This document shows, one piece after another, positions 1 to 64,000 of a stretch of DNA of 64,000 nucleotides (position 1 is the stretch's first letter; each line of letters begins with the position of its first letter). The notes beneath the pieces were generated by a model. It was not told the DNA's origin. It ran no database searches and worked only from the letters and a program-made list of their open reading frames with translations. Position numbers and translations under genes: made by a program. The stretch lies in the NCBI GenBank assembly GCA_030750865.1, contig JASMHE010000007.1:1-64000 (forward strand). The letters are read 5' to 3'. The stretch comes from Alphaproteobacteria bacterium (GTDB taxonomy: Bacteria > Pseudomonadota > Alphaproteobacteria > Micavibrionales > Micavibrionaceae).

Positions 1-140
1 TTATCAATCATCGCGTAGTCCTGGAAATCACCAAAATATTTCGTGATCGCCGCTGTCAACGTCGTCTTACCGTGGTCAACGTGACCAACTGTTCCGATAT
101 TCGCGTGCGGCTTGTTCCGCTCAAACTTTTCCTTACTCAT
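1..140 (-). CDS. tuf: Elongation factor Tu, N-terminal 46 codons (gene runs off the window)
   Basis: EF-Tu is the GTPase that delivers aminoacyl-tRNA to the ribosome. Only the first 46 codons are present; the rest lies left of base 1. The visible N-terminus reads [20 protein letters not shown] and continues into the G1 P-loop GHVDHGKT, both diagnostic of EF-Tu. The start is the ATG whose complement is at 138-140. A promoter candidate lies about 120 bases upstream at 261-289. EF-Tu is usually near 395 residues, so about 350 are missing here. A second tuf copy elsewhere is possible but cannot be judged from this window. Confidence 0.95.
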
Positions 141-260
141 TATCAAAGTCCTCTTAAAGTTGAATAGTTCATTTTCAATGTTATGCCAGCCCATTTCAAT
201 GGAAGCTTCTGGCCAAAGCTTTCGTTTCCACGGCATAACACCGCAAAACCTTTGCACTGT

Positions 261-289
261 GATTTAGGAAAAATAACGCGCTCTGTCAA
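261..289 (-). promoter_or_regulatory. Candidate sigma-70 promoter for tuf
   Basis: On the minus strand there is a perfect -35 hexamer TTGACA (complement at 284-289), a 17-base spacer and a weak -10 TAAATC (complement at 261-266). It points toward tuf and leaves a leader of roughly 115 bases. The -10 matches the consensus only in part, so the call rests mostly on the -35, the spacing and the position. Confidence 0.4.
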
Positions 290-365
290 TGGCTTTTTTG
301 TTTTACAGCCCTTTTATATCAACGAAAATGTTGTATTTTTCCGCCCTTCGGACCCGCAAACAGGA

Positions 366-1184
366 CTATGCTCTGACGAAAAGACGGTTTCTGGCTTTTG
401 GCCCCTGATTGTCGGTCTGCTTTTCAACAAGACCCGCTTGCCGGATAAGCTCCAGAATTTCATCTTGCCGCGCGCGGTCACCTTCGACTTCAATCATCAA
501 AGACCGGATGCGGGACAATGTCTTTACCCCGCCGCGCAGAATGTCGGCTTCCAGACCGTCAACATCCAGTTTGACATGATCTGGCACATCAACATTGAAC
601 GCCGCGCAGAAATCATCAACGGTATAGACAGGTACCATTTGTTCATATTGGGCATCAAACGTGCCGAACTGGTTTTCGGCTGACCCGACCGTATTACTGG
701 CATGACCGACATCCGCAGACGCGCCGTATAATTTCAACAAGCCCGTTTCCGCACCGAACGCCACACATAACGCACTGACATTCTTATCCAGCTTGTTTTG
801 TACGATATGTTCGGCCATCAGGCCGTAATTCAGCGCGCTTGGCTCAAACCCGTACACGGTCAAATCACCGCGCAATCCGGCATAAAGACTGTACAGACCG
901 ATATTTGCGCCAATATCCCAGAATGTCTCGCCAGCCTGCATAGAATCAATCCACGCCAGTGTTTCCGGTTCATCCGTCAGAAAGCCGGAAACGGCGGCGG
1001 CAATGTTACTGCTGCGTGAGGTAAAAAGGGAAAGCGTGCCTTGCGGCGTTTCAACACGATCGGTTAAATCGCGTTGCATTTTGGCAACCAGACCCGCTTT
1101 TGTTTTCAAGCGCAAGCGCGGCGTCATCGGCGCCGTTGCAAGGGAGGATAAACCATAGAGAATATTTGCGACTTTCCTGCTCAT
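366..1184 (-). CDS. FkbM family methyltransferase
   Basis: A SAM-dependent methyltransferase of the FkbM type, a family that methylates sugar or polyketide hydroxyls; the substrate cannot be told from sequence. About residues 88-101 hold the SAM-binding loop FWDIGANIGLYSLY, and the later family motif VKLDVDGLEADILRGG is clear. Length of 272 residues is normal. I chose the ATG at 1184 because an AGGG ribosome-binding site sits 8 bases before it; a TTG two codons upstream is also possible. It lies between tRNA-Gly and tuf on the same strand, which is not an expected place for such a gene. It could belong to surface polysaccharide decoration, but no other glycan gene is adjacent. Confidence 0.85.
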   Translation of the reverse strand: MSRKVANILYGLSSLATAPMTPRLRLKTKAGLVAKMQRDLTDRVETPQGTLSLFTSRSSNIAAAVSGFLTDEPETLAWIDSMQAGETFWDIGANIGLYSLYAGLRGDLTVYGFEPSALNYGLMAEHIVQNKLDKNVSALCVAFGAETGLLKLYGASADVGHASNTVGSAENQFGTFDAQYEQMVPVYTVDDFCAAFNVDVPDHVKLDVDGLEADILRGGVKTLSRIRSLMIEVEGDRARQDEILELIRQAGLVEKQTDNQGPKARNRLFVRA

Positions 1185-1228
1185 GGCCAATCCCTGTCTT
1201 TATTCTTGTTTTTTGATTGCCGATAAAA

Positions 1229-1302
1229 TGGAGCGGGTGAAGGGAATCGAACCCTCATAACTAGCTTGGAAGGCTAGGGCTTTACCATTAAGCTACACCC
1301 GC
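1229..1302 (-). tRNA. tRNA-Gly (anticodon TCC)
   Basis: Seventy-four bases with the CCA end encoded. The acceptor arms GCGGGTG (complement at 1296-1302) and CACCCGC pair fully, the anticodon stem CTAGC/GCTAG encloses the loop CTTCCAA, and the T arm contains GGTTCGATTCC. The anticodon is TCC. Upstream on the minus strand a TTGATT and TACAAG pair with 17-base spacing could serve as promoter. Confidence 0.97.
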
Positions 1303-1367
1303 GATTTTCAAAATCTGCCTACATCTTGTAATGGCTTCGGCATATAAAATCAAGCACGAAAACGAAA

Positions 1368-2183
1368 TTACAATGATGTCATTTTGATCTGTGTGCCGCC
1401 ACGCGGTTTTCCAAAATCTTCAAAGGCACTGCCACTACGGCGGACAATTTCCACAAAGCCGCGGCGGCCACCGCCCGGTAACGGCCAGCCGGAACTGCCG
1501 CACGCCATACAGAGATACCCGTCAGGCACATCAAAAATCGATTGTCCGACCTTCACAAAATGCTTACAGCCATTCATTTCGATACCGACAAACTGCCCCA
1601 TATATTGATCGATCCGCGCGGGATCAATCGTGCATTTCAAATTCCCGTACCCATCGACAAAACCGACAACATCTTCGGGCATATCGGCAATCACGGGCTC
1701 TTTATCCAGCAAGATTGACTCATCCCCCCGCACCACGGCGCCCAGCGCTTTGGGATAAAAATCGCGCGAGCGGAATTGCGATCCTTCGTTCGAAATTTCA
1801 ACAACCTGTGTCCGTTTTGCCGCTTCCTTGACAAAAGACAGTGAATATCCGCTATTCACGGCGATGATGCGCACGCCGTTATGCAGTTCCATGAATACCA
1901 GCTTTTCCCCTGCCGAGTTCGCACGCGGCGCGGCATCGTCATGGCGCGGCGCTGTATTCACAAAGAAAAAATGTTTATCGCCAAGCTCACTATTGATCGC
2001 CGTCTGCGCCAGCATAAATCCCGTCTGCACCGTATCAAACGGCGGCACGGAATATTCGTTTTCACGCAGGGGCAACCCCTCAAGCTGTTTGTAAATATTC
2101 TGCGTTACTTCCGCAAACGCCATATCGGACAGCGGACCATAATCAGCAATAATAGAAACGGTATAAGGCGTGTCTTGTGTCAT
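1368..2183 (-). CDS. Divergent SAM hydrolase / halogenase-family (DUF62) protein
   Basis: The family splits S-adenosylmethionine to adenosine with water, or in rare members with halide. Landmarks in the usual order are visible: N-terminal IIADYGPLSD in place of the family TDFG..D, then VNSGYSLSFV in place of the PDNGLL segment, then SQFRSRDFYPKALGAV in place of the S-FHGRD-F-P-A segment, then DGYGNLKCTI matching the FGN-L-TNI turn, and a C-terminal GSAFEDFGKPRGG. The VDPGVG motif is replaced by VNTAPRHDD, so this is a remote member and activity is uncertain. Its 271 residues fit the family. It stands alone between tRNA-Gly and a deacetylase gene, same strand. The assignment is by motif order, not by a search. 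Confidence 0.6.
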   Translation of the reverse strand: MTQDTPYTVSIIADYGPLSDMAFAEVTQNIYKQLEGLPLRENEYSVPPFDTVQTGFMLAQTAINSELGDKHFFFVNTAPRHDDAAPRANSAGEKLVFMELHNGVRIIAVNSGYSLSFVKEAAKRTQVVEISNEGSQFRSRDFYPKALGAVVRGDESILLDKEPVIADMPEDVVGFVDGYGNLKCTIDPARIDQYMGQFVGIEMNGCKHFVKVGQSIFDVPDGYLCMACGSSGWPLPGGGRRGFVEIVRRSGSAFEDFGKPRGGTQIKMTSL

Positions 2184-2229
2184 TGATACTCTTTCACTTT
2201 ACTTACGTTTATTGCGTGACGCGTGTGCG

Positions 2230-3018
2230 TCAAACGGATAAAAATGTGAATCCTTTATGCGTCATATGACGCACGGTTGCAAGCGTAACATCCTGTATTT
2301 CCGGCTGATCGTGAGCCAAAATAATATGCGTGCTGTTTTCATCATGCAGCCACGGATCATCGTCAATCTTGCGCTTCAGATCATCGATTGTTTTATACGG
2401 CCAGTCACGCGCCAGATGACGCTGCGTTAACATCCAATCACTATTGGAAAATGTGTAAAGACAATCATAGGCCTCGGCCATTTCGGTCTGGGCGTACCAC
2501 GGCAAGGTAACGCCGCGAAACGGCACGGTAAACCCTTCGGTCTTCAGGAAATGCTGCAAAGCCTGTTTCTTGGCAATATCCGCTTCCGACGGCGGCGAGA
2601 GCGTAATATTCAAACCATCTGTAAACAGGGATTTCAACACATCGCCATGTGTGCCTGCCGCATCATAATCAACAATCCAGCCCCCTGCCCCGCGATCAAC
2701 ATGCGGGAACCTGAAATATTTCCCGGTCCGCTGCGTGTTCGCTCGCCGATACGCTTCATCAATCAATTTCTCTGTCTTGATGATTTCTGCGATGCATTCT
2801 TCGTAAGATAAATCAGAGGCCCGTCTGTGCGAATAATTATGGTTGGCCACAGCAAATCCCCGTTCAATCGCATGGATAATCGCATCCATATCATTTGCGA
2901 GATGATCGCCCCGCACATATAACAGCGCAGGCACATCCATTGCCGTCAATGCAGACAGCAGGGCTTTGGTATGCGGTGACGGCGAGTCATCAATCGTCAG
3001 ATATGCGTTTTTAGTCAT
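2230..3018 (-). CDS. Polysaccharide deacetylase (NodB-homology) family protein
   Basis: NodB-fold enzymes are metal-dependent and remove N- or O-acetyl groups from glycans such as peptidoglycan or chitin. The catalytic motifs are present near the N-terminus: LTIDDSPSPHT (motif 1, two Asp), HNYSH (motif 2 metal-binding HxxxH) and FRFPHVDRG (motif 3). No signal peptide is seen, which is odd for an enzyme acting on wall polymers, so a cytoplasmic substrate is possible. I prefer the ATG at 3018, directly before the catalytic domain. An ATG at 3075 would add 19 basic residues encoded partly by a tandem GTAAGAAAAACG repeat; neither start has a strong ribosome-binding site. No partner gene is evident. 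Confidence 0.75.
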   Translation of the reverse strand: MTKNAYLTIDDSPSPHTKALLSALTAMDVPALLYVRGDHLANDMDAIIHAIERGFAVANHNYSHRRASDLSYEECIAEIIKTEKLIDEAYRRANTQRTGKYFRFPHVDRGAGGWIVDYDAAGTHGDVLKSLFTDGLNITLSPPSEADIAKKQALQHFLKTEGFTVPFRGVTLPWYAQTEMAEAYDCLYTFSNSDWMLTQRHLARDWPYKTIDDLKRKIDDDPWLHDENSTHIILAHDQPEIQDVTLATVRHMTHKGFTFLSV

Positions 3019-3198
3019 AACGTTTTTCTTACTGTGCGTTTTTCTTACGGGGCGGTTTTCTGATAAGCGCTTCATTACAATGTCTGCGCACAGTATAAAA
3101 CAAAACCGCCCGCAATCATCAAATAAATTTCGGAAAAACCGCCGAACAAAGAATATGATCCGGCAGTCCTATGAATAACCCTATGCCCCGAAAAACAA

Positions 3199-3669
3199 TT
3201 ACCCCGGACTAGGCGCTGCGTATGCGGCCGCGCCGGAGGTGGCCTGCGTATGATCTGCCGCAGGTTTACAGTGCCGGTCAAGATAATCGCGCAGAGTATG
3301 CGCCTGTTCCAGATCAATAGATTGTCCTGGCTCAAACCCGAGCGCGGCCTGTGCCGTTTGAAGGTGATATGCCAGTTTCGGTTCAAGACCATAGAGCATC
3401 GCTTCTTTCGCGTCTTCTGCCGACATTTGCGCCACAAAGCGGTTATCGGTCAGACGTTGCAGAAATTCAAGCCGTACATCATGCGGCACATGACCACCTT
3501 CCAGACTGTCAGGCAAATCCATTTCAAGAATAACCCCCGGAATAAAAGCCATAAAGCTCATATCCAGTGTATCGCCCGATATCGCATTGATCACCGCATC
3601 CTGATCCCCACCGGATAGAATGACTGCGTCTAATGCTTTTATGTTGTGAATATCTGTCAGTGTTGCCAT
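3199..3669 (-). CDS. Hypothetical protein
   Basis: A 156-residue soluble protein I do not recognise. It starts MATLTDIHNIKALDAVILSG, is predicted mostly helical, has no signal peptide or membrane segment, and ends in an alanine/proline-rich tail AAAYAAPSPG. The start at 3669 is supported by a strong AGGAGGG ribosome-binding site 12 bases upstream; a longer frame from 3723 would run through that site. It follows no obvious operon and is separated from neighbours by more than 100 bases on each side. Confidence 0.6.
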   Translation of the reverse strand: MATLTDIHNIKALDAVILSGGDQDAVINAISGDTLDMSFMAFIPGVILEMDLPDSLEGGHVPHDVRLEFLQRLTDNRFVAQMSAEDAKEAMLYGLEPKLAYHLQTAQAALGFEPGQSIDLEQAHTLRDYLDRHCKPAADHTQATSGAAAYAAPSPG

Positions 3670-3902
3670 GTGTTTGTACGGCCCTCCTATATTTGTATTT
3701 TTACTCTTCGTTACGCGCCGCACTTTTCATCAAGCACGCACCAAAAACAATAAATTGTGTTTTATGTCTATTTTTATGACATATTTTACACACAAAATCA
3801 AGTCTTTTCACATAATTACAGCAATATTTTTTCGCTTGGCAAATACCTGCACGGCTTGTAATTTAAAAAGAACATACTCTCCAGCCAAGAAAGACAGCGC
3901 CC

Positions 3903-4253
3903 ATGAGCGATACACCCCCATGCATCCAATGCGGATCGGAATATACATACGAAGTACAAGACATGATCACATGCCCCGTTTGCGGGTATGAATGGCATAA
4001 ATATGCAGGGCCGCTGGACGACAACAATGACGGCGATAATAACGTCATTACAGATGCAAACGGACAGATTTTACAAGACGGCGACACGGTCACAGTGATC
4101 AAAGATTTGAAAGTCCGCGGTTCGTCTTCCGTGGTTAAAGTCGGCACAAAGGTCAAAAATATACGTCTTGTCGATGGCGATCATGACATTGATTGCAAAA
4201 TCCCGGGCATCGGCGCGATGCAGTTAAAATCAGAATTCGTTAAAAAAGTCTAG
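3903..4253 (+). CDS. yjdM: YjdM (PhnA) family zinc-ribbon protein
   Basis: Small zinc-ribbon protein historically called PhnA; its role is not settled and it is not needed for phosphonate breakdown. The N-terminal ribbon has CIQC and CPVC pairs, and the C-terminal domain carries the family block [18 protein letters not shown] followed by [19 protein letters not shown]. At 116 residues it has the normal length. It is followed after 12 bases by an AhpD-like gene on the same strand, so the two probably share a transcript. Confidence 0.92.
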
Positions 4254-4265
4254 GAGGACACACTC

Positions 4266-4616
4266 ATGACAGAACAATATAAAGATTACAAAAACATCAC
4301 CGAAAATATCTCTGATTATATGGCGCAATTGCGTGAACATGCCCCCGATGCGATGGGCGGCTTTTCAACGCTTGCGAAATCCGCACTCAAGGACGGCGCG
4401 CTGGATGAAAAAACCAAAGAACTGATCGCCCTTGCCATCGGTGTGACACAACATTGTGACGGCTGTATCGGTTTTCATGCAAAAGCCCTGCACAGATTAG
4501 GCGCGACCAAAGAAGAAATCGCCGAAGTGATGGCCATGTGCGTTTATATGGGCGGCGGTCCGGCCCTGATGTATGCGGCTGATGCCTTGCGCGCTTTTGA
4601 TCAATTCCAGAAATAA
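4266..4616 (+). CDS. Carboxymuconolactone decarboxylase / AhpD-like protein
   Basis: A 116-residue all-helical protein of the CMD/AhpD family, usually a thiol peroxidase partner or disulfide-active protein. The redox pair is in GVTQHCDGCIGFHAKAL, with CxxC and the following His as in AhpD, and the downstream helix GATKEEIAEVMAMC is typical. The ribosome-binding site TAGGAGGACACACTC is strong. The gene sits 12 bases after yjdM and is likely co-transcribed. Enzymatic decarboxylation is unlikely given the CxxC; a role in peroxide or thiol stress is inferred. Confidence 0.85.
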   Translation: MTEQYKDYKNITENISDYMAQLREHAPDAMGGFSTLAKSALKDGALDEKTKELIALAIGVTQHCDGCIGFHAKALHRLGATKEEIAEVMAMCVYMGGGPALMYAADALRAFDQFQK

Positions 4617-4695
4617 TCGCGCCAGAAACGGCACAAAAAACAATCAGAAAACGAAAAATCGTATCCGGTTATCACTTAATTCATGACTCGTATCA

Positions 4696-6834
4696 TTACT
4701 TGAACAGGGCGATTTTTTCGCCTTCGATCACATTCAGAATATCATCTTCGTTGAAGTGATTATCTTCAAGGATGTCATGCTCGGTTTCCTCGTCAAGCAA
4801 CCCGTTTTCACGCAGATATTCCAGCGCCCGGCTCCCTGATACCGACAAAGAACGCAGCGCCATACGGTGAATATGCGGTGTCAGCTCTTCGCGGTGTTCC
4901 TTGATCAGATTATTGGCCTTCGCCGCAGACCCTTTCTTGTAACGTTTATAAAGCGCACCGACTTCCTTATATGTTTCCGGCAGGAACACAGGATGTTTGT
5001 GTTCTGTCTGCATATGCTCAACCGTGCGCACCGCCTTGCGGGCCATAATCATCTGCGCGCGGTAATATTCCAGCAATGTCACAGGTGATGTCCGGCCGCG
5101 ATTTTTATGAAATGGTGTCAGAATCAGTTGCACCATACGGTCAAAGATGTCTTTGCGGTCTGTATATTGTTTCGGGTCAATCGCATCATGCTGGGCTTTT
5201 TCGATTTTTTCCTGTTGCAGGTTCAACTTGCTGGTGATGATACGGTATGTCCCCTCGCTCAGCTCTTCATTGATGAACAAACGTTTCACTGCCGCCAGTT
5301 CGGCATGTACCATCGTCAAATGCAGCGATTGGTCGAACACTTTACGGCCGTATTTTTCGACAAGCGCCAGACGGTTTTCTTCGGCCTGCTGCAATCTTTG
5401 ATTCAACTGATCTGCCAGAATTTGGTACTGGTCGGGACTCAGGAACCCTTTGCTTGTATAGGTACGCAGCCGTGTTTGCGCCGCCAGCAGATAATAAATT
5501 CCCAAATCCGCTTCATGCGCCATTTTCAGCGGCGTATTATTGTTAATCTTGCTCCATTGCATCAACGGCTTGATCAGCGGCGCTTTGACAAACAATGTTG
5601 CCAGAATACAGCCAATGGTCATCGCCAGCAGGAAGTCATGCGGCGCATGGATATAATCCCATCCCGGCACTGTGAAATCTTCGGGAATCAGCAAGACGAT
5701 AATAATGGATAGCGCGCCACGCAAGCTGGCCCATGCCAACAGATTTTTCCACGCCGGCGGAATGGGCGCTTCCAGTTTCATCCAGCCAAGCGGTGTCAAA
5801 ATCGCATAGACCGCAAACATACGCGCCAGCGCCACAATGCCGATGGTCACAAGCACAGGCAGCCATAATTCACCGAAATCAATGCCGGAACTTGCGAATA
5901 AAAGCCCTGCCATCAGGAAGACGAGCGAGTTCGCCACAAACGCCACATGTTCAATCACCTTATCGATATAATCATCCATTTTCGGTGATAAGGCATGGCG
6001 GGCATAATTGCCGAGAAACAGCGAGGAAATCGTCGCCGCAATAATGGACGATACATGCACCACGCCGGATTCATTGATTAACTCAGCCGACACAAAGACC
6101 AGATGCGCCGACACCAGCAAGAGCGTCACCGTCACGAATTCATTGCTTTTGGCAAAGCGCACAATACGCGAAAAGATCGCCGCCATCACAAGGCCAAGCA
6201 CGACCCCCAGCACAATCATAACAAAGAAGTCCAGCACGCCGTGTACAACCGTTTCCGTGCCGTGGAACCCTTCCATCGCAATCGACAAAATCACCAAAAA
6301 CAGGGCCATTGCCGTCCCGTCATTGAACAGACTCTCGCCCTCGAAAATCAGCGCCAGTTTACGCGGCACGCCCAGTTCTTTGAACATGGACAACGCGGCG
6401 ACCGGATCGGTCGGCGAAATAATCGCCCCGAACAACAGCGCCACAATAAACGGAATCTGAATACCGATCAGCGGCAAAATAAAATAGACCAGCGTCGCAA
6501 CCGTCAGCACAGACAGCGACATCACACCAATCGCCATAAAAGAAATGGTCCACGCGCTATCGAGCATTTTGCGCAAACTCATATTAAAACCGGATTCAAA
6601 AATCAAAATCGGCAGGAAGATAAAGAACAGAAGCTCGGGCGTGAGCACCATATCATCGATAAAACCGAGCACCGACCCGACATACGGGGCATTTGCCACA
6701 GGCACCAGCAAAAGACCGACCAGAACCAATAAAACCGTGTAGGGCGCTTTCAAACGACGGGCGATGAAATAAACGAACGTCGATAGGATAATCAATGTAA
6801 ACAGCGCCAGAGCCGATGTGATCGTAAGCTCCAT
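4696..6834 (-). CDS. CPA1-type Na+(K+)/H+ antiporter with long cytoplasmic tail
   Basis: An inner-membrane monovalent cation/proton antiporter of the NhaP/CPA1 group. The first ~420 residues contain about 12 hydrophobic segments with the ion-site motif ISPTDPVA and the second half-site FEGESLFNDGTAM. From about residue 430 a ~280-residue hydrophilic, helical tail follows, rich in Glu and Lys, which in this family can regulate pH response. It is 712 residues, longer than minimal NhaP. GAGAATATC precedes the start. It stands alone; its ion and physiological role (pH or salt tolerance) cannot be fixed from sequence. Confidence 0.88.
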   Translation of the reverse strand: MELTITSALALFTLIILSTFVYFIARRLKAPYTVLLVLVGLLLVPVANAPYVGSVLGFIDDMVLTPELLFFIFLPILIFESGFNMSLRKMLDSAWTISFMAIGVMSLSVLTVATLVYFILPLIGIQIPFIVALLFGAIISPTDPVAALSMFKELGVPRKLALIFEGESLFNDGTAMALFLVILSIAMEGFHGTETVVHGVLDFFVMIVLGVVLGLVMAAIFSRIVRFAKSNEFVTVTLLLVSAHLVFVSAELINESGVVHVSSIIAATISSLFLGNYARHALSPKMDDYIDKVIEHVAFVANSLVFLMAGLLFASSGIDFGELWLPVLVTIGIVALARMFAVYAILTPLGWMKLEAPIPPAWKNLLAWASLRGALSIIIVLLIPEDFTVPGWDYIHAPHDFLLAMTIGCILATLFVKAPLIKPLMQWSKINNNTPLKMAHEADLGIYYLLAAQTRLRTYTSKGFLSPDQYQILADQLNQRLQQAEENRLALVEKYGRKVFDQSLHLTMVHAELAAVKRLFINEELSEGTYRIITSKLNLQQEKIEKAQHDAIDPKQYTDRKDIFDRMVQLILTPFHKNRGRTSPVTLLEYYRAQMIMARKAVRTVEHMQTEHKHPVFLPETYKEVGALYKRYKKGSAAKANNLIKEHREELTPHIHRMALRSLSVSGSRALEYLRENGLLDEETEHDILEDNHFNEDDILNVIEGEKIALFK

Positions 6835-6982
6835 GATATTCTCTTTTCTGTATGATTATTTTGTCGGAGGTCTTTTAACGCCGTTCACAAACAAACTGCA
6901 AGCTATTTTTGTTTTTTATTTCACAATCCTAATATAACGCCCGATATAACGTCTGGCATGATGGCCTTGATATAACGGCACG

Positions 6983-7363
6983 TCACTTGGTTATTTGCCT
7001 ACATGGCGGCAATATCGCGCCCTCAATACTGACTGTCGCTTTGTTGCCTTTATTCCATAGATATGTCGTCGCATTGTCCGGATTTCTGTATTTCGCGCCG
7101 GAGGCTGTGACAGTGCGCTCGACCGCATAAGACATATCAAACCCCGTCTCCTTGTTAAAGACACGCATATAACCGCGCTCATCAGCGTCATCAATCGAAA
7201 AAACGATCCGCACCTGATCACAATGAAAATAGAAAACAGACATATCCGGCGTTTTGCCAAACGTACCAGCACGCGATGTGCCGATCTTACGCTCCTGCGG
7301 CACACACGCCGCCACCACGCACAGCACGCATATCATCACGCCTAAAACAATCCCGCGCCGCAT
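6983..7363 (-). CDS. MliC-like lipoprotein (C-type lysozyme inhibitor fold)
   Basis: A predicted lipoprotein of 126 residues. The signal peptide MRRGIVLGVMICVLCVVAAC ends in a lipobox with the acylated Cys at residue 20. The mature part has the MliC pattern: FHCDQVRIVFS strand, then SGAKYRNPD, a WNKGNKATVS strand and a closing Cys, consistent with the paired-cysteine eight-strand barrel that blocks host or competitor lysozyme. The start at 7363 was preferred over an ATG 12 codons upstream because it gives a clean signal peptide and follows AGAAGAG. MliC membership is by pattern; sequence is divergent. Confidence 0.65.
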   Translation of the reverse strand: MRRGIVLGVMICVLCVVAACVPQERKIGTSRAGTFGKTPDMSVFYFHCDQVRIVFSIDDADERGYMRVFNKETGFDMSYAVERTVTASGAKYRNPDNATTYLWNKGNKATVSIEGAILPPCRQITK

Positions 7364-7528
7364 CTTCACTCTTCTTTCTGAAAATATTCTGAACACCATA
7401 AAATAGATGCCCCATCATAACACTTACGGATAAAAAGGGAACATCTATTCGCGTAAGACATCAAACCGTCAACGCATGCTAGGGGAGAAGTGGAGAGAAC
7501 ATGCGTGGACACAGAAGGACGTTGATAT

Positions 7529-7894
7529 TCAAGGATTGATATTAAACAGCACTTTCCACCACGGACGCGCAGACATCGCACTTTCATGCTTGAGTGCTGC
7601 CATCTCTTTCGCAATGATATCAGGCTGTTGTGCCATCACAGCATTGTCAAAATCTTTACTTGTGTCATACACATTAATGACACGCAGATTTTCATAATCG
7701 GAATACTTCTGTCTGATAACGCCTTTTAGATTATCATCATTCGCTTCGGCTATATGTTCGTCGCATACACTGGCAAAATCATTCGAACTCGTCCCGAAAT
7801 GAATAAGATATTGCCGATCATTAGCCGCAGCTTTTTCAAAAGCCCGTTTGAGCTCATCCCGATCCAAAAACAAATCCATAAAGATATAACTCAT
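7529..7894 (-). CDS. Hypothetical protein
   Basis: An unrecognised 121-residue protein starting MSYIFMDLFLDRDELKRAFE. It is charged, apparently soluble and helical, with an internal WWKVLF close to the C-terminus. The frame stays open upstream through tRNA-Tyr, but the true start is the ATG at 7894, which has the strong site GGGAGGC 7 bases before it. It lies directly downstream of tRNA-Tyr on the same strand. Confidence 0.6.
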   Translation of the reverse strand: MSYIFMDLFLDRDELKRAFEKAAANDRQYLIHFGTSSNDFASVCDEHIAEANDDNLKGVIRQKYSDYENLRVINVYDTSKDFDNAVMAQQPDIIAKEMAALKHESAMSARPWWKVLFNINP

Positions 7895-8021
7895 CAAACT
7901 GCCTCCCTCGTCATGCAATTCACCTGTATTAACATAACACCAAAAACATAACAAGATTTCTTTCAGACCGTCAGCGTAACGACGAACAAATATCCAAAGC
8001 ACAATGTCGGGAAAAGTAAAA

Positions 8022-8107
8022 TGGTGGAGGAGGCTGGATTTGAACCAACGTAACCCGAAGGTGCCTGATTTACAGTCAGGTGCATTTGACCGCTCTGCCA
8101 CTCCTCC
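8022..8107 (-). tRNA. tRNA-Tyr (anticodon GTA)
   Basis: Eighty-six bases including encoded CCA. The acceptor GGAGGAG pairs with CTCCTCC, the anticodon stem CCTGA/TCAGG encloses CTGTAAA, a long variable arm is present as expected for a class II tRNA, and GGTTCAAATCC forms the T arm. A TTGACA lies about 42 bases upstream but its -10 region is only a T run. Confidence 0.97.
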
Positions 8108-8213
8108 ACATCAGAAGCGCCCCTGAAAAAAAAGCATTTTGACCCGCTTGTCAAGATAAAGATGTGTTCAAGTTCAGAAAATTGTGGCATATGATGGTCA
8201 CAGGATAAATGAC

Positions 8214-9080
8214 ATGACAAAGAACCCGACACATAAAAGGCCCCATCAGGGCAAAAAGCCGAACCATGCCAGGCAGCAGGACGGCAAGCCGCGCGGCAGA
8301 AAACAGCGCGCAATTCAAAAGCCGGACACCAGCAGTAATGCGGTTTTATTCGGTCTGCATGCCGTGCGCGAAGCCTGGCTTAATCCGGACCGCGATATTA
8401 AAAATCTTTATATCACGGAAAATGCGCTCGACGGATTCAAAGACATTCTTGCGCAAGCCGAAGCCCAAAACATCAAGCGCCCCGGTCCTGAAATCTATGA
8501 GAAAGGCGCCATTGATAAAATCACGGGCGGCGGCGTGCATCAGGGAATCGCGATTAACGCCGAACATTTACCGGAAATTTCCGTGCAAGAGCTTGTCTCC
8601 CGCACACACACGAAACAAAGCGCGACCATCATTGTATTGGATCAGGTCACAGACCCGCATAATGTCGGCGCAATTTTACGGTCGGCCGCCGCATTCGGTG
8701 CAGACGGCATCGTCATGCAGCGTAAACACGCCCCGCAATTAACCGGTGTTCTGGCCAAGACCGCCTGCGGCGCGGCAGATCATATTCCCGTGGCCTATGA
8801 AATTAATCTCAGCCGTGCCATCAACACATTGCAGGATGCCGGTTATTTCGGTCTGGCAATGGATGAACATGCCGAAAATTCTTTTGCCGATGCCGATATC
8901 CCGATGAAAGTGGTCCTCTGCCTCGGTGCCGAAGGCAAAGGTTTGCGTCCGAAAATCAAAGACCAGTGCGAAATCCGCCTGCGCCTGCCAACACAAGGCG
9001 CGATCCAGAGCCTGAACGTTTCAAATGCGGCTGCCATTGCCCTGTTTGCCATTAACGGGATGAGCCAGATCACATCGTGA
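8214..9080 (+). CDS. rlmB: 23S rRNA (guanosine-2'-O-)-methyltransferase RlmB
   Basis: A SpoU-class knotted methyltransferase that 2'-O-methylates G2251 of 23S rRNA. After a basic tail of about 45 residues, the substrate-binding domain begins at VLFGLHAVREAW. The SPOUT core shows DQVTDPHNVGAILRSAAAFG, LCLGAEGKGLR and QSLNVSNAAAIALF, the three family motifs. I start at the ATG at 8214, preceded by AGGATAAATGAC; a GTG at 8184 would add ten residues without a ribosome-binding site. It is divergent from tRNA-Tyr, an arrangement common in alphaproteobacteria. Confidence 0.93.
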   Translation: MTKNPTHKRPHQGKKPNHARQQDGKPRGRKQRAIQKPDTSSNAVLFGLHAVREAWLNPDRDIKNLYITENALDGFKDILAQAEAQNIKRPGPEIYEKGAIDKITGGGVHQGIAINAEHLPEISVQELVSRTHTKQSATIIVLDQVTDPHNVGAILRSAAAFGADGIVMQRKHAPQLTGVLAKTACGAADHIPVAYEINLSRAINTLQDAGYFGLAMDEHAENSFADADIPMKVVLCLGAEGKGLRPKIKDQCEIRLRLPTQGAIQSLNVSNAAAIALFAINGMSQITS

Positions 9081-9168
9081 CCTCTGCCCATTCTTCCGCA
9101 TAAGATTTTCTACGCTGCGCCGCGTCTGCCCACTCTTCCCTCTGCCACGTGACAGCACCGGCAAACAT
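9070..9168 (-). CDS. Possible 32-residue peptide downstream of cysH
   Basis: A short open frame, ATG complement at 9166-9168, begins 11 bases after the cysH stop and overlaps the rlmB stop. It encodes a helical, charged peptide with two related segments, QREEWADAAQRRKSY and YAEEWAEV. The repetition matches a direct DNA repeat (TCTGCCCA-TCTTCC, twice, 42 bases apart). The only ribosome-binding element is an AGG touching the ATG. It may be non-coding. Confidence 0.2.
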   Translation of the reverse strand: MFAGAVTWQREEWADAAQRRKSYAEEWAEVTM

Positions 9169-9179
9169 CCTATGCGCGG

Positions 9180-10007
9180 CTAAATCTGGAAATCATTATC
9201 GCCAAAATGTAATTTACACTCTGTTTTTCCCGCGCCATCCTGTGCCCAGCGGCCTTCGCGCCCCTTGCCACGTGTTGTGCATTGTTCAGGACGGCAACCG
9301 ATTGACAGATATCCTTCGGCAACCAGCGGATGTTTTGGCAGGCCACGCGCCTTGAATTCCGCATCAATGCGGTCTTCATCCCAATGGATCAGCGGCTGTA
9401 TTTTTATTTTACCGCCTTCCAGACTGAACAAATCCAGTGTCTGCCGTTTGCCGCCATGTGCTTTTTTCCGTCCGTTGATCAACGCATCATACCCTGCGGT
9501 GGCTCGCGCCATCGGCGCTACTTTGCGGAAATGACAGCACAAATCGCGCTTTTCTTTGGATTCTGTGTGAATATCATTATGCGGATCAAGACCGGCAAGG
9601 TCATATGAGGCGGGCTTCAGCGATATGACATTCGTCAGGCCCAACTGTTCAATCAACGTATCGCGATAATGAATGGTTTCATCAAAATGCAACAACGTAT
9701 CATTGAACAATACAGGCAGATCGGGCTTTACATTCGCCACAATATCCAAAAGCAGCGCCGCTTCCGCCCCGAACGATGATTGCAGCGCAATGCGATCACC
9801 GAAGATACCGTCACGCACAAACGCACGGACCAGATCTTCGCCTTCAAGATGTTTATATTTATCGTTCAACTGATCCACCAGCGCGTGCAAATCACGGTCC
9901 GGTGTCTCATGTTTTTTATGCGTTTTCTGCGGCCCTTTTTCATGGGCCGTTCCATTGAATCCCTGTTTCAACTCGCTTGTTTTCTGGTCATCTTTTAAAT
10001 CACTCAT
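9180..10007 (-). CDS. cysH: Adenylyl-sulfate / phosphoadenylyl-sulfate reductase
   Basis: Reduces APS or PAPS to sulfite with thioredoxin in sulfate assimilation. The nucleotide-binding start IALQSSFGAEAALLL and the later YDALINGRKKAHGGKR are clear. Cys157-Cys158 in RDLCCHFRK with further Cys at 238 and 243 suggest the 4Fe-4S cluster of APS-type enzymes, and Cys264 in TECKLH corresponds to the catalytic ECG-LH Cys. Oddities: the second cluster pair is CRPEQC (four residues between) instead of CxxC, and the catalytic motif has Lys for Gly. A hydrophilic 45-residue N-terminal extension is present. No other cys gene lies nearby. Confidence 0.85.
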   Translation of the reverse strand: MSDLKDDQKTSELKQGFNGTAHEKGPQKTHKKHETPDRDLHALVDQLNDKYKHLEGEDLVRAFVRDGIFGDRIALQSSFGAEAALLLDIVANVKPDLPVLFNDTLLHFDETIHYRDTLIEQLGLTNVISLKPASYDLAGLDPHNDIHTESKEKRDLCCHFRKVAPMARATAGYDALINGRKKAHGGKRQTLDLFSLEGGKIKIQPLIHWDEDRIDAEFKARGLPKHPLVAEGYLSIGCRPEQCTTRGKGREGRWAQDGAGKTECKLHFGDNDFQI

Positions 10008-10210
10008 ACGCTTTTAAGCTCCCGCCTATATGGTTCGGTCCGCAAAGACATGTCCGCTTTAAACAGCTTTGTTTCGAACGACATGCCGTTGCGGTTTTTA
10101 AACCGCAATAAATTATCATATATAAGAAAAAATTCTGCGCTTATGTGGCTGCGCAGCCGCCGAAAATCATCTGTCCCCGTCAGGGACAACGCACACAGCA
10201 CATGCGGCAC
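10004..10210 (-). CDS. Possible small protein translationally coupled to cysH
   Basis: A 68-codon frame with a GTG start whose TGA stop overlaps the cysH ATG as ATGA, the usual sign of coupling. The product, beginning VPHVLCALSLTGTDDFRRLR, is basic and matches no family I know. The frame is open a further 15 codons upstream without another good start, and there is no clear ribosome-binding site, so it could be the remnant of a longer gene. Confidence 0.3.
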   Translation of the reverse strand: MPHVLCALSLTGTDDFRRLRSHISAEFFLIYDNLLRFKNRNGMSFETKLFKADMSLRTEPYRRELKSV

Positions 10211-10444
10211 ATCATCATGGATGCGCTGGCGAAAGCTGTTGTCTGATTTTCAAACGTCATTGTCATAGGGTTTATACTGCATAGCAACATGTGTGATTGC
10301 AAGCTTTTATTTTCCCGATCTTATGTGCACGGCATCTGACACGCACGCGCCGTTTAGACGTGGACAGCGCGCCCACAGTTCTGGACTTTGCCCGTGCAAT
10401 GTTTCATCATCATTGCATTCTGACAAAAGAACACAGGCCCGACG

Positions 10445-13285
10445 ATGACCAAGAACGCCACGGACACTTCCGCGAACACCGACAAGACCCAAGACACCCG
10501 CAACGATGTTGCCGAGGACGAGCTGTTTCTGGTGGACGGATCGGGCTATATCTTTCGCGCATATTATGCCGTGCCGCAAACACTGACCAATCCGAAAGGC
10601 GTGCCCGTCGGCGCGGTGATGGGTTTCACCAATATGCTGATGAAGCTGCTGAACGATTTGCACGCGCCGTATATTGCCGTCATTTTCGATGCTGCGCGCA
10701 AGAATTTCCGCAATGATATTTACGAAGAATACAAAGCCAACCGCGACGATACGCCCGAAGATTTGAAACCGCAATTCGGCCTGATCCGCGAAGCGACCAA
10801 AGCCTTTGACATTCCCGCCATTGAAATGGACGGGTACGAAGCAGACGACCTGATTGCAACTTATGCACGGATTGCCGTCGAACAGGGGAAGAAAGTCACC
10901 ATTGTCGGCACAGACAAAGATTTGATGCAGCTGGTTACCGACGATATCCGTCTGTACGATCCGATCAAAGGGCAATATATCGGCCGCGACGGCGTGGTTG
11001 AAAAATTCGGCGCGCCGCCGGAAAAGGTCATTGATATTCAGGCACTGGCGGGTGACTCGGTCGATAATGTACCGGGCGTGCCCGGTATCGGCATCAAGAC
11101 CGCCGTCCAGCTCTTGGAAGAATTCGGCACGCTCGAAGAACTGCTGGACCGCGCCGACGAAATTCCGCAACCCAAACGCCGCGAAAAGCTCATCGACCAT
11201 GCTGACGATGCGCGTATTTCAAAACAGCTTGTGACGCTGGATAAACATGTTGATGTCAATGTCCCGCTCGAAAAATTCAAGGCCCGCGATATGGGGTCCC
11301 CCAAGCTGGCGCAATTCTTGAAAGATCAGGGATTCAACTCCATTCTCGCCCGCGTCAAAGCCTCACCGGATATCGAAACCGGCGATATCACGGATGATGA
11401 CACAACGGCGACGGATGCAGATGCACAAACACTGCAACCCATCAGCAAAAATGAATACACACTCATTCAGGATGAAGCCACGTTACAGCAATGGATTGAT
11501 GCTTGCTTTCAATCCGGTACGGCTTGTATCGATACAGAAACAACAAACCTGACACCGCGCAAAGCAACACTGGTCGGTATTTCACTGAGTTACGAAATCG
11601 GTAAAGCGGCCTATATTCCGCTGGCGCATAACATGCCGAAAAAAGACCTGTTCGATATGGATGACGGCGCAGACGAGATCAAACAAATCGACAAAGACAA
11701 AGCACTGGCACTGTTAAAACCTTTGCTCGAAGACAAAGCCGTAATCAAGATTGCGCATAATGCCAAATATGACTGGCAGATGTTTTACAAGCACGGGGTT
11801 GAAGTCTTCCCGATTGATGACACGCTTTTAATCTCTTACGTGCTGGACGGATCATCCCGCAGCCACAGCATGGACAATCTGTCGGCACAATATTTCGGCC
11901 ACGCCCCGATTAAATATGAAGAGGTCGCAGGCAAGGGAAAAAACCAGATTACCTTTGATCTGGTCCCGCTGGACAAAGCCTGTGATTACGCCGCCGAAGA
12001 TGCGGACATTACCCTGCGTCTTTATCACACATTGAAACCGCGCCTTGCCGCCGAGAAAATGACCGGCGTTTACGAAGATATCGAGCGGCCGATTATTCCG
12101 GTGATTGCCAAAATGGAATATGAAGGCATTAAAGTCGATCCGCTAATCCTGAAAAATATGAGCAGTGATTTTGAAAAGCAACTCATTGAACTGGAAAAAG
12201 AAATCCACGCCGATGCGGACACAACATTCAACATCGCATCCCCCAAACAGGTCGGACAGATTTTATTCGACCAGATGGGCATTGAAGGCGGCAAGAAAAC
12301 AAAGAACGGAGACTGGTCAACCTCGGCCGATATTCTCGAAAAGCTGGCCGCACAAGGGTATAAGATCGTTGACAAGATTTTACACTGGCGGCAATTATCC
12401 AAGCTGAAATCAACATATACAGATGCCCTGCAAACCGATATCGTGCCCGAAACAGGCCGCGTGCATACCTCGTTCCATATGTCAGGGACAAGCACAGGGC
12501 GTTTATCATCAAGTGATCCGAACCTGCAGAATATCCCGATCCGCACCGACGAAGGACGCAAAATCCGCACCGCATTTGTCGCCGAAGACGGCTGCACCCT
12601 TCTGGCTGTCGATTACAGTCAGGTGGAACTCCGTCTTGCCGCCGAGATTGCCAATGTCGCGGCCCTGAAGCAAGCATTCAAAGACAAAGTCGATATTCAC
12701 ACCCTGACGGCTTCGCAGGTATTCGGCGTGCCACTGGATGATGTCTCGCCGGAACTGCGCCGCCAAGCCAAAGCCGTGAATTTCGGTATCATCTATGGCA
12801 TCAGCGGCTGGGGGCTTGCCAAACAGCTGGGCTGTGAACCGGGTGATGCGAACGAATTCATTCGCAAATATCTGGCCAAGTTCAACGAAATACAGGACTA
12901 TATGGAACGTGCCAAAGACGAAGCCCGTCAATATGGGTTTGTACGGACGCTTTACGGCCGCAAATGCATGATCCCGTATATCAAGGATAAAATCCATGCC
13001 CGCAAACAAGGTGCGGAACGGCAAGCCATCAACGCCCCCTTACAAGGCACGGCCGCCGATATCATGAAAATCGCAATGGCCGATATTCCGCCCGCCCTTG
13101 TCAAAGAAGGTCTGTCCGCGAAAATGCTGCTGCAAGTGCATGATGAATTGATTTTCGAAGTGCCGGATGACGAGCTTGAGAAAACAAAGGCGCTTGTGAT
13201 TAAGCTGATGGAGAATATCGCAAAACTCGACGTGCCGCTGGTGGCCGAGGCCGGCACGGGGCACAGCTGGGCCGAGGCGCATTAA
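10445..13285 (+). CDS. polA: DNA polymerase I
   Basis: Fills gaps, removes RNA primers and serves in repair. All three domains are present in 946 residues. The 5'-3' exonuclease begins LFLVDGSGYIFRAYYA after an acidic 25-residue tail and includes GTDKDLMQLV and ALAGDSVDNVPGVPGIG. The 3'-5' proofreading domain is intact, with CIDTETTNL and later YAAEDADITLRLY. The polymerase carries motif A DYSQVELRLAA, the O-helix RRQAKAVNFGIIYGISGWG and motif C LQVHDELIFEVP. It converges with the next gene and is preceded by a 175-base gap after the cysH group. Confidence 0.98.
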   Translation: MTKNATDTSANTDKTQDTRNDVAEDELFLVDGSGYIFRAYYAVPQTLTNPKGVPVGAVMGFTNMLMKLLNDLHAPYIAVIFDAARKNFRNDIYEEYKANRDDTPEDLKPQFGLIREATKAFDIPAIEMDGYEADDLIATYARIAVEQGKKVTIVGTDKDLMQLVTDDIRLYDPIKGQYIGRDGVVEKFGAPPEKVIDIQALAGDSVDNVPGVPGIGIKTAVQLLEEFGTLEELLDRADEIPQPKRREKLIDHADDARISKQLVTLDKHVDVNVPLEKFKARDMGSPKLAQFLKDQGFNSILARVKASPDIETGDITDDDTTATDADAQTLQPISKNEYTLIQDEATLQQWIDACFQSGTACIDTETTNLTPRKATLVGISLSYEIGKAAYIPLAHNMPKKDLFDMDDGADEIKQIDKDKALALLKPLLEDKAVIKIAHNAKYDWQMFYKHGVEVFPIDDTLLISYVLDGSSRSHSMDNLSAQYFGHAPIKYEEVAGKGKNQITFDLVPLDKACDYAAEDADITLRLYHTLKPRLAAEKMTGVYEDIERPIIPVIAKMEYEGIKVDPLILKNMSSDFEKQLIELEKEIHADADTTFNIASPKQVGQILFDQMGIEGGKKTKNGDWSTSADILEKLAAQGYKIVDKILHWRQLSKLKSTYTDALQTDIVPETGRVHTSFHMSGTSTGRLSSSDPNLQNIPIRTDEGRKIRTAFVAEDGCTLLAVDYSQVELRLAAEIANVAALKQAFKDKVDIHTLTASQVFGVPLDDVSPELRRQAKAVNFGIIYGISGWGLAKQLGCEPGDANEFIRKYLAKFNEIQDYMERAKDEARQYGFVRTLYGRKCMIPYIKDKIHARKQGAERQAINAPLQGTAADIMKIAMADIPPALVKEGLSAKMLLQVHDELIFEVPDDELEKTKALVIKLMENIAKLDVPLVAEAGTGHSWAEAH

Positions 13286-13296
13286 TGCGGTTTTGG

Positions 13297-14265
13297 CTAC
13301 CCCAGCTTAGGACGCGGAAGTTCAGACGCGACCGTTTCCAATGACTCCGGTTCTAATTGCCCTGCTTCCGGTAACGGCGAAGCCGCATCATCCGCGTGCG
13401 TATCAATGCGCTTTGTGCTATTGGCCAAAAACGCGTTGGACACCATAAACAAACACGCCGCGCCAAACATATTCCAGTCGTCCAGCAGCACAGCTTCATA
13501 CGCCATATAAGGCAAAGCTACCTGAAACCAGCGCGCAGCAACCGCATTGGGGCCCGCATAGGATATATCCTTGATGGTGCCGTCCCACATCGCCTTTAAC
13601 GTGCCGGGTCGCCAGCCATGTTCTTTGATGTCCTGATAACGGTTTTTAAAATAGCCCGCACAGGCTTTGAATTCTTTGGTCACACCGAAAGCGCCAAGAT
13701 GCTTGCGTCCGGCGGCTTCGACAACCTTATGCGATTCTTCACGCACATACATGATGGCACATCCCACCAGCAATGTGGCGCCACTAAAGACTTCGCTCAG
13801 CCGCATGCCTTGTTCCTGAGACACCATTTTTTCGACATTGACCGCATCACCAACCAGTGACGCCGTATCGGGCCCAGCAAGCAACATCGCGCTTAGCCCC
13901 TGCACAATGGCCACCGTGCCTGAAAATTCCCACGGATATTTCCAAAACTGCCAATAGCGGATCGAACGGCGGAACCAGCTTAAATCCTGAGGCTCTTCTT
14001 TATGCCCGTCTTCGTCTTTGACCGCGCGCGGCTTATCGCCCCAGATGATCTGACCGACATTATCCAGCAAACCGACCACAGAGCCGAAGATGCGTCCCCA
14101 ATTGTTGAAATCCAGACCGGATAACACATTCAACACATCACCGGGAAACACAAGCAAACCGGAAATACGGCCCGAATGCCGGTCCAGCATTGCCGTAAAA
14201 CGTTTCCACCATGCGCCGGAAACGCGCCGTATTGTTCTTTTGTCTTTGATTGCACCGTCCGTCAT
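13297..14265 (-). CDS. Hypothetical membrane protein
   Basis: An unrecognised protein of about 322 residues. It has a basic N-terminus, aromatic-rich amphipathic segments (WFRRSIRYWQFWKYPWEF) and three to five moderately hydrophobic stretches, for example TVAIVQGLSAMLLAGP, SGATLLVGCAIMYV and MFGAACLFMVSNAFLA, suggesting a membrane-associated protein. The C-terminal 35 residues are Pro/Glu-rich and probably disordered. I start at the ATG at 14265; a GTG at 14289 is an alternative, neither with a good ribosome-binding site. It is convergent with polA and follows the channel gene on the same strand. Confidence 0.6.
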   Translation of the reverse strand: MTDGAIKDKRTIRRVSGAWWKRFTAMLDRHSGRISGLLVFPGDVLNVLSGLDFNNWGRIFGSVVGLLDNVGQIIWGDKPRAVKDEDGHKEEPQDLSWFRRSIRYWQFWKYPWEFSGTVAIVQGLSAMLLAGPDTASLVGDAVNVEKMVSQEQGMRLSEVFSGATLLVGCAIMYVREESHKVVEAAGRKHLGAFGVTKEFKACAGYFKNRYQDIKEHGWRPGTLKAMWDGTIKDISYAGPNAVAARWFQVALPYMAYEAVLLDDWNMFGAACLFMVSNAFLANSTKRIDTHADDAASPLPEAGQLEPESLETVASELPRPKLG

Positions 14266-14347
14266 GCGCGCGTTTATAAGCGCAATCACTGTATGATGAC
14301 AAGCTTTAATTCACGGGCGCGGCAGCAACGTGCCGCAAGCACACTGA

Positions 14348-15211
14348 TTATTGCTGGTTCTTCATGGAGGTTTTTAAATCCTTGATCTCTTTGCGCAGCG
14401 TTTTGATCTCGGCCATCAGTTTTTTATTATCTTTCAGCACGACATCACGGATTTCATCACTTTCGCCTTCAAGGTCTTCGTTTTGCACGATATGCATAGC
14501 ATCCACGATAATACCGATAAACAGGTTCAATACAGCAAAGCTTGTCACAACAATGAACGGAATGAAATACGCCCCCGCCCACGGAAAATACTCCATTGTC
14601 GGCTGCGCGATCTGATCCGCCCACCCTTCGAGGGTCATCAGCTGGAACAAGGTAAACATAGACGCGCCCACCGTACCGAACAGCGCATCCAGTTCGGGAA
14701 TATCATGCATGCCGAACAGCTTCGTCGCCAAAACCGCACCGACATAAAACACGATCATCAGCACCGCAATAATCGATGTCATCCCCGGAATGGCATGAAG
14801 CAGCGCATCAATCACACGGCGCATTTGCGGCACGATCGACATCAGGCGCAGCACACGGAAAATCCGCAAGGCACGCACGATCGACCAGCCGGAATTTGCC
14901 GGCAAGAGTGACACGGCCACAATGACAAAGTCGAACACATTCCAGCCTGCCCGGAAAAACGATAAACGATAAGCCAGAATCTTGACCAGCATCTCGACCA
15001 CGAAAATACCGATGAAAATCTGGTCCGTCAGATGCAGAAATGCGCCATAAGATGCCATCACCTGATCTGATGTTTCCAGCCCCAGCGTAATCGCATTCAA
15101 TATGATGATTGCCGCAATAAAGTTTGTTGTCTTTTGCGATTCCGCAAAAGCCGCAAGCTTTCCACGCCATCCCGGCAACACTTTATTTTCAAGACAAACT
15201 GGACGAACCAT
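14348..15211 (-). CDS. Voltage-gated sodium-channel family ion transporter (NaChBac-like)
   Basis: A single six-helix voltage-gated channel subunit that should assemble as a tetramer. S4 is recognisable as RALRIFRVLR with Arg at 113, 116, 119 and 122. The pore helix leads to the selectivity filter TLEGWAD (193-199), related to TLESWAS of NaChBac, and S6 is FAVLNLFIGIIVDAM. Residues 250-285 form an acidic-to-basic coiled coil as in tetramerising bacterial channels. The start at 15211 has GAGGGGATTGCC upstream, chosen over a longer frame from 15277. Gly at the filter position usually Ser, and Asp at its end, may change selectivity. Confidence 0.88.
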   Translation of the reverse strand: MVRPVCLENKVLPGWRGKLAAFAESQKTTNFIAAIIILNAITLGLETSDQVMASYGAFLHLTDQIFIGIFVVEMLVKILAYRLSFFRAGWNVFDFVIVAVSLLPANSGWSIVRALRIFRVLRLMSIVPQMRRVIDALLHAIPGMTSIIAVLMIVFYVGAVLATKLFGMHDIPELDALFGTVGASMFTLFQLMTLEGWADQIAQPTMEYFPWAGAYFIPFIVVTSFAVLNLFIGIIVDAMHIVQNEDLEGESDEIRDVVLKDNKKLMAEIKTLRKEIKDLKTSMKNQQ

Positions 15212-15329
15212 TGGCAATCCCCTCTTGCTTTTTAGAATAATTATGTGGTTTATATCCTGTATGCGGAAGCATGACAACTATTGATAGGCATGTTGCCCGC
15301 AACGATGCAAACAAAATATGGAATACAAA

Positions 15330-15824
15330 ATGAGCAATCTGGATACTGCCCCGAAAAACTTTCTGGTGTCATGGGAAGAAATTCACCGTAACAGCAAGGC
15401 GCTTGCCTGGCGCTTGCACGGCCAAGCGGACTGGAAAGGCATTATTGCGATCACACGCGGCGGCATGGTTCCGGCCTGTATCGTCGCCCGCGAACTGGAC
15501 ATCAAACTGATCGAAACATTATGCATCAGCAGTTACGATCACAAAAACCAGCGCAGCGCCAAAACCCTGAAAGAAGCCGATCTGGCCAATGACGGCGAAG
15601 GCTGGCTGGTCATTGACGATCTGGTCGATAGCGGCAACACATTTGTCATCGCCCGCGACATGCTGCCCAAAGCGCATTACGCCTGCATCTATGCAAAACC
15701 CAAAGGGGCGGAAACCACAGACACTTATATTACGGAAGTCAGTCAGGATACATGGATTCACTTCCCGTGGGATCTGGAAGCACAATATAGTGCACCGATT
15801 GCGGACAGCCAGAAAAAGGCTTAA
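15330..15824 (+). CDS. gpt: Xanthine phosphoribosyltransferase
   Basis: Purine salvage enzyme transferring ribose-5-phosphate from PRPP to xanthine, guanine or hypoxanthine. The PRPP loop [15 protein letters not shown], the base-binding [16 protein letters not shown] and C-terminal DTWIHFPWD match the Gpt family closely; length 164 is normal. An ATG four codons upstream (15318) is also possible. The gene ends in a perfect 8-bp inverted repeat AACGCGAA/TTCGCGTT at 15823-15841, which lacks a T run and so is only a weak terminator candidate. Confidence 0.93.
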
Positions 15825-15858
15825 CGCGAAAAATTCGCGTTCCATCGTGTAAAAAGGC

Positions 15859-15888
15859 TTGCATTATGCCGCATGGCTTGTGTATAAA
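15859..15888 (+). promoter_or_regulatory. Candidate promoter for rpmI-rplT
   Basis: A -35 TTGCAT at 15859-15864 and -10 TATAAA at 15883-15888 with an 18-base spacer point to rpmI, leaving a leader of about 95 bases. The leader contains no open frame for infC, which normally precedes rpmI. Hexamers are near-consensus but not verified. Confidence 0.4.
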
Positions 15889-15988
15889 GCTGATCTCACA
15901 CGATATTGTGATGACGCAATCTGGCGATATGTTTCTCGGCATGCCTCGATTGCGGAAAATGTTAAAACTCTAACCACAGGAGATCAAA

Positions 15989-16237
15989 ATGCCGAAGATG
16001 AAAACCAAAAGTGGTGCCAAGAAGCGATTCAAGGTTACTGCGAGTGGTAAGGTCCGTGCAAAACAGGCCTATACAAGCCACATGATGATGAACAAACCAA
16101 AATCAATGAAGCGTAACGCAAGAGGAACAACTGAACTGGCGGAAGCCGATCAGAAAACTGTGCTGCGTAACTGGCTTCCGTACAATCGTAAAAAGAAAAA
16201 GACCGGCGCACCAAAAAGCGCTGAAGGAGGCAAATAA
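15989..16237 (+). CDS. rpmI: 50S ribosomal protein bL35
   Basis: Small basic protein of the large ribosomal subunit. The start [20 protein letters not shown] is the family signature, and the remaining residues are Lys/Arg-rich. At 82 residues it is slightly longer than the usual 65, owing to a [10 protein letters not shown] tail. The ribosome-binding site CACAGGAGATCAAA is strong. It overlaps rplT by one base (TAATG), so the two are translationally coupled. Confidence 0.96.
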
Positions 16238-16602
16238 TGGCACGCACTAAAGGGGGTCCACGCGCCCATAAGCGTCACCGTAAGGTTATTAAAGCGGCAA
16301 AAGGCTATTACGGCCGCCGTAAGAGTACATTCCGCACAGCTGTTCAAGCGGTTGAAAAAGCAGGTCAGTACGCCTACAGAGACCGCCGCGCGAAGAAACG
16401 TAACTTCCGCCGTCTGTGGATTACACGTATCAACGCAGCAGCCCGTCTGCACGACCTGCGTTATTCCGAGTTCATGCACGGCCTGACACTGGCTGGCGTT
16501 GAATTGGACCGCAAGGTACTGGCTGACATGGCTGTGACAGCACCGAAAGATTTCGAAGCTCTTGCCAAACAGGCAAAAGACGCGCTGAAAAAAGCCGCCT
16601 AA
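16237..16602 (+). CDS. rplT: 50S ribosomal protein bL20
   Basis: Binds 23S rRNA early in assembly of the large subunit and in many bacteria autoregulates this operon. The 121 residues match the family throughout: [20 protein letters not shown] near the start and [20 protein letters not shown] later. GAAGGAGG lies in the end of rpmI. A clear terminator follows at 16660-16688, closing the ribosomal unit before the next gene. Confidence 0.98.
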
Positions 16603-16659
16603 GAAATTCGATAAGAAATCTGATAAGAGATCCAAACGGATCATACGAATAAATGCTTC

Positions 16660-16688
16660 AAAACCCCTGTCTATGGCAGGGGTTTTAT
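16660..16688 (+). terminator. Rho-independent terminator after rplT
   Basis: Perfect 10-bp stem AAAACCCCTG / CAGGGGTTTT with a seven-base loop, followed by ATT. It ends the rpmI-rplT transcript. Confidence 0.85.
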
Positions 16689-16758
16689 TGCGATTTAGGG
16701 TTGGTATTTCCGGTCAAAATGTCCTATTTTGGAAAATCAATATGAAACGGAATCTGGA

Positions 16759-17607
16759 ATGAAACTGGCAGCGCAGGATTTTTTAACACAGCAGAATAAA
16801 TCCATTACCTTGATGGGCATGTCCGGTCTTGGGAAAACAACGCTGTCCGAAATTCTGGCACACGCAGGCTGGTATCATTATTCCGCCGATTACCGTATCG
16901 GCACAGCCTATCTGAACGACCCGATTATCGCGCAGCTCCGCGAAGAAGTTGAAAATATTCCGGCCGTATCCGATTTGCTGGATTCCGGTACAATCAAGTT
17001 CCAGAATAATATCAGCATTGATAATTTAAAGCCTCTGTCGACGTTCATCGGCAAGATCGGCAACCCCGAACAAGGCGGCCTGTCTCTGGAAGAATTCAAA
17101 AAACGCCAAGCGCTTTATCTGCAGGGCGAGATCGCGGCCATGCATGATGTGCCGTCTTTTATCCTGAAAGCCAAATCACAAGGACACGCCCATTTCGTCA
17201 ATGACTCGACGGGCAGCTTGTGTGAACTCGGCAATGAAAGCGCCTACAAAACAATCGCCGAACATTCTGTTCTGATTTATATCAAAGCCACACGCGCCGA
17301 TGAAGAAGAGCTGATCGCCCGCGCACAAGCCTATCCGAAACCGCTTTATTTCGGTGCTGCTTTTCTGGAGGAAAAACTGGCTGAATATATGCGGGCAAAC
17401 GGACTGGACTATGTTGCACTGGTTGATCCAGATGATTTCGCAAGCTGGGTCTTCCCCGAACTGTTCCGGTCGCGCCTGCCGAAATATGATTATCTGGCCA
17501 AGACATATGGCTATACAATATCGGCCGATGATGCACGCCAGGTCAAAACCGCCGACGACCTGAATAACCTGATTGCCTCGGCCATGAAATTGCAGGAGGC
17601 CGCCTAA
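16759..17607 (+). CDS. P-loop NTPase of unknown role, coupled to a MetA-type gene
   Basis: A soluble 282-residue ATPase or kinase-like protein. The Walker A motif GMSGLGKTT is about 20 residues from the N-terminus, a shikimate-kinase-like layout, followed by a region with SADYRIG and later HFVNDSTGSLCELG, which could hold the Walker B acid. No family name can be given. The ATG at 16759 is preferred; a TTG ten codons upstream is open. Its stop overlaps the next start as TAATG, so it is very likely translated together with the MetA-type acyltransferase, suggesting a shared pathway in methionine or thiol metabolism. That link is inference. Confidence 0.8.
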   Translation: MKLAAQDFLTQQNKSITLMGMSGLGKTTLSEILAHAGWYHYSADYRIGTAYLNDPIIAQLREEVENIPAVSDLLDSGTIKFQNNISIDNLKPLSTFIGKIGNPEQGGLSLEEFKKRQALYLQGEIAAMHDVPSFILKAKSQGHAHFVNDSTGSLCELGNESAYKTIAEHSVLIYIKATRADEEELIARAQAYPKPLYFGAAFLEEKLAEYMRANGLDYVALVDPDDFASWVFPELFRSRLPKYDYLAKTYGYTISADDARQVKTADDLNNLIASAMKLQEAA

Positions 17608-18704
17608 TGCCTCTCGTCGCCAGATCGGGCTTACCCGCTTATGACCGTTTACTGCATGAAGGCCAGCCCGTCCTTGATAAAGACCGCGCCGATAATCAGG
17701 ATATCCGCGCCATGCATATCGGGCTTATCAACATGATGCCCGATGGCGCATTCGAAGCGACTGAACGTCAATTCCTGCGCCTGATCGGAAACAGCTCGCA
17801 AATCGTACAAATTCACGCCCATCTGATTACACTGCCCAGTGAAAACAGAAGCGACAAAATCCGCGATCATATCGGCCGCTATTATGAAGATTTCGATCAA
17901 GTCGCGGCAGATGGTCTGGACGCGATGATTATCTCGGGGGCCAATGTGATCGGATCGGACCTCACCAAACAGGAATTCTGGCCGCACCTGACAAAGGTAC
18001 TGGACTGGTCTTATCAGAATGTCGCCTCGACCATTTGTTCCTGTCTTGCGACCCACGCCGCTATGAAACATCTGTATAATATCGACCGCGTGCCGGTTGA
18101 TGAAACAGCGCGCGCAAAACTGACGGGCTTGTATCACCATTACAAAGCCGACCGCGCCCATCCGTTGATGCAATCAGTCAACACAACCTTTATGGTGCCG
18201 CATTCCCGCCATAACCAGATTACAAAACAGCAATTCGAACAAACGGGCTGTGATGTCATTGTCGAAAGCGAACAGGCCGGTGTCCATATGGCATCCAGCG
18301 CAGATTTATTCCGTTTTATCTTCTTTCAGGGACACCCTGAATATGACACGCACAGCTTGCTGAAAGAATATAAGCGCGATGTTATGCAGGCCATTGAATC
18401 CGGTGATCCCGACGGGAACTGGCCCGACATGATTGCCAATTATTTCGGGCCGCAATCGCTGGCCATTCTGGAAGAATACAAGAGCAGAACATGCACTGCC
18501 CTGAAGAACGGGACAACGCCACCGGATTTCCCCGAACAACTTCTGATGGACCGCCTGTTCAACACATGGCGTGATACATGCAAGTCCATGATGAATAACT
18601 GGATCGGTTCTGTGTACCAGTTCACCAATGTTGACCGCCGTAAACAATTTATGGACGGCATTGACCCTGACGACCCATTCGGTATAAAGAAAGCAGACAC
18701 ATAA
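17607..18704 (+). CDS. metA: Homoserine O-succinyltransferase (MetA) family protein
   Basis: MetA enzymes acylate homoserine with succinyl- or acetyl-CoA in the first committed step to methionine. The nucleophile aligns with Cys146 in STICSCLATHAA, and His243/Glu245 in QGHPEYD complete the catalytic set. The early block LINMMPDGAFEATERQFLRL corresponds to the NLMPKKIETE region of E. coli MetA but lacks its Lys pair, so acyl-donor preference or even substrate may differ. Length 365 is longer than the usual ~310, mainly at both ends. Coupled to the preceding P-loop gene and 9 bases from pheS, so all may share a transcript. Confidence 0.82.
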   Translation: MPLVARSGLPAYDRLLHEGQPVLDKDRADNQDIRAMHIGLINMMPDGAFEATERQFLRLIGNSSQIVQIHAHLITLPSENRSDKIRDHIGRYYEDFDQVAADGLDAMIISGANVIGSDLTKQEFWPHLTKVLDWSYQNVASTICSCLATHAAMKHLYNIDRVPVDETARAKLTGLYHHYKADRAHPLMQSVNTTFMVPHSRHNQITKQQFEQTGCDVIVESEQAGVHMASSADLFRFIFFQGHPEYDTHSLLKEYKRDVMQAIESGDPDGNWPDMIANYFGPQSLAILEEYKSRTCTALKNGTTPPDFPEQLLMDRLFNTWRDTCKSMMNNWIGSVYQFTNVDRRKQFMDGIDPDDPFGIKKADT

Positions 18705-18713
18705 GTTACGAAA

Positions 18714-19796
18714 ATGAATGATATGATTGCAGAACTCAAAAAAGAACTCACAAGCCTGATCGAAGCCGCAAACGATCTGGAAAGCCTTGAAAATGCCCGC
18801 GTGAATGCGCTCGGCAAAAAAGGCAAGATCACCGCACAGATGAAAACGCTGGGCAGCCTTGATCCCGAAGCCCGCAAAGAAACGGGGCAGGCCTTAAACG
18901 CCTTAAAAGACGAAATCGCAGAATTGATCGCGCGTCAGGAAAAAGACCTCAAGAAACAAGCCCTTGATGAACAGCTTGCGACTGAAACACTGGATATCAG
19001 CCTGTCCGCACGCCCCGAAAGCAAAGGCAAAATCCACCCGATCAGCCAGACAATGGAAGAGCTTGTCACGATCTTTGCCGATATGGGTTTCGCAGTAGCC
19101 GAAGGACCGGACATCGAAGATGACTGGCACAACTTTACTGCCCTGAATTTCCCGCCCGGTCACCCGGCCCGTGAAATGCAGGATACATTTTTCTTGCCCG
19201 ATGATCCGGATGAAGACGGTGAAATGGCGCATAAATTATTGCGCACACATACATCGGCCGTTCAAATCCGTCATATGCTGAACAATAAACCGCCACACCG
19301 CATTATCGTGATGGGGCGCACATACCGTTCGGATTATGACATGACACACACACCGATGTTCCACCAGATCGAAGGACTTGTGATTGATAAAAATATTCAT
19401 ATGGGCCACCTGAAAGGATGCTTGCTTGATTTTGCCAAAGCGTTTTTCGAGGTTGACGATTTACCAATGCGTCTACGACCCAGCTTCTTCCCGTTCACAG
19501 AACCAAGCGCGGAAGTCGATATCGGATGTTCACGCAAAGATGGCGGTCTGAAAATCGGTGCCGGTGACGACTGGATGGAAATTCTGGGTTGCGGCATGGT
19601 CCACCCGAACGTGCTGAAAAATTGCGGTCTTGATCCTGATGAATATCAGGGCTTTGCCTTTGGTATGGGGATCGAACGTCTTGCAATGTTGAAATACGGC
19701 GTGCCGGATTTGCGGACATTTTTCGAATCCGATACACGCTGGCTCGACCATTACGGTTTTGATGCGGCCGATAGACCGAACCGCGCGTTTAAATAA
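18714..19796 (+). CDS. pheS: Phenylalanyl-tRNA synthetase alpha subunit
   Basis: Catalytic subunit of the alpha2beta2 enzyme that charges tRNA-Phe. The N-terminal ~90 residues form the tRNA-contacting coiled coil. Class II motifs follow: [20 protein letters not shown], the motif 2 stretch [20 protein letters not shown], and motif 3 [16 protein letters not shown] near the C-terminus. The 360 residues are the normal size. pheT follows, but a GNAT gene lies between the two, which is unusual since pheS and pheT are normally adjacent. Confidence 0.98.
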
Positions 19797-19813
19797 AAAG
19801 ATCAGGCATTTTC

Positions 19814-20257
19814 ATGGCACACAAACCTGTCATATCGGCGCTTAGCCTTGATGATTTCGGCCAGTGGTTTCCCCTCTGGCATGACACCAATCTCGGCCAG
19901 GCCAAAGAAGATGTCACAACAGAAACATGGATGCGCCTCAATGATCCGCAAACACCTGTTCACGGCATGAAAGCCGAAATTAACGGCGAGATCATCGGGA
20001 TCATGCATTATATTTTGCATCCGACGACAGGGCAGATTGAACCCGTCTGTTATATGCAGGATTTATATATCGCCGAACCGCACCGTCGCAACGGTTACGC
20101 ACGGCAACTGGTCGAAGCACTCGTCAAAAAAGGCCGCGAAGAAAAATGGGCGCGGATCTACTGGACGGCCGACCGCAGAAACGAAGGGGCGCAAGCTCTG
20201 TACCAAAATCTTGGAGTCGAGATTGATTTCTCATTCCATGTTTACCCGTTAAATTAG
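19814..20257 (+). CDS. GNAT family N-acetyltransferase
   Basis: A 147-residue GCN5-related acetyltransferase; acceptor unknown. The acetyl-CoA loop is in LYIAEPHRRNGYARQLVEAL (Q/RxxGxA pattern, here RRNGYA), followed by ARIYWTADRRNEGAQALYQ, the typical motif B helix. It sits between pheS and pheT on the same strand, with 17 and 28 bases to each, so it is probably expressed with them. That placement might hint at an acceptor linked to aminoacyl-tRNA metabolism, or may simply be an insertion. Confidence 0.88.
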   Translation: MAHKPVISALSLDDFGQWFPLWHDTNLGQAKEDVTTETWMRLNDPQTPVHGMKAEINGEIIGIMHYILHPTTGQIEPVCYMQDLYIAEPHRRNGYARQLVEALVKKGREEKWARIYWTADRRNEGAQALYQNLGVEIDFSFHVYPLN

Positions 20258-20285
20258 GGACATGTAAGGCAAAGGAACGAAGACA

Positions 20286-22688
20286 ATGAAATTTACGCTA
20301 AGCTGGTTAAAAGAACATCTGGACACACAGGCAAGCCTGACCGAGATCACCGATGTCCTGACATCTCTCGGCCTTGAGGTCGAAGGCGTGGAAGACCCGT
20401 CCGAATCTTTTAAACCGTTTAAAGTGGCCTATGTCGAAAAAGCCGAAAAGCACCCCAACGCCGATAAGCTGAAAGTCTGTATTGTCGATACAGGCAAAGA
20501 CAAAGTGCAGGTTGTCTGCGGCGCGCCGAATGCCCGCACAGGTATGAAAGGTATCTTCGCACCGGAAGGCAGCTATATCCCCGGCACAGGCATCACCCTG
20601 AAAAAAGGGAATATTCGCGGCGAAGAGTCGTGCGGCATGCTTGTCTCCGAACGTGAAATGGGCTTATCCGACGATCATGACGGCATTATCGAATTGGCAG
20701 ACGATGCCGAAATCGGCACACCATTTGCCACACTCTATAATCTGGACGATCCGGTTATCGAGATCGGCCTGACACCAAACCGCGCCGACTGCGCGGGCGT
20801 GCGCGGCATTGCGCGTGATCTGGCTGCGGCCGGTCTTGGCACATTAAAACCGCTTGATGACAGCGCAGTCGCTGGCAGTTTCGCATCACCGCTTTCCGTG
20901 TCAATTGACAACGGCGCAACCGATGCCTGTCCGCTTTTCATTGGCCGTTACATCAAGAATGTCAAAAACGGCCCATCGCCAGACTGGCTACAAGCGCGCC
21001 TGAAGGCCATCGGCCTGCGTCCGATTTCCGCACTGGTCGATGTAACAAACTATCTGTCTTATGCCCTGTGCCGTCCGCTACACGTTTTTGATGCGGACAA
21101 GATCAGTGGTGATTTGAACGTGCGCTTATCCAAAGAAGGCGAAAAATTCAAAGCCCTTGATGAAGAAGAATATACGCTACAAGACGGCATGACCATCATC
21201 GAAGATGATAACCATATCGCGGGTCTTGCCGGTGTTATGGGCGGTCTTGAAAGCGGCTGCAGCGAAGATACACACAATGTCTTTCTTGAAGTGGCCTATT
21301 TTGATCCGGCCCGCACGGCAAAAACGGGCCGCGCCCTGCAAATCGACAGTGATGCGCGTTACCGTTTCGAACGCGGCATTGATCCGGCCTTTACCGTGCC
21401 TGCCACTGAAATCGCAACACGCCTGATTCTGGAACTATGCGGCGGCGAGGTCAGCGAAAATGTTGTCGCAGGCGCTGTGCCGGATACACAAATCACCATT
21501 GAATTTGATCCCGCCTATACCGCCAAACTAACGGGCGTTGATATTGATGCGTCCACGCAAAAAGATATTCTGGAAACGCTCGGCTTTGATGTGGCAGGCA
21601 ATGGCCCGTTCAAAGTCACACGCCCGACATGGCGCGGCGATGTTGAAGGCAAGGCCGACCTTGTCGAAGAAATTATCCGTGTGCACGGGCTTGATAATGT
21701 CGAAGCGGTTTCGCTTGAAAAACCATCTGCGCTCACGCAGCCTGCGGAAACGGATCGCTCAGCCAATGTACGGAAAGGCCGTTCGGCCCTTGCCCAACGC
21801 GGCATGCAGGAAAGCGTGACATATTCCTTCCTGTCATCCGGTCATGCCGATCTGTTTGCGGCCAATGATTATAACGGTCCGGCCCTACGTCTTTTAAACC
21901 CGATCAGCTCGGAAATGAACCAGATGCGGCCATCCCTTCTGCCGAACCTGATTATAGCTGCCGGACAGAACAAGGATAAAGGCATGCCGAATGTCGCCCT
22001 GTTCGAAGTCGGCCCCGCGTTCCGCAATACCAAAGTGGACGGGCAGGATATCGTCGCCGCTGGTATTCGTTACGGCGCGAAAGGCACCAAACACTGGTCC
22101 GGTACGGATGCCAGCCGCGATGTGGACCTGTATGATGTCAAAGCCGACGCGCTTGCCGTTCTCGAGGCAATCGGCGCACCGGCCGCAAACGCACAAGTCT
22201 CTGCCGACGCACCGGATTATTACCACCCCGGCCGTAGCGGCGCATTACGTCTTGGCAAAAATGTGCTGGCCTATTTCGGGGAAATTCACCCGCAAATCAT
22301 GCAAGAACTCGGTGTGAAAGGCCGCATACAAGCATTCGAGGTTTTCATCGAGAATGCCCCGCAGGGCCGCAAGAAAGGCGCGGCGAAAAAACTGCTGGAG
22401 ATTTCACCGCTGCAACCACTTTACCGTGATTTTGCCTTCATCGTTGATGAAAGCACCAAAGCAGACGATATCGCCCGCGCGGCCATCGGCACAGATAAGA
22501 AGCTGATTACAAATGTCGATATCTTTGATGTATATCAGGGCAAAGGCGTTGATGACGGCAAAAAATCAATCGCGATTAACGTGACGCTACAGCCAACGGA
22601 AAAGACTCTGACAGACAAAGAAATCGAAGATCTGTCTGCTAAAATTATTGATAATGTAAATCATAAGACCGGCGGCGTGCTGCGTTAA
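20286..22688 (+). CDS. pheT: Phenylalanyl-tRNA synthetase beta subunit
   Basis: Large structural and editing subunit of PheRS. Domains in order in 800 residues: N-terminal strand block MKFTLSWLKEHLDT, the EMAP/OB tRNA-binding domain (about 40-150), B3/B4 editing domain, B5 domain, the degenerate catalytic-like core, and the C-terminal FDX-ACB anticodon-binding domain starting near LQPLYRDFAFIVDE. Length is typical. The ribosome-binding site AAGGAACGAAGACA is good. It converges with fadD 10 bases downstream, with no visible hairpin between them. Confidence 0.98.
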   Translation: MKFTLSWLKEHLDTQASLTEITDVLTSLGLEVEGVEDPSESFKPFKVAYVEKAEKHPNADKLKVCIVDTGKDKVQVVCGAPNARTGMKGIFAPEGSYIPGTGITLKKGNIRGEESCGMLVSEREMGLSDDHDGIIELADDAEIGTPFATLYNLDDPVIEIGLTPNRADCAGVRGIARDLAAAGLGTLKPLDDSAVAGSFASPLSVSIDNGATDACPLFIGRYIKNVKNGPSPDWLQARLKAIGLRPISALVDVTNYLSYALCRPLHVFDADKISGDLNVRLSKEGEKFKALDEEEYTLQDGMTIIEDDNHIAGLAGVMGGLESGCSEDTHNVFLEVAYFDPARTAKTGRALQIDSDARYRFERGIDPAFTVPATEIATRLILELCGGEVSENVVAGAVPDTQITIEFDPAYTAKLTGVDIDASTQKDILETLGFDVAGNGPFKVTRPTWRGDVEGKADLVEEIIRVHGLDNVEAVSLEKPSALTQPAETDRSANVRKGRSALAQRGMQESVTYSFLSSGHADLFAANDYNGPALRLLNPISSEMNQMRPSLLPNLIIAAGQNKDKGMPNVALFEVGPAFRNTKVDGQDIVAAGIRYGAKGTKHWSGTDASRDVDLYDVKADALAVLEAIGAPAANAQVSADAPDYYHPGRSGALRLGKNVLAYFGEIHPQIMQELGVKGRIQAFEVFIENAPQGRKKGAAKKLLEISPLQPLYRDFAFIVDESTKADDIARAAIGTDKKLITNVDIFDVYQGKGVDDGKKSIAINVTLQPTEKTLTDKEIEDLSAKIIDNVNHKTGGVLR

Positions 22689-22698
22689 AGCGCGCAGA

Positions 22699-24402
22699 TC
22701 AGTCGCCCGACTTTTTGCCAAGCTCTTCTTCCACGATGTCTTTGCGTGACAGCTTGCCGATCATGGTTTTCGGCAGCGGCTCCGTACGGAATTCAATTTG
22801 TCTTGGGATTTCAATCTTGGACAGATGATCTGCCAAAAAGGCCTTCATGTCGCTGGCCGTCATGCTCTTGCCGTCTTTGAGCTTGATCCAGGCCTTTACA
22901 ATCTCGCCGCGTGCTTTGTCGGGCAATCCGGCCACAATACATTCTTCGACCTCCGTATGCAGATAAATGGCATCTTCGACCTGACGCGGATACACATTAT
23001 AGCCGTTTGTAATAATCAAATCCTTGATCCGGTCCACGATAAAAACATAGCCGTCTTCGTCAATATAGGCGACATCACCCGTATGCAACCATCCGCCATC
23101 ACGCAATGTTTCTTCGGTTTCTTTGGGGCGGTTTTTATAGGCCAGCATAACCTGCGGCCCGCGCACGCACAGCTCGCCACGTTCGCCGCGTGGCTTTGGC
23201 GTTTCATGATCTTCGCGGTCCACAATTTCAACCATCGTACCCGGCAGCGGCATACCAATCGACCCTGCCTTATTTTCCCCCTCGATCGGGTTGGCGCAAA
23301 CAACAGGTGACGATTCGGACAGGCCGTACCCTTCGACCACCGTACATCCCGTCGTGTCCTCAAACTCTTTTTTAACCTCAACAGGCAACGGCGCGCCTCC
23401 CGAAATACAATAACGCAATGATGTCAGATCATAATTTGACAGTTTCGGATGGTTATTGATCGCACTGTAAATCACAGGCACAGCCGGAAAATAATGCGGT
23501 TTTTTCTTATCAATCAATTTGAGTGTCTGATCCAGATCAAAACGCGGCAACGCAATAATTTCAAGCCCCGAGCGCACCGATTTATTCATCACGGTCGTCA
23601 TGGCAAAAACATGGAAGAACGGCAACACGCCCAGCATTCTTTCCTGTCCGCGCTCTGTCTTGTAAAACCACATGGATGATTGTTCGACATTGGCTGTCAC
23701 GTTTGCATGGCTCAACATCGCGCCTTTGGGCGTGCCGGTTGTACCGCCCGTATATTGTATCACAGCAACATCCGTCAGCGGGGCAATCTCAACGGCTTTC
23801 GGCTGGCCCTTATTTTTCAGTAGATCACGGAACGGCATATATTCTTTGCGAACCAGTCCTTTTTGCAGTTCACCACCACGGAATAACCGGAACAAAATAT
23901 TTTTCGGGAACGGCAGAATATCGGTAAACGAACATAAAATCACTTTGCGCAAGCGCGTTTTATCAAGCATGGCATCCATCTTGTCTGTCATCAGACACAG
24001 ATCGGCCGTCACCATAAAATCAGTTTCACTATCCTCGATCTGGTGTTCCAGTTCCCGGCGGGCATAAAGCGGGTTGTAATTCACCACGGTGCCGCCTGCT
24101 TTCAAAATGCCGTAATAGGCAATCAGGAAATACGGACAGTTCGGCAAAAACAAACCGACCTTTTGCCCTTTTTTCAGGCCCATCGTTTGCAGCCCTTCCG
24201 CGAACCGCTGTACAAGATCGCCGATCTCCGCCCATTTCCATTTCTTCCCGAGGAAATCAAACGCCGGACGATGGCCGTAATCACGCACCGTTTGTTCCAG
24301 CATGTCATGCACAGGATAAACAGGAATATCGGCATCCCATTTGATGGCGTCCGGATAATGTGCGACCCATATCGGGGAAGAAGATGTTGTCTGTTCGGTC
24401 AT
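22699..24402 (-). CDS. fadD: Long-chain fatty-acid--CoA ligase
   Basis: Activates fatty acids to acyl-CoA with ATP for beta-oxidation or lipid remodelling. The ATP-binding P-loop IQYTGGTTGTPKGAMLSH is at about 215-232, the adenylation motif VEGYGLSESSP is present, followed by GWLHTGDVAYIDEDGY and the C-terminal catalytic Lys in PKTMIGKLSRKD. At 567 residues it matches FadD. AGGAAAGG precedes the start. No other fad gene is close, so the exact chain-length preference is unknown. Confidence 0.93.
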   Translation of the reverse strand: MTEQTTSSSPIWVAHYPDAIKWDADIPVYPVHDMLEQTVRDYGHRPAFDFLGKKWKWAEIGDLVQRFAEGLQTMGLKKGQKVGLFLPNCPYFLIAYYGILKAGGTVVNYNPLYARRELEHQIEDSETDFMVTADLCLMTDKMDAMLDKTRLRKVILCSFTDILPFPKNILFRLFRGGELQKGLVRKEYMPFRDLLKNKGQPKAVEIAPLTDVAVIQYTGGTTGTPKGAMLSHANVTANVEQSSMWFYKTERGQERMLGVLPFFHVFAMTTVMNKSVRSGLEIIALPRFDLDQTLKLIDKKKPHYFPAVPVIYSAINNHPKLSNYDLTSLRYCISGGAPLPVEVKKEFEDTTGCTVVEGYGLSESSPVVCANPIEGENKAGSIGMPLPGTMVEIVDREDHETPKPRGERGELCVRGPQVMLAYKNRPKETEETLRDGGWLHTGDVAYIDEDGYVFIVDRIKDLIITNGYNVYPRQVEDAIYLHTEVEECIVAGLPDKARGEIVKAWIKLKDGKSMTASDMKAFLADHLSKIEIPRQIEFRTEPLPKTMIGKLSRKDIVEEELGKKSGD

Positions 24403-24629
24403 GCGATCACCTTTCCTGTTCTCTGGTCAGAGATTTTGCCCATACCCGTTCAGGATAACACAGAATCTTTATAATTTTATGTACATTTCATAGGGTTAAA
24501 TGATTTGTTTTCGAAATATTTTTCATATCACGGGGAATAAAATTACGATAAACCCTATTTTTTTTGTGAAAACTCTGGATTTTCCTTTATGAGTTATGCT
24601 ATACAGCGGTATTCATGAAATAAAGAGGA

Positions 24630-25361
24630 ATGCAGCATCTGGAAAAGCGCATTATAGATAGAAGCAGACACACAGCATGCGGAGACGATAACGAAGACGC
24701 CATGATGGAACAGAGCGAGACGAAGGAAATAAACGGGTTTGCGCACGACAACGCACAAACAATGCAGCCCTTCACGGCGTGTGATGACGACTGCCGCACG
24801 GTCGAAGCCAAACTGAAATGGTTCAATCAACCTAAAGGGTTTGGCTTTGTTGTTCCCGTAGATGAAGAAACAGACGCTTTTCTGCATATCACAACATTGC
24901 AAAAGGCCGGATTAAATCTGGTGGGCGATGGCGCCCGCCTCGTCTGCGCGATTGAGCGCCGCGAAAAAGGATCGCAAGTCCGCGCCATTGAATCCGTGAT
25001 CGATATCGGTCAAATTCCCGCAGATGTTGATCCCGATCTCATTACAGATAATAGCACGATCGGCGAGACCTATACGCTGCGTGGCGCTGTGAAATGGTAT
25101 AAAGAAGAGCGCGGCTTTGGCTTTATTTCGCCGGATGACGGTCTGAAAGATGTTTTCATTCACCAAAGCTGTCTTGATAAAATCGGTCTGGATAGCCTGC
25201 GGCAAAACCAGCGCGTTGAAATGACCGTGCGTAACGTCATCAAAGGCCGCGAAGTTGTCAGCTTCAAAATCATTGATGAAGATCATGAGACAAGCGATGG
25301 TCCAGATAACGGCCAAAGCGACAAAAGAGGCGATCAACAGGGCAACACCCCGCTATCATAG
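24630..25361 (+). CDS. Protein with two cold-shock domains
   Basis: A 243-residue single-stranded nucleic-acid-binding protein. Two cold-shock (CspA-type) domains are visible: the first contains [17 protein letters not shown] with the aromatic RNP1, the second [16 protein letters not shown] and DVFIHQSCL as RNP2. A 60-residue acidic N-terminus and a short charged tail flank them. Double-CSD proteins are common in alphaproteobacteria and act as RNA chaperones. The start is uncertain: AGAGGA touches the ATG at 24630, and ATG pairs at 24702/24705 are possible. An extended -10 TGCTATAC lies about 25 bases upstream of 24630. Confidence 0.85.
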
Positions 25362-25485
25362 CCTGCTACATCTACTCTGCTAAATGACATCCCGCATGGC
25401 GCAACCTGTATAGCGCGAACCTTGATGGTTACGTTTTTCACGTCACGCCACCTGCCCCCATACACACCTGTATCAATCGCGCTGT

Positions 25486-26121
25486 TTAGCGGAATGATTC
25501 CAGAAAACGGCGCTGCAGGTCTTTGTCTTCTTTGAATGTGCCTGTAAAGCTCGACGTCACCGTTGAACTACCGGGCTTGGCCACACCGCGGTGGCTCATG
25601 CAATGGTGAACCGCATCAATATAAACAGCCACACCGCGCGGTTCGAGCACATCATCAATCACACCGGCAATCTGGCGAGTCATATTCTCCTGCGACACCA
25701 TACGCTTTGCAAAAATATCAACGATACGGGCCAGCTTGCTGATACCGACGACCTTTTTTCCAGGCCAGTACGCGACATGCGCCTGTCCGACAATCGGCAC
25801 GATGTGGTGTTCGCAATGTGATGTGAAGTCAATATTCTTCACCAGCACAAAATCATCATAGCCGACAATATCTTCGAATGTTTTCGCCAGAATAGCCGCC
25901 GGATCTTCGCGATATCCCGCAAAGAATTCTTCATAGGCTTTGACAACGCGTTTTGGTGTTTCGATCATACCGGCACGCTCGGGATTATCGCCCGCCCAGC
26001 GGATCAATGTCCGCACGGCATCCTCGGCCTGTGCGCGGCTGGGGCGCTCCATTTCATTCAGTTGAATAACATCAGAAGATGTCTTTTGCATAGCGTCGGA
26101 TTTTACGTTTTCGGAGCCCAT
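25486..26121 (-). CDS. folE: GTP cyclohydrolase I
   Basis: Opens the imidazole ring of GTP to give dihydroneopterin triphosphate, first step to folate. Zinc ligands are seen in [14 protein letters not shown] and in [14 protein letters not shown], and the active-site stretch [18 protein letters not shown] is intact. The 211 residues include a 25-residue leader before the conserved domain. GGTAGGTCATCTT provides the ribosome-binding site. Divergent from cysS with 126 bases between. Confidence 0.96.
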
Positions 26122-26247
26122 AAGATGACCTACCTTTTGCTGTCAGTTTGCGTTCACACCATAGATATGCTGTTTTTTACCGAAGGAGTCTAGTTTTTTT
26201 CCCAGAAATTCGTTATGTGTCTTATATAAAACAAGGTACGGGACATC

Positions 26248-27645
26248 ATGGATATACAACTCAGTAATACACTGACAGGACAAAAAGAAACCTTTACGCC
26301 GATTGATCCGGCACATGTACGGGTTTATGCCTGCGGTCCGACTGTTTATAATTATGCCCATATCGGCAATGCGCGCATGGCCGTTGTTTTTGATCTACTA
26401 AGCCGTGTTCTGCGCACACGTTATCCGCACGTCACATATGTATCCAATATCACCGATGTGGATGACAAAATTATCACCGCGTCCAAACAAACGGGCGAAC
26501 CGATTGACGCCATCACGAAAAAATATGCCGACATCTATAATGACGATATGGCATCGCTTGGCGTGAAACGTCCGGATATACAGCCGCGCGCGACAGCCCA
26601 TATCGGCGACATGATCCGCCTGATCGAAACACTGGTCGAAAAAGACCATGCCTATGTCACAGAACAGGGCGAAGTCCTGTTCCACGTGCCGTCCTTTCCT
26701 GCCTATGGCGGCCTGTCACACCGCAGCCGCGATGAGCAAATTGCAGGCGCGCGCGTTGAGATCAGCAGTCATAAAAAAGACCCTGCGGACTTTGTGCTCT
26801 GGAAACCGAGCAAAGACGACGAACCGGGATGGGAAAGCCCCTTCGGTCCGAATAACGGACGCGGCCGCCCCGGCTGGCATATTGAATGTTCTGCAATGGC
26901 TGAAGAACATCTTGGCCTGCCCTTTGACATTCACGGCGGCGGCGCGGATTTGAAATTCCCGCACCATGAAAATGAAATTGCGCAAAGTTGCTGTGCACAC
27001 GGACACACGCATGACCTGTCGGCCTTTGCCAAATACTGGGTGCATAACGGTTTTGTGACCGTCAATGGCGAGAAAATGTCAAAATCCATCGGTAATATTA
27101 CGCTGGTGCATGATTTGTTGAACACCTACAAGGGCGAAGTTCTGCGCCTTACACTCCTGTCAGGGCATTACAAACAGCCGCTTGATTGGTCGGAAGAAAA
27201 GCTGAACCAGAACAAAAACATGCTTGATGGCCTGTATCAGAAATTGAAAGACCTTGACGATGTGCCTGATTATGACGGCACGGTTGAAAATACGGAATTT
27301 TTGGCCCCGCTTTATGATGATCTGAACACGCCGAAAGCGCTTTCGATCCTGAACGCGATGGCCCGCAGCGCCGCAAAGTCAAAAGACCCCGCCATGAAAG
27401 CCGGATTACTGCAAGCCGGTAAGATCTTCGGTATTTTACAACAAGATCCGGATGAATGGCTTGGCTATCACCACGGCGCAGAAAGCGATATCGACACCCA
27501 AAAGATTGAATCGCTGCTACAGGAACGGCAAGAAGCCCGCGCCGCAAAGAATTATGCCCGCGCCGATGAAATCCGCGATATATTTACCGATATGGGAATT
27601 GTCATCGAAGACACGGCCAATGGCCCGAAATGGAAAAAAGCCTGA
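26248..27645 (+). CDS. cysS: Cysteinyl-tRNA synthetase
   Basis: Class Ia synthetase charging tRNA-Cys. The zinc-site Cys29 and HIGN motif are in [20 protein letters not shown], the second zinc pair in [13 protein letters not shown] with HHENEIAQS, and the ATP motif KMSKSIGN is near residue 270. Length 465 is standard. The gene converges with a hypothetical gene 9 bases downstream; a 6-bp inverted repeat CTGAAT/ATTCAG spans the gap and is followed on the minus strand by a T run, so it may terminate that neighbour. Confidence 0.97.
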
Positions 27646-27654
27646 ATATACAAT

Positions 27655-28044
27655 TCAGCGTGCAACAATATACGCTTTGAAATCATCCAGATGCACAGAC
27701 GCAACATGAACAGGCATTGTTTTTGTGCCCATTGCCGCCGCCGTTAACAAAACCGCTTTCCCGACGCCGATTTCAACATTGTCCAGCATCCCGATGCCCA
27801 AAATCGGCATTTCGAGCGGCATGCCTTTTTCAATCCGTGCCTCAATCTGACGACGACGCTCCTGATCGGCCTCTTTCAACGCTGCCACCGGTTTGATCTT
27901 GCCATCCTGATCCAGCCACTCGAATGAATAGAGCGAGGCTTTCCAGCTTTTCAGCACCTTTTCAAGGTCAACCTTGATCGTTTCATAGGGCTGATTTCTG
28001 AGCTTCACAGACGGGTTTTCTTCAAATGTGATTGTCACAGACAT
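27655..28044 (-). CDS. Hypothetical protein, possibly ParB/sulfiredoxin-like fold
   Basis: A 129-residue soluble protein. It begins MSVTITFEENPSVKLRNQPY and has a strong ribosome-binding site GGAAAGG. The C-terminal third, with MLDNVEIGVGKAVLLTAAAM followed by GTKTMPVHVASV, recalls the DG-HR-AA---G--TVPV pattern of ParB N-terminal/sulfiredoxin-type domains, though the DGxHR residues are replaced. This resemblance is weak and no function is claimed. It is divergent from the zinc-finger gene that follows. Confidence 0.55.
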   Translation of the reverse strand: MSVTITFEENPSVKLRNQPYETIKVDLEKVLKSWKASLYSFEWLDQDGKIKPVAALKEADQERRRQIEARIEKGMPLEMPILGIGMLDNVEIGVGKAVLLTAAAMGTKTMPVHVASVHLDDFKAYIVAR

Positions 28045-28194
28045 GGCCTTTCCGTCGCAATTTATAATCGGTTATACGTCCAAAATATCGTGCGCAGCTT
28101 CGCGCCAATCGCATACAAAGCATTGACCTAGATATAGAAGATACTCTATTAAAAAGGAAGGTACTTTTTTCAAAATATTGAAGGAAATCAAGTC

Positions 28195-28371
28195 ATGACA
28201 GTGAAGCCACCGGAAGTTATAAAGATCAGCGCCGATTGCGACGGCGTCTCGTGCGACGGCGGCGGCGGTTCTCTCGGACATCCTGTTGTCTGGTACAGCT
28301 TTGCCAAATCCGATGTGGTCGAATGCAAATATTGCGACCGCCAGTTCGTCAGACAAAAACGCAAACGCTGA
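28195..28371 (+). CDS. NDUFS6-like zinc-finger (zf-CHCC) protein
   Basis: A 58-residue zinc-finger protein of the family that is the bacterial counterpart of mitochondrial complex I accessory subunit NDUFS6. The signature is present: CDGGGGSLGHPVVWYSF, then VECKYCDRQFV, giving the conserved Cys, His, Cys, Cys zinc ligands. ATG at 28195 follows AAGGAAATCAAGTC. In alphaproteobacteria this gene is common and may influence complex I assembly; that role is inferred from mitochondria. A TTGACC lies upstream near 28125 but no good -10. Confidence 0.85.
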   Translation: MTVKPPEVIKISADCDGVSCDGGGGSLGHPVVWYSFAKSDVVECKYCDRQFVRQKRKR

Positions 28372-28554
28372 TCTGCGATAATAGACTTTGTCCTTGATAG
28401 GGCCGCCCCATATAATCATCCCGCCATCTCCTTCATGAACCGCCACACGCACAGCGTAGGCGCCGCGACGTGAAAGCAAGCCAATCCGGTTGATTTCTGC
28501 CCTCGACATCCTATATAATATAAGAGTAGCGCCGCATGAGGCGGGCTATGATTT

Positions 28555-28620
28555 TTCAAGGCTGATACAGCTTGAATTATAGGTAGAAAATAACTTGCTC
28601 AGATTAAGAGGAGTTTTGAC
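28555..28620 (+). promoter_or_regulatory. Probable ROSE-type RNA thermometer in the hsp20 leader
   Basis: Two stem-loops directly precede the start codon. The first, 28555-28576, pairs TTCAAGGCTG with CAGCTTGAA (one bulge). The second pairs AACTTGCTC (28592-28600) with GAGGAGTT (28608-28615) across a seven-base loop; it contains the TTGCT motif opposite the AGGAG ribosome-binding site and leaves one unpaired G. This is the hallmark of ROSE elements, which hide the ribosome-binding site at low temperature and melt at heat shock. The bases and pairing are seen directly; the thermosensing is inferred from the family. Confidence 0.7.
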
Positions 28621-29148
28621 ATGGCAACACGATTGTCTCTTTTTGATCACCCTTTCTTTTTGGGATTCGATCATATCGAACGCGAACTGGATCGCGTCAA
28701 AAAAACATCAGATGGATATCCCCCCTATAACGTTGAACAAACAGGCGATAACACCCTGCGTATCTCACTGGCCGTGGCCGGGTTTACAATGGATGACCTT
28801 GATGTCGAGATCGAGCATAACCAGCTTGTAATTCGCGGCAAACAAACCGATGACGAAGACCGCATTTTCCTGCATCGCGGGATTGCTGCCCGTCAGTTCC
28901 AGAAGACATTTGTTCTGGCAGACGGTATTGAGGTCGCCGATGCGCATCTTGATAACGGGCTCTTGCACATTGATATGGAACGGATCATTCCGGAATCATC
29001 GGCCCGCAAAATCGAGATCAAAAGCAAAAACGCGCCCGCGCAAAGACAGCTGACCGGGAAAACCGTGGATGCCATTGATATCGAAGATGGTGATGATGAC
29101 ACCCCGTCATCGGGCAAATCAGGAAAATCCACAAAAAACCGTTCATAA
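28621..29148 (+). CDS. Small heat-shock protein Hsp20 (IbpA type)
   Basis: ATP-independent holdase chaperone binding unfolding proteins. The N-terminus MATRLSLFDHPFFLGFDHIE and the alpha-crystallin domain with YNVEQTGDNTLRISLAVAGF and FLHRGIAARQFQKTFVL are typical of the class A/IbpA group in alphaproteobacteria. A C-terminal acidic, Ser/Lys-rich tail of about 30 residues is longer than usual, and I see no clear IxI/V motif at the end, although IEIKSK may partly serve. Followed by a DUF1150 gene after 75 bases, the usual partner. Translation is likely controlled by the upstream thermometer. Confidence 0.95.
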   Translation: MATRLSLFDHPFFLGFDHIERELDRVKKTSDGYPPYNVEQTGDNTLRISLAVAGFTMDDLDVEIEHNQLVIRGKQTDDEDRIFLHRGIAARQFQKTFVLADGIEVADAHLDNGLLHIDMERIIPESSARKIEIKSKNAPAQRQLTGKTVDAIDIEDGDDDTPSSGKSGKSTKNRS

Positions 29149-29223
29149 CTCTATATGAGCGGCAAAAATCAACCTTTTCTTAAGGACTCGATGCCATCCT
29201 GAGAATAATAGTGAGGGACAGCC

Positions 29224-29451
29224 ATGCAACAGACATTAATTTCCGACAAAAAACCAAGCCACCTGACCGCGCAAGACTTTCTGGCGTTCGGTGTCAACCA
29301 AATCGCCTATATCAAACCGGTACAGGATGATAACGGCACGGCATATTCACTGTATGCCGCTGACGGAACGTTGATTTCAACATTCGACAGTGAAGAACGC
29401 GCCGCAACAGGCGCGCTCCATAATTCGCTGGCACCTGTTATCGTGCATTAA
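29224..29451 (+). CDS. DUF1150 family protein
   Basis: A 75-residue protein of a small family found almost only in alphaproteobacteria, typically directly after hsp20 as here. Function unknown. It shows the family layout: LTAQDFLAFGVNQIAYIKPV, then YSLYAADGTLIS and a helical end. GTGAGGGACAGCC supplies the ribosome-binding site. A role connected with the small heat-shock protein is suggested only by gene order. Confidence 0.88.
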   Translation: MQQTLISDKKPSHLTAQDFLAFGVNQIAYIKPVQDDNGTAYSLYAADGTLISTFDSEERAATGALHNSLAPVIVH

Positions 29452-29502
29452 CGCACATATATCATGTAAAAATTATACCGGCCGGCAAAGGCCGCACGCG
29501 AA

Positions 29503-29531
29503 GGCTTGATCTGAACAAAAAAGATCAGGCC
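29503..29531. terminator. Inverted repeat at the convergent 3' ends of the DUF1150 gene and ptsN
   Basis: A 10-bp stem GGCTTGATCT / AGATCAGGCC with one G-T pair and a nine-base loop rich in A (T on the minus strand) overlaps the end of ptsN. Its position fits a bidirectional terminator, but no T run follows on either strand, so the call is tentative. Confidence 0.3.
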
Positions 29532-29989
29532 GCTTTGCGCTCTTCGTTCGCCATATCGATCTCATAAAGCAAAATCGCCCGCAGCGCATCTTCTGATTCG
29601 GCGCCTTGCAATTTCTGGCAAATCGTTTCATCACGGAAAAAACGTGACAAACGCGACAGGCGACGCAAATGATACGGCCCGTCATTTTCAGGCGACAACA
29701 AGACCACCATCATATCAACTGCATCATGATCCACCGTTTCCATGTCAATCGGCTGCGCCAGCTTGGCAAACAGCACAAACGGTTTCGACAATCCCGCAAT
29801 CTGTAAATGCGGCAAGGCAAAGCCACGTCCGATCCCGGACGGTGATGTTTGTTCATTAGCGATAAGCTGGTCTGCAACATCCATCATCGACAGACCGGTT
29901 GCATCTGACACTGATTCAGCAAGACTGTGATAAGCTTGCTTCCAGTTCGCCCCCTTTAATCCATAAAGTACGGCATCTATTTTGATCAT
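29525..29989 (-). CDS. ptsN: PTS IIA-like nitrogen-regulatory protein PtsN
   Basis: IIA-Ntr-type phosphocarrier of the regulatory phosphotransferase system. The phosphorylated His lies in GIGRGFALPHLQI, and the surrounding fold, ending in AESEDALRAILLYEIDM, matches the IIA-fructose family in 154 residues. It follows hpf on the same strand with a 237-base gap, part of the conserved rpoN-hpf-ptsN cluster. Partners PtsP and NPr are not in this window. Its role in nitrogen, potassium or stress signalling is known for the family, not shown here. Confidence 0.93.
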   Translation of the reverse strand: MIKIDAVLYGLKGANWKQAYHSLAESVSDATGLSMMDVADQLIANEQTSPSGIGRGFALPHLQIAGLSKPFVLFAKLAQPIDMETVDHDAVDMMVVLLSPENDGPYHLRRLSRLSRFFRDETICQKLQGAESEDALRAILLYEIDMANEERKAA

Positions 29990-30164
29990 CGGTTACCCCA
30001 CTTCTGATCTTTTTACAAAACTTGGCCAAAACATAAGAAAGCCAAATTCCTTAAACACGCGGTTTTAGTACCCTCTATTCGAACAAAAGAAAAGAGAAAA
30101 ATAAAATTTTCTTCCCCCTATAATACGAAAAACAGAGATTCAGGATTTATATCAATGACATAGG

Positions 30165-30201
30165 AAGAACCCTCCCACAAAAAATCTGTGGAAGGTTTCT
30201 T
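30165..30201 (-). terminator. Hairpin between hpf and ptsN
   Basis: Inverted repeat AAGAACCCTCCCACA / TGTGGAAGGTTTCTT with three mismatches, 25 bases downstream of the hpf stop. In the minus-strand RNA the loop, not the 3' flank, carries the T run, so it may be a processing or attenuation hairpin rather than a full terminator. Confidence 0.35.
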
Positions 30202-30226
30202 GGCAAAATATCAAGTTTGTTGACTT

Positions 30227-30853
30227 TTAGGCTGTCGCCGTTTTTTTACGCTCGACAATATTGGCTTCCGGGTCAATCCAGCCGATATTTCCGTCCGGAC
30301 GGCGATAGACCATGTTCAGCTCGTTATTCTTGACGTTACGGAACATCAAAGCATTCAATCCGCCCAAATCCATGCGCATCACAGCTTCACTGACCGTCAG
30401 TGTTTCAATCACCGTGGTCATTTCTGCGATCACGGCCGGATCATCAGCCTGACTAGCCGCCTCTTTTTCCTCTTCTTCGGTCAGCTCCGGCTCCGTTGCC
30501 AGCACGTAGTCACGGGCTTTTTGCAATTCTTCTTCCGGCGTATTCTGAGACCGGTCATGATGATCGCGCAAGCGGCGCTTATAACGGCGCAACTGCTTTG
30601 CAACCTTCTCGGCCGCTGTATCAAATGATCCATACGCATCGGCAGACACATCATCTGATGTCACCATAATATTCTTGCCGACCTGAATCAGGATATGGGC
30701 TTTGATTTGATTACGCCCGTCCTTTGAAATCGTTACTGTTGCAAAGGCCGCGTGATTAAAATACTTACTGCTCAGCTGTTCGATTTTATCCTGGATATGC
30801 TCGCGCAACGCATCGCCGATATCAATCTGTTTACCTTGTATCGTTAGTTCCAT
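30227..30853 (-). CDS. hpf: Ribosome hibernation promoting factor, long form
   Basis: Binds the 30S decoding region and dimerises ribosomes into inactive 100S particles in stationary phase. The N-terminal ~105 residues form the YfiA/HPF fold, from MELTIQGKQIDIGDALREHI; an acidic Glu-rich linker (about 115-145) follows; the C-terminal dimerisation domain contains LNALMFRNVKNNELNMVYRR and ends IGWIDP. The 208-residue length marks the long type. GAAAGAGGTCGTAAA precedes the start. Confidence 0.95.
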   Translation of the reverse strand: MELTIQGKQIDIGDALREHIQDKIEQLSSKYFNHAAFATVTISKDGRNQIKAHILIQVGKNIMVTSDDVSADAYGSFDTAAEKVAKQLRRYKRRLRDHHDRSQNTPEEELQKARDYVLATEPELTEEEEKEAASQADDPAVIAEMTTVIETLTVSEAVMRMDLGGLNALMFRNVKNNELNMVYRRPDGNIGWIDPEANIVERKKTATA

Positions 30854-31149
30854 TTTACGACCTCTTTCGTGATTTTATCGTTCATTCTATATGACGTTAC
30901 ATATGAATTATATATGTGTGAAAATGCCTTACGGCAAGGGCTTTTTCCTATAAAAGCCCACCTTTTATAATATTCATGAATTCGTTAATAAACCCTTACA
31001 AAAAAGGCCTGAAACCCGCAGAAAACAAAAGATTCCGGTAAAATCCGCTTGAATGGCGCACAGGCGCTATCGGGGCGCCATCGGGGGCATCATCAGGAGC
31101 ATTGTCAGGGACGCTGTCGACACCGTCCGACATCGCGCGAAAACAATAT
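30854..31149. other. Intergenic stretch between hpf and the inserted gene
   Basis: An AT-rich region containing the hpf leader, with no open frame of note. Around 31065-31115 short CATCGGGGGCATCAT-like quasi-repeats occur, too degenerate to call. No RNA gene or mobile-element end was recognised. Confidence 0.5.
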
Positions 31150-31178
31150 TTGACAGAATATTGAAACGTTGCTATATT
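31150..31178 (+). promoter_or_regulatory. Strong sigma-70-like promoter
   Basis: Perfect -35 TTGACA at 31150-31155, 17-base spacer and -10 TATATT at 31173-31178, with the next gene starting 36 bases further on. It gives the inserted gene its own transcription independent of the surrounding cluster. Confidence 0.7.
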
Positions 31179-31213
31179 CCGGCACCCTAAATATTATGGA
31201 AAAGGAATAAGGC

Positions 31214-32053
31214 ATGTCAAAATCACAGGAAACACGCGGTTTTAAACTGTCAAAATACTTCGGCACACAGGCAAGAAAACTATTCTCCGGATCTGCCAAA
31301 CGATTTGATCCTGTGACAGACTATACATACCTGCAATCCGGCAATGCCGAAGTGATCGCCGCGCACGGTCTGTCCCTGCAATGGCGCCCTTATCTTGACG
31401 ACCCTAAATTTGACACGGAAGCCAGCAGAAAAACGGCCGAAATTCTGCACGAAGCCCACGGTGACGAACGCCTTGTGGCCGCTATGCTATTACAGGAAAT
31501 TGCCACCTCTGAACCTGCCGAGGCCGATTTTGACGAGACAACGCCATATAATGCGCTTGATAAACTGTTTAGCGGCAATGTCATGGCCTGGGTCAGCGGT
31601 TATCGTGACGTCATGCAGAATTACCACGACACAGATGTACTGGATCGCAGCCTGCCCGGTGTCAAACGTATGAAGCTGGCGCACATGATCGAACGTCTCG
31701 ACCACACACGCGACCAATTGCAAAATAGCTGGGCTTATAACATCAACCATCAGCCACAACCAACGGCCGCATATAGCTGGGCGTATCTTCACAACAACGC
31801 GAGCAAAGATCACCTATCCCCAAAAGAACAACATGACGCCTTGCAATATATCAACAACGTTGAAGCGCGCCTTGACAAAGATCAGGAAAGATTTAGAGCT
31901 GTCAGAGGTATCGATCGCACTCTCGACGGCATGTTTGTCGATAAAATGTGCGCGTTCAGAGACGAAATAGAGAGTTGGAAAATCGATAACGGTTTCGATG
32001 CGGATGCGCAGGCAAAACAACAACCGCACCCACCGAAGCTTACAATATCCTGA
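31214..32053 (+). CDS. Unrecognised protein with a degenerate HD/SpoT-like region
   Basis: A soluble 279-residue protein lying opposite in strand within the conserved rpoN-hpf cluster. Residues about 72-168 resemble the helical layout of SpoT/RelA-type HD hydrolases: TAEILHEAHGDERLVAAMLL, then ALDKLFSGNVMAWVSGYRDV, then PGVKRMKLAHMIERLDHTRD, the last resembling the IKLADRLHN helix. The HD dyad itself is missing (LLQEIA where LLHDVIE is expected), so hydrolysis is unlikely. The C-terminal 110 residues are charged and of unknown type. GGAATAAGGC precedes the start. The relationship is my inference by eye. Confidence 0.6.
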   Translation: MSKSQETRGFKLSKYFGTQARKLFSGSAKRFDPVTDYTYLQSGNAEVIAAHGLSLQWRPYLDDPKFDTEASRKTAEILHEAHGDERLVAAMLLQEIATSEPAEADFDETTPYNALDKLFSGNVMAWVSGYRDVMQNYHDTDVLDRSLPGVKRMKLAHMIERLDHTRDQLQNSWAYNINHQPQPTAAYSWAYLHNNASKDHLSPKEQHDALQYINNVEARLDKDQERFRAVRGIDRTLDGMFVDKMCAFRDEIESWKIDNGFDADAQAKQQPHPPKLTIS

Positions 32054-32243
32054 TCCATGCCGTGTCATACGCCTCACTAAGGCAAAGAACGACGGACAAG
32101 ACATAATCAGGGCACGCACGCGCGGCACTGAAACCGATAAAAACAGGCGGCACGCACAACACGCGGCCGCCTTTTTCATGCCTGTGTGATAACTGGCTGA
32201 TGATCAACTGATGACCGGCGGATAACCGCCAGCCGCCATCAGC

Positions 32244-33746
32244 TTATGATTGCTGATTTTTCTTGATCCGCCGCCGCTGTACAGAAGACGGAATATTCAT
32301 CGCCTCGCGATATTTCGCAACCGTACGGCGGGCAATATCAATGCCCTCATCCGTCAGTGCCTCTGCAATTTTATCATCCGATAATGTCTTTTTCGGGTCT
32401 TCCGCATCAACCAGCGCCTTGATCCGCGCCTTGACTGATTCAGATGAATGCGTGTTATCACCATCCCCCAGCGCACTTGAAAAGAAATATTTCAATTCAA
32501 ACAGACCACGCGGCGTTTCAATAAATTTGCCCGTTGTGACACGGCTGACCGTGCTTTCATGCATATCAATTTCATCGGCAATATCTTTCAATGTCAGCGG
32601 CCGTAAAAATTCGATCCCGAACAGGAAAAACGCATCCTGCTGCTCAATGATCTCTCCGGCTACTTTCAAAATGGTTTTTGCCCGTTGATCCAACATCTTG
32701 ACCAACCAGTTTGCCGATTGTAATTGCTGGTTCAGATAGTCTTTGTCTTTTTTGTCTTTGGCATGCGTGGAGATTTGCGTCACATAATCCTGATTGACCA
32801 AAACCTTCGGCAGGGTTTCGTGATTTAATTCCACCCGCCAGCCGCCGCCCAGGTTTTTCGGCAGGCGTTTCATCAACACATCCGGAATCGCCGTTTGCAT
32901 CACAAAATGATCGAACTCCGCCGCAGGTTTCGGATTTAACCGGCGGATTTCTTCGATCATATCTTGCAGATATGTCATATTAACGTCGCAAATCTTGGCC
33001 AGCTTGTCATGATCATGGGCCGCCAGCAATTCAATATTATCCAGCAATGCCTGCATCGGCGCATCAAGATTGCCGTTTTCCTCAAGCTGTAATGCCAGCG
33101 ATTCCGACAGGCCGCTTGCAAAAATCCCCGTCGGATCAAACCGTTTCATTTCATCCAGCAGCTTATGAATACGGTCCACATCACAACTTAACTTTTCGGC
33201 AAGTTCATTCGCGTCCTCGCGCAGATAACCGCTTTCATCCAAACGGTCAATCAACAGCGTACCGATCATATGATCGCGCGGGTCCGAAAACGCCAAATGC
33301 AGTTGATCGATTAAATGATCACGCAGCGTTTCTTCTTTGCTCATCGTATTTTCGAAACTATAGTCACCATCGGCAAATGATGTACTGCCGCCCGCCCCGA
33401 CATTGGCGCCAATCGTCAAACTTTCATCATCGGATGTGTCATAGGGCTCGGCATCCCCGCCAGCGTCGCTATCATCCCAATTACCGTCCATATCACCTTG
33501 CGTATTGTCCGGCGCATCACTGTCTTTGCCGCTATCATGGTCCCCGCCAATATCAACCGCATCCTGTTCGGCAGATTGACGGCCATCATCTTTTTCCAGT
33601 AACGGATTTTTCTCCAGCTCTTCCTCGATATACTCGGTCAGTTCCACATTATTCAACTGCAACAGCTTGACCGCCTGCTGCATTTGCGGGGTCATGACAA
33701 GATTCTGGGACTGTTTGAGGTTTAGATTCTGGGAAATATCGTTCAT
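32244..33746 (-). CDS. rpoN: RNA polymerase sigma-54 factor
   Basis: Alternative sigma factor that needs an AAA+ activator and reads -24/-12 promoters. Region I MTPQMQQAVKLLQLNNVELT is at the N-terminus; the acidic region II spans about 55-125 and is Asp/Gly-rich; region III ends with the helix-turn-helix HESTVSRVTTGKFI and the RpoN box ARRTVAKYRE near residue 472. Length 500 is typical. It follows lptB on the same strand with 135 bases between, as in many proteobacteria. Confidence 0.97.
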   Translation of the reverse strand: MNDISQNLNLKQSQNLVMTPQMQQAVKLLQLNNVELTEYIEEELEKNPLLEKDDGRQSAEQDAVDIGGDHDSGKDSDAPDNTQGDMDGNWDDSDAGGDAEPYDTSDDESLTIGANVGAGGSTSFADGDYSFENTMSKEETLRDHLIDQLHLAFSDPRDHMIGTLLIDRLDESGYLREDANELAEKLSCDVDRIHKLLDEMKRFDPTGIFASGLSESLALQLEENGNLDAPMQALLDNIELLAAHDHDKLAKICDVNMTYLQDMIEEIRRLNPKPAAEFDHFVMQTAIPDVLMKRLPKNLGGGWRVELNHETLPKVLVNQDYVTQISTHAKDKKDKDYLNQQLQSANWLVKMLDQRAKTILKVAGEIIEQQDAFFLFGIEFLRPLTLKDIADEIDMHESTVSRVTTGKFIETPRGLFELKYFFSSALGDGDNTHSSESVKARIKALVDAEDPKKTLSDDKIAEALTDEGIDIARRTVAKYREAMNIPSSVQRRRIKKNQQS

Positions 33747-33881
33747 GCCGCTATTTTACCATGAATGCATAAAGATAAAAGCGTGAATATGCATCCAGCG
33801 CATATTTACAGCGATCAATCGCGCCATCCATCATCAACGGACCGCATACGAAACAAAAATAATCGTAAAAAGAGGAGAGTC

Positions 33882-34637
33882 TTAGAGCGAGAATCCTTCA
33901 CCAAGATAAACACGGCGCACATCTTCGTGACCGACAATCTCGTCCGGTGTCCCCTGATGTAGAACAACGCCATCATGCAGAATATACGCACGGTCAACGA
34001 TGTCGAGCGTGTCACGCACATTATGGTCTGTAATCAGCACGCCGATACCCTTTGTTTTCAAATAGGCAATCAGTTCACGGATTTCACCGACGGCAATCGG
34101 GTCGATCCCCGCAAGCGGCTCATCCAGCAGCATAAATTCAGGACGACTTGCAAGCGCACGCGCAATTTCAACGCGGCGGCGTTCACCACCGGACAGCGCA
34201 ATCGCAGGCGTCCGGCGCAAATGGCCGATCGCAAATTCGGATAAAAGTTCTTCCAGATAATGCGCTTGTTCATCACGGCTGAATTTCTGAGCCTGCAACA
34301 CCGCCTTGATGTTATCTTCCACGGTCAGACCACGGAAAATGGACGCTTCCTGCGGCAAATAGCCGATCCCCAAACGGGCGCGGCGATACATCGGCAATGA
34401 TGTAATATCCTGCCCATCGAGCGTGATATGGCCGGAATCCGCACTGACCAGACCTGTAATAATGTAGAAAGATGTTGTTTTACCCGCACCGTTCGGGCCA
34501 AGCAAAGCGACCGCTTCACCGCGCTGAATAGACACACTGACATCCCGCAAAACAGGACGTTTTTTGTAGTTTTTTGATAAATGTGTTGCCTGAAGCCCTT
34601 TCGGAACTTCGCGCAAATGCGATACTTTTTTAAACAT
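33882..34637 (-). CDS. lptB: LPS export ABC transporter ATP-binding protein
   Basis: ATPase driving the LptB2FG transporter that extracts LPS from the inner membrane. Walker A LLGPNGAGKTTSFY, signature ALSGGERRRVEIARALA and Walker B FMLLDEPLAGIDP are all intact in 251 residues, with the family switch region ending LITDHNVRDTL. Its membrane partners lptF and lptG are at about 58-60 kb in this window, and lptA and lptC lie immediately upstream. Confidence 0.97.
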   Translation of the reverse strand: MFKKVSHLREVPKGLQATHLSKNYKKRPVLRDVSVSIQRGEAVALLGPNGAGKTTSFYIITGLVSADSGHITLDGQDITSLPMYRRARLGIGYLPQEASIFRGLTVEDNIKAVLQAQKFSRDEQAHYLEELLSEFAIGHLRRTPAIALSGGERRRVEIARALASRPEFMLLDEPLAGIDPIAVGEIRELIAYLKTKGIGVLITDHNVRDTLDIVDRAYILHDGVVLHQGTPDEIVGHEDVRRVYLGEGFSL

Positions 34638-34787
34638 GGATACCCAGCAACTTCACTTGGTTTTTACTTAACTTCCCTATCATGCCTGTTTTTATGCCAA
34701 AAAGCAAAAAAATATTCGCATGCGCAGCAAGATATATCGCCTGCGCAGTCACGCGGCCAGCGTATCGCCTGCATGTATCACACTGCC

Positions 34788-35651
34788 TCAAGGGGTTTTT
34801 AGCGCATCGGCCGTATCGCTACCCGGATAAAAGACACCGCGTACACGGCCGCCCGTTCCGGACGCACCATGCATTTTGCTGACACTGGTGGTCAGATTGA
34901 TTTCTGCGCGCTCGCCCTCCAGAATATTCTGGCCGCGCTCAATTTTCACATTCCCGATCACTTCCGCCACATTTGTATCGGCAACATACACGGCTTTATC
35001 GCCTGTCAGCACCTCTGTCGGGGTTGTGATGATGACATTGCCGTTTGCTTCGAAACGGTCTAGCTCGCGTTGCCCTTCGGCATTATCACTGAACCAGGAC
35101 ACCATTTTATCTGCTTCCAGTTCATCTTTCTCGCGCAGCACCTTCGGGCGGCCAACGGCGACCATCTTGCCTTGCTCGACCCAATATTCGAAACGGTCTT
35201 GTGCCGTCAAGGTCTGGTCGGGCGACACAAGGCGCAGATCACTGCCCGTCATCGTCGCAAGTCCCGTCTCGACATCATAAACGGCACGGTCGGCATAGCC
35301 CTGACTATCCTTGCTGTGGATCACGACATCCCGCTCTGCGGTCAGCTGGTAAATATCAGCCGAGCTTTGCTGCGTTTCACGGTAATCCGCTGTCAGGACG
35401 GCAGCGGTAATCGATACATCACCCTGCGCCGCTTTGGCATTGCCGCGCGCAATATATTTCTGATCATTACGATGCCATTCCAGCGTTTTATCCGCCGTAA
35501 TTTCAAGCGGCTCGTCCTGCGCTGCATTGACAGGATTGCTCTCTGCCGCCACGACCGGACGACATGGTGATAAGACCACCACCATCATCAATACCGCATA
35601 AAATGATACAAGAAAACGCCGTGTATAACGCCATGTATTACGCATCATCAT
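34788..35651 (-). CDS. lptA: LPS transport periplasmic protein LptA
   Basis: Periplasmic bridge protein of the LPS export system. A signal peptide (basic start, hydrophobic core VSFYAVLMMVVVLSP, cleavage near VVAAES) precedes the OstA-type beta-jellyroll with LEITADKTLEWHRNDQKYIA and AKAAQGDVSITAAVLTADYR. At 287 residues it is longer than E. coli LptA (185), with extra repeats in the C-terminal half. AAGGGG lies directly before three tandem ATGs; the third (35645) has the best spacing. It starts 4 bases after lptC ends. Confidence 0.9.
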   Translation of the reverse strand: MMMRNTWRYTRRFLVSFYAVLMMVVVLSPCRPVVAAESNPVNAAQDEPLEITADKTLEWHRNDQKYIARGNAKAAQGDVSITAAVLTADYRETQQSSADIYQLTAERDVVIHSKDSQGYADRAVYDVETGLATMTGSDLRLVSPDQTLTAQDRFEYWVEQGKMVAVGRPKVLREKDELEADKMVSWFSDNAEGQRELDRFEANGNVIITTPTEVLTGDKAVYVADTNVAEVIGNVKIERGQNILEGERAEINLTTSVSKMHGASGTGGRVRGVFYPGSDTADALKTP

Positions 35652-35655
35652 CCCC

Positions 35656-36360
35656 TTAAAATCCTTTTATATTTCTGTTCAAAACAAGCCGTGCCGGCCC
35701 TGTGAAAGTAAGCACCCCTGTGGCCGATGACATCATCATCCCTTCGGCACGAATAGTGCCCTGCGGCCCGTGCCCATTGACGGGCTTCTCGGTTGCGACA
35801 GTTTCACCTTCAATATCAACATACAGTTCGGCCATCTTCATTTCATAGCCTTTATCATGAAAAATACGCACACCGCCCTGCAACATCAATTGCTGTTCTT
35901 CCTGCATATACATGCCCGTTGCGGCCTCGATCGCAAGCCAGTCACCATTTTCCAGCGCAATATCGGCCATTGGCTGTTCCAGCAGGATTACATCCTTATC
36001 GGATACATTCTGTATGGCGCGTTCTGCGGTGATGGTATAAGGCTGATTTTTCTTGTCGCGGCTTTCAAAGCGCGGCTTTAACAATTCGTTCTGCACAATA
36101 GACTGGCCCGAGACATCTTTGGCCGACATCGGCGCATCAGGCGCCTGGAAATACGGCCATGAAAATAACAGCGCCACAATGGCAAGCGCAATCAGCGGCA
36201 AGGCAAAGCGCAACAACCGCACCAATGACGTATAGCGCGCATCGGATAAAAAGCGCCCTTGATCCTGCCGCGATCCTTTCGCACGCAGGAATTCAAGCGT
36301 ACCGTCACGCTTGTCTTCATTGTCATGCTGGTTTTGATCTCCGCCCCGCTGGTCTGTCAT
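35656..36360 (-). CDS. lptC: LPS export system protein LptC
   Basis: Bitopic inner-membrane protein passing LPS from LptB2FG to LptA. A hydrophilic 45-residue N-terminus is followed by one membrane helix ALPLIALAIVALLFSWPYF and a periplasmic jellyroll with KPRFESRDKKNQPYTITAER. Length 234 is typical of alphaproteobacteria. Adjacent to lptA (4 bases) and to kdsD (21 bases), so kdsD-lptC-lptA is very likely one operon. Confidence 0.88.
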   Translation of the reverse strand: MTDQRGGDQNQHDNEDKRDGTLEFLRAKGSRQDQGRFLSDARYTSLVRLLRFALPLIALAIVALLFSWPYFQAPDAPMSAKDVSGQSIVQNELLKPRFESRDKKNQPYTITAERAIQNVSDKDVILLEQPMADIALENGDWLAIEAATGMYMQEEQQLMLQGGVRIFHDKGYEMKMAELYVDIEGETVATEKPVNGHGPQGTIRAEGMMMSSATGVLTFTGPARLVLNRNIKGF

Positions 36361-36381
36361 ATATGAATCCTGCTTCTGTCC

Positions 36382-37368
36382 TCAGGCAACACCGGCCTGC
36401 AAACAATCCTGCAAACGGATCATACCGCAGAATGCCCCCTGATCATCAACGACAATCAGGCTCGTCAGGTAACGGCCAGGCGTTTTCGTCATGATGTTCA
36501 TCGCTTCCACTGCCAGCGCAGACCGCGCAACAGTCATCGGTGATGTGCTCATGATATCCGTGACAGATTTCTGCAATAAATCGGCAGACATATGACGTTT
36601 CAAATCGCCATCCGTGATAATGCCCTTTAACGCTTTGTTGTCATCGACAATAATCACGGCGCCCATATTTTTCTCGGTCATCTCGAGAATGGCTTTATCC
36701 ATTGTGGTATCAAGACCCACAAGCGGCAACGCATCAACACCGTGCATCAAATCCGTCACGGTCAACAGCTGTTGCCCCAATTTGCCGCCGGGATGAAATT
36801 TGCGGAATTGATCGGCCGTCAGCCCCATTTGTTTCAGCAATGTGACAGCCAGCGCATCACCCAGCGCAATCATCATAGTCGTCGATGTTGTCGGAGCCAG
36901 ATTATTCGGGCACGCTTCTTCTAATTTCGGCAGCAACAAAACAATATCGGAATGTGTTGCCAAAAAGCTCTCCGGATTGCTTGTCATGGCAATCAACGGA
37001 ATATCGTAACGGCGTGTATAATGGATCAGATCGGATAATTCGGCATTTTCGCCCGAATTGGACAACATCAGCACAATATCATCTTCGGCAATCATACCCA
37101 TATCGCCGTGGCTGGCCTCGCCCGGATGCACGAAATAAGCAGGCGTCCATGTCGATGCCATTGTCGCGGCAATCTTGCGGGCGACATGACCGCTTTTCCC
37201 GATACCGGCAATAATCAGGCGACCACGGTTTCCCGCTTTGCTTTTCATCTTGGAAATAATATCGACCGCGTCCACGAAATTCTGGTCAAGGCTTCCGGAT
37301 AATGTCCCCAGCGCCTGTGCCTCTATCGCCAATACCTCACGCGCCTGATCCAGTAATGTCTCTGCCAT
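36382..37368 (-). CDS. kdsD: Arabinose-5-phosphate isomerase (KdsD/KpsF)
   Basis: Converts ribulose-5-phosphate to arabinose-5-phosphate, the precursor of KDO in LPS. The SIS domain has GRLIIAGIGKSGHVARKIAA and MLSNSGENAELSDLIHY, and two CBS domains follow from about residue 205 (LPLVGLDTTMDKAI; ALAVEAMNIMTKTPGRY). 328 residues is normal. AAGGAACTCGCT precedes the start. Its place at the head of the lpt genes fits LPS synthesis. Confidence 0.96.
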   Translation of the reverse strand: MAETLLDQAREVLAIEAQALGTLSGSLDQNFVDAVDIISKMKSKAGNRGRLIIAGIGKSGHVARKIAATMASTWTPAYFVHPGEASHGDMGMIAEDDIVLMLSNSGENAELSDLIHYTRRYDIPLIAMTSNPESFLATHSDIVLLLPKLEEACPNNLAPTTSTTMMIALGDALAVTLLKQMGLTADQFRKFHPGGKLGQQLLTVTDLMHGVDALPLVGLDTTMDKAILEMTEKNMGAVIIVDDNKALKGIITDGDLKRHMSADLLQKSVTDIMSTSPMTVARSALAVEAMNIMTKTPGRYLTSLIVVDDQGAFCGMIRLQDCLQAGVA

Positions 37369-37437
37369 AGCGAGTTCCTTGTTTCCCTAACCTATATATA
37401 AATATTTCAAACCGTTGAAGTGCGCCGCATCATGCGA

Positions 37438-38052
37438 TTAGTGTGAAAAAATGTCAAGATCGCCCCAGCCTTCCAGATCAAGGATCGCGCGCGGCATCAG
37501 AAAATCAAAACAGGACTGCGCCAGATCCTGACGTCCTTCCCGTACAAGCATCTGGTCCAGACGTTCTTTGATTGTGTGCAGATACAGCACGTCGCTGGCC
37601 GCATATTCAAGCTGTTCTTCGCTCAACTCTTCTTGCCCCCAATCTGACGATTGCTGCTGTTTGCTAATATCAACACCCGCCAATTCACGGCATAAATCGC
37701 GCAAACCATGTCTATCGGTATAGGTGCGGGCCAGTTTTGACGCAATTTTCGTACAATAAACCGGCGTGCAGTCCACCCCCAGATATTTGCGGATAATAGC
37801 CACATCAAAACGGGCAAACTGGAAAATTTTTGTAACACTCTGATCGGCCAGTAACGCCTTTAAGTTGGGCGCGGCATCATAATCATCGGGCGATAATTGT
37901 ACCAAATGGGCATTGCCGTCACCCGACGACATTTGCACCAGACACAAACGGTCACGGTGATTATTCAGTCCCATTGCTTCGGTATCGACCGCGATCATTG
38001 TACCCAGATCAAGATCGGCGGGGATGTCGCCTTTATAAAGAGTGATGCTCAT
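37438..38052 (-). CDS. rnd: Ribonuclease D-type 3'-5' exonuclease
   Basis: A short 204-residue DEDD exonuclease. Exo I is AVDTEAMGLNNHRD, Exo II includes IFQFARFDVAIIRKYLG, and Exo III is YAASDVLYLHTIKERL. The HRDC domains of full-length RNase D are absent, as is common for the alphaproteobacterial short form. It is just upstream of kdsD on the same strand, 69 bases apart. It may act in tRNA or small-RNA 3' maturation, by family analogy. Confidence 0.9.
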   Translation of the reverse strand: MSITLYKGDIPADLDLGTMIAVDTEAMGLNNHRDRLCLVQMSSGDGNAHLVQLSPDDYDAAPNLKALLADQSVTKIFQFARFDVAIIRKYLGVDCTPVYCTKIASKLARTYTDRHGLRDLCRELAGVDISKQQQSSDWGQEELSEEQLEYAASDVLYLHTIKERLDQMLVREGRQDLAQSCFDFLMPRAILDLEGWGDLDIFSH

Positions 38053-38243
38053 ACTGTCCTTTGCCTTTGTGCATTAAAGTAATCGTTTCTTTTACGCCCT
38101 TATCTTTAGCACAAAGGGTCAAGATTCGCCACCCCTCTAAACGCACAGTACGATCGGACACGGGCGGGACCACGACCGGATCACGGCCAAGATCACAACC
38201 AGACCACAGCGGGATCGTAAAACGCCTTCCCGCGCGCTCTTAG

Positions 38244-38831
38244 CTATTCGTCAAACAGCGATAAATATTCACCATAGCCTTCTTTTTCAAGGTCGGCTTT
38301 CGGGATAAAGCGTAATGATGCCGAATTAATGCAATATCGCTGGCCACCGGCTTCGGGCGGGCCGTCATTAAAAACATGCCCCAAGTGGGAATCACCGTGC
38401 GCCGAGCGCACTTCGGTGCGCTCTACCCCCAACTTATGATCGGCATGTTCTTCGACGTGGCTTTCATTGATCGGTTTTGTAAAACTCGGCCAGCCCGAGC
38501 CGCTGTCATATTTATCCGTCGATGAGAAAAGCGGCTCGCCGGATACGATATCAACATAAATGCCTTCTTCCTTATTGTCCCAATATTCATTCCGGAAGGC
38601 CGGTTCTGTCCCGTCATGCTGGGTGACATATTTCTGATAGTCCGTCAGCTCTTTCATACGATTGGGGTCTTTTGTATATTTCGGTTTATCCGACATGTGC
38701 TGTTCTCCCTTTACAGTCTGCTGTACATCCTGACCGGCAACGCCTGCTTGCGGCGCGATCATGACAGATGAAATGCCCATCAGCCCTGCCAAAATAAATT
38801 GTTTTACAGATACGTTTTTCAAGTCCGTCAT
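38244..38831 (-). CDS. msrB: Peptide-methionine (R)-S-oxide reductase with signal peptide
   Basis: Repairs methionine-R-sulfoxide. The catalytic Cys is in [13 protein letters not shown]; the substrate pocket stretch [12 protein letters not shown] and [13 protein letters not shown] are intact. The CxxC zinc pairs of typical MsrB are missing ([10 protein letters not shown] instead of C-C-PLF). An N-terminal signal sequence, [20 protein letters not shown], suggests export to the periplasm. The start at 38831 follows AAAGGACAATAC and is preferred over a longer frame from 38915. Confidence 0.92.
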
Positions 38832-38995
38832 GTATTGTCCTTTCTGTCGTCCTGCACACTTATTCGTACAAAACCCGCAAAAAGTTTCATGGTATGTCCG
38901 GTATACCATAGACAATATACGAAATACATACGCAATACGGGGGCGCCAGCGCGCACCGATTCATTATAAACACAAAAACGAATGAAAAATAAAAA

Positions 38996-39082
38996 TGGTG
39001 CCCAGGAAAGGACTTGAACCTTCACTCCCCGAAGAGAACTAGCACCTGAAGCTAGCGCGTCTACCAATTCCGCCACCTGGGC
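38996..39082 (-). tRNA. tRNA-Leu (anticodon CAG)
   Basis: Eighty-seven bases with CCA encoded. The acceptor GCCCAGG/CCTGGGC pairs fully, the anticodon stem CTAGC/GCTAG holds the loop TTCAGGT with anticodon CAG, and a long variable arm (TTCTCTTCGGGGAG) marks a class II tRNA. GGTTCAAGTCC forms the T arm. Confidence 0.97.
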
Positions 39083-39111
39083 ACTTTATCAAGAATGATA
39101 AGAGACTTAGG

Positions 39112-39140
39112 GTTTTAAAGCAGCATTTCGATAAAGTCAA
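39112..39140 (-). promoter_or_regulatory. Candidate promoter for tRNA-Leu
   Basis: On the minus strand TTGACT, a 17-base spacer and TAAAAC lie about 30 bases upstream of the tRNA 5' end, at the right distance for its transcription start. Confidence 0.5.
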
Positions 39141-39311
39141 ACCAGATTCTGCACTCTTTTCCATGAAAAATACATTTGTTCGCTTTTTTTTAACCCGTCT
39201 CTGCGATAGTATAGTGAGGATTGGTGTAAAAAATCAGTCTTTTCAAAGTCTTTGCTTTCGCATACAACTATATCGGTATGATGCCATACACGATGTTACT
39301 GAAGGTTTAAT

Positions 39312-40235
39312 ATGAAAGTTCTTGTCGTTGATCGTGACGAAGTCACTACACAGATGCTAAAATCCAAACTGGAAGCGTTGGGTCACAACGTCATTGTTGA
39401 ACCATCAAAGAACGATGCCGTCGTGCGACTGAAACAAGACCCGATTTCGGTCATTTTCATTGACCCCGCGCCGGTCAGCAATACAAAGCTGGTTGTATCA
39501 ACGATCCGCCGTTCAACACCGAAATATTCCTATGTTGTTCTGATGTCCAAAGATATTGACAGTGAAACATCGGTCAATGCGGGCGCGAATGATCTCCTAT
39601 CAAAACCGGTCGACTCAACCATTTTGCAAGATTATCTGGACAATGCCGAACGCCTGATGAACCTGACCGAACATCTTGGCGATGAGAGCGAAGATTTCCC
39701 CAGCGCGGGCGGCGTCATTGCAAAATCCGCATTCAACCAGCTTTACCTATCCGCGTTGGAACGGGCCGACCGTTATGCAGAAAAAACATCTTTGCTGTTC
39801 ATCCGCATTGATAACTATGACGATCTGGTCAATATGGACGGACGGCAGGCTGCTGCCTATTCATCGGCCAAATTGTCGCAATATCTGGTCCGTATCCGCC
39901 GCCAAAGTGATATTATCGCGCAGACCGGAAAAAATGAATATTGCCTGATGTTACAACGACCACGCTATGACAGCGAACCGCTGGAAGCGGCCAAACGGTT
40001 TGGCGAATTTCTGGGCAAGCTTGAAGGAATCACAGAAAGCGATCTGAGCGAAGTTGACCTGTCAGTCAGGCTGGTCGATATTGCCACCGGTCGCCGCCGC
40101 GCCCATTATGAACTGACCCTGACAAAAGACGGGCCAAAACAAACGGCGCAAAATCTGGTGGAAGATAGCGGCGACACGAGCGCAGATGAGTCCGAGGACA
40201 ATAATGACGATATGAGCGGCGCAGATATCTTCTAA
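39312..40235 (+). CDS. Response regulator with a degenerate GGDEF-like domain
   Basis: A 307-residue signalling protein. Residues 1-115 form a receiver domain (KVLVVDRDEVTTQML; the phosphoacceptor is probably the Asp of VIFIDPAP; the conserved Lys is in LLSKPVD). Residues ~140-260 resemble a diguanylate cyclase fold (SLLFIRIDNYDDLVN for the first strand), but the GGDEF loop reads TGKNEYC, so catalysis is not expected. The C-terminus is Asp/Glu-rich. No histidine kinase is adjacent. It could be a c-di-GMP receptor or a purely protein-binding output; not decidable here. GAAGGTTTAAT precedes the start. Confidence 0.82.
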   Translation: MKVLVVDRDEVTTQMLKSKLEALGHNVIVEPSKNDAVVRLKQDPISVIFIDPAPVSNTKLVVSTIRRSTPKYSYVVLMSKDIDSETSVNAGANDLLSKPVDSTILQDYLDNAERLMNLTEHLGDESEDFPSAGGVIAKSAFNQLYLSALERADRYAEKTSLLFIRIDNYDDLVNMDGRQAAAYSSAKLSQYLVRIRRQSDIIAQTGKNEYCLMLQRPRYDSEPLEAAKRFGEFLGKLEGITESDLSEVDLSVRLVDIATGRRRAHYELTLTKDGPKQTAQNLVEDSGDTSADESEDNNDDMSGADIF

Positions 40236-40525
40236 CGCCCGCTCCTGCGATAAAATCCCGCGATAGCGCGATATAGCCCCTTGCCTTAAAACAACGCATT
40301 GCGGCGCACCCCCATACAATCTCACCGGCCGCAATATCACGTTCATCACACAGCCGGCAAAGCGCCACAACAACACAAGCCGTGTTCCCTCTGGCCATTC
40401 CGTTGAAATCACGTTATAATCACCCATCATTCTTTCCTGCCATGTCAAAAAACCATGTTAGGAAATCTTCCGCGTTTTACTGATAATCCACCCTAATCAT
40501 TTTGATCATTACCAGAGAATTTGTC

Positions 40526-41914
40526 ATGACACAGTCCCTTTTGCCCTTTCACGCTTCACGTCTTTTACTTGCAGGTTTCCTGACCGGAAGCGCCTGCCTG
40601 TGCCTATCGGTTCCGGCGGCAATGGCCGCATCACCGGCGAAGACAGATCCGATGATCAAAGCCGCCATTGAGGAAACGGCAGAAACACCGGCCCCCATGC
40701 CGGCTGCAGAACCGGAAACAGTCGATGTGCAGCAATTATTGCAAAGCGATGAACAACAACCCGACATGACGCAAAGCGCCGCGGTTGAAACAAAATCCGC
40801 CTTCCGCGTCACGCCATCGCTGACCTTGCAAGAACGTTATGATGACAACATCTTCGCGGAAAACACGAACACAAATGATGACTATGTCACAACCATCACC
40901 CCCGCTGTCGAAATCGGCTGGGAGGGTGACCAAAGTCACGCTGTTTTAAACGCCGAATATAGGTATAACCACTATGCGGATCATGACGATCTGGAACATC
41001 ATGACTTTATGATCGGCACAAAAGGTGCCATCGGAATCAATAGCGCGCTATCCATTCCGTTTGCCGCCAGCATCGCGCAAACGCACGAGGATTACGCCGA
41101 TGATCTGACACGGCAAATTGCGAAAACGCCGATCAAGCAGCAAACCATTGATACAAAGGCAGGCCTTAAATTCAAACCGGGTCGTTTCGGATTGGAATTA
41201 GGCGGGCAATACATACAAGATGAGTTCGATGATGAAACCGATCTGGCGGGAACAACACAAATCATCCGCAGCGATGCGGACAGAGAGACAACGCTCGGAT
41301 TCCTCGGACTGGATTTTGATGTTTCGGAATCCGTGACACTGATCGCAAAAGGGGAATACGGTACACGCGACTATGACAGCAACAATTATCAGAGCGGCTC
41401 TTATTCCGGTCCGCAGCGCGACAGTGATATCTGGAATGCACTTGCCGGTTTCCGCTTCGCACCAAGCAAACAGCTCTCCGGTGAGTTTCTGGTCGGGTAT
41501 CAAAGCTATGATTATGATGATGTCACCCTGTCTGATGCAGACGATATGATCGGCACGTTACGCATTACGTGGAATGCCACCCAAGACACCACGATCGGTT
41601 TCCTCGCCGCGCGCAAAATGTTCGAAGATGACGAACTGGTCAACGCCATTACACAAGACAGCGCAGGACTATCCCTGTCCCACGCGCTCGGCGATCACTG
41701 GGTGGTCGGTGCAGACGGACAATATGCCTTGTTGGAATTTGAAGGTCTGAGCCGTGAAGACACGATCTACAGCGGCGGCCTGTCACTGGATTATCAGATT
41801 AATGATAACTTCACCCTCGGCGCGGCTTATGAATACAGCACACGCGACAGTGATACAAATACACTGGAATATGACCGCAATCAGGTGATGTTACGCGCAA
41901 AAGGGCAGCTTTAA
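40526..41914 (+). CDS. Outer-membrane beta-barrel protein
   Basis: A 462-residue exported protein with a signal peptide ending near AMAASP and a 60-residue Pro/Glu-rich spacer. From about residue 90 (FRVTPSLTLQERYDDNIFAE) amphipathic strands alternate to the final strand NQVMLRAKGQL, the usual aromatic-poor end of a BBP2-type porin. This type is often seen with exopolysaccharide or surface-structure genes, but no such gene is adjacent. The ATG at 40526 is chosen over a TTG at 40502. A terminator hairpin follows at 41957-41991. Confidence 0.82.
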   Translation: MTQSLLPFHASRLLLAGFLTGSACLCLSVPAAMAASPAKTDPMIKAAIEETAETPAPMPAAEPETVDVQQLLQSDEQQPDMTQSAAVETKSAFRVTPSLTLQERYDDNIFAENTNTNDDYVTTITPAVEIGWEGDQSHAVLNAEYRYNHYADHDDLEHHDFMIGTKGAIGINSALSIPFAASIAQTHEDYADDLTRQIAKTPIKQQTIDTKAGLKFKPGRFGLELGGQYIQDEFDDETDLAGTTQIIRSDADRETTLGFLGLDFDVSESVTLIAKGEYGTRDYDSNNYQSGSYSGPQRDSDIWNALAGFRFAPSKQLSGEFLVGYQSYDYDDVTLSDADDMIGTLRITWNATQDTTIGFLAARKMFEDDELVNAITQDSAGLSLSHALGDHWVVGADGQYALLEFEGLSREDTIYSGGLSLDYQINDNFTLGAAYEYSTRDSDTNTLEYDRNQVMLRAKGQL

Positions 41915-41956
41915 TCAAGAGCACACCGCCCGCCTTTAACCATCAGATCAAAGGAC

Positions 41957-41991
41957 AAAAAGGCAAGGCCATAGGAGGCCCCGCCTTCTTC
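41957..41991 (+). terminator. Terminator after the outer-membrane barrel gene
   Basis: Stem AAGGC-GGCC / GGCC-GCCTT with a small internal AA/CC loop, followed by CTT. It lies 45 bases after the stop codon and just ahead of the convergent AAA gene's end. Confidence 0.5.
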
Positions 41992-42042
41992 GTGCGAACG
42001 CTTCATTGCAGGGCCGTCATACCGCCTTCTGACCTCGGGCAC

Positions 42043-44769
42043 TTACCCCAGATTCAACGTGCCGGGTTTCTTCCGCGGCGTAGATGGCCTGTTGTCTTGT
42101 GCCGCCGCCTGTTCACGCGGTTCCGGATCGCGCAGTTGCGGTCCGTCAAATGCACCGGACAAGGATTTCTTGCGATTCTTATCATTTTTCAAACGCGCTT
42201 CTTTAGCCATCATTGACTGAATTTCAACCGATGTGGCTTCGCTGCGTCTGAATTTCAACTGGCGGCGCACATTGGCAAAATCGCCTGTCGTCAGGTTTTT
42301 GATGCCCGCAAGACCTTCGGGGAATTCACGGTCTTCACCAAAGAATAACGGCCATGCTTTCTTGATTTGATCCGGACGCAAATAATCACATTTCATTTTA
42401 TGTGAGAAACGGCGCATGGATGCCTGATCCAGATCGTTGATCAGATTGGTAGAAAACGCACATGGCAATGGGTGTTTTTCCAGACATGTCAGCATCTGAT
42501 TCACAGCACTGACTTCCCAGCTTTTCGTCGCACCACGGCGGTCGCGCAAGAAGCCATCCGCTTCGTTAATCACAAGGAATTTGTTCTGCGCTTTTGCTTC
42601 GTCAAATGCGGCACGGATTTTGGCTTCCGTTTCACCGACATACGGGCCGCTCAGCTCACTGGCATCAAGTTCCATGACTTCCATGTTCAACCGTCCGGCG
42701 ATATAGTGCGCATATTCGGTTTTACCTGTGCCCGGCGGGCCATAGAACAGCAATGAGAAGTCTTTGTAATCAGAATCGACCAGATCGTCCGTCAAATCCT
42801 CGATACTATAACCGCTATCGTCGCCGCCCATACCAATATCGGCATTCAGCAACCCGAGATCATATTCCGTATCACGCAATGTGGATTTCGTGCTCAGGGC
42901 AGAGCGCGCACCGTAAACGGCTTCCGCGTAACGCTCCATCAGCACTTCCACATCCTTCACATCACCACCGGTGCGGCGGATATTGCGCAATGTCGTGACA
43001 ATCGCACCGACAGGGGCGGCATATTTGCGACCCATCTTATCAAGATCAATGCCTTTTTTCTCCATAAAGTCATCAATATTCTTGATGTCTTTGGATGCCA
43101 TATCAAATTTGAAGACGCGCTCGGCGACCGTGCGCCAGATATTGGACCGCACATGAGCAGGCGGAATGCCGAATTTCATGGACGTTGTCATACGGCGTGT
43201 TACCGAACTGTGGAACGCTTCGGCGTTATTTTCCGTCCAGAACGTAACGGTCTTGTTCTTTTCAAACAAACGGTTTACAAAAATTTTGCTGGCTCCGTCA
43301 TTATCCTGCGCGCCGCCACCAAACAGGGCCGCAAGGCCACCTTGTTCGGACGCACCCGGAATGGCATCAATCGCTTCATCAAACAAGCATGCCGCATCCT
43401 TACGTCTGGCAAGAATACCCTGCGCCAACAAAAGTTGCGTCAAACGGAAATCACGGTCAGGCTCTTCGCCCATATCGTCTTTTTCACCAATTGAATACAG
43501 CGTCAATCCGGCCTTTGCCGCCAGCACCTTACAATATTCTGTCTTACCCGTATCCGGCAGACCGTGGAACAACAGGTTCATACCGATACGGTCTTCTTCC
43601 TGATCTGATTCCATCGCGCCTTTCAACAGACGCAAATGCAAATCACGCTCTTCGGCCATATAATCGAAATCTTCCCATGTGCAGGACGGCTTGGTCGGCT
43701 CACCGATCAGGCTTTCGATCAGTGAATCCAGATCACCATACGGCTTATCCAGTTGACGGGTGATATATTCATCAATCGTCGGATAATATATCATGTCAAA
43801 ATCACCGTCGAACTCCGGCTCATTTTCCGGATTAAAGACGATTCCGCTGGTCACAAGCGGCGCATCATGGGCAATCATTTTTTCGATATCTTTGGCCTCG
43901 ACATCCTTACCCAGCATTTTCGCCAGCACAAAACTTGCCAGTTTTTTATTTTCGGACGTAATCTGATCCACGAAGTTTCTCAGCATATAGCTTTCATCGA
44001 GGATGTGGATCAACTTGACAAATCGTGTTTCAAGATCACTAAACCCGAAATGCTCGCACAGCTTCATCAAATTGATGTACACATCGGTCTGTTCATAGGC
44101 TTCCGCGTTCTCAATTTCTTCTTTCAGCCAGTCCTTCAACTGCTTCCAGTCGCGTGTGCTCACAGCATGGTCTTTCGTACCGCTGATCTTTTCCCACTTT
44201 TTATCCTCGGTGTATTTTGGCTTGTATTTCGGCTTTTTCACCATACGGATTTTCGTGTTGATCGCTTTGCGCTTTTTCTGCAACGCGTCTCTGGCCGCAA
44301 TATATTCTTCGGGCAGTTCATCTTCCAGATCACCATCGACATCATCGTCAACATCATCAAGATCCGCATCATCGTCATCTGTTTTATCATCATCGGAAGA
44401 TGCACTTTCAACGCCATATTCTTCATTCAGCTCTTCAAGTTCTCTGCGCAAATCGGCACGCTTTTCTTTCAGCGGCTCGATCTTTTTCTCATATTCCTGA
44501 AGTGTCTCGTTATACGCACCTCTTTCAGCCGGGAATCGTTTGGCCAGCGTATATTGGAAAACATCGTCATTTTCAATAAGCTGGGCAAGGTGATAAGCAA
44601 GCGGTGTCTTGCGGTCCATACCATTGATAAATGTCTGCAGGAATTTATAGGCTTCGGCCTCGTCCTGCTTGAATTCCTGCATCAGGAAATTTGCAGCACT
44701 GACTGATCTTGCATCCTGTTTTTCTTTATTTTTATTATCAGACGCAGCTTTCTTGCCGGAACGAGCCAT
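42043..44769 (-). CDS. Double AAA+ ATPase with acidic linker
   Basis: A 908-residue ATPase. The N-terminal 390 residues are helical and include a predicted coiled coil (about 90-118) and a striking Asp-rich tract (126-152). The first AAA module has Walker A GLPDTGKT (403-410) and Walker B ACLFDEAID; the second has Walker A GPPGTGKT (677-684), then ELSGPYVGETEAKIRAAFDE and Walker B FLVINEAD, with Asn replacing the first acidic residue but Glu kept. The C-terminal tail is basic. It belongs to a known but uncharacterised bacterial double-AAA family (SpoVK-like second domain); remodelling of an unknown substrate is inferred. GGGAGGTGACGG is a strong ribosome-binding site. No operon partner. Confidence 0.85.
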   Translation of the reverse strand: MARSGKKAASDNKNKEKQDARSVSAANFLMQEFKQDEAEAYKFLQTFINGMDRKTPLAYHLAQLIENDDVFQYTLAKRFPAERGAYNETLQEYEKKIEPLKEKRADLRRELEELNEEYGVESASSDDDKTDDDDADLDDVDDDVDGDLEDELPEEYIAARDALQKKRKAINTKIRMVKKPKYKPKYTEDKKWEKISGTKDHAVSTRDWKQLKDWLKEEIENAEAYEQTDVYINLMKLCEHFGFSDLETRFVKLIHILDESYMLRNFVDQITSENKKLASFVLAKMLGKDVEAKDIEKMIAHDAPLVTSGIVFNPENEPEFDGDFDMIYYPTIDEYITRQLDKPYGDLDSLIESLIGEPTKPSCTWEDFDYMAEERDLHLRLLKGAMESDQEEDRIGMNLLFHGLPDTGKTEYCKVLAAKAGLTLYSIGEKDDMGEEPDRDFRLTQLLLAQGILARRKDAACLFDEAIDAIPGASEQGGLAALFGGGAQDNDGASKIFVNRLFEKNKTVTFWTENNAEAFHSSVTRRMTTSMKFGIPPAHVRSNIWRTVAERVFKFDMASKDIKNIDDFMEKKGIDLDKMGRKYAAPVGAIVTTLRNIRRTGGDVKDVEVLMERYAEAVYGARSALSTKSTLRDTEYDLGLLNADIGMGGDDSGYSIEDLTDDLVDSDYKDFSLLFYGPPGTGKTEYAHYIAGRLNMEVMELDASELSGPYVGETEAKIRAAFDEAKAQNKFLVINEADGFLRDRRGATKSWEVSAVNQMLTCLEKHPLPCAFSTNLINDLDQASMRRFSHKMKCDYLRPDQIKKAWPLFFGEDREFPEGLAGIKNLTTGDFANVRRQLKFRRSEATSVEIQSMMAKEARLKNDKNRKKSLSGAFDGPQLRDPEPREQAAAQDNRPSTPRKKPGTLNLG

Positions 44770-44873
44770 CCGTCACCTCCCATGATGTACGCTTTAATGA
44801 CATAATTGTTATTATTTTAGAATTAATAAGACATAATATGACAAAATGCAAATATTTCTCGCAAAAAAAGCCA

Positions 44874-44902
44874 TTGACAAAAGAACAAAAATAGAACATA
44901 AA
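44874..44902 (+). promoter_or_regulatory. Candidate promoter for a small RNA
   Basis: Perfect -35 TTGACA at 44874-44879, 17-base spacer and -10 CATAAA at 44897-44902, in the divergent gap between the AAA gene and the next plus-strand gene. Confidence 0.5.
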
Positions 44903-44908
44903 GAAAGA

Positions 44909-45026
44909 GCAAAGAGAAGAAGTGTATCCAAAACCCGCTTGGGAGTTCTGTTTTCCAGAATTTTCACAGCGGGTTTTGTTGTACCAGCCCCCTTATTCCC
45001 GAAAGCGCCGCACGCGGCGTTTTTTT
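44909..45026 (+). ncRNA. Putative small RNA or attenuated leader
   Basis: From the expected start about 44909 the transcript would contain a strong compound hairpin at 44930-44977 (outer stem AAAACCCGCT/AGCGGGTTTT, inner stem TTCTG/CAGAA) and end at a Rho-independent terminator at 45002-45026 (CGCCG/CGGCG, loop CACG, then seven T). No coding frame is convincing inside. The terminator lies 28 bases before the ATG of the next gene, so this is either a free-standing RNA of about 115 bases or a leader that attenuates that gene. It matches no RNA family I recognise. Confidence 0.45.
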
Positions 45027-45054
45027 ATGTGCAAAATTCAAGAAGGAGAATCAC

Positions 45055-45390
45055 ATGACAACCATCATGCCGCAAGATATTGACGGACACCCCATCCCCG
45101 CTGTACGCCTGAAAGAGGGCGGCGCACACACAATCAGCACCGGCGCATCCAGCGCGCGCAACATAACAGCATTTGATCCGGAAACACGCATCGTCAGTCT
45201 GTATGCCACAGAACCTGTTTATATCCGCTTTGGCGCAAGCGGGGTCGATGCCACATCATCCGACCACTATTTCCCCGCCGGAACATATTATGATGTTTCA
45301 ATCGGCGGTGATAAAGCCACGCATTACACCCATATTGCGGCATTGGCCGTGAACACAGCCGGAACATTATATATTTCCGAAAAAGAGTAA
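45055..45390 (+). CDS. Small protein resembling phage structural accessory proteins
   Basis: A 111-residue protein, probably all beta. The central segment, with YATEPVYIRFGASGVDATSS followed by DHYFPAGTYYDVSIGG, and the end AVNTAGTLYISEKE recall small phage capsid/tail accessory proteins that decorate with a D-H-FPAGT-YD pattern. No other phage gene is near, so it may be a domesticated remnant. It has an excellent ribosome-binding site (AGAAGGAGAATCAC) and is preceded by two hairpins that could control it. Confidence 0.6.
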   Translation: MTTIMPQDIDGHPIPAVRLKEGGAHTISTGASSARNITAFDPETRIVSLYATEPVYIRFGASGVDATSSDHYFPAGTYYDVSIGGDKATHYTHIAALAVNTAGTLYISEKE

Positions 45391-45456
45391 GTGTAACAAA
45401 GCCGCGCCATCCGGTGACCTGTGACCGTCAGACGGCCATCGACCATCATGACACAA

Positions 45457-46086
45457 TCACGACACGCTCGACCGTGACTTCAAAGCCGTGGTAATGGTGC
45501 TGTCATCCAGATAATCAAGTTCACCGCCAACAGGCACGCCATGCGCAAGCCGCGTGATATTGGCCGTTATACCCAGATCGCGGATTTTATCGGTGAGGTA
45601 ATGCGCGGTTGTTTGCCCGTCAACCGTGGCGCTCAGCGCCAGAATAATTTCCGACGGATTATACTTTTGCAGCCGTTCCAACAGCGGGCCGATCGCCAGA
45701 TCATCCGGACCGATCCCGTCCAGCGCGGACAAAACACCGCCCAGCACGTGATATTGCCCCTTGAACGCCGATGTGCGTTCAATCGCCCATAAATCGGCCA
45801 CATCTTCAATCACACAAAATACTGTTCCCGTGCGCTCGGGATTTTGGCAAATACGGCACGGGTTGGCCGCATCCAGATTGCCGCATTCATCACACATCAC
45901 GATTTCATCCCGCGCCTTCGCCAGCGAATCCACCAGCGGCGCCAGCATCTTGTCCTTATTGGTCAAAAGTTGCAGCGCAATACGCCGCGCCGAACGCGGC
46001 CCCAGACCGGGCAAGGAGGCCAGCGACTTGATCAGCTGATCCATCGGATTGGCCGGACCTGATTTTTTTGTCTGATAATCGAACAT
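45457..46086 (-). CDS. recR: Recombination protein RecR
   Basis: Part of the RecFOR pathway that loads RecA at gaps. The helix-hairpin-helix SLPGLGPRSARRIALQLL, the zinc finger CDECGNLDAANPCRIC and the Toprim domain starting TVFCVIEDVADLWAIE are in order; the ending GGELDYLDDSTI is family-typical. 209 residues is normal. Its usual upstream genes dnaX and ybaB are not here; instead an oxidoreductase gene ends 37 bases from the start codon. Confidence 0.97.
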   Translation of the reverse strand: MFDYQTKKSGPANPMDQLIKSLASLPGLGPRSARRIALQLLTNKDKMLAPLVDSLAKARDEIVMCDECGNLDAANPCRICQNPERTGTVFCVIEDVADLWAIERTSAFKGQYHVLGGVLSALDGIGPDDLAIGPLLERLQKYNPSEIILALSATVDGQTTAHYLTDKIRDLGITANITRLAHGVPVGGELDYLDDSTITTALKSRSSVS

Positions 46087-46123
46087 AGGGTCAGTATAAG
46101 ACGTGACAGGCCGTGTTGGAAGA

Positions 46124-46789
46124 TCACGCGCCCCGTTTCATCACAGCTTTATCATAAAAAATGCACGACGGATCGGCGCCGTTTTTCTCCAGTTGGGAAA
46201 TGGAGACATCCAGCATTTCTTTACGACCCGCCAGATAGATATCACAGGCCGCCAAATCATGTTCAGCCTCCAGCACCTGATCAATAATATTCCCGCCCGC
46301 ATGGCAATGCACGTGCAAACGCCGGTAAATCATTGAAAGCTGTTCAAACTGCATACGCAAATAAAGCTCTTCGGGAACAGCCGCCCCCCAATAGAGGTGA
46401 ATATCCGTTTCATGCCGTTTTTCATGCACGATCTGCTCGACCATTGCCTTCATCGGTGCAATGCCAAGACCGCCTGCAATCATGACCACCGGCTTTGCGG
46501 CATCACTGCCAAAGGTCATGTCTCCGGACACACCTTCAATCGTGACCGTATCCCCTGCCTTTAACTGTTCTGCAATATACTGGCTACTCTGTCCTGCACC
46601 TTTTTTAATATGCAGTTCAACCACATTACGATGCGGCGCACTTGCAATCGAATAAAACTGCCCGTCCATATCACCGACGGCCATGCGTAAATATTGCCCT
46701 GCCTTATAGTCCAGTTTTTGTGCGCAATTCAGATTGATAACGCGGATATTTTCAGCTGGGGCAATAATATTTTCGACAGTTGCTTTCAT
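46124..46789 (-). CDS. FAD/NAD(P)-binding reductase domain protein
   Basis: A 221-residue flavoprotein reductase of the ferredoxin-NADP reductase group, without an attached ferredoxin domain. The FAD-binding barrel has GQFYSIASAPHR (RxYS-like motif, here QFYSIAS), and the NAD(P) fold has VVMIAGGLGIAPMKAMV and IYLAGRKEMLD. The electron acceptor is unknown; partners might be a ferredoxin or a hydroxylase encoded elsewhere. The ATG at 46789 is chosen over a GTG three codons upstream. Between recR and lolA, same strand. Confidence 0.85.
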   Translation of the reverse strand: MKATVENIIAPAENIRVINLNCAQKLDYKAGQYLRMAVGDMDGQFYSIASAPHRNVVELHIKKGAGQSSQYIAEQLKAGDTVTIEGVSGDMTFGSDAAKPVVMIAGGLGIAPMKAMVEQIVHEKRHETDIHLYWGAAVPEELYLRMQFEQLSMIYRRLHVHCHAGGNIIDQVLEAEHDLAACDIYLAGRKEMLDVSISQLEKNGADPSCIFYDKAVMKRGA

Positions 46790-46823
46790 AATGTACACTT
46801 AAAAATTAGAACAATATTCGGGC

Positions 46824-47504
46824 TTAGCGGTTCATTTTAAAATCTTCGAAACGGCGCGGGTTTTGGTAAATGAACAACGAATCGTCCAGTTCAACACCAG
46901 TCCGCAGCGCCATCAACTCGGTTTCCGTGACATAGCCCATCGAATCAATCACGCGCCATTTACGCAACTGGAACGGCGCTTCGGAAAAGCACAAAACCAA
47001 TGATCCGGCTTCGGGGTCGCCACGCTGCACCAGCGCAATTTCAATCATGTCGCCTTCGCGGCGAACGCCGGTTACCTGAATTTCGCCTGAAAAACGCAAG
47101 TCTTTGCGCAACAGAAAATCTGCCATTGTCTGACCGATCGGCGCATTGCTTTGTTCGCCGAGTTCCGCATCATAAAAATAAATAAAATAACCGTCCGCAA
47201 CGATGAAATCCTTGATCGGTTCATCATATTCAAACCGTAACCGCCCCGGTCTACTCAGGTAAAATGTGCCGTACAGTTCATTGCCGTTATGCGCCCGCTG
47301 GACAAAGCGCGCTTCGGCGGTTTTCAAGTTATTCAAATACGCCTCGGCCTTGCGTGCAATCGGCGGGATCGCCTTCTCATCTGCGGCATGCGCCGCAATC
47401 GGCGCGACAAACATGCACAACACAGCCAGACATATAATAGCGGCCAGTATTCTGCTACGGCATGCAGCATCATTTTGCGTGATATATGTCGTGGTTTTCA
47501 TCAT
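46824..47504 (-). CDS. lolA: Outer-membrane lipoprotein carrier protein LolA
   Basis: Periplasmic chaperone carrying lipoproteins from LolCDE to the outer membrane. Signal peptide RILAAIICLAVLCMFVAPIA ends near AHAA; the mature protein has RFVQRAHNGNELYGTFYLSR and GRLRFEYDEPIKDFIVADG, the LolA core, in a 227-residue product. It starts 89 bases after the ftsK stop, the usual alphaproteobacterial arrangement. I use the first of two tandem ATGs at 47504; a frame from 47654 would overlap ftsK and is rejected. Confidence 0.93.
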   Translation of the reverse strand: MMKTTTYITQNDAACRSRILAAIICLAVLCMFVAPIAAHAADEKAIPPIARKAEAYLNNLKTAEARFVQRAHNGNELYGTFYLSRPGRLRFEYDEPIKDFIVADGYFIYFYDAELGEQSNAPIGQTMADFLLRKDLRFSGEIQVTGVRREGDMIEIALVQRGDPEAGSLVLCFSEAPFQLRKWRVIDSMGYVTETELMALRTGVELDDSLFIYQNPRRFEDFKMNR

Positions 47505-47592
47505 GGGCCTATACATATCTGATGCGGGGCGGAAAAGAAAGTATGAAATATAATGCGGCACAGACGGACGGCAAGGCACATAACGCAAAGAT

Positions 47593-50052
47593 TTAAGCCT
47601 CGCTGAAATCACTGACCAGCACTTCGCGTTTACCGACATGATTGGCCGGACCAATCACGCCCTGTTTTTCCATTTCTTCGATAATGCGCGCCGCGCGGTT
47701 ATACCCGATCTGCATATGCCGCTGCACGAAGCTTGTCGAGGCCTTACGTTCACGCGCCACCAGCGCCACAGCTTTATCATACAGTTCATCAACCTGATCA
47801 CCGCCATCGTCGCCATCGCCGAACAAGGCATTCATCACATCACTGCCGCCATCCGCACCACCACCGTCGGTGACTTCGTCAATATAAGACGGCGCGGCCT
47901 GTGATTTCAGGAAATTCACGACATCTTCGACCTCACCATCGGACACAAACGGACCGTGCACACGGTTCAGACGTCCACCGGATGACATATAAAGCATATC
48001 ACCCATGCCCAATAATTGTTCTGCGCCGCCCTCGCCCAGAATGGTCCGGCTATCGACTTTGGACGTCACGGAAAACGAAATACGCGTCGGGAAGTTGGCC
48101 TTGATCACACCTGTGATCACGTCAACAGACGGACGCTGTGTCGCCATAATCATATGGATCCCTGCCGCACGTGCCATTTGCGCAAGACGCTGGATCGCAC
48201 TTTCGACATCCTTACCCGCCACCAACATCAAATCGGCAAATTCATCGACAATAATGACGATATAGGGCAGCTCCGTCATATCCATCGGCTGGTCTTCGAA
48301 CACGGGCTTGCCTGTATCGGCATCATAGCCCGTCTGGACCTTCCGCATCATTGTTTCACCTTTTTTGCGGGCCTCGGCAAGGCGCGCATTATAGCCTTCG
48401 ATGTTCCGCACACCCAGTTTCGACATGGCCCGATACCGGTTTTCCATCTCTTGCACCGCCCATTTCAGCGCAACAATCGCTTTGCCCGGTTCGGTCACGA
48501 CAGGCGATAACAGATGCGGAATATCATCATAAACAGAGAGTTCCAGCATTTTCGGGTCAATCATAATGAAACGGCATTTTTCAGGCGGCAAGCGGTATAA
48601 AATCGACAGGATCATCGTATTGATCCCGACGGATTTACCCGACCCCGTTGTACCGGCAATCAACAAATGTGGCATTTTCGCCAGATCGGCTGTAATCGGT
48701 TTACCGCCGATATCCTTACCGAGGAATAACGGCAAAGACGCTTTGCTCTTTTGCACTTCGCGGGACACCAGCATCTCGCGCATATAAACAGTCTGACGAT
48801 TGGCGTTGGGCAATTCGATCCCGATCACACTGCGACCCGGTACAACCGAACAACGCACGGACACCGCCGACATCGACCGTGCAATATCATCAGACAGCCC
48901 GATCACGCGCGATGTTTTCGTCCCCGGTGCGGGCTCCAGTTCATACAGGGTAACCACAGGGCCGGGATGGATACTGACAATCTCGCCATCAATATTAAAA
49001 TCTGCCAGCACGCCTTGCAGCATTTCGGCATTTTTACGCAGCGCTTCTTCGTCGAGCTGTTCATCAGCCACTTCGGGCGGCACATCCTGTAACAATTCCA
49101 CAGGCGGGAATTCCCATTCCGTGCCATCGCCAAAGCTCATCTTCACCTGACTGACGGAACTTGTTTTCATTTTCTCCGGACTGACAACGCGAATATCACG
49201 TTCAGGCTTGCTGGCAGATGATGCCTTTCCATTATCGACAGCCTCCACAGGCGCCGCAGCAGCAGAGGACACGGCTTTTTCTTTGACCGGTTTCGCTTTG
49301 ACTTGTTTTGGTTTTTGCACCTTCGGTGTGGCCCGTGCGGGCGGCTCGTAAGACGGATCACCGTAATGACGCAGCCAGTCATAAAAACGTAGCCACGTTG
49401 TTGTCACTTGCTGGGCGACAAAGAATGTCCAGGCCCAGACGGTCTTGCAGAACCAGATCACATCATCACGGCTGACCGCGCATGCATATAAAAGCGAGGC
49501 AAATGCGATAACGCCCGCAAGCCCCGCGACCGCCATATGGGATGATTGTCCGACAAACGGATGTATAACACCGGCCACACGATCCAAAAGCATCGTGCCC
49601 GCCGCACTGCCCAGATAGGGATGCGCCAGATAATCACCGGACGGCATCACGGAAAATGCAATCGACGCACCGAGCGCCGCCACAATCAGCGCCGCACAGC
49701 GACGGCCGAACGGCTGCAAAGACTGGCGCCGGAAAATACGGTAACTCCACGCCGCGAAACACACAACAAAACACAGACAGCCAAGACCGACCGTTTGTAA
49801 AAACAGATCGGACAAATACGCCCCCGGCACGCCGAGCCAGTTATGAATCGCATCGTTACCCGCCGAGGCTGCCGTATTCAGCGACGGATCAGCAGAGCTG
49901 TAGCTGATAACGGATAATAACAGAGCCAGCGCCAACAAACCGTAGAACCCCGACAAGCTATCCAGAATACGCCGCGCAACAAAGGCTTTCACATGTTCTG
50001 GAATACGCCCTTTATTTTTCTTGGCCTTCACAATTTTTGAATAGCTACCCAT
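47593..50052 (-). CDS. ftsK: DNA translocase FtsK
   Basis: Coordinates division with chromosome dimer resolution. The N-terminal ~200 residues carry about four membrane helices; a Lys/Pro/Ala-rich linker spans roughly 235-300; the motor has Walker [17 protein letters not shown], Walker [16 protein letters not shown] and the RecA-like motif [16 protein letters not shown]. The gamma domain [20 protein letters not shown], which reads KOPS sites, closes the protein. The linker is short for FtsK, 819 residues overall. It is followed by lolA on the same strand. Confidence 0.98.
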
Positions 50053-50349
50053 GAGATAAATCCGTTAAGAAAGATGATCGAAATGCCGGAAATGGCGAGA
50101 TATATTATGAATATACAGTGTATCCCCCTTTCCATAGCAACGCAAGCCTATTCCTTTACCTGCGCCATTTATGGAGGATTCTCTCTACTTTTATCCACCG
50201 CCCCATGTGGATATTAATCTTTTGTTAATCTTTGTCCTGTTAAATGTATCACATAAGCCGCTGGATGTCCTTCCGGCGGTCCTCAGAAAGAAGAACAATA
50301 CAAAGAAATCCGTCATAAATATTGCAGGGCGGTGGAAGGGAAACGTTTG

Positions 50350-50793
50350 ATGCAACAACAGTCCCAGTCGGTTATCACATCATCAGGTAACGCAAAGCAC
50401 GTCAGGCATGCCGGCCAACAATCAAACTGGAACGACAATAACATCAACACCCCGCCCGAAACACTTTACGCCGTCTATACGTTTTCAGATGACCTGCAAG
50501 ACGGCCAGATTAAAACCAAATGGTATCTGGAAGCCGTGCTCGAAAATAAAGGCGAAGCCATGCGTACCGCCCGGAATTTCTTCGAGAGCAATCAATATAA
50601 ACGTGTTGAAGTGAAAAAGACCTATTACAATCACAGCACGGAAAGCTGTGATTACACCGTCATAAAATCTTATAAAGCAAGCTTGTCACGGATCATTCCC
50701 GTCTTACGGAAACATCTTACACACCACAGCATCCTCACAGCAACAACGCTGATCGGATTTACCGCAATCGCAGCCTATATTCTTTTATTCTGA
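50350..50793 (+). CDS. Hypothetical protein with C-terminal membrane anchor
   Basis: A 147-residue protein, unrecognised. The N-terminal 35 residues are Gln/Asn/Ser-rich and probably disordered; the middle (YAVYTFSDDLQDGQIKTKWY) is a folded charged region; a single membrane helix, ILTATTLIGFTAIAAYILLF, ends the chain, making it a tail-anchored type. The ATG at 50350 has GGAAGGG at a 9-base spacing and is preferred over a GTG at 50332. Its last bases overlap the convergent small gene at 50785-50976. Confidence 0.6.
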   Translation: MQQQSQSVITSSGNAKHVRHAGQQSNWNDNNINTPPETLYAVYTFSDDLQDGQIKTKWYLEAVLENKGEAMRTARNFFESNQYKRVEVKKTYYNHSTESCDYTVIKSYKASLSRIIPVLRKHLTHHSILTATTLIGFTAIAAYILLF

Positions 50794-50976
50794 TGGAGCC
50801 TGATCTTCAGGAACGCTGCCTGTCGGATCAGTTTCGACCAATGTCGCAACCTGATCAAACACTTTCGCGTTTTCAGTCATTTGCTCTTTGAGCGGTTCAT
50901 TTTGTTCCCCGACGGAGCGGAAGAAATGTGCGGCGTCACGCAGAAGACGCGCGGCAAGTTCAGAATGAGTAGGCAT
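50785..50976 (-). CDS. Small conserved-looking helical protein
   Basis: A 63-residue soluble protein, mostly one or two helices (LAARLLRDAAHFFRSVGEQ and EQMTENAKVFDQVATLVE), ending in an acidic tail. AAGGATATTCTTA precedes the start. It reads like a genuine protein, and the compositional pattern fits small alphaproteobacterial proteins of unknown function, but I cannot name a family. It lies just after pheA on the same strand. Confidence 0.6.
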   Translation of the reverse strand: MPTHSELAARLLRDAAHFFRSVGEQNEPLKEQMTENAKVFDQVATLVETDPTGSVPEDQAPSE

Positions 50977-51113
50977 TAAGAATATCCTTATCTGTTAAAT
51001 CTTGTGTAGAACCTTCACGCACAGCGTAGGAAAAACATTTTCAAATAGCAAGGGTTGATTTAAAAGCCCGCTTTTCATCTGTTGATCGCCTATCAAGGCG
51101 AAGATGGAAACTG

Positions 51114-51968
51114 TTATTTTTTCTGCCGGAAAGGATGGGCTTTATATGTGCCGAGAACACGCAGTTCCTGCGCGTAAAACTGCAAATCTTCCATCGCATG
51201 CTTGAAACTGTCCTGTGCGGGATGCGCTTCCACATCACAATAAAACTGCGCGGCCTGGAAATGTTCATCCACATAGGATTCCAGCTTGGCCATATTAATA
51301 CCGTTGGTCGCAAAGCCGCCAAGCGACTTATAAAGGGCCGCCGGAATATGGCGTACATGGAAAAACAGCGTTGTCAGATAGGTTTGCGCGTCATCATAAG
51401 CGGGCACATCCATATCACGCGCCAACACCAGAAAACGGGTTGTATTGTGACTGGCATCCTGAATATCTGGCAACAACACGTCCAATCCGTATATATCCGC
51501 CGATAATGTCGAGGCAATCGCGCCCTGCGTTTTATCTTTTGCTTCCGATACATAAAGGGCCGCCGAAGCCGTATCGGCGTGCACATGTTTTTCCAGTCCC
51601 ATTTCATTAATTTTGTTCCGGCACTGCGGCAAGGCATGTGTGTGACTATGCACATGTTTTAAATCAGACAAAGATGCCCCCGCCACACCGAGCAGCGCAT
51701 GTTCAATCGGCTGAAAATATTCCCCGACAATATGCAAGCCGCCTTCGGGCAATAAATGATGCACATCGGCAACACGGCCCGCAATCGTGTTATCAACGGG
51801 GATCATCGCAAGGTCGGCTACGCCGTCTTTCACCGCACGAAAAATATCTTCGAAAGACAGGCATGATATCGTGTCCAGATCCGGATACGCACCACGGCAT
51901 GCCATTTGCGAATAAGAGCCGGGTTTCCCCAGAAATGCGATTTTTCGGCTATCATTATTTTTATTCAT
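51114..51968 (-). CDS. pheA: Prephenate dehydratase
   Basis: Converts prephenate to phenylpyruvate in phenylalanine synthesis; no chorismate mutase domain is fused. The catalytic domain starts KIAFLGKPGSYSQMAC and has IPVDNTIAGRVADVHHLL, and the TRF motif is in SHNTTRFLVLAR. The C-terminal ACT domain, with HVRHIPAALYKSLGGFATNG and INMAKLESYVDE, should bind Phe for feedback control; the ESRP motif is partly changed (LESY). 284 residues is normal. Confidence 0.95.
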   Translation of the reverse strand: MNKNNDSRKIAFLGKPGSYSQMACRGAYPDLDTISCLSFEDIFRAVKDGVADLAMIPVDNTIAGRVADVHHLLPEGGLHIVGEYFQPIEHALLGVAGASLSDLKHVHSHTHALPQCRNKINEMGLEKHVHADTASAALYVSEAKDKTQGAIASTLSADIYGLDVLLPDIQDASHNTTRFLVLARDMDVPAYDDAQTYLTTLFFHVRHIPAALYKSLGGFATNGINMAKLESYVDEHFQAAQFYCDVEAHPAQDSFKHAMEDLQFYAQELRVLGTYKAHPFRQKK

Positions 51969-52109
51969 AGGGCAACTGATCTCTTTATTTCTTTCTTTTT
52001 TGTGACTATAACGTGGAAAAGCTTTGATTTCTATTCCTATGCGTTATAGTAATCATGCGTGTAAAATTGCAACAAAACAATGATGTTTTAATCATCGGGA
52101 TTGTCTCTC

Positions 52110-52664
52110 ATGAATAATATGGAATTCAATAAAATTTTTGCAGCTATTCTGGTTGCCGGTATCATTGCGTCATTGTCCGGTTTTGTATCGGACAAACTTG
52201 TACATCCGCATAAACTGGAAAAAGATGCGGTCACAATCGAAGGCTCGGAAAGCACGGGCGGCAGCGCACCGGCAAAACCGCAAAAGGCCGAACCGATTAC
52301 GGCGCTTCTGGCCGCAGCAGACACAGCGCGCGGCGAAAAACTCTCCAAAGCTTGCGCGGCATGTCACAATTTCACAAAAGGCGGACCAAACGGGGTCGGG
52401 CCGAACTTGTGGGATATTGTCAACCGTGGCCGCGGCGAACATGCAGGGTTTTCTTATTCTGATGCGATGACACTGGCCGAAGGCAAGTGGACTTACGAAC
52501 ATCTGAACCAATTCCTGTGGAAGCCAAAGAAAGTCATTGCCGGTACAAAGATGAACTATATCGGTATGAAAAAACCCGAAGACCGCGCAGCAATTATTGC
52601 ATGGCTTAGAACATTATCGGATAGTCCGGCGCCATTGCCGTCACCTGAACCGGCCAGCGAATAA
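52110..52664 (+). CDS. Membrane-anchored c-type cytochrome
   Basis: A class I cytochrome c of 184 residues, related to alphaproteobacterial CycM/cyt c552. An uncleaved N-terminal helix (IFAAILVAGIIASLSGFVSD) anchors it; heme is bound at CAACHNF; the axial Met is in KMNYIGMKKPEDR. A Gly/Ala/Pro linker separates anchor and heme domain. It likely passes electrons between the bc1 complex and an oxidase. ATG at 52110 chosen (TTG at 52101 also open). It is divergent from pheA, a pairing frequent in alphaproteobacteria. Confidence 0.92.
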   Translation: MNNMEFNKIFAAILVAGIIASLSGFVSDKLVHPHKLEKDAVTIEGSESTGGSAPAKPQKAEPITALLAAADTARGEKLSKACAACHNFTKGGPNGVGPNLWDIVNRGRGEHAGFSYSDAMTLAEGKWTYEHLNQFLWKPKKVIAGTKMNYIGMKKPEDRAAIIAWLRTLSDSPAPLPSPEPASE

Positions 52665-52693
52665 CCCTCGCAAACGCGTCATATAAGACAACG

Positions 52694-52724
52694 AAAGCCG
52701 GTTCAGAAGACCGGCTTTTCTTTT
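52694..52724 (+). terminator. Rho-independent terminator after the cytochrome c gene
   Basis: Stem AAAGCCGGT / ACCGGCTTT, loop TCAGAAG, followed by TTCTTTT. A second GC-rich hairpin GCCGC/GCGGC with five T follows at 52764-52783, overlapping the end of the convergent holC. Confidence 0.8.
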
Positions 52725-52769
52725 ACGCGTTACTGTTCTTGCAAGATCGCCGCTTATCACACCGCCGCA

Positions 52770-53222
52770 TCACGCGGCTTTTTCATTCCAGCGCCCCTGA
52801 TCGTCCTGCATCCAGTATGTCAGATCATAGCCTTTGTCTTTATACGACTTCCAGCGCTGTCTTGCCGCCTGTACCGCCGCATCGTCGCGGCCATCAAACA
52901 TTTCACAGCACAGATCATATGCATCAAGATCATCACACGTCGCGCCTTCGGTCAAAATCAGGATGCCTGCATCATTCAGATTGTCATCTTCTGTGGTCAG
53001 CAAAATCGGCTGATCGGCGGCAAACTCATCCTTCGCCGCGCCATGCGCCAGAAAACTTTCAGGACGGAACGTCCATAAAATCTTACTCATCGCCGCGATT
53101 GATTTGTCCGTCGCCATTTTCACCAGAACACGTTTTTCCTGCCCAAGCGCCTTTTGCAGGATCAGCGGCAAGGCTTGATCCAGTGTTTGTTTCTGTAAAT
53201 GATAAAAACGAACCTGAGGCAT
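52770..53222 (-). CDS. holC: DNA polymerase III chi subunit
   Basis: Clamp-loader accessory subunit that contacts SSB. The family pattern is present in 150 residues: VRFYHLQKQTLDQALPLILQ at the start, RVLVKMATDKSIAAMSKILW next, LILTEGATCDD later, and the ending WKSYKDKGYDLTYWMQD. It sits between the cytochrome terminators and pepA; holC-pepA adjacency is widely conserved. The protein is slightly divergent in the SSB-binding area. Confidence 0.9.
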   Translation of the reverse strand: MPQVRFYHLQKQTLDQALPLILQKALGQEKRVLVKMATDKSIAAMSKILWTFRPESFLAHGAAKDEFAADQPILLTTEDDNLNDAGILILTEGATCDDLDAYDLCCEMFDGRDDAAVQAARQRWKSYKDKGYDLTYWMQDDQGRWNEKAA

Positions 53223-53244
53223 GATGTATCTGTAGCACAGCCAT

Positions 53245-53300
53245 AAAAAAAGATCACCCGCTATGCCATGTTGAAACGGCGTTTATCCGCAGATGATCTT
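53245..53300 (-). terminator. Probable terminator after the first pepA gene
   Basis: In the minus-strand RNA, AAGATCA pairs with TGATCTT around a ~42-base loop and is followed by seven T (complement at 53245-53251). It lies between the pepA stop and the holC start. The large loop weakens the call. Confidence 0.45.
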
Positions 53301-53336
53301 CTCGTTTTCTTTAGGCGCACCAAACAGCGCGTACAG

Positions 53337-54911
53337 TTAAGACAGCTTCGGCGCTGACGGAGCTTGCGCGTGCGTAGCTGTCGCAGATTCCTCGTAATTA
53401 TCGGCAATCCACTGATCCAGCATCCGGACACCAAAACCGTTCGCCATACCGCCCGGCGGCATGGCCGCACCAGCGATATCAATATGCGCCCACGGTGTTT
53501 CCTTGCCGTTTTCATCTTTTTCAATGAAGTGATGCAGGAATTCGGCCGCTGTACTGCCGCCACCAAAACGAATGCCGCCAATATTGCTCAGATCGGCACG
53601 GTTATGTTTCACCGCATTATTAAACACTTCATGCAGAGGCAGACGCCAGCCTTGTTCACCGGATGTTTTTCCGGCTGTTTCAAGCGTTGACCAAACCGTA
53701 TCATCATTGGTGAACACACCGGCATAGGTGTGGCCGAAAATACTGTGCACGGCACCGGTTAATGTTGCGGCATCGACAATGGTGTGCGGCTTATAATTTT
53801 GCTGCAAATATGTCATGCAATCCGCCATGACCAAACGCCCTTCGGCATCGGTATTGCCGACATGAATCGTTTGCCCCGACAAAGATGTAATAATATCGCC
53901 CGGCTTATAGGCATCCGGACCGATGTCATTATCGCTCAGCCCGACAATCGCAACGACCTTTGATTGCGCCTGACGACCGGCGAGCGCCATCATTGTGCCG
54001 ACAATCATTGCAGACCCGCCCATATCCATGTGCATATCGGCAATTGAGCCGCTCGGTTTTAATGAAATACCGCCTGTATCAAACGTCACGCCTTTGCCGA
54101 TCAGACCAAGCGGCGCAGCATCAGCATCGTTGCCCGCCGTACCGTCATATTCCATGATGACCATGCGCGGCTTATGACTTTTCGGGCTACCTTGCCCAAC
54201 AGCAGAAATCGCCCCTGCACCCATTTTCACCAGCTCTTCATCTTCGATCACAGATACTTTGACACCCAGCGGCGCCAATTTTTGAATGATTTGTTCGGCA
54301 TAAACTGCGGGATAGAGCTTGTTCGGCGGCTCGTTCGTCAGGTCCTTTGCCCATTTCTGTGCCTCGGTCACGGCCGCGCGCTTTGTATAATCCTGTGTCG
54401 CGGCCTCTGTATCCGCAACGGCAAAATGCAGATCAAGCGGTTTTGATGCGGCCGCCTTGCTTTTATATTTATCAAAAGCGTAATCAGCCGCATTTAATTC
54501 ATCAGCCAATGTGACAGAAAAGTCATTGGTGAACGCATGATCGAAATCCTGCGCAATATATGTTTTACCCGCGTTGACCGCTGTCAGATGTTTGTACAGT
54601 GCCGCGGCAACCGCCTTGCCCTGACCGGCATCACAAGCCGTGGATGGATCATAAGCCTGCCCCGTTGCCACCAGTACAAAACGCTTCGGTGTTGTGTTTT
54701 CCGATCCGTCGATCGGCCTGATGTCGCCTGCGGTTTTGCCAAAGCCATTGCGCAGTGCAATCTGGTCTTCCAGCAATTCACGCAATTCTTTATTCAGCGC
54801 CGTGCCTTCCTGACCAAGCTCTCCACCTTTGAAGACAGGCACAACAACCGTATCGTACGATGCGGTTTCGCTTTTGATGTCTTCTGCTGATTGTGTAAAT
54901 GAAACGTTCAT
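53337..54911 (-). CDS. pepA: Leucyl aminopeptidase (M17), copy 1
   Basis: Two-metal aminopeptidase, normally a hexamer, that trims N-terminal residues and in some bacteria binds DNA. The metal site includes GKGVTFDTGGISLKPSGSIA and the signature NTDAEGRLVMAD, with the Lys and Asp ligands in place; the N-terminal domain ends near residue 190 where LTNEPPNKLYP starts the catalytic part. 524 residues. AGAACGGGGAAGGTAAA is a good ribosome-binding site. A paralogue lies 1.4 kb upstream at 56302-57825. Confidence 0.95.
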   Translation of the reverse strand: MNVSFTQSAEDIKSETASYDTVVVPVFKGGELGQEGTALNKELRELLEDQIALRNGFGKTAGDIRPIDGSENTTPKRFVLVATGQAYDPSTACDAGQGKAVAAALYKHLTAVNAGKTYIAQDFDHAFTNDFSVTLADELNAADYAFDKYKSKAAASKPLDLHFAVADTEAATQDYTKRAAVTEAQKWAKDLTNEPPNKLYPAVYAEQIIQKLAPLGVKVSVIEDEELVKMGAGAISAVGQGSPKSHKPRMVIMEYDGTAGNDADAAPLGLIGKGVTFDTGGISLKPSGSIADMHMDMGGSAMIVGTMMALAGRQAQSKVVAIVGLSDNDIGPDAYKPGDIITSLSGQTIHVGNTDAEGRLVMADCMTYLQQNYKPHTIVDAATLTGAVHSIFGHTYAGVFTNDDTVWSTLETAGKTSGEQGWRLPLHEVFNNAVKHNRADLSNIGGIRFGGGSTAAEFLHHFIEKDENGKETPWAHIDIAGAAMPPGGMANGFGVRMLDQWIADNYEESATATHAQAPSAPKLS

Positions 54912-55039
54912 TTTACCTTCCCCGTTCTTTTCTTATGGTTATATCGTGTAATCTTCTGATGTAGCAGAACATGCGCCCCATCGTCAATCTTTATGAAAAT
55001 ATATAGACACCCCGCCCGTTTTCACGTAACGATGAAAAT

Positions 55040-56254
55040 ATGAAAACAGCAAACTGGTACAATGCATCCCTGACGCAGCTCTTTGATGATCTGGCCGCCA
55101 CACAAAACGCACCGGCGGAATCGACAAAGATACGCGCCCTTGCCGAATCGCTTATCAATGGCGCAATCCAGCTAGACCTTGCCCGTGCCGCACAGGCGGA
55201 TACACATTTTTCATTCGGCTCTGTCACGCGCACACCGGATGCCCCCGTCTTTGTCGAAAATGACAACATACACGGCGCATCATGGGCTGATGATCCGGCC
55301 ACGCCATTGCGCGCAAACGAACACTGGAACACAGGCCGCCGCGCGACCAACACGGGCATTGCATATCAATTAAATGCACAAGGAAAACCCGAAAACCCCT
55401 ATATAAACACAGGTCTGCACGGCCGTGGCACACTCGGCGCATATGGCCCGAACCACGCAGTTGATCTGGGTATGATGATGTTGCAACCGGATGAAAACGG
55501 GCGCAGCCATTTTTACATTTTAGGAATTGAACGCAAGCATGATCAAAACGCACCGGCGTTTGCAGGCGGCTTCGTCGAAGGTGATGACATCATCGAAACA
55601 CGGACAAAAGAATTCTTCGAAGAGATGATCAGCGGCAGCGTTCCGCTGGATGATGCAAACATCCCGCGCGCGCAAACGGCCACCGACGCGGAAGTCGCAA
55701 AACGGGAACGCGCCATGCAAAACGGACGGACATTACCGCAACACCAAATTGATGAAATCCGCGAACAAATTGAAACCGCCCTGAAACTGGAGCAAGTCCA
55801 GCACAACGATCCGGCATTCTGGAACCGTCTGCGTACCCTTGTACAATCAGCGATGCCTGCATATTGCGGTCCGGTCATTGCCGACCCGCGCAATACAAAT
55901 ACATCATGGATTGAAACCGATCTGGCCTGGATCGAAATCGACGACACGACCATCGCGCAGCTACGTGGCGATCACCCCGCATATGATTACGCCCTGACCG
56001 CAGGCGATGATGCCAGTGATATTTTATGCCATGAATTATCCGGTGATTTGATCGATCGCGCTTATGCCAGCCACGGCCCGTTTTTCGTTTATGTCGCCGC
56101 ATCGTACTTGCTGCACAAAATCCGGCAAGGGGAAACCGTATCACCGGACGTCATTCAACAATGCGAAGATATCGACGCTTACCTTGCCGCCGAAACGGCC
56201 GGCAATCCGGCTACGCCGGCACCGTCACAATACGCCCCGCACATCACGCCATAA
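55040..56254 (+). CDS. NUDT9/TRPM2-type ADP-ribose pyrophosphatase homologue
   Basis: A 404-residue protein whose second half closely follows animal mitochondrial ADP-ribose pyrophosphatase NUDT9 and the TRPM2 channel's NUDT9-H domain, which hydrolyse or bind ADP-ribose. Shared blocks: LHGRGTLGAYGPNHAVD (126-142, NUDT9 has VGRGLLGRWGPNHAADP), a Nudix box GGFVEGDDIIETRTKEFFEE (176-195, one residue shorter than the standard box), DPRNTNTSWIETD (282-294), AGDDA (321-325) and YASHGPF (342-348). The catalytic Glu residues 191, 194 and 195 are kept. Signal peptide absent. It is on the opposite strand between two pepA genes. Function as ADP-ribose hydrolase is inferred from motifs; the N-terminal 110 residues have no clear match. 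Confidence 0.75.
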   Translation: MKTANWYNASLTQLFDDLAATQNAPAESTKIRALAESLINGAIQLDLARAAQADTHFSFGSVTRTPDAPVFVENDNIHGASWADDPATPLRANEHWNTGRRATNTGIAYQLNAQGKPENPYINTGLHGRGTLGAYGPNHAVDLGMMMLQPDENGRSHFYILGIERKHDQNAPAFAGGFVEGDDIIETRTKEFFEEMISGSVPLDDANIPRAQTATDAEVAKRERAMQNGRTLPQHQIDEIREQIETALKLEQVQHNDPAFWNRLRTLVQSAMPAYCGPVIADPRNTNTSWIETDLAWIEIDDTTIAQLRGDHPAYDYALTAGDDASDILCHELSGDLIDRAYASHGPFFVYVAASYLLHKIRQGETVSPDVIQQCEDIDAYLAAETAGNPATPAPSQYAPHITP

Positions 56255-56301
56255 ATCCGTGCGACACAAAACAATGCGCCGATGCACGACAGCGCGGGCA
56301 T

Positions 56302-57825
56302 TTAAGCCGCCTCATATTGATCGCGGATCAAGCGGTCCAGTACCTTCACACCGAAACTGACGCGCGGTCCTTTGGACGACCCGCCCATTGTCATACCCGC
56401 AATATCCATATGCGCCCAGGGCAGATCATTTTCGACAAAGAATTCAAGGAACGCAGCCGCCGTGCTTGCGCCGGCATTCCGGCTGTTACCCAGATTCTTG
56501 TAATCGGAGATCGTCCCGCGCATTTCTTTGCTGAATGCTTCGCCAAGCGGCATACGCCATAATTTTTCGCCGGATTCCTTGCTGGCTTTTTCCATGTTCG
56601 CCCACAGATCATCATTATTGACGAACGTGCCGCAATATTCATGTCCCAGCGCCACCAGCATCGCACCGGTCAATGTTGCCAGATCAATCATCGCGCGCGG
56701 CTTGTGTTTCCGCTGAACATAGGTCATGCAGTCCGCCAGCACCAAACGCCCTTCAGCATCGGTATTCAGCACCTCGATTGTTTTTCCGGCCATTGATCCG
56801 ATCACATCGCTCGGACGGTATGCACGGGCAGACGGCATATTTTCAGCCAGTCCGACAATGCCAACCACATTGGTTTTCGCCTTGCGCTGTGCCAATGTCT
56901 TGATCAGGCCCGCGACAGCCGCCGCGCCGCCCATATCGATTTTCATAGCTTCCATACCGGCACTTGGCTTGATGTTAATACCGCCCGTATCAAATGTGAC
57001 ACCCTTGCCGACAAACGCAACGGGCGCATCATCACCATTATTCTTGCCTGCCTTTTTCTTGGCACCGTTCCACGTCATAACAACCGCGCACGGCCCGCGA
57101 TCCGACCCCATGCCGACAGTCCAATGGGCTTCCATACCCAGCTTTTGCAATTTTTTCTCGTCCAGAATTTCGACACCGACACCCAGCGGTTTTAATTCGG
57201 CTTTCACCATCTGCGCAAAACTTTCCGGATACAGCTTGTTCGGCGGCTCGTTAATCAGGTCACGGGCAAAACAAACACCGTCAATCACGGCCTTCTGGTC
57301 TTTCAGAATTTTCTTGGCCGAAGTGTCATCGTTCGTGACGACAATAAAATGTGCCAGCGCAACATCGTCGTCCTTTTTCTCCGGCGTTTTATATTTATCG
57401 AATTTGTAATCCGCTTCATAAACACCGCCCGCAATACAGGCTGAAACCGATCCGGCTTTTTCATCGCGGAACTGGCCGTCTTTTGACATGAACAGCACCG
57501 CACCCGACGCTTGCAACTCGGTCAGTACCTTGTGCAGTTTTTTACCGATGGATGCCGCCGTCAGCGTATCCAGCGTTTCGGGATCGCCAAGTCCCAACAG
57601 CACGATATGTTGGTACGGGCTGTCATGCGGCGCGGTGATAACGGCCGTTTGTTCTTTTTTGCCTTTGAAGGTTTTGTTTTTCTTCAGATAGGAATCCAGC
57701 ACCCCATTCGTTTCTTTATCCAGTTTGACAGCATCTTTTGTCGGCTCTCGGCCTTCAAAATAGGCGACAATTGCAACATCTGTTTTTTTCTCTGATGATT
57801 TTTTAATCGAAACGGAAACGGTCAT
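56302..57825 (-). CDS. pepA: Leucyl aminopeptidase (M17), copy 2
   Basis: Second M17 aminopeptidase, 507 residues. The metal-site blocks GKGVTFDTGGINIKPSAGME and NTDAEGRLVLADCMTYV are intact, as is RDLINEPPNKLYPESFA before the catalytic domain. It differs from copy 1 throughout, so this is an old paralogue pair, not a recent duplication. CAGGATGAAAT precedes the start. It is divergent from lptF, a conserved neighbourhood, so this copy is probably the one in the ancestral place. Confidence 0.95.
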   Translation of the reverse strand: MTVSVSIKKSSEKKTDVAIVAYFEGREPTKDAVKLDKETNGVLDSYLKKNKTFKGKKEQTAVITAPHDSPYQHIVLLGLGDPETLDTLTAASIGKKLHKVLTELQASGAVLFMSKDGQFRDEKAGSVSACIAGGVYEADYKFDKYKTPEKKDDDVALAHFIVVTNDDTSAKKILKDQKAVIDGVCFARDLINEPPNKLYPESFAQMVKAELKPLGVGVEILDEKKLQKLGMEAHWTVGMGSDRGPCAVVMTWNGAKKKAGKNNGDDAPVAFVGKGVTFDTGGINIKPSAGMEAMKIDMGGAAAVAGLIKTLAQRKAKTNVVGIVGLAENMPSARAYRPSDVIGSMAGKTIEVLNTDAEGRLVLADCMTYVQRKHKPRAMIDLATLTGAMLVALGHEYCGTFVNNDDLWANMEKASKESGEKLWRMPLGEAFSKEMRGTISDYKNLGNSRNAGASTAAAFLEFFVENDLPWAHMDIAGMTMGGSSKGPRVSFGVKVLDRLIRDQYEAA

Positions 57826-57964
57826 ATTTCATCCTGTGTTTTGTGATCATGTGAATTTGTATTCGATAGGCAGGATATCAAATTAAATTGATCCTGCACC
57901 CAATATATGCTTTTCTACGCAAAATTCCAGAAGTTGTTTAACCAAGATTGAATTGTCTGTCTCT

Positions 57965-59089
57965 ATGCTATTTGACCGCTATCTTTTCAAGAACCTTCTG
58001 ATCGCGACAATTTTCACAGCGATTAGCCTGACTGCCGTCATCTTTCTGACGCAGTCTTTGCGGTTTCTGGAACTGGTGATTCAATCCGGCGCGTCCGGCA
58101 CGGCCTTCTGGATTTTGACGATGCTGGCATTACCCCGCTTTTTCGAAGTTATCCTGCCTATCTCGCTGATGGCCGCCAGCCTGTTTGTCTATCATAAATT
58201 CCTGCAAGACAGCGAACTGACCGTTATGCGCGCCACAGGGGCATCGCCACTTATTCTGGCGCGGCCTGCCTTGCTGTTATCGGCAATGATGGTGGTTGTG
58301 TTATGGTTTATGACCATGTGGCTCGGCCCCGTATCGCTGTCGAACATGCATCAAATGCGGCAAGTCATCAAAGCGCAATATTCGACCCTTTTGTTCCGCG
58401 AAGACGTTTTTAACGCCGTATCAGACGGCCTGACGGTCTATCTGCGGGAGCGCAGCCGGAACGGCGAATTAAAGGGGTTAATGATTTACGACACCCGCGA
58501 AGACAACCCCGCCCCTGTCACCATTCTGGCCAAGCGCGGCATCATCGTTGCCGATGATAACAAACAGCAGGTGATTGTGTATGAAGGCACACGTCAAAGC
58601 CGCGATCAGGATACAGGCGTTTTGAACAAGTTGAATTTCGAACGATATACGATCGATCTGCCGGATGAAAACGGCGCGGTGCGACAGCGGTGGCGCGAAC
58701 CGGATGAACGGACATTTCTGGAATTATTCAAACCTGACCCCGACAGCAAGCGCGATGCCGAAAATAAACGCGAATTCATGGTCGAAGCGCACCGCCGTTT
58801 GGTCAGTCCCTTACTCGCACCCGTCTTCGTTATTATGATCATGTGCGTGATGTTGCTGGGGCCGGTCAACAGGCGCGGCCAGACACAACAAATGATCGGC
58901 GCGGTCACAGGTGTTATTATTATACAAGGCCTGTACCTGGCCGCCTTTAATATGTCGGCACAATCCAATGTCGGTCTGATTCTGATGTATATTCTGGTGT
59001 TCGTGCCGATGATCAGCGGCTTGTTACTGCTCAGCCAAAAGGGTGAAAAGTTACGCAGGCGCCTTCTGTTTAAAAAGGAGGCCTCATGA
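57965..59089 (+). CDS. lptF: LPS export system permease LptF
   Basis: One of the two membrane permeases of the LptB2FG extractor. It has three helices at the N-terminus (LFDRYLFKNLLIATIFTAIS onward), a periplasmic jellyroll of about 160 residues, and three more helices at the C-terminus ending MISGLLLLSQKGEKLRRRL. 374 residues is typical. The ATG at 57965 is chosen over a TTG at 57953. Its end overlaps lptG by ATGA, so the two are coupled. Confidence 0.94.
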   Translation: MLFDRYLFKNLLIATIFTAISLTAVIFLTQSLRFLELVIQSGASGTAFWILTMLALPRFFEVILPISLMAASLFVYHKFLQDSELTVMRATGASPLILARPALLLSAMMVVVLWFMTMWLGPVSLSNMHQMRQVIKAQYSTLLFREDVFNAVSDGLTVYLRERSRNGELKGLMIYDTREDNPAPVTILAKRGIIVADDNKQQVIVYEGTRQSRDQDTGVLNKLNFERYTIDLPDENGAVRQRWREPDERTFLELFKPDPDSKRDAENKREFMVEAHRRLVSPLLAPVFVIMIMCVMLLGPVNRRGQTQQMIGAVTGVIIIQGLYLAAFNMSAQSNVGLILMYILVFVPMISGLLLLSQKGEKLRRRLLFKKEAS

Positions 59090-60204
59090 AGTTATCACTC
59101 TCCGGCAAACTGGCCCGTTATCTGGCGGTCACCTATATAAAGAATTTCATCGTTGCGCTCGGGATTTTGCTCAGCATCATCTATTTATTCGATACGGTCG
59201 AATTGCTACGCCGCGCCTCCAAACATGACAACATTCCGATCACCCTTGTCCTGCAAATGGGCTTTTTGAAACTTCCCGAAGTCGGGCAGATCATCTTCCC
59301 CTTTGCGATCCTGTTTAGCGCCATTTACACATTCTGGCAATTATCCCGCAGGCAAGAACTGACCGTTGTCCGGTCGGCAGGCTTTTCCGTCTGGCAGTTT
59401 CTCGGTCCGGTTATTGCCGTCGGCATCCTGATCGGCGTTCTGAATATCGCCATTATCAACCCGATCGGGGCTGCGTTTCTCGGGAAATTCGAACGGCTGG
59501 AAAACGAACATCTGTCCCACCGGAAGAATTATATCACCATGCTGGATGAAGGATTATGGCTGCGCCAGATCGAAGATAACGCGCAAGACCACAATTCAGC
59601 CAGTGTCATTTTACACGCCAAAGACATTAATCTGCCCGCGTGGGAATTAAACGATGTGATGGTCTTGTTCTTTGACGATAATGACAGCTTGCTGCGTCGT
59701 ATCGATGCCCAAACAGCCGAATTGGAAAACGGCTATTGGGGATTTCACGATGTACTCAGCAACCGGACCGGCGAAGCGTCCGAAAACATTCCCTACGTCC
59801 GGCTTTCCACCGATCTGACCGCCGAAGATCTCGAGGAAAGCTTTTCATCACCCGCAACATTATCATTCTGGGTGTTGCCAAAATTCATAAACACAATGGA
59901 AATGACCGGCTTTGACACAACGCAGCTGCGTATCCATTACCAAACCCTGCTGGCGCAGCCATTGATGTTTGCCGCAATGATCCTGCTGGCCGCCACCGTC
60001 TCTTTACGCGTCCAACGTATGCAAGGTACGCTCAAGCTGATCTCTTTGGGTGTCGGCGCCGGATTTCTGGTCTTTTTCCTGTCGAGCTTCCTGCAAGCCC
60101 TCGGCGCGTCACACCAAATTCCGATTCTGCTTGCGGCATGGACGCCCCCCATCGTAACCGGCCTTTTCGGACTGGCGGCCATATTAAATCTGGAAGACGG
60201 TTAA
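59086..60204 (+). CDS. lptG: LPS export system permease LptG
   Basis: Partner permease of LptF, same six-helix plus jellyroll design in 372 residues. The start LARYLAVTYIKNFIVALGIL and the family stretch FPFAILFSAIYTFWQLSRRQ are typical. AAAGGAGGCCTC, the ribosome-binding site, lies in the end of lptF, and the four-base overlap couples them. The ATPase LptB is encoded about 24 kb away at 33882-34637. Confidence 0.94.
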   Translation: MKLSLSGKLARYLAVTYIKNFIVALGILLSIIYLFDTVELLRRASKHDNIPITLVLQMGFLKLPEVGQIIFPFAILFSAIYTFWQLSRRQELTVVRSAGFSVWQFLGPVIAVGILIGVLNIAIINPIGAAFLGKFERLENEHLSHRKNYITMLDEGLWLRQIEDNAQDHNSASVILHAKDINLPAWELNDVMVLFFDDNDSLLRRIDAQTAELENGYWGFHDVLSNRTGEASENIPYVRLSTDLTAEDLEESFSSPATLSFWVLPKFINTMEMTGFDTTQLRIHYQTLLAQPLMFAAMILLAATVSLRVQRMQGTLKLISLGVGAGFLVFFLSSFLQALGASHQIPILLAAWTPPIVTGLFGLAAILNLEDG

Positions 60205-60463
60205 TTATTTCAGATTAGCAATTGATTTTTATACACAATCACAGCATTATGCGGGCTGAATAAGTGAAGCTTAGCCGTGTTTTTATCAATGTTTTTCATA
60301 ATAAGGTAACTATCGGAAAAGATTGACTTTATTCGCTGAAAAATTAACGAAGTGGTAACGGAAAGATGCTCTACTGATGCATGTGGGGTGGAAATTGTGA
60401 CCATGTATTATATGTCCTGATTTCCTGACAAATAATATACGGACTTAAATTTGGAATAACAGA

Positions 60464-61219
60464 ATGACGATTCAGAATAACTTCAAAAAATATGTTTTAA
60501 CGGCCATTGCCTGTGTTGGACTTTCGGCTTGCGCGACATCCGGTGATGTTCAAACCGGAGAGGTTTACGACCCGTTTGAAAGAGTAAACCGCGCAACATT
60601 TGCATTTAACGACACGCTTGATAAGGCCATTGCCGAGCCTGTTGCAAAAGGCTATCGCGCTGTTGTTCCCGAACCGGGCCGCAAAGGGGTTCGCAACTTT
60701 CTGCGTAACCTGAAAAGCCCTGTAAACTTCGCAAACCAGCTTTTACAAGGCGATATTGAAGGTGCGGCCGGTGATTTGACCCGCGCAATGGTCAATACCG
60801 TCTTTGGTGTTGGCGGCCTTATTGATATTGCCGATGCGGCAGGCATCCCATACGAAGAAGAAGATTTCGGTCAGACACTCGGCGTTTGGGGGGTGGATTC
60901 AGGTCCATATCTGGTGCTTCCGTTCATGGGACCAAGCTCTGTGCGTGATGCATCCGCATCCTTGCTGGACACATATGCCGATCCGCTACGTCTGTATCTG
61001 TATAATGTGGATGAAGAACAATGGCACTATGCCCGCACAGCCGCAGGCGCTGTCGCAAAACGCGAAGAGCTTCTGGACGTGCTGAACGATCTGCGCATGA
61101 ACTCTTATGATTATTATGCCGCGATCCGCAGCAGCTATACACAAAGACGTAACGCCCTTATCCATGATGAGGATTACGAGAATTATTCCGCACCTGCCAT
61201 TCCCGATTACGACGATTAA
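60464..61219 (+). CDS. mlaA: MlaA (VacJ) outer-membrane lipoprotein
   Basis: Removes mislocalised phospholipids from the outer leaflet of the outer membrane. The lipobox gives the acylated Cys23 in GLSACAT. The mature part has YDPFERVNRATFAFNDTLDK, then VRNFLRNLKSPVNFANQLLQ and VFGVGGLIDIADAAGIP, the diagnostic ring motif. 251 residues. mlaC follows after a terminator, while mlaB, D, E and F are not in this window. Confidence 0.95.
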   Translation: MTIQNNFKKYVLTAIACVGLSACATSGDVQTGEVYDPFERVNRATFAFNDTLDKAIAEPVAKGYRAVVPEPGRKGVRNFLRNLKSPVNFANQLLQGDIEGAAGDLTRAMVNTVFGVGGLIDIADAAGIPYEEEDFGQTLGVWGVDSGPYLVLPFMGPSSVRDASASLLDTYADPLRLYLYNVDEEQWHYARTAAGAVAKREELLDVLNDLRMNSYDYYAAIRSSYTQRRNALIHDEDYENYSAPAIPDYDD

Positions 61220-61251
61220 TCGGACCGTGCGAATATCCTAAGACCTGTTCA

Positions 61252-61276
61252 AAAACCGCGCATATCGCGCGGTTTT
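61252..61276 (+). terminator. Rho-independent terminator after mlaA
   Basis: Nine-bp stem AAAACCGCG / CGCGGTTTT with loop CATATCG. It separates mlaA from mlaC, so mlaC may have its own promoter or depend on read-through. Confidence 0.7.
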
Positions 61277-61387
61277 GACGTTTCGCCCACAAAAAAACCG
61301 TAGAATCGCAAAGAATCGGTTCGATTTTCCGCCACTTCATGCTATTTCAATGCGTATGAGATAATAAACGGGACGTGTGAACAAAAC

Positions 61388-62140
61388 ATGGCAAACAATA
61401 CAATGCGTATCAAATCAGGAAATTCATTCAAACACATGCAGTGCTTGGCTGTTCTTTTTTGCGTGGCGACAATTGTGCCATCACAAAAAGTCCATGCCTT
61501 CGAACTCGGCTCCGTCGGTCAGGGACTGGCCGAATTGCTTTACATGCAACAGGACTGGGCGGCGAAGAACACACATCTCAGCAATGCCGACATATCCAAA
61601 ACAGCACTCGGCGCACAAAATTTCATCCAGAACATGGCTGATCGCGGCATCAGCTTTCTGGCTAATGATGAACTGTCACAGGATGAAAAGAAAAAAGAAT
61701 TTTCACAATTGCTGAGCAGCAGCTTTGACATGAAGACGATCGCACGCTTCTCGCTGGGACGTTACTGGCGCGTTGCAACAGATGCCGAGAAAAAAGAATA
61801 TCTTGATCTGTTCAGAAAGAAAGTTATTGATGTTTATGCCCAGCGCTTTGGTGATTATGACGGTCAAAAGCTGGAAGTCCGTAGCGTTCGCTCCGACAAT
61901 GAAAAAGATACGCTTGTCTTTACCATTATACAATCACCACAAGGGGCTGACGTTAGCGTTGACTGGCGCGTCCGTTACAAAAACGGCAAATACCAGATCG
62001 TGGATGTGATTGTCGAGGGCGTAAGCATGTCCGTTACACAACGCTCTGATTTTGCCTCTGTTATCCAGCGCAATGGCGGGGCGGTTGAAAGTCTTCTGGA
62101 ACATCTGCGGGAAACAAACGAAAGCATTCAGGGAATCTGA
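61388..62140 (+). CDS. mlaC: MlaC-type phospholipid-binding periplasmic protein
   Basis: Soluble shuttle between MlaA in the outer membrane and the MlaFEDB complex. A signal peptide (core CLAVLFCVATIVPS) is followed by the Ttg2D/MlaC fold: ARFSLGRYWRVATDAEKKEY, VYAQRFGDYDGQ, and VDWRVRYKNGKYQIVDVIVE. 250 residues is usual. Neighbouring mlaA supports the assignment. Confidence 0.93.
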   Translation: MANNTMRIKSGNSFKHMQCLAVLFCVATIVPSQKVHAFELGSVGQGLAELLYMQQDWAAKNTHLSNADISKTALGAQNFIQNMADRGISFLANDELSQDEKKKEFSQLLSSSFDMKTIARFSLGRYWRVATDAEKKEYLDLFRKKVIDVYAQRFGDYDGQKLEVRSVRSDNEKDTLVFTIIQSPQGADVSVDWRVRYKNGKYQIVDVIVEGVSMSVTQRSDFASVIQRNGGAVESLLEHLRETNESIQGI

Positions 62141-62266
62141 TTGGCGCTTTCTTTACCGGAACGGCCTAACGGCACGTCTTCGCGTTGCAAAGAATCTGCC
62201 GGCCGTAGCCGGCTGGCAGCATCCCACAATACCCCCTACGCATAATCAAAACGCTTCACTACGCAG

Positions 62267-64000
62267 TTAATTCCTGTGAATGATACCCGCAAGCGCCCCT
62301 GTCGCACCACGGGCCTGCGCAATAAGGCGCTGCGCACCGATATAGCTCTGGCTGACGATCTGACCGGCATCTTCTTTGTTCAGATCACCGAATGTTGAGA
62401 CACCCGCGCCCATCCAGCGCAGAATCTGGTTCGGAATGATATCAATCAGTTTAAAGGACGATGTTGCCAGCATATAGGCAATAATCGCATAAATAATCGT
62501 ATAGAAAAGCTGGTCAATCTCACCACGGATGGAATCAATCAATGTCCCCATCGTTTCTTCGTCTATTTCCTCGGATGTGATTGCATCAACAGACTCCGTG
62601 CTTGCCGTCGGCGCACCGGCCACATTAACCATGACCTGTTCCCAAATCTCATGCAGAATTTCCATTTGCGATGCGAAAATAATAATCGAGCCTAGCAGTC
62701 CCGTCACCGCCAGAATCGGCCGTAAAAAGATTTCGAGAATCAGATAATATCCGTTCATCCCCTTCGGACCGGGCAAGCCGTCACCATCAACATGCATGTG
62801 TGCCAATGCCCACAGCGGCAACCCGACCATCGCCTCGAAAATACTCTTTACCCATGTGCTCAACGCAAAGAAGAAATAGATAAATGGCAGGAACGGCAAC
62901 AAGTAATACAGGATAAACCCGATCGACAAGCCGATAATCGCGACATTCGATAAAAAGCCGCTGGTCGCAAATAACGGTTTACTGACAACACTCGCGTCCA
63001 AGACGTTGGCGATACCGCCCCCGACAAAGCTGGCAAAAGACGCACCGAAGTTGTTCACGGCACTTTCAATCAATGACTTTCCGATACCGACAAGCTGCGC
63101 AAGCGGGTGAACCGTGCTGTTTTCCTGCATGTCCATCAGACCATCCAAACCGAACAATGCGGTAATACCGGACTGTAACATGCTCTGCTCTTTCACCTCA
63201 TAAGACTCAAACCAGAAAGACTGGGCATAATATAACGCCATCGCAATATATTGCTCCCGGTCTGTCTTGAAATCGACCACCTGCCCGTTTGGCAGAATCG
63301 GGTTAAAACGATCACGGCCACTGACCGGCGCGCCGGCCGCCTTGCGTTGATCCTCGACGGCTTCAAGCACCTCCGGATATTTTGTCCCTGTCGGCATTTT
63401 GAAAACGGATTCAATGACCGCGCCATTCATTTCGGCAATTGTATTATACCAAAGCGCCGCACCGGCCCAGCCATATTTATCAAACTCTTTTTCCCAGCGG
63501 CCATTATTGACTTGTTCGGATACCGCCTTATTGACCAGACTATTTTCAGGATCATACGGATTGTATAACACATCGTTGAAATATTGATATTCAAGCAACA
63601 CAGCATCCATATCCAGACTACGGCTCGGATACGGGTTTTTCTCTACAGCGGGAACAATCTGGCGTGACATACCACTGGTATAATCCCAGATGATTTCATC
63701 ACCCCACAGCTTCATAATCAGATCATAGTACGCCTCTTGCACAGCCACGGCGCCCGGTTCTTGTGTGCTTGGAAGTGGCATCGTCAGTTCACCGCAAATA
63801 GGGCGTATACTGCCCTGATATTGACTGTAGGTGTCTTTATATTCACCAAAAACAATGCGGACCTCATCCATACCCAGTTCGTTCACAAAATCGAGCACAT
63901 CAGAATACGGTGTCCGTTCATCGTACTTCAATCCCAAAGAAAGGCGCCCTGCCTTTGCGGCTCCGGATCCGTCTGCTTCTTCCGATAATTGCGGTCCCAC
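62267..64000 (-). CDS. DotA/TraY family protein, C-terminal part (runs off the window)
   Basis: A large inner-membrane protein of type IVB secretion and IncI-type conjugation systems. At least 577 residues are visible and the N-terminus lies beyond base 64000. The family's C-terminal hallmark is clear: LPLWALAHMHVDGDGLPGPK followed by NGYYLILEIFLRPILAVTG, then DIIPNQILRWMGAG before the final GxxA-rich tail. Several membrane helices (for example IIGLSIGFILYYLLPFLPFI) surround it. The long soluble part upstream is expected for the periplasmic domain. Adjacent dot/icm or tra genes would lie to the right. It converges with mlaC. Confidence 0.88.
   Translation of the reverse strand: MGPQLSEEADGSGAAKAGRLSLGLKYDERTPYSDVLDFVNELGMDEVRIVFGEYKDTYSQYQGSIRPICGELTMPLPSTQEPGAVAVQEAYYDLIMKLWGDEIIWDYTSGMSRQIVPAVEKNPYPSRSLDMDAVLLEYQYFNDVLYNPYDPENSLVNKAVSEQVNNGRWEKEFDKYGWAGAALWYNTIAEMNGAVIESVFKMPTGTKYPEVLEAVEDQRKAAGAPVSGRDRFNPILPNGQVVDFKTDREQYIAMALYYAQSFWFESYEVKEQSMLQSGITALFGLDGLMDMQENSTVHPLAQLVGIGKSLIESAVNNFGASFASFVGGGIANVLDASVVSKPLFATSGFLSNVAIIGLSIGFILYYLLPFLPFIYFFFALSTWVKSIFEAMVGLPLWALAHMHVDGDGLPGPKGMNGYYLILEIFLRPILAVTGLLGSIIIFASQMEILHEIWEQVMVNVAGAPTASTESVDAITSEEIDEETMGTLIDSIRGEIDQLFYTIIYAIIAYMLATSSFKLIDIIPNQILRWMGAGVSTFGDLNKEDAGQIVSQSYIGAQRLIAQARGATGALAGIIHRN

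Follow-up and report, generated by a model that had tools for sequence, protein, structure and literature searches.

What does a promoter do when it is followed within about 150 bases by a strong hairpin and a T-tailed terminator, directly ahead of a phage-like gene? The question is raised by positions 44874–45026 of the window, by which we mean the whole stretch of 64,000 nucleotides analysed here, from a member of the Micavibrionaceae. The preliminary description took this interval for a small RNA or an attenuator with no gene, and held that nothing in the coding features explains it. The latter does not hold, since the element is the 5' leader of the gene at 45055–45390. The reading developed below, which we consider evenly poised between right and wrong, is that 44874–45026 is the control leader of this 111-aa gene, consisting of an SOS-type promoter and a promoter-proximal terminator, and working by antitermination within a GTA-like phage regulon.

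Promoter and operator

The -35 element TTGACA at 44874–44879 (+ strand) is perfect, as first described, and is kept together with a LexA-type box in relatives. The best -10 element available in the window is CATAAA at 44897–44902 (+), placed from a spacing of 17 bases to TTGACA and agreeing with the consensus at four of six bases; a -10 is thus present, but the earlier word "fair" is generous for so weak a hexamer. In many relatives the hexamer at this position is CATTAT, CATAAT or CATACT. Inside the spacer, GAACAAAAATAGAAC (44883–44897, +) constitutes a direct repeat GAAC-N7-GAAC that we take to be the alphaproteobacterial LexA box, with binding predicted. Among relatives, 22 of 25 genomes carry this box ahead of lexA and 18 of 27 carry it ahead of recA. 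By comparison with these two genes the operator is identified as the probable LexA box of the lineage, overlapping the promoter, and LexA should be able to bind and repress at 44883–44897.

Within the window four GAAC-N7-GAAC repeats occur against 1.5 expected, which is not clearly above chance as 9 of 100 shuffles reach four. The longer pattern TTGAC-N4-GAAC-N7-GAACA has exactly one match per genome in all ten genomes searched, which had been picked as carrying the LexA-type cassette, and no match when reversed; by coordinates, the match lies upstream of the copy of the 111-aa gene in 10/10 genomes. A consensus scan listed neither the 44874 promoter nor the terminator at 45002–45026, and the number of sites that it found in the region was about that of shuffles. 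In our reading the promoter was missed because its -10 is without the required T, and the terminator because its stem reaches into the T run. The case therefore rests on the comparison with relatives, which supports a promoter for which the evidence from the single sequence is weak.

The neighbouring gene at 42043–44769 (- strand) is divergent from the cassette and encodes an AAA+ ATPase of 908 aa with two AAA stretches, its best PHROG match being phrog_10401 (ATPase). The LexA-type box possibly acts on this gene too.

Hairpin and terminator

The compound hairpin of 48 bases (44930–44977, +) consists of 10 perfect outer pairs, one bulged C and 11 inner pairs. Its strength, already pointed out in the preliminary description, is borne out by folding, as 44930–44990 reaches -27.5 kcal/mol (z -6.0) and none of 200 shuffles is as stable. 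The second, T-tailed intrinsic terminator at 45002–45026 (+) is likewise recovered from both sequence and folding, with -13.3 kcal/mol for 45000–45030 (z -2.0; 10 of 200 shuffles as stable), and the whole leader from 44900 to 45030 folds with -45.1 kcal/mol (z -5.0; 0/200). The first hairpin is read as an ancestral terminator whose top has been enlarged and whose T tail has decayed, and the terminator-like hairpins of four relatives (L088, L083, L095 and L128) are built from the same arms. The pairings had been expected to be conserved in relatives. In the small set of five sequences with these arms, the window included, pairing is kept (50 of 50 cells are standard pairs), but the covariation is thin, with compensatory pairs at 2 of 10 positions, which 23 of 500 shuffles equal and which is weak when taken alone.

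The hairpin is not a dispersed repeat, as the genome has no second copy and the other matches are 13–50 bases long with E 0.085 or worse. The Rfam search that had been suggested for the leader gave nothing at gathering score. Below the threshold, the best matches by E-value were to Atu_C9 on the minus strand, with E 0.12 and 13.1 bits where 40 are required, and to Mu-gpT-DE, with E 0.29 and 15.6 bits where 49 are required; both were judged to be chance, as were Arrc14 and OmrA-B.

The 111-aa gene

The start codon at 45055 is located 28 bases past the terminator end at 45026, in agreement with the distance first given, and is preceded by a ribosome binding site AAGGAGA at 45043–45049 (+) with like sites in relatives. 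The gene (45055–45390, +) encodes a phage-type protein of 111 aa with a predicted beta-rich fold. It is present in 105 of the 142 genomes of the order, in 102 of them as a single copy, and the named matches belong to Micavibrio and alphaproteobacterial MAGs. Scanning viral contigs by pattern returned four loci, and a tblastn search of phage records gave one match, with 32% identity. On one podovirus-like contig (L129, 4463–5128) two tandem homologues are found between major head and tail genes with a strong terminator ahead. From this kind of position in phage-like contigs the product is taken as a virion protein, and its function would be that of a particle component.

The protein of the window has no match in Pfam or PHROG at E 0.1 and no useful sequence family was found, NCBIfam included; one of 50 alignment members matched one PHROG with E 0.0024. 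The structure model has a pLDDT of 92.8, and its closest structural matches are uncharacterised phage proteins with TM up to 0.76. Among solved structures the best match is an Ena1B-type pilin with TM 0.46, and VIA-align Z values reach at most 6.7, so the fold gives no function.

Leaders of the 111-aa gene in relatives

We compared 103 non-redundant upstream stretches, admitted with a score of at least 110 and at least 230 bases upstream. The 99 whose profile score reached 145 were retained as the set of chromosomal copies; those dropped are L129, L130 and L131 from viral contigs and the distant chromosomal copy L126. Seven of the 105 genomes (G053, G070, G103, G107, G108, G109 and G114) are outside the upstream comparison, unless among named loci. 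A strong terminator, meaning a sequence signal with our own score of at least 18, is located between promoter and gene in 82 of the 99 copies against 1.0% of shuffles (83/99 with another version of the scorer, used for the orientation counts below), and upstream of the promoter in only 8 of 85. The hairpins keep their place while their stem sequences differ widely, which is the pattern shown by a terminator. Promoter, terminator and 111-aa gene stay together, which fits an attenuator of the phage-like gene, and this part of the preliminary description is thereby strengthened. The 17 copies that have no strong terminator count against an antitermination reading.

Terminators in this position could also act as a passive throttle, operating with no partner factor, shielding the gene from read-in and leaving a fixed leak that suffices. 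By a simple ORF rule the upstream gene is co-directional in 77 of the 99 copies, 65 of them with a strong terminator, making such shielding plausible, and a terminator sequence that varies freely is what a throttle would allow. However, seven of the nine copies with a divergent upstream gene still carry a strong terminator, and a throttle gives no role to the 5'-end motif common to the capsid operon that is described below. We consider this explanation doubtful, if worth keeping in view. The idea that the terminators belong to the upstream gene is rejected for this window, where that gene is divergent and they cannot end a co-directional upstream gene; the same seven of nine cases speak against it.

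The operators ahead of the terminator are of more than one kind. A LexA-type box is present in 39 of the 99 copies, 38 of them with strict GAAC-N7-GAAC. Of the 60 copies without it, 36 carry a TAGGA-type box, GGA-N6-TCC (TAGGA-N6-TCCTA-like); among the remaining 24, several show a near match to the TAGGA-type box and others none. That the TAGGA box might be a second form of LexA box is rejected, as 11 of 11 genomes labelled TAGGA-type at the cassette carry GAAC-N7-GAAC at lexA (it is absent there in G018, whose label is uncertain), indicating that the TAGGA box serves another regulator. In several genomes the palindromic box TAGGA-N6-TCCT greatly exceeds its reversed control, with 34 matches against 1 in G011 and 29 against 0 in G016, palindromes being counted on both strands, and part of these sites are without the leader motif, pointing to a wider regulon of a candidate repressor.

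A motif at the predicted transcript 5' end

A blind motif search in 97 leaders found the 17-base motif AACRCCANAAWTSYRYC with 11.8 bits per site, compared with 5.4 in letter-shuffled leaders. The window copy at 44912–44929 (+) reads AAGAGAAGAAGTGTATCC, with the right half kept and the left half diverged; pattern searches missed it, and it is absent among the matches listed from a leader-model search. The preliminary description had passed over both this motif and the LexA-type box at 44883–44897. The motif starts 8–11 bases past the -10 at 56 of the 61 sites where an operator fixes the -35, and at 72 of 93 sites overall, and the register is kept less well where no operator is recognised (13/21) and in leaders with a shifted box (3/11). 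The near-fixed spacing to the -10 places the motif where the transcript is expected to begin. It is conserved and close to the promoter, as a putative loading signal might be, but it lies downstream of the start, and the copy in the window is diverged.

Plain-pattern searches gave 9 matches against 2 for the reversed control in 24 genomes and 33 against 6 in 104 genomes; 31 of the 33 were looked at and 29 loci were tallied in detail. A promoter-like hexamer is found at the right distance at 16 of these, one of the 16 (L309) being apparently inside a gene, and several of the 13 that have no hexamer look like chance. Seven of the 29 loci precede a capsid gene and two the 111-aa gene. Other genes behind the motif encode proteins of 417 aa (SGNH-like by eye), 481 aa and 283 aa, and the motif is also located ahead of some tail-like genes. 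Three scattered genes behind the same leader type (L276 1501, L280 1501 and L402 1866) encode proteins that start with ML..LGRG(L/M) and then diverge, one being SGNH-like and one LamG-like by eye and one a SASA esterase by Pfam; they are perhaps exchangeable tail proteins with a common attachment end.

The podovirus-like capsid cluster

The capsid protein belongs to Phage_capsid_2 (E 8e-81), and genes for a T7-type scaffold and a Head-tail_con portal are located upstream. The capsid gene is present in 88 of the 104 genomes of the family, including that of the window where it occurs once, and in 103 of the 142 genomes of the order, mostly as a single copy, and full-length matches within the family show 66–82% identity. 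The cluster was mapped over stretches of up to 20 kb, with details from 9 of 11 genomes. In these nine the gene order is kept as portal, scaffold, capsid, tail tube proteins and, where reached, tail spike. The leader was flagged at the cluster in seven of the nine; a looser search adds the motif of G022, and none is found in G100. Most of these clusters are flanked by host genes that resemble pyrE, NAD kinase or purC by eye. A repressor-like gene adjoins the cluster in seven of the nine, and its product by the portal gene is weakly typed (HTH_26 with E 0.09, Peptidase_S24 with E 0.1) with no sequence match in the PDB. Also next to the portal gene, g141 and g172 have no match in Pfam, PHROGs or NCBIfam, and are candidates for an antiterminator from position only.

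In the window's genome (G000) the podovirus-like virion, packaging and lysis set is split over two contigs, at G000:C6:78051-98050 (L347) and G000:C10:79500-85000 (L398). One contig extends from the repressor-like gene to the portal, and the other carries the leader, capsid, tail tubes, spike, terminase (phrog_38, E 4.5e-89) and endolysin. In the capsid leader of this genome TTGACA is accompanied by a TAGGA-type box and by the motif.

The virion gene cluster appears to have been kept by descent across host genera, judging from how its genes vary and occur together. Identities of recA and capsid are correlated over 15 genomes (Mantel rho 0.38, 16 of 2000 permutations), as are those of recA and the 111-aa protein over 27 genomes (rho 0.29, 5/1000) and those of capsid and the 111-aa protein over 15 genomes (rho 0.49, 2/1000). 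Among the 104 genomes of the family, some of them incomplete, 86 have both genes, 2 the capsid gene alone, 13 the 111-aa gene alone and 3 neither (Fisher p 0.025). One locus, L401 (G010:C2:24500-44000), has its portal frame in two pieces and no capsid gene was found there, and the leader with the motif and a GGCGTTTTT hairpin persist; it is apparently a decaying copy of the cluster.

With a weight matrix built from the 111-aa leaders alone, the motif is recognised in 48 of 55 capsid upstream regions (46 of 53 distinct ones), and the reverse strand gives 8 of 55. Eleven of the 46 motif-bearing capsid leaders have a strong promoter-proximal terminator, against 1.5% of shuffles, and ten of these eleven terminators use the motif's own 5' half; the other 35 leaders have none by our score, so a strong terminator is not a general feature of the regulon. 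In the capsid leaders of L324, L337, L339, L351 and L352 the terminator takes its 5' arm from the first half of the motif, motif and terminator being merged. When 10 genomes were searched with a model of 29 capsid-type leaders built from sequence alone, most gave a full-length match at their capsid locus (E 1.4e-12 in G000), together with many partial matches that are without the motif.

The first six bases of the motif are complementary to the downstream leader in 2 of 81 leaders of the 111-aa gene, where 1.8 are expected, and motif and terminator pair in 13 of 46 capsid leaders, where 1.1 are expected. That the motif is kept for pairing with the terminator is consequently true for part of the capsid leaders and not for those of the 111-aa gene, and a small conserved hairpin within the motif is unsupported by column covariation. 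These results bear on a self-contained attenuator, whose terminator would be switched by a leader peptide or by refolding of the RNA. A GTG-started frame does run from 44922 through the hairpin, and the motif forms the 5' arm of the terminator in ten capsid leaders, but by eye neither start codon nor frame is conserved among the listed leaders, and the 111-aa set shows no excess of complementarity between motif and leader, leaving such a device very improbable.

The leader could also give rise to a small RNA induced by DNA damage, with the 5' motif as a single-stranded seed and the hairpins as its terminator, and the 111-aa gene would then be expressed by read-through. The anatomy fits, with a conserved 5' end and a variable terminator sequence, and a seed that stays unpaired agrees with the chance-level pairing in the 111-aa leaders. 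Against it stand the near-fixed register of the motif to the promoter and its position ahead of the capsid operon as well, where most motif-bearing leaders have no strong terminator, and no Rfam match reaches the gathering score. We hold a small RNA to be unlikely.

Proposed regulation and known systems

In the control leader that we favour, the proposed termination, antitermination and antitermination factor would work as follows. A σ70-type promoter is overlapped by a LexA-type operator, and on account of this overlap it would be off until DNA damage removes LexA. The polymerase would then start near 44909, transcribe the 5'-end motif and mostly halt at either hairpin terminator, giving a short RNA of roughly 70–120 bases, and full expression of the 111-aa gene would require that the polymerase passes the terminators. 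The motif, which stands in a near-fixed register and is common to the capsid operon of the podovirus-like cluster in the same genome, most likely tags promoters where a factor of the cluster would render the polymerase termination-resistant, in the manner of Q, AlpA or GafZ. The operators in G000 differ, with a LexA-type box at the 111-aa gene and a TAGGA-type box at the capsid leader, so joint regulation requires that both answer one signal.

The late promoter served by lambda-type Q proteins has the pR'-tR' arrangement. It resembles the window in having a promoter, a promoter-proximal signal and a terminator before phage genes, but the Q element sits within the promoter and drives a late operon, whereas the window-type motif is downstream of the start and the locus contains one gene. 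For Q of the lambda type, PMC6606751 describes a conserved promoter-proximal signal and termination signals preceding the late genes. AlpA of Pseudomonas aeruginosa acts, according to PMC9371919 and PMC7969949, at a promoter linked to DNA damage with a downstream intrinsic terminator that needs bypass. This is the combination proposed for the window; the AlpA binding element, however, lies within the promoter and belongs to a programmed cell death pathway, while the window motif lies past the start.

The CcGTA of Caulobacter is close in logic, with terminator bypass and dispersed promoters. According to PMC11150451, GafZ lets the polymerase bypass terminators, accessory promoters at other loci are co-activated, and GafY works at about 18 promoters related to the GTA. 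The CcGTA terminator is located after the first gene of the main cluster, and GafZ has one target, whereas the window terminator precedes a single dispersed gene. Also unlike CcGTA, the virion genes here are podovirus-like and the operators are LexA-type or TAGGA-N6-TCCTA-like. The genes of RcGTA are likewise dispersed, over 5 loci according to PMC9765227. RcGTA and BaGTA resemble our putative agent in having a virion cluster, mostly in single copy, with distances growing with host distance. The MCP of BaGTA is analysed as HK97-type in PMC9662315, unlike the Phage_capsid_2, T7-type scaffold and podovirus-type tail proteins found here.

Meaning for the family

Promoter-proximal terminators before phage genes are already known. 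A family-wide podovirus-like element with a common leader code is undescribed within the open-licence PMC literature that we searched. As a tentative proposal that goes further than the leader itself, Micavibrio-like bacteria may hold a podovirus-derived gene transfer agent over several loci, with a DNA-damage operator, a 17-base 5' signal, a frequent terminator and a factor reading the signal, of which the window would be the LexA-controlled locus. One factor passing the terminators would in such an agent switch on the scattered particle genes together. The exchange of LexA-type and TAGGA-type boxes at the orthologous 111-aa gene is an example of rewiring. If the proposal is true, the terminators at a lone dispersed virion gene would be a small and clean test case of antitermination outside the model phages, the scattered particle genes would be traceable through their common promoter code, and a whole bacterial family would retain a podovirus-like, phage-derived particle, unlike the HK97-type agents.
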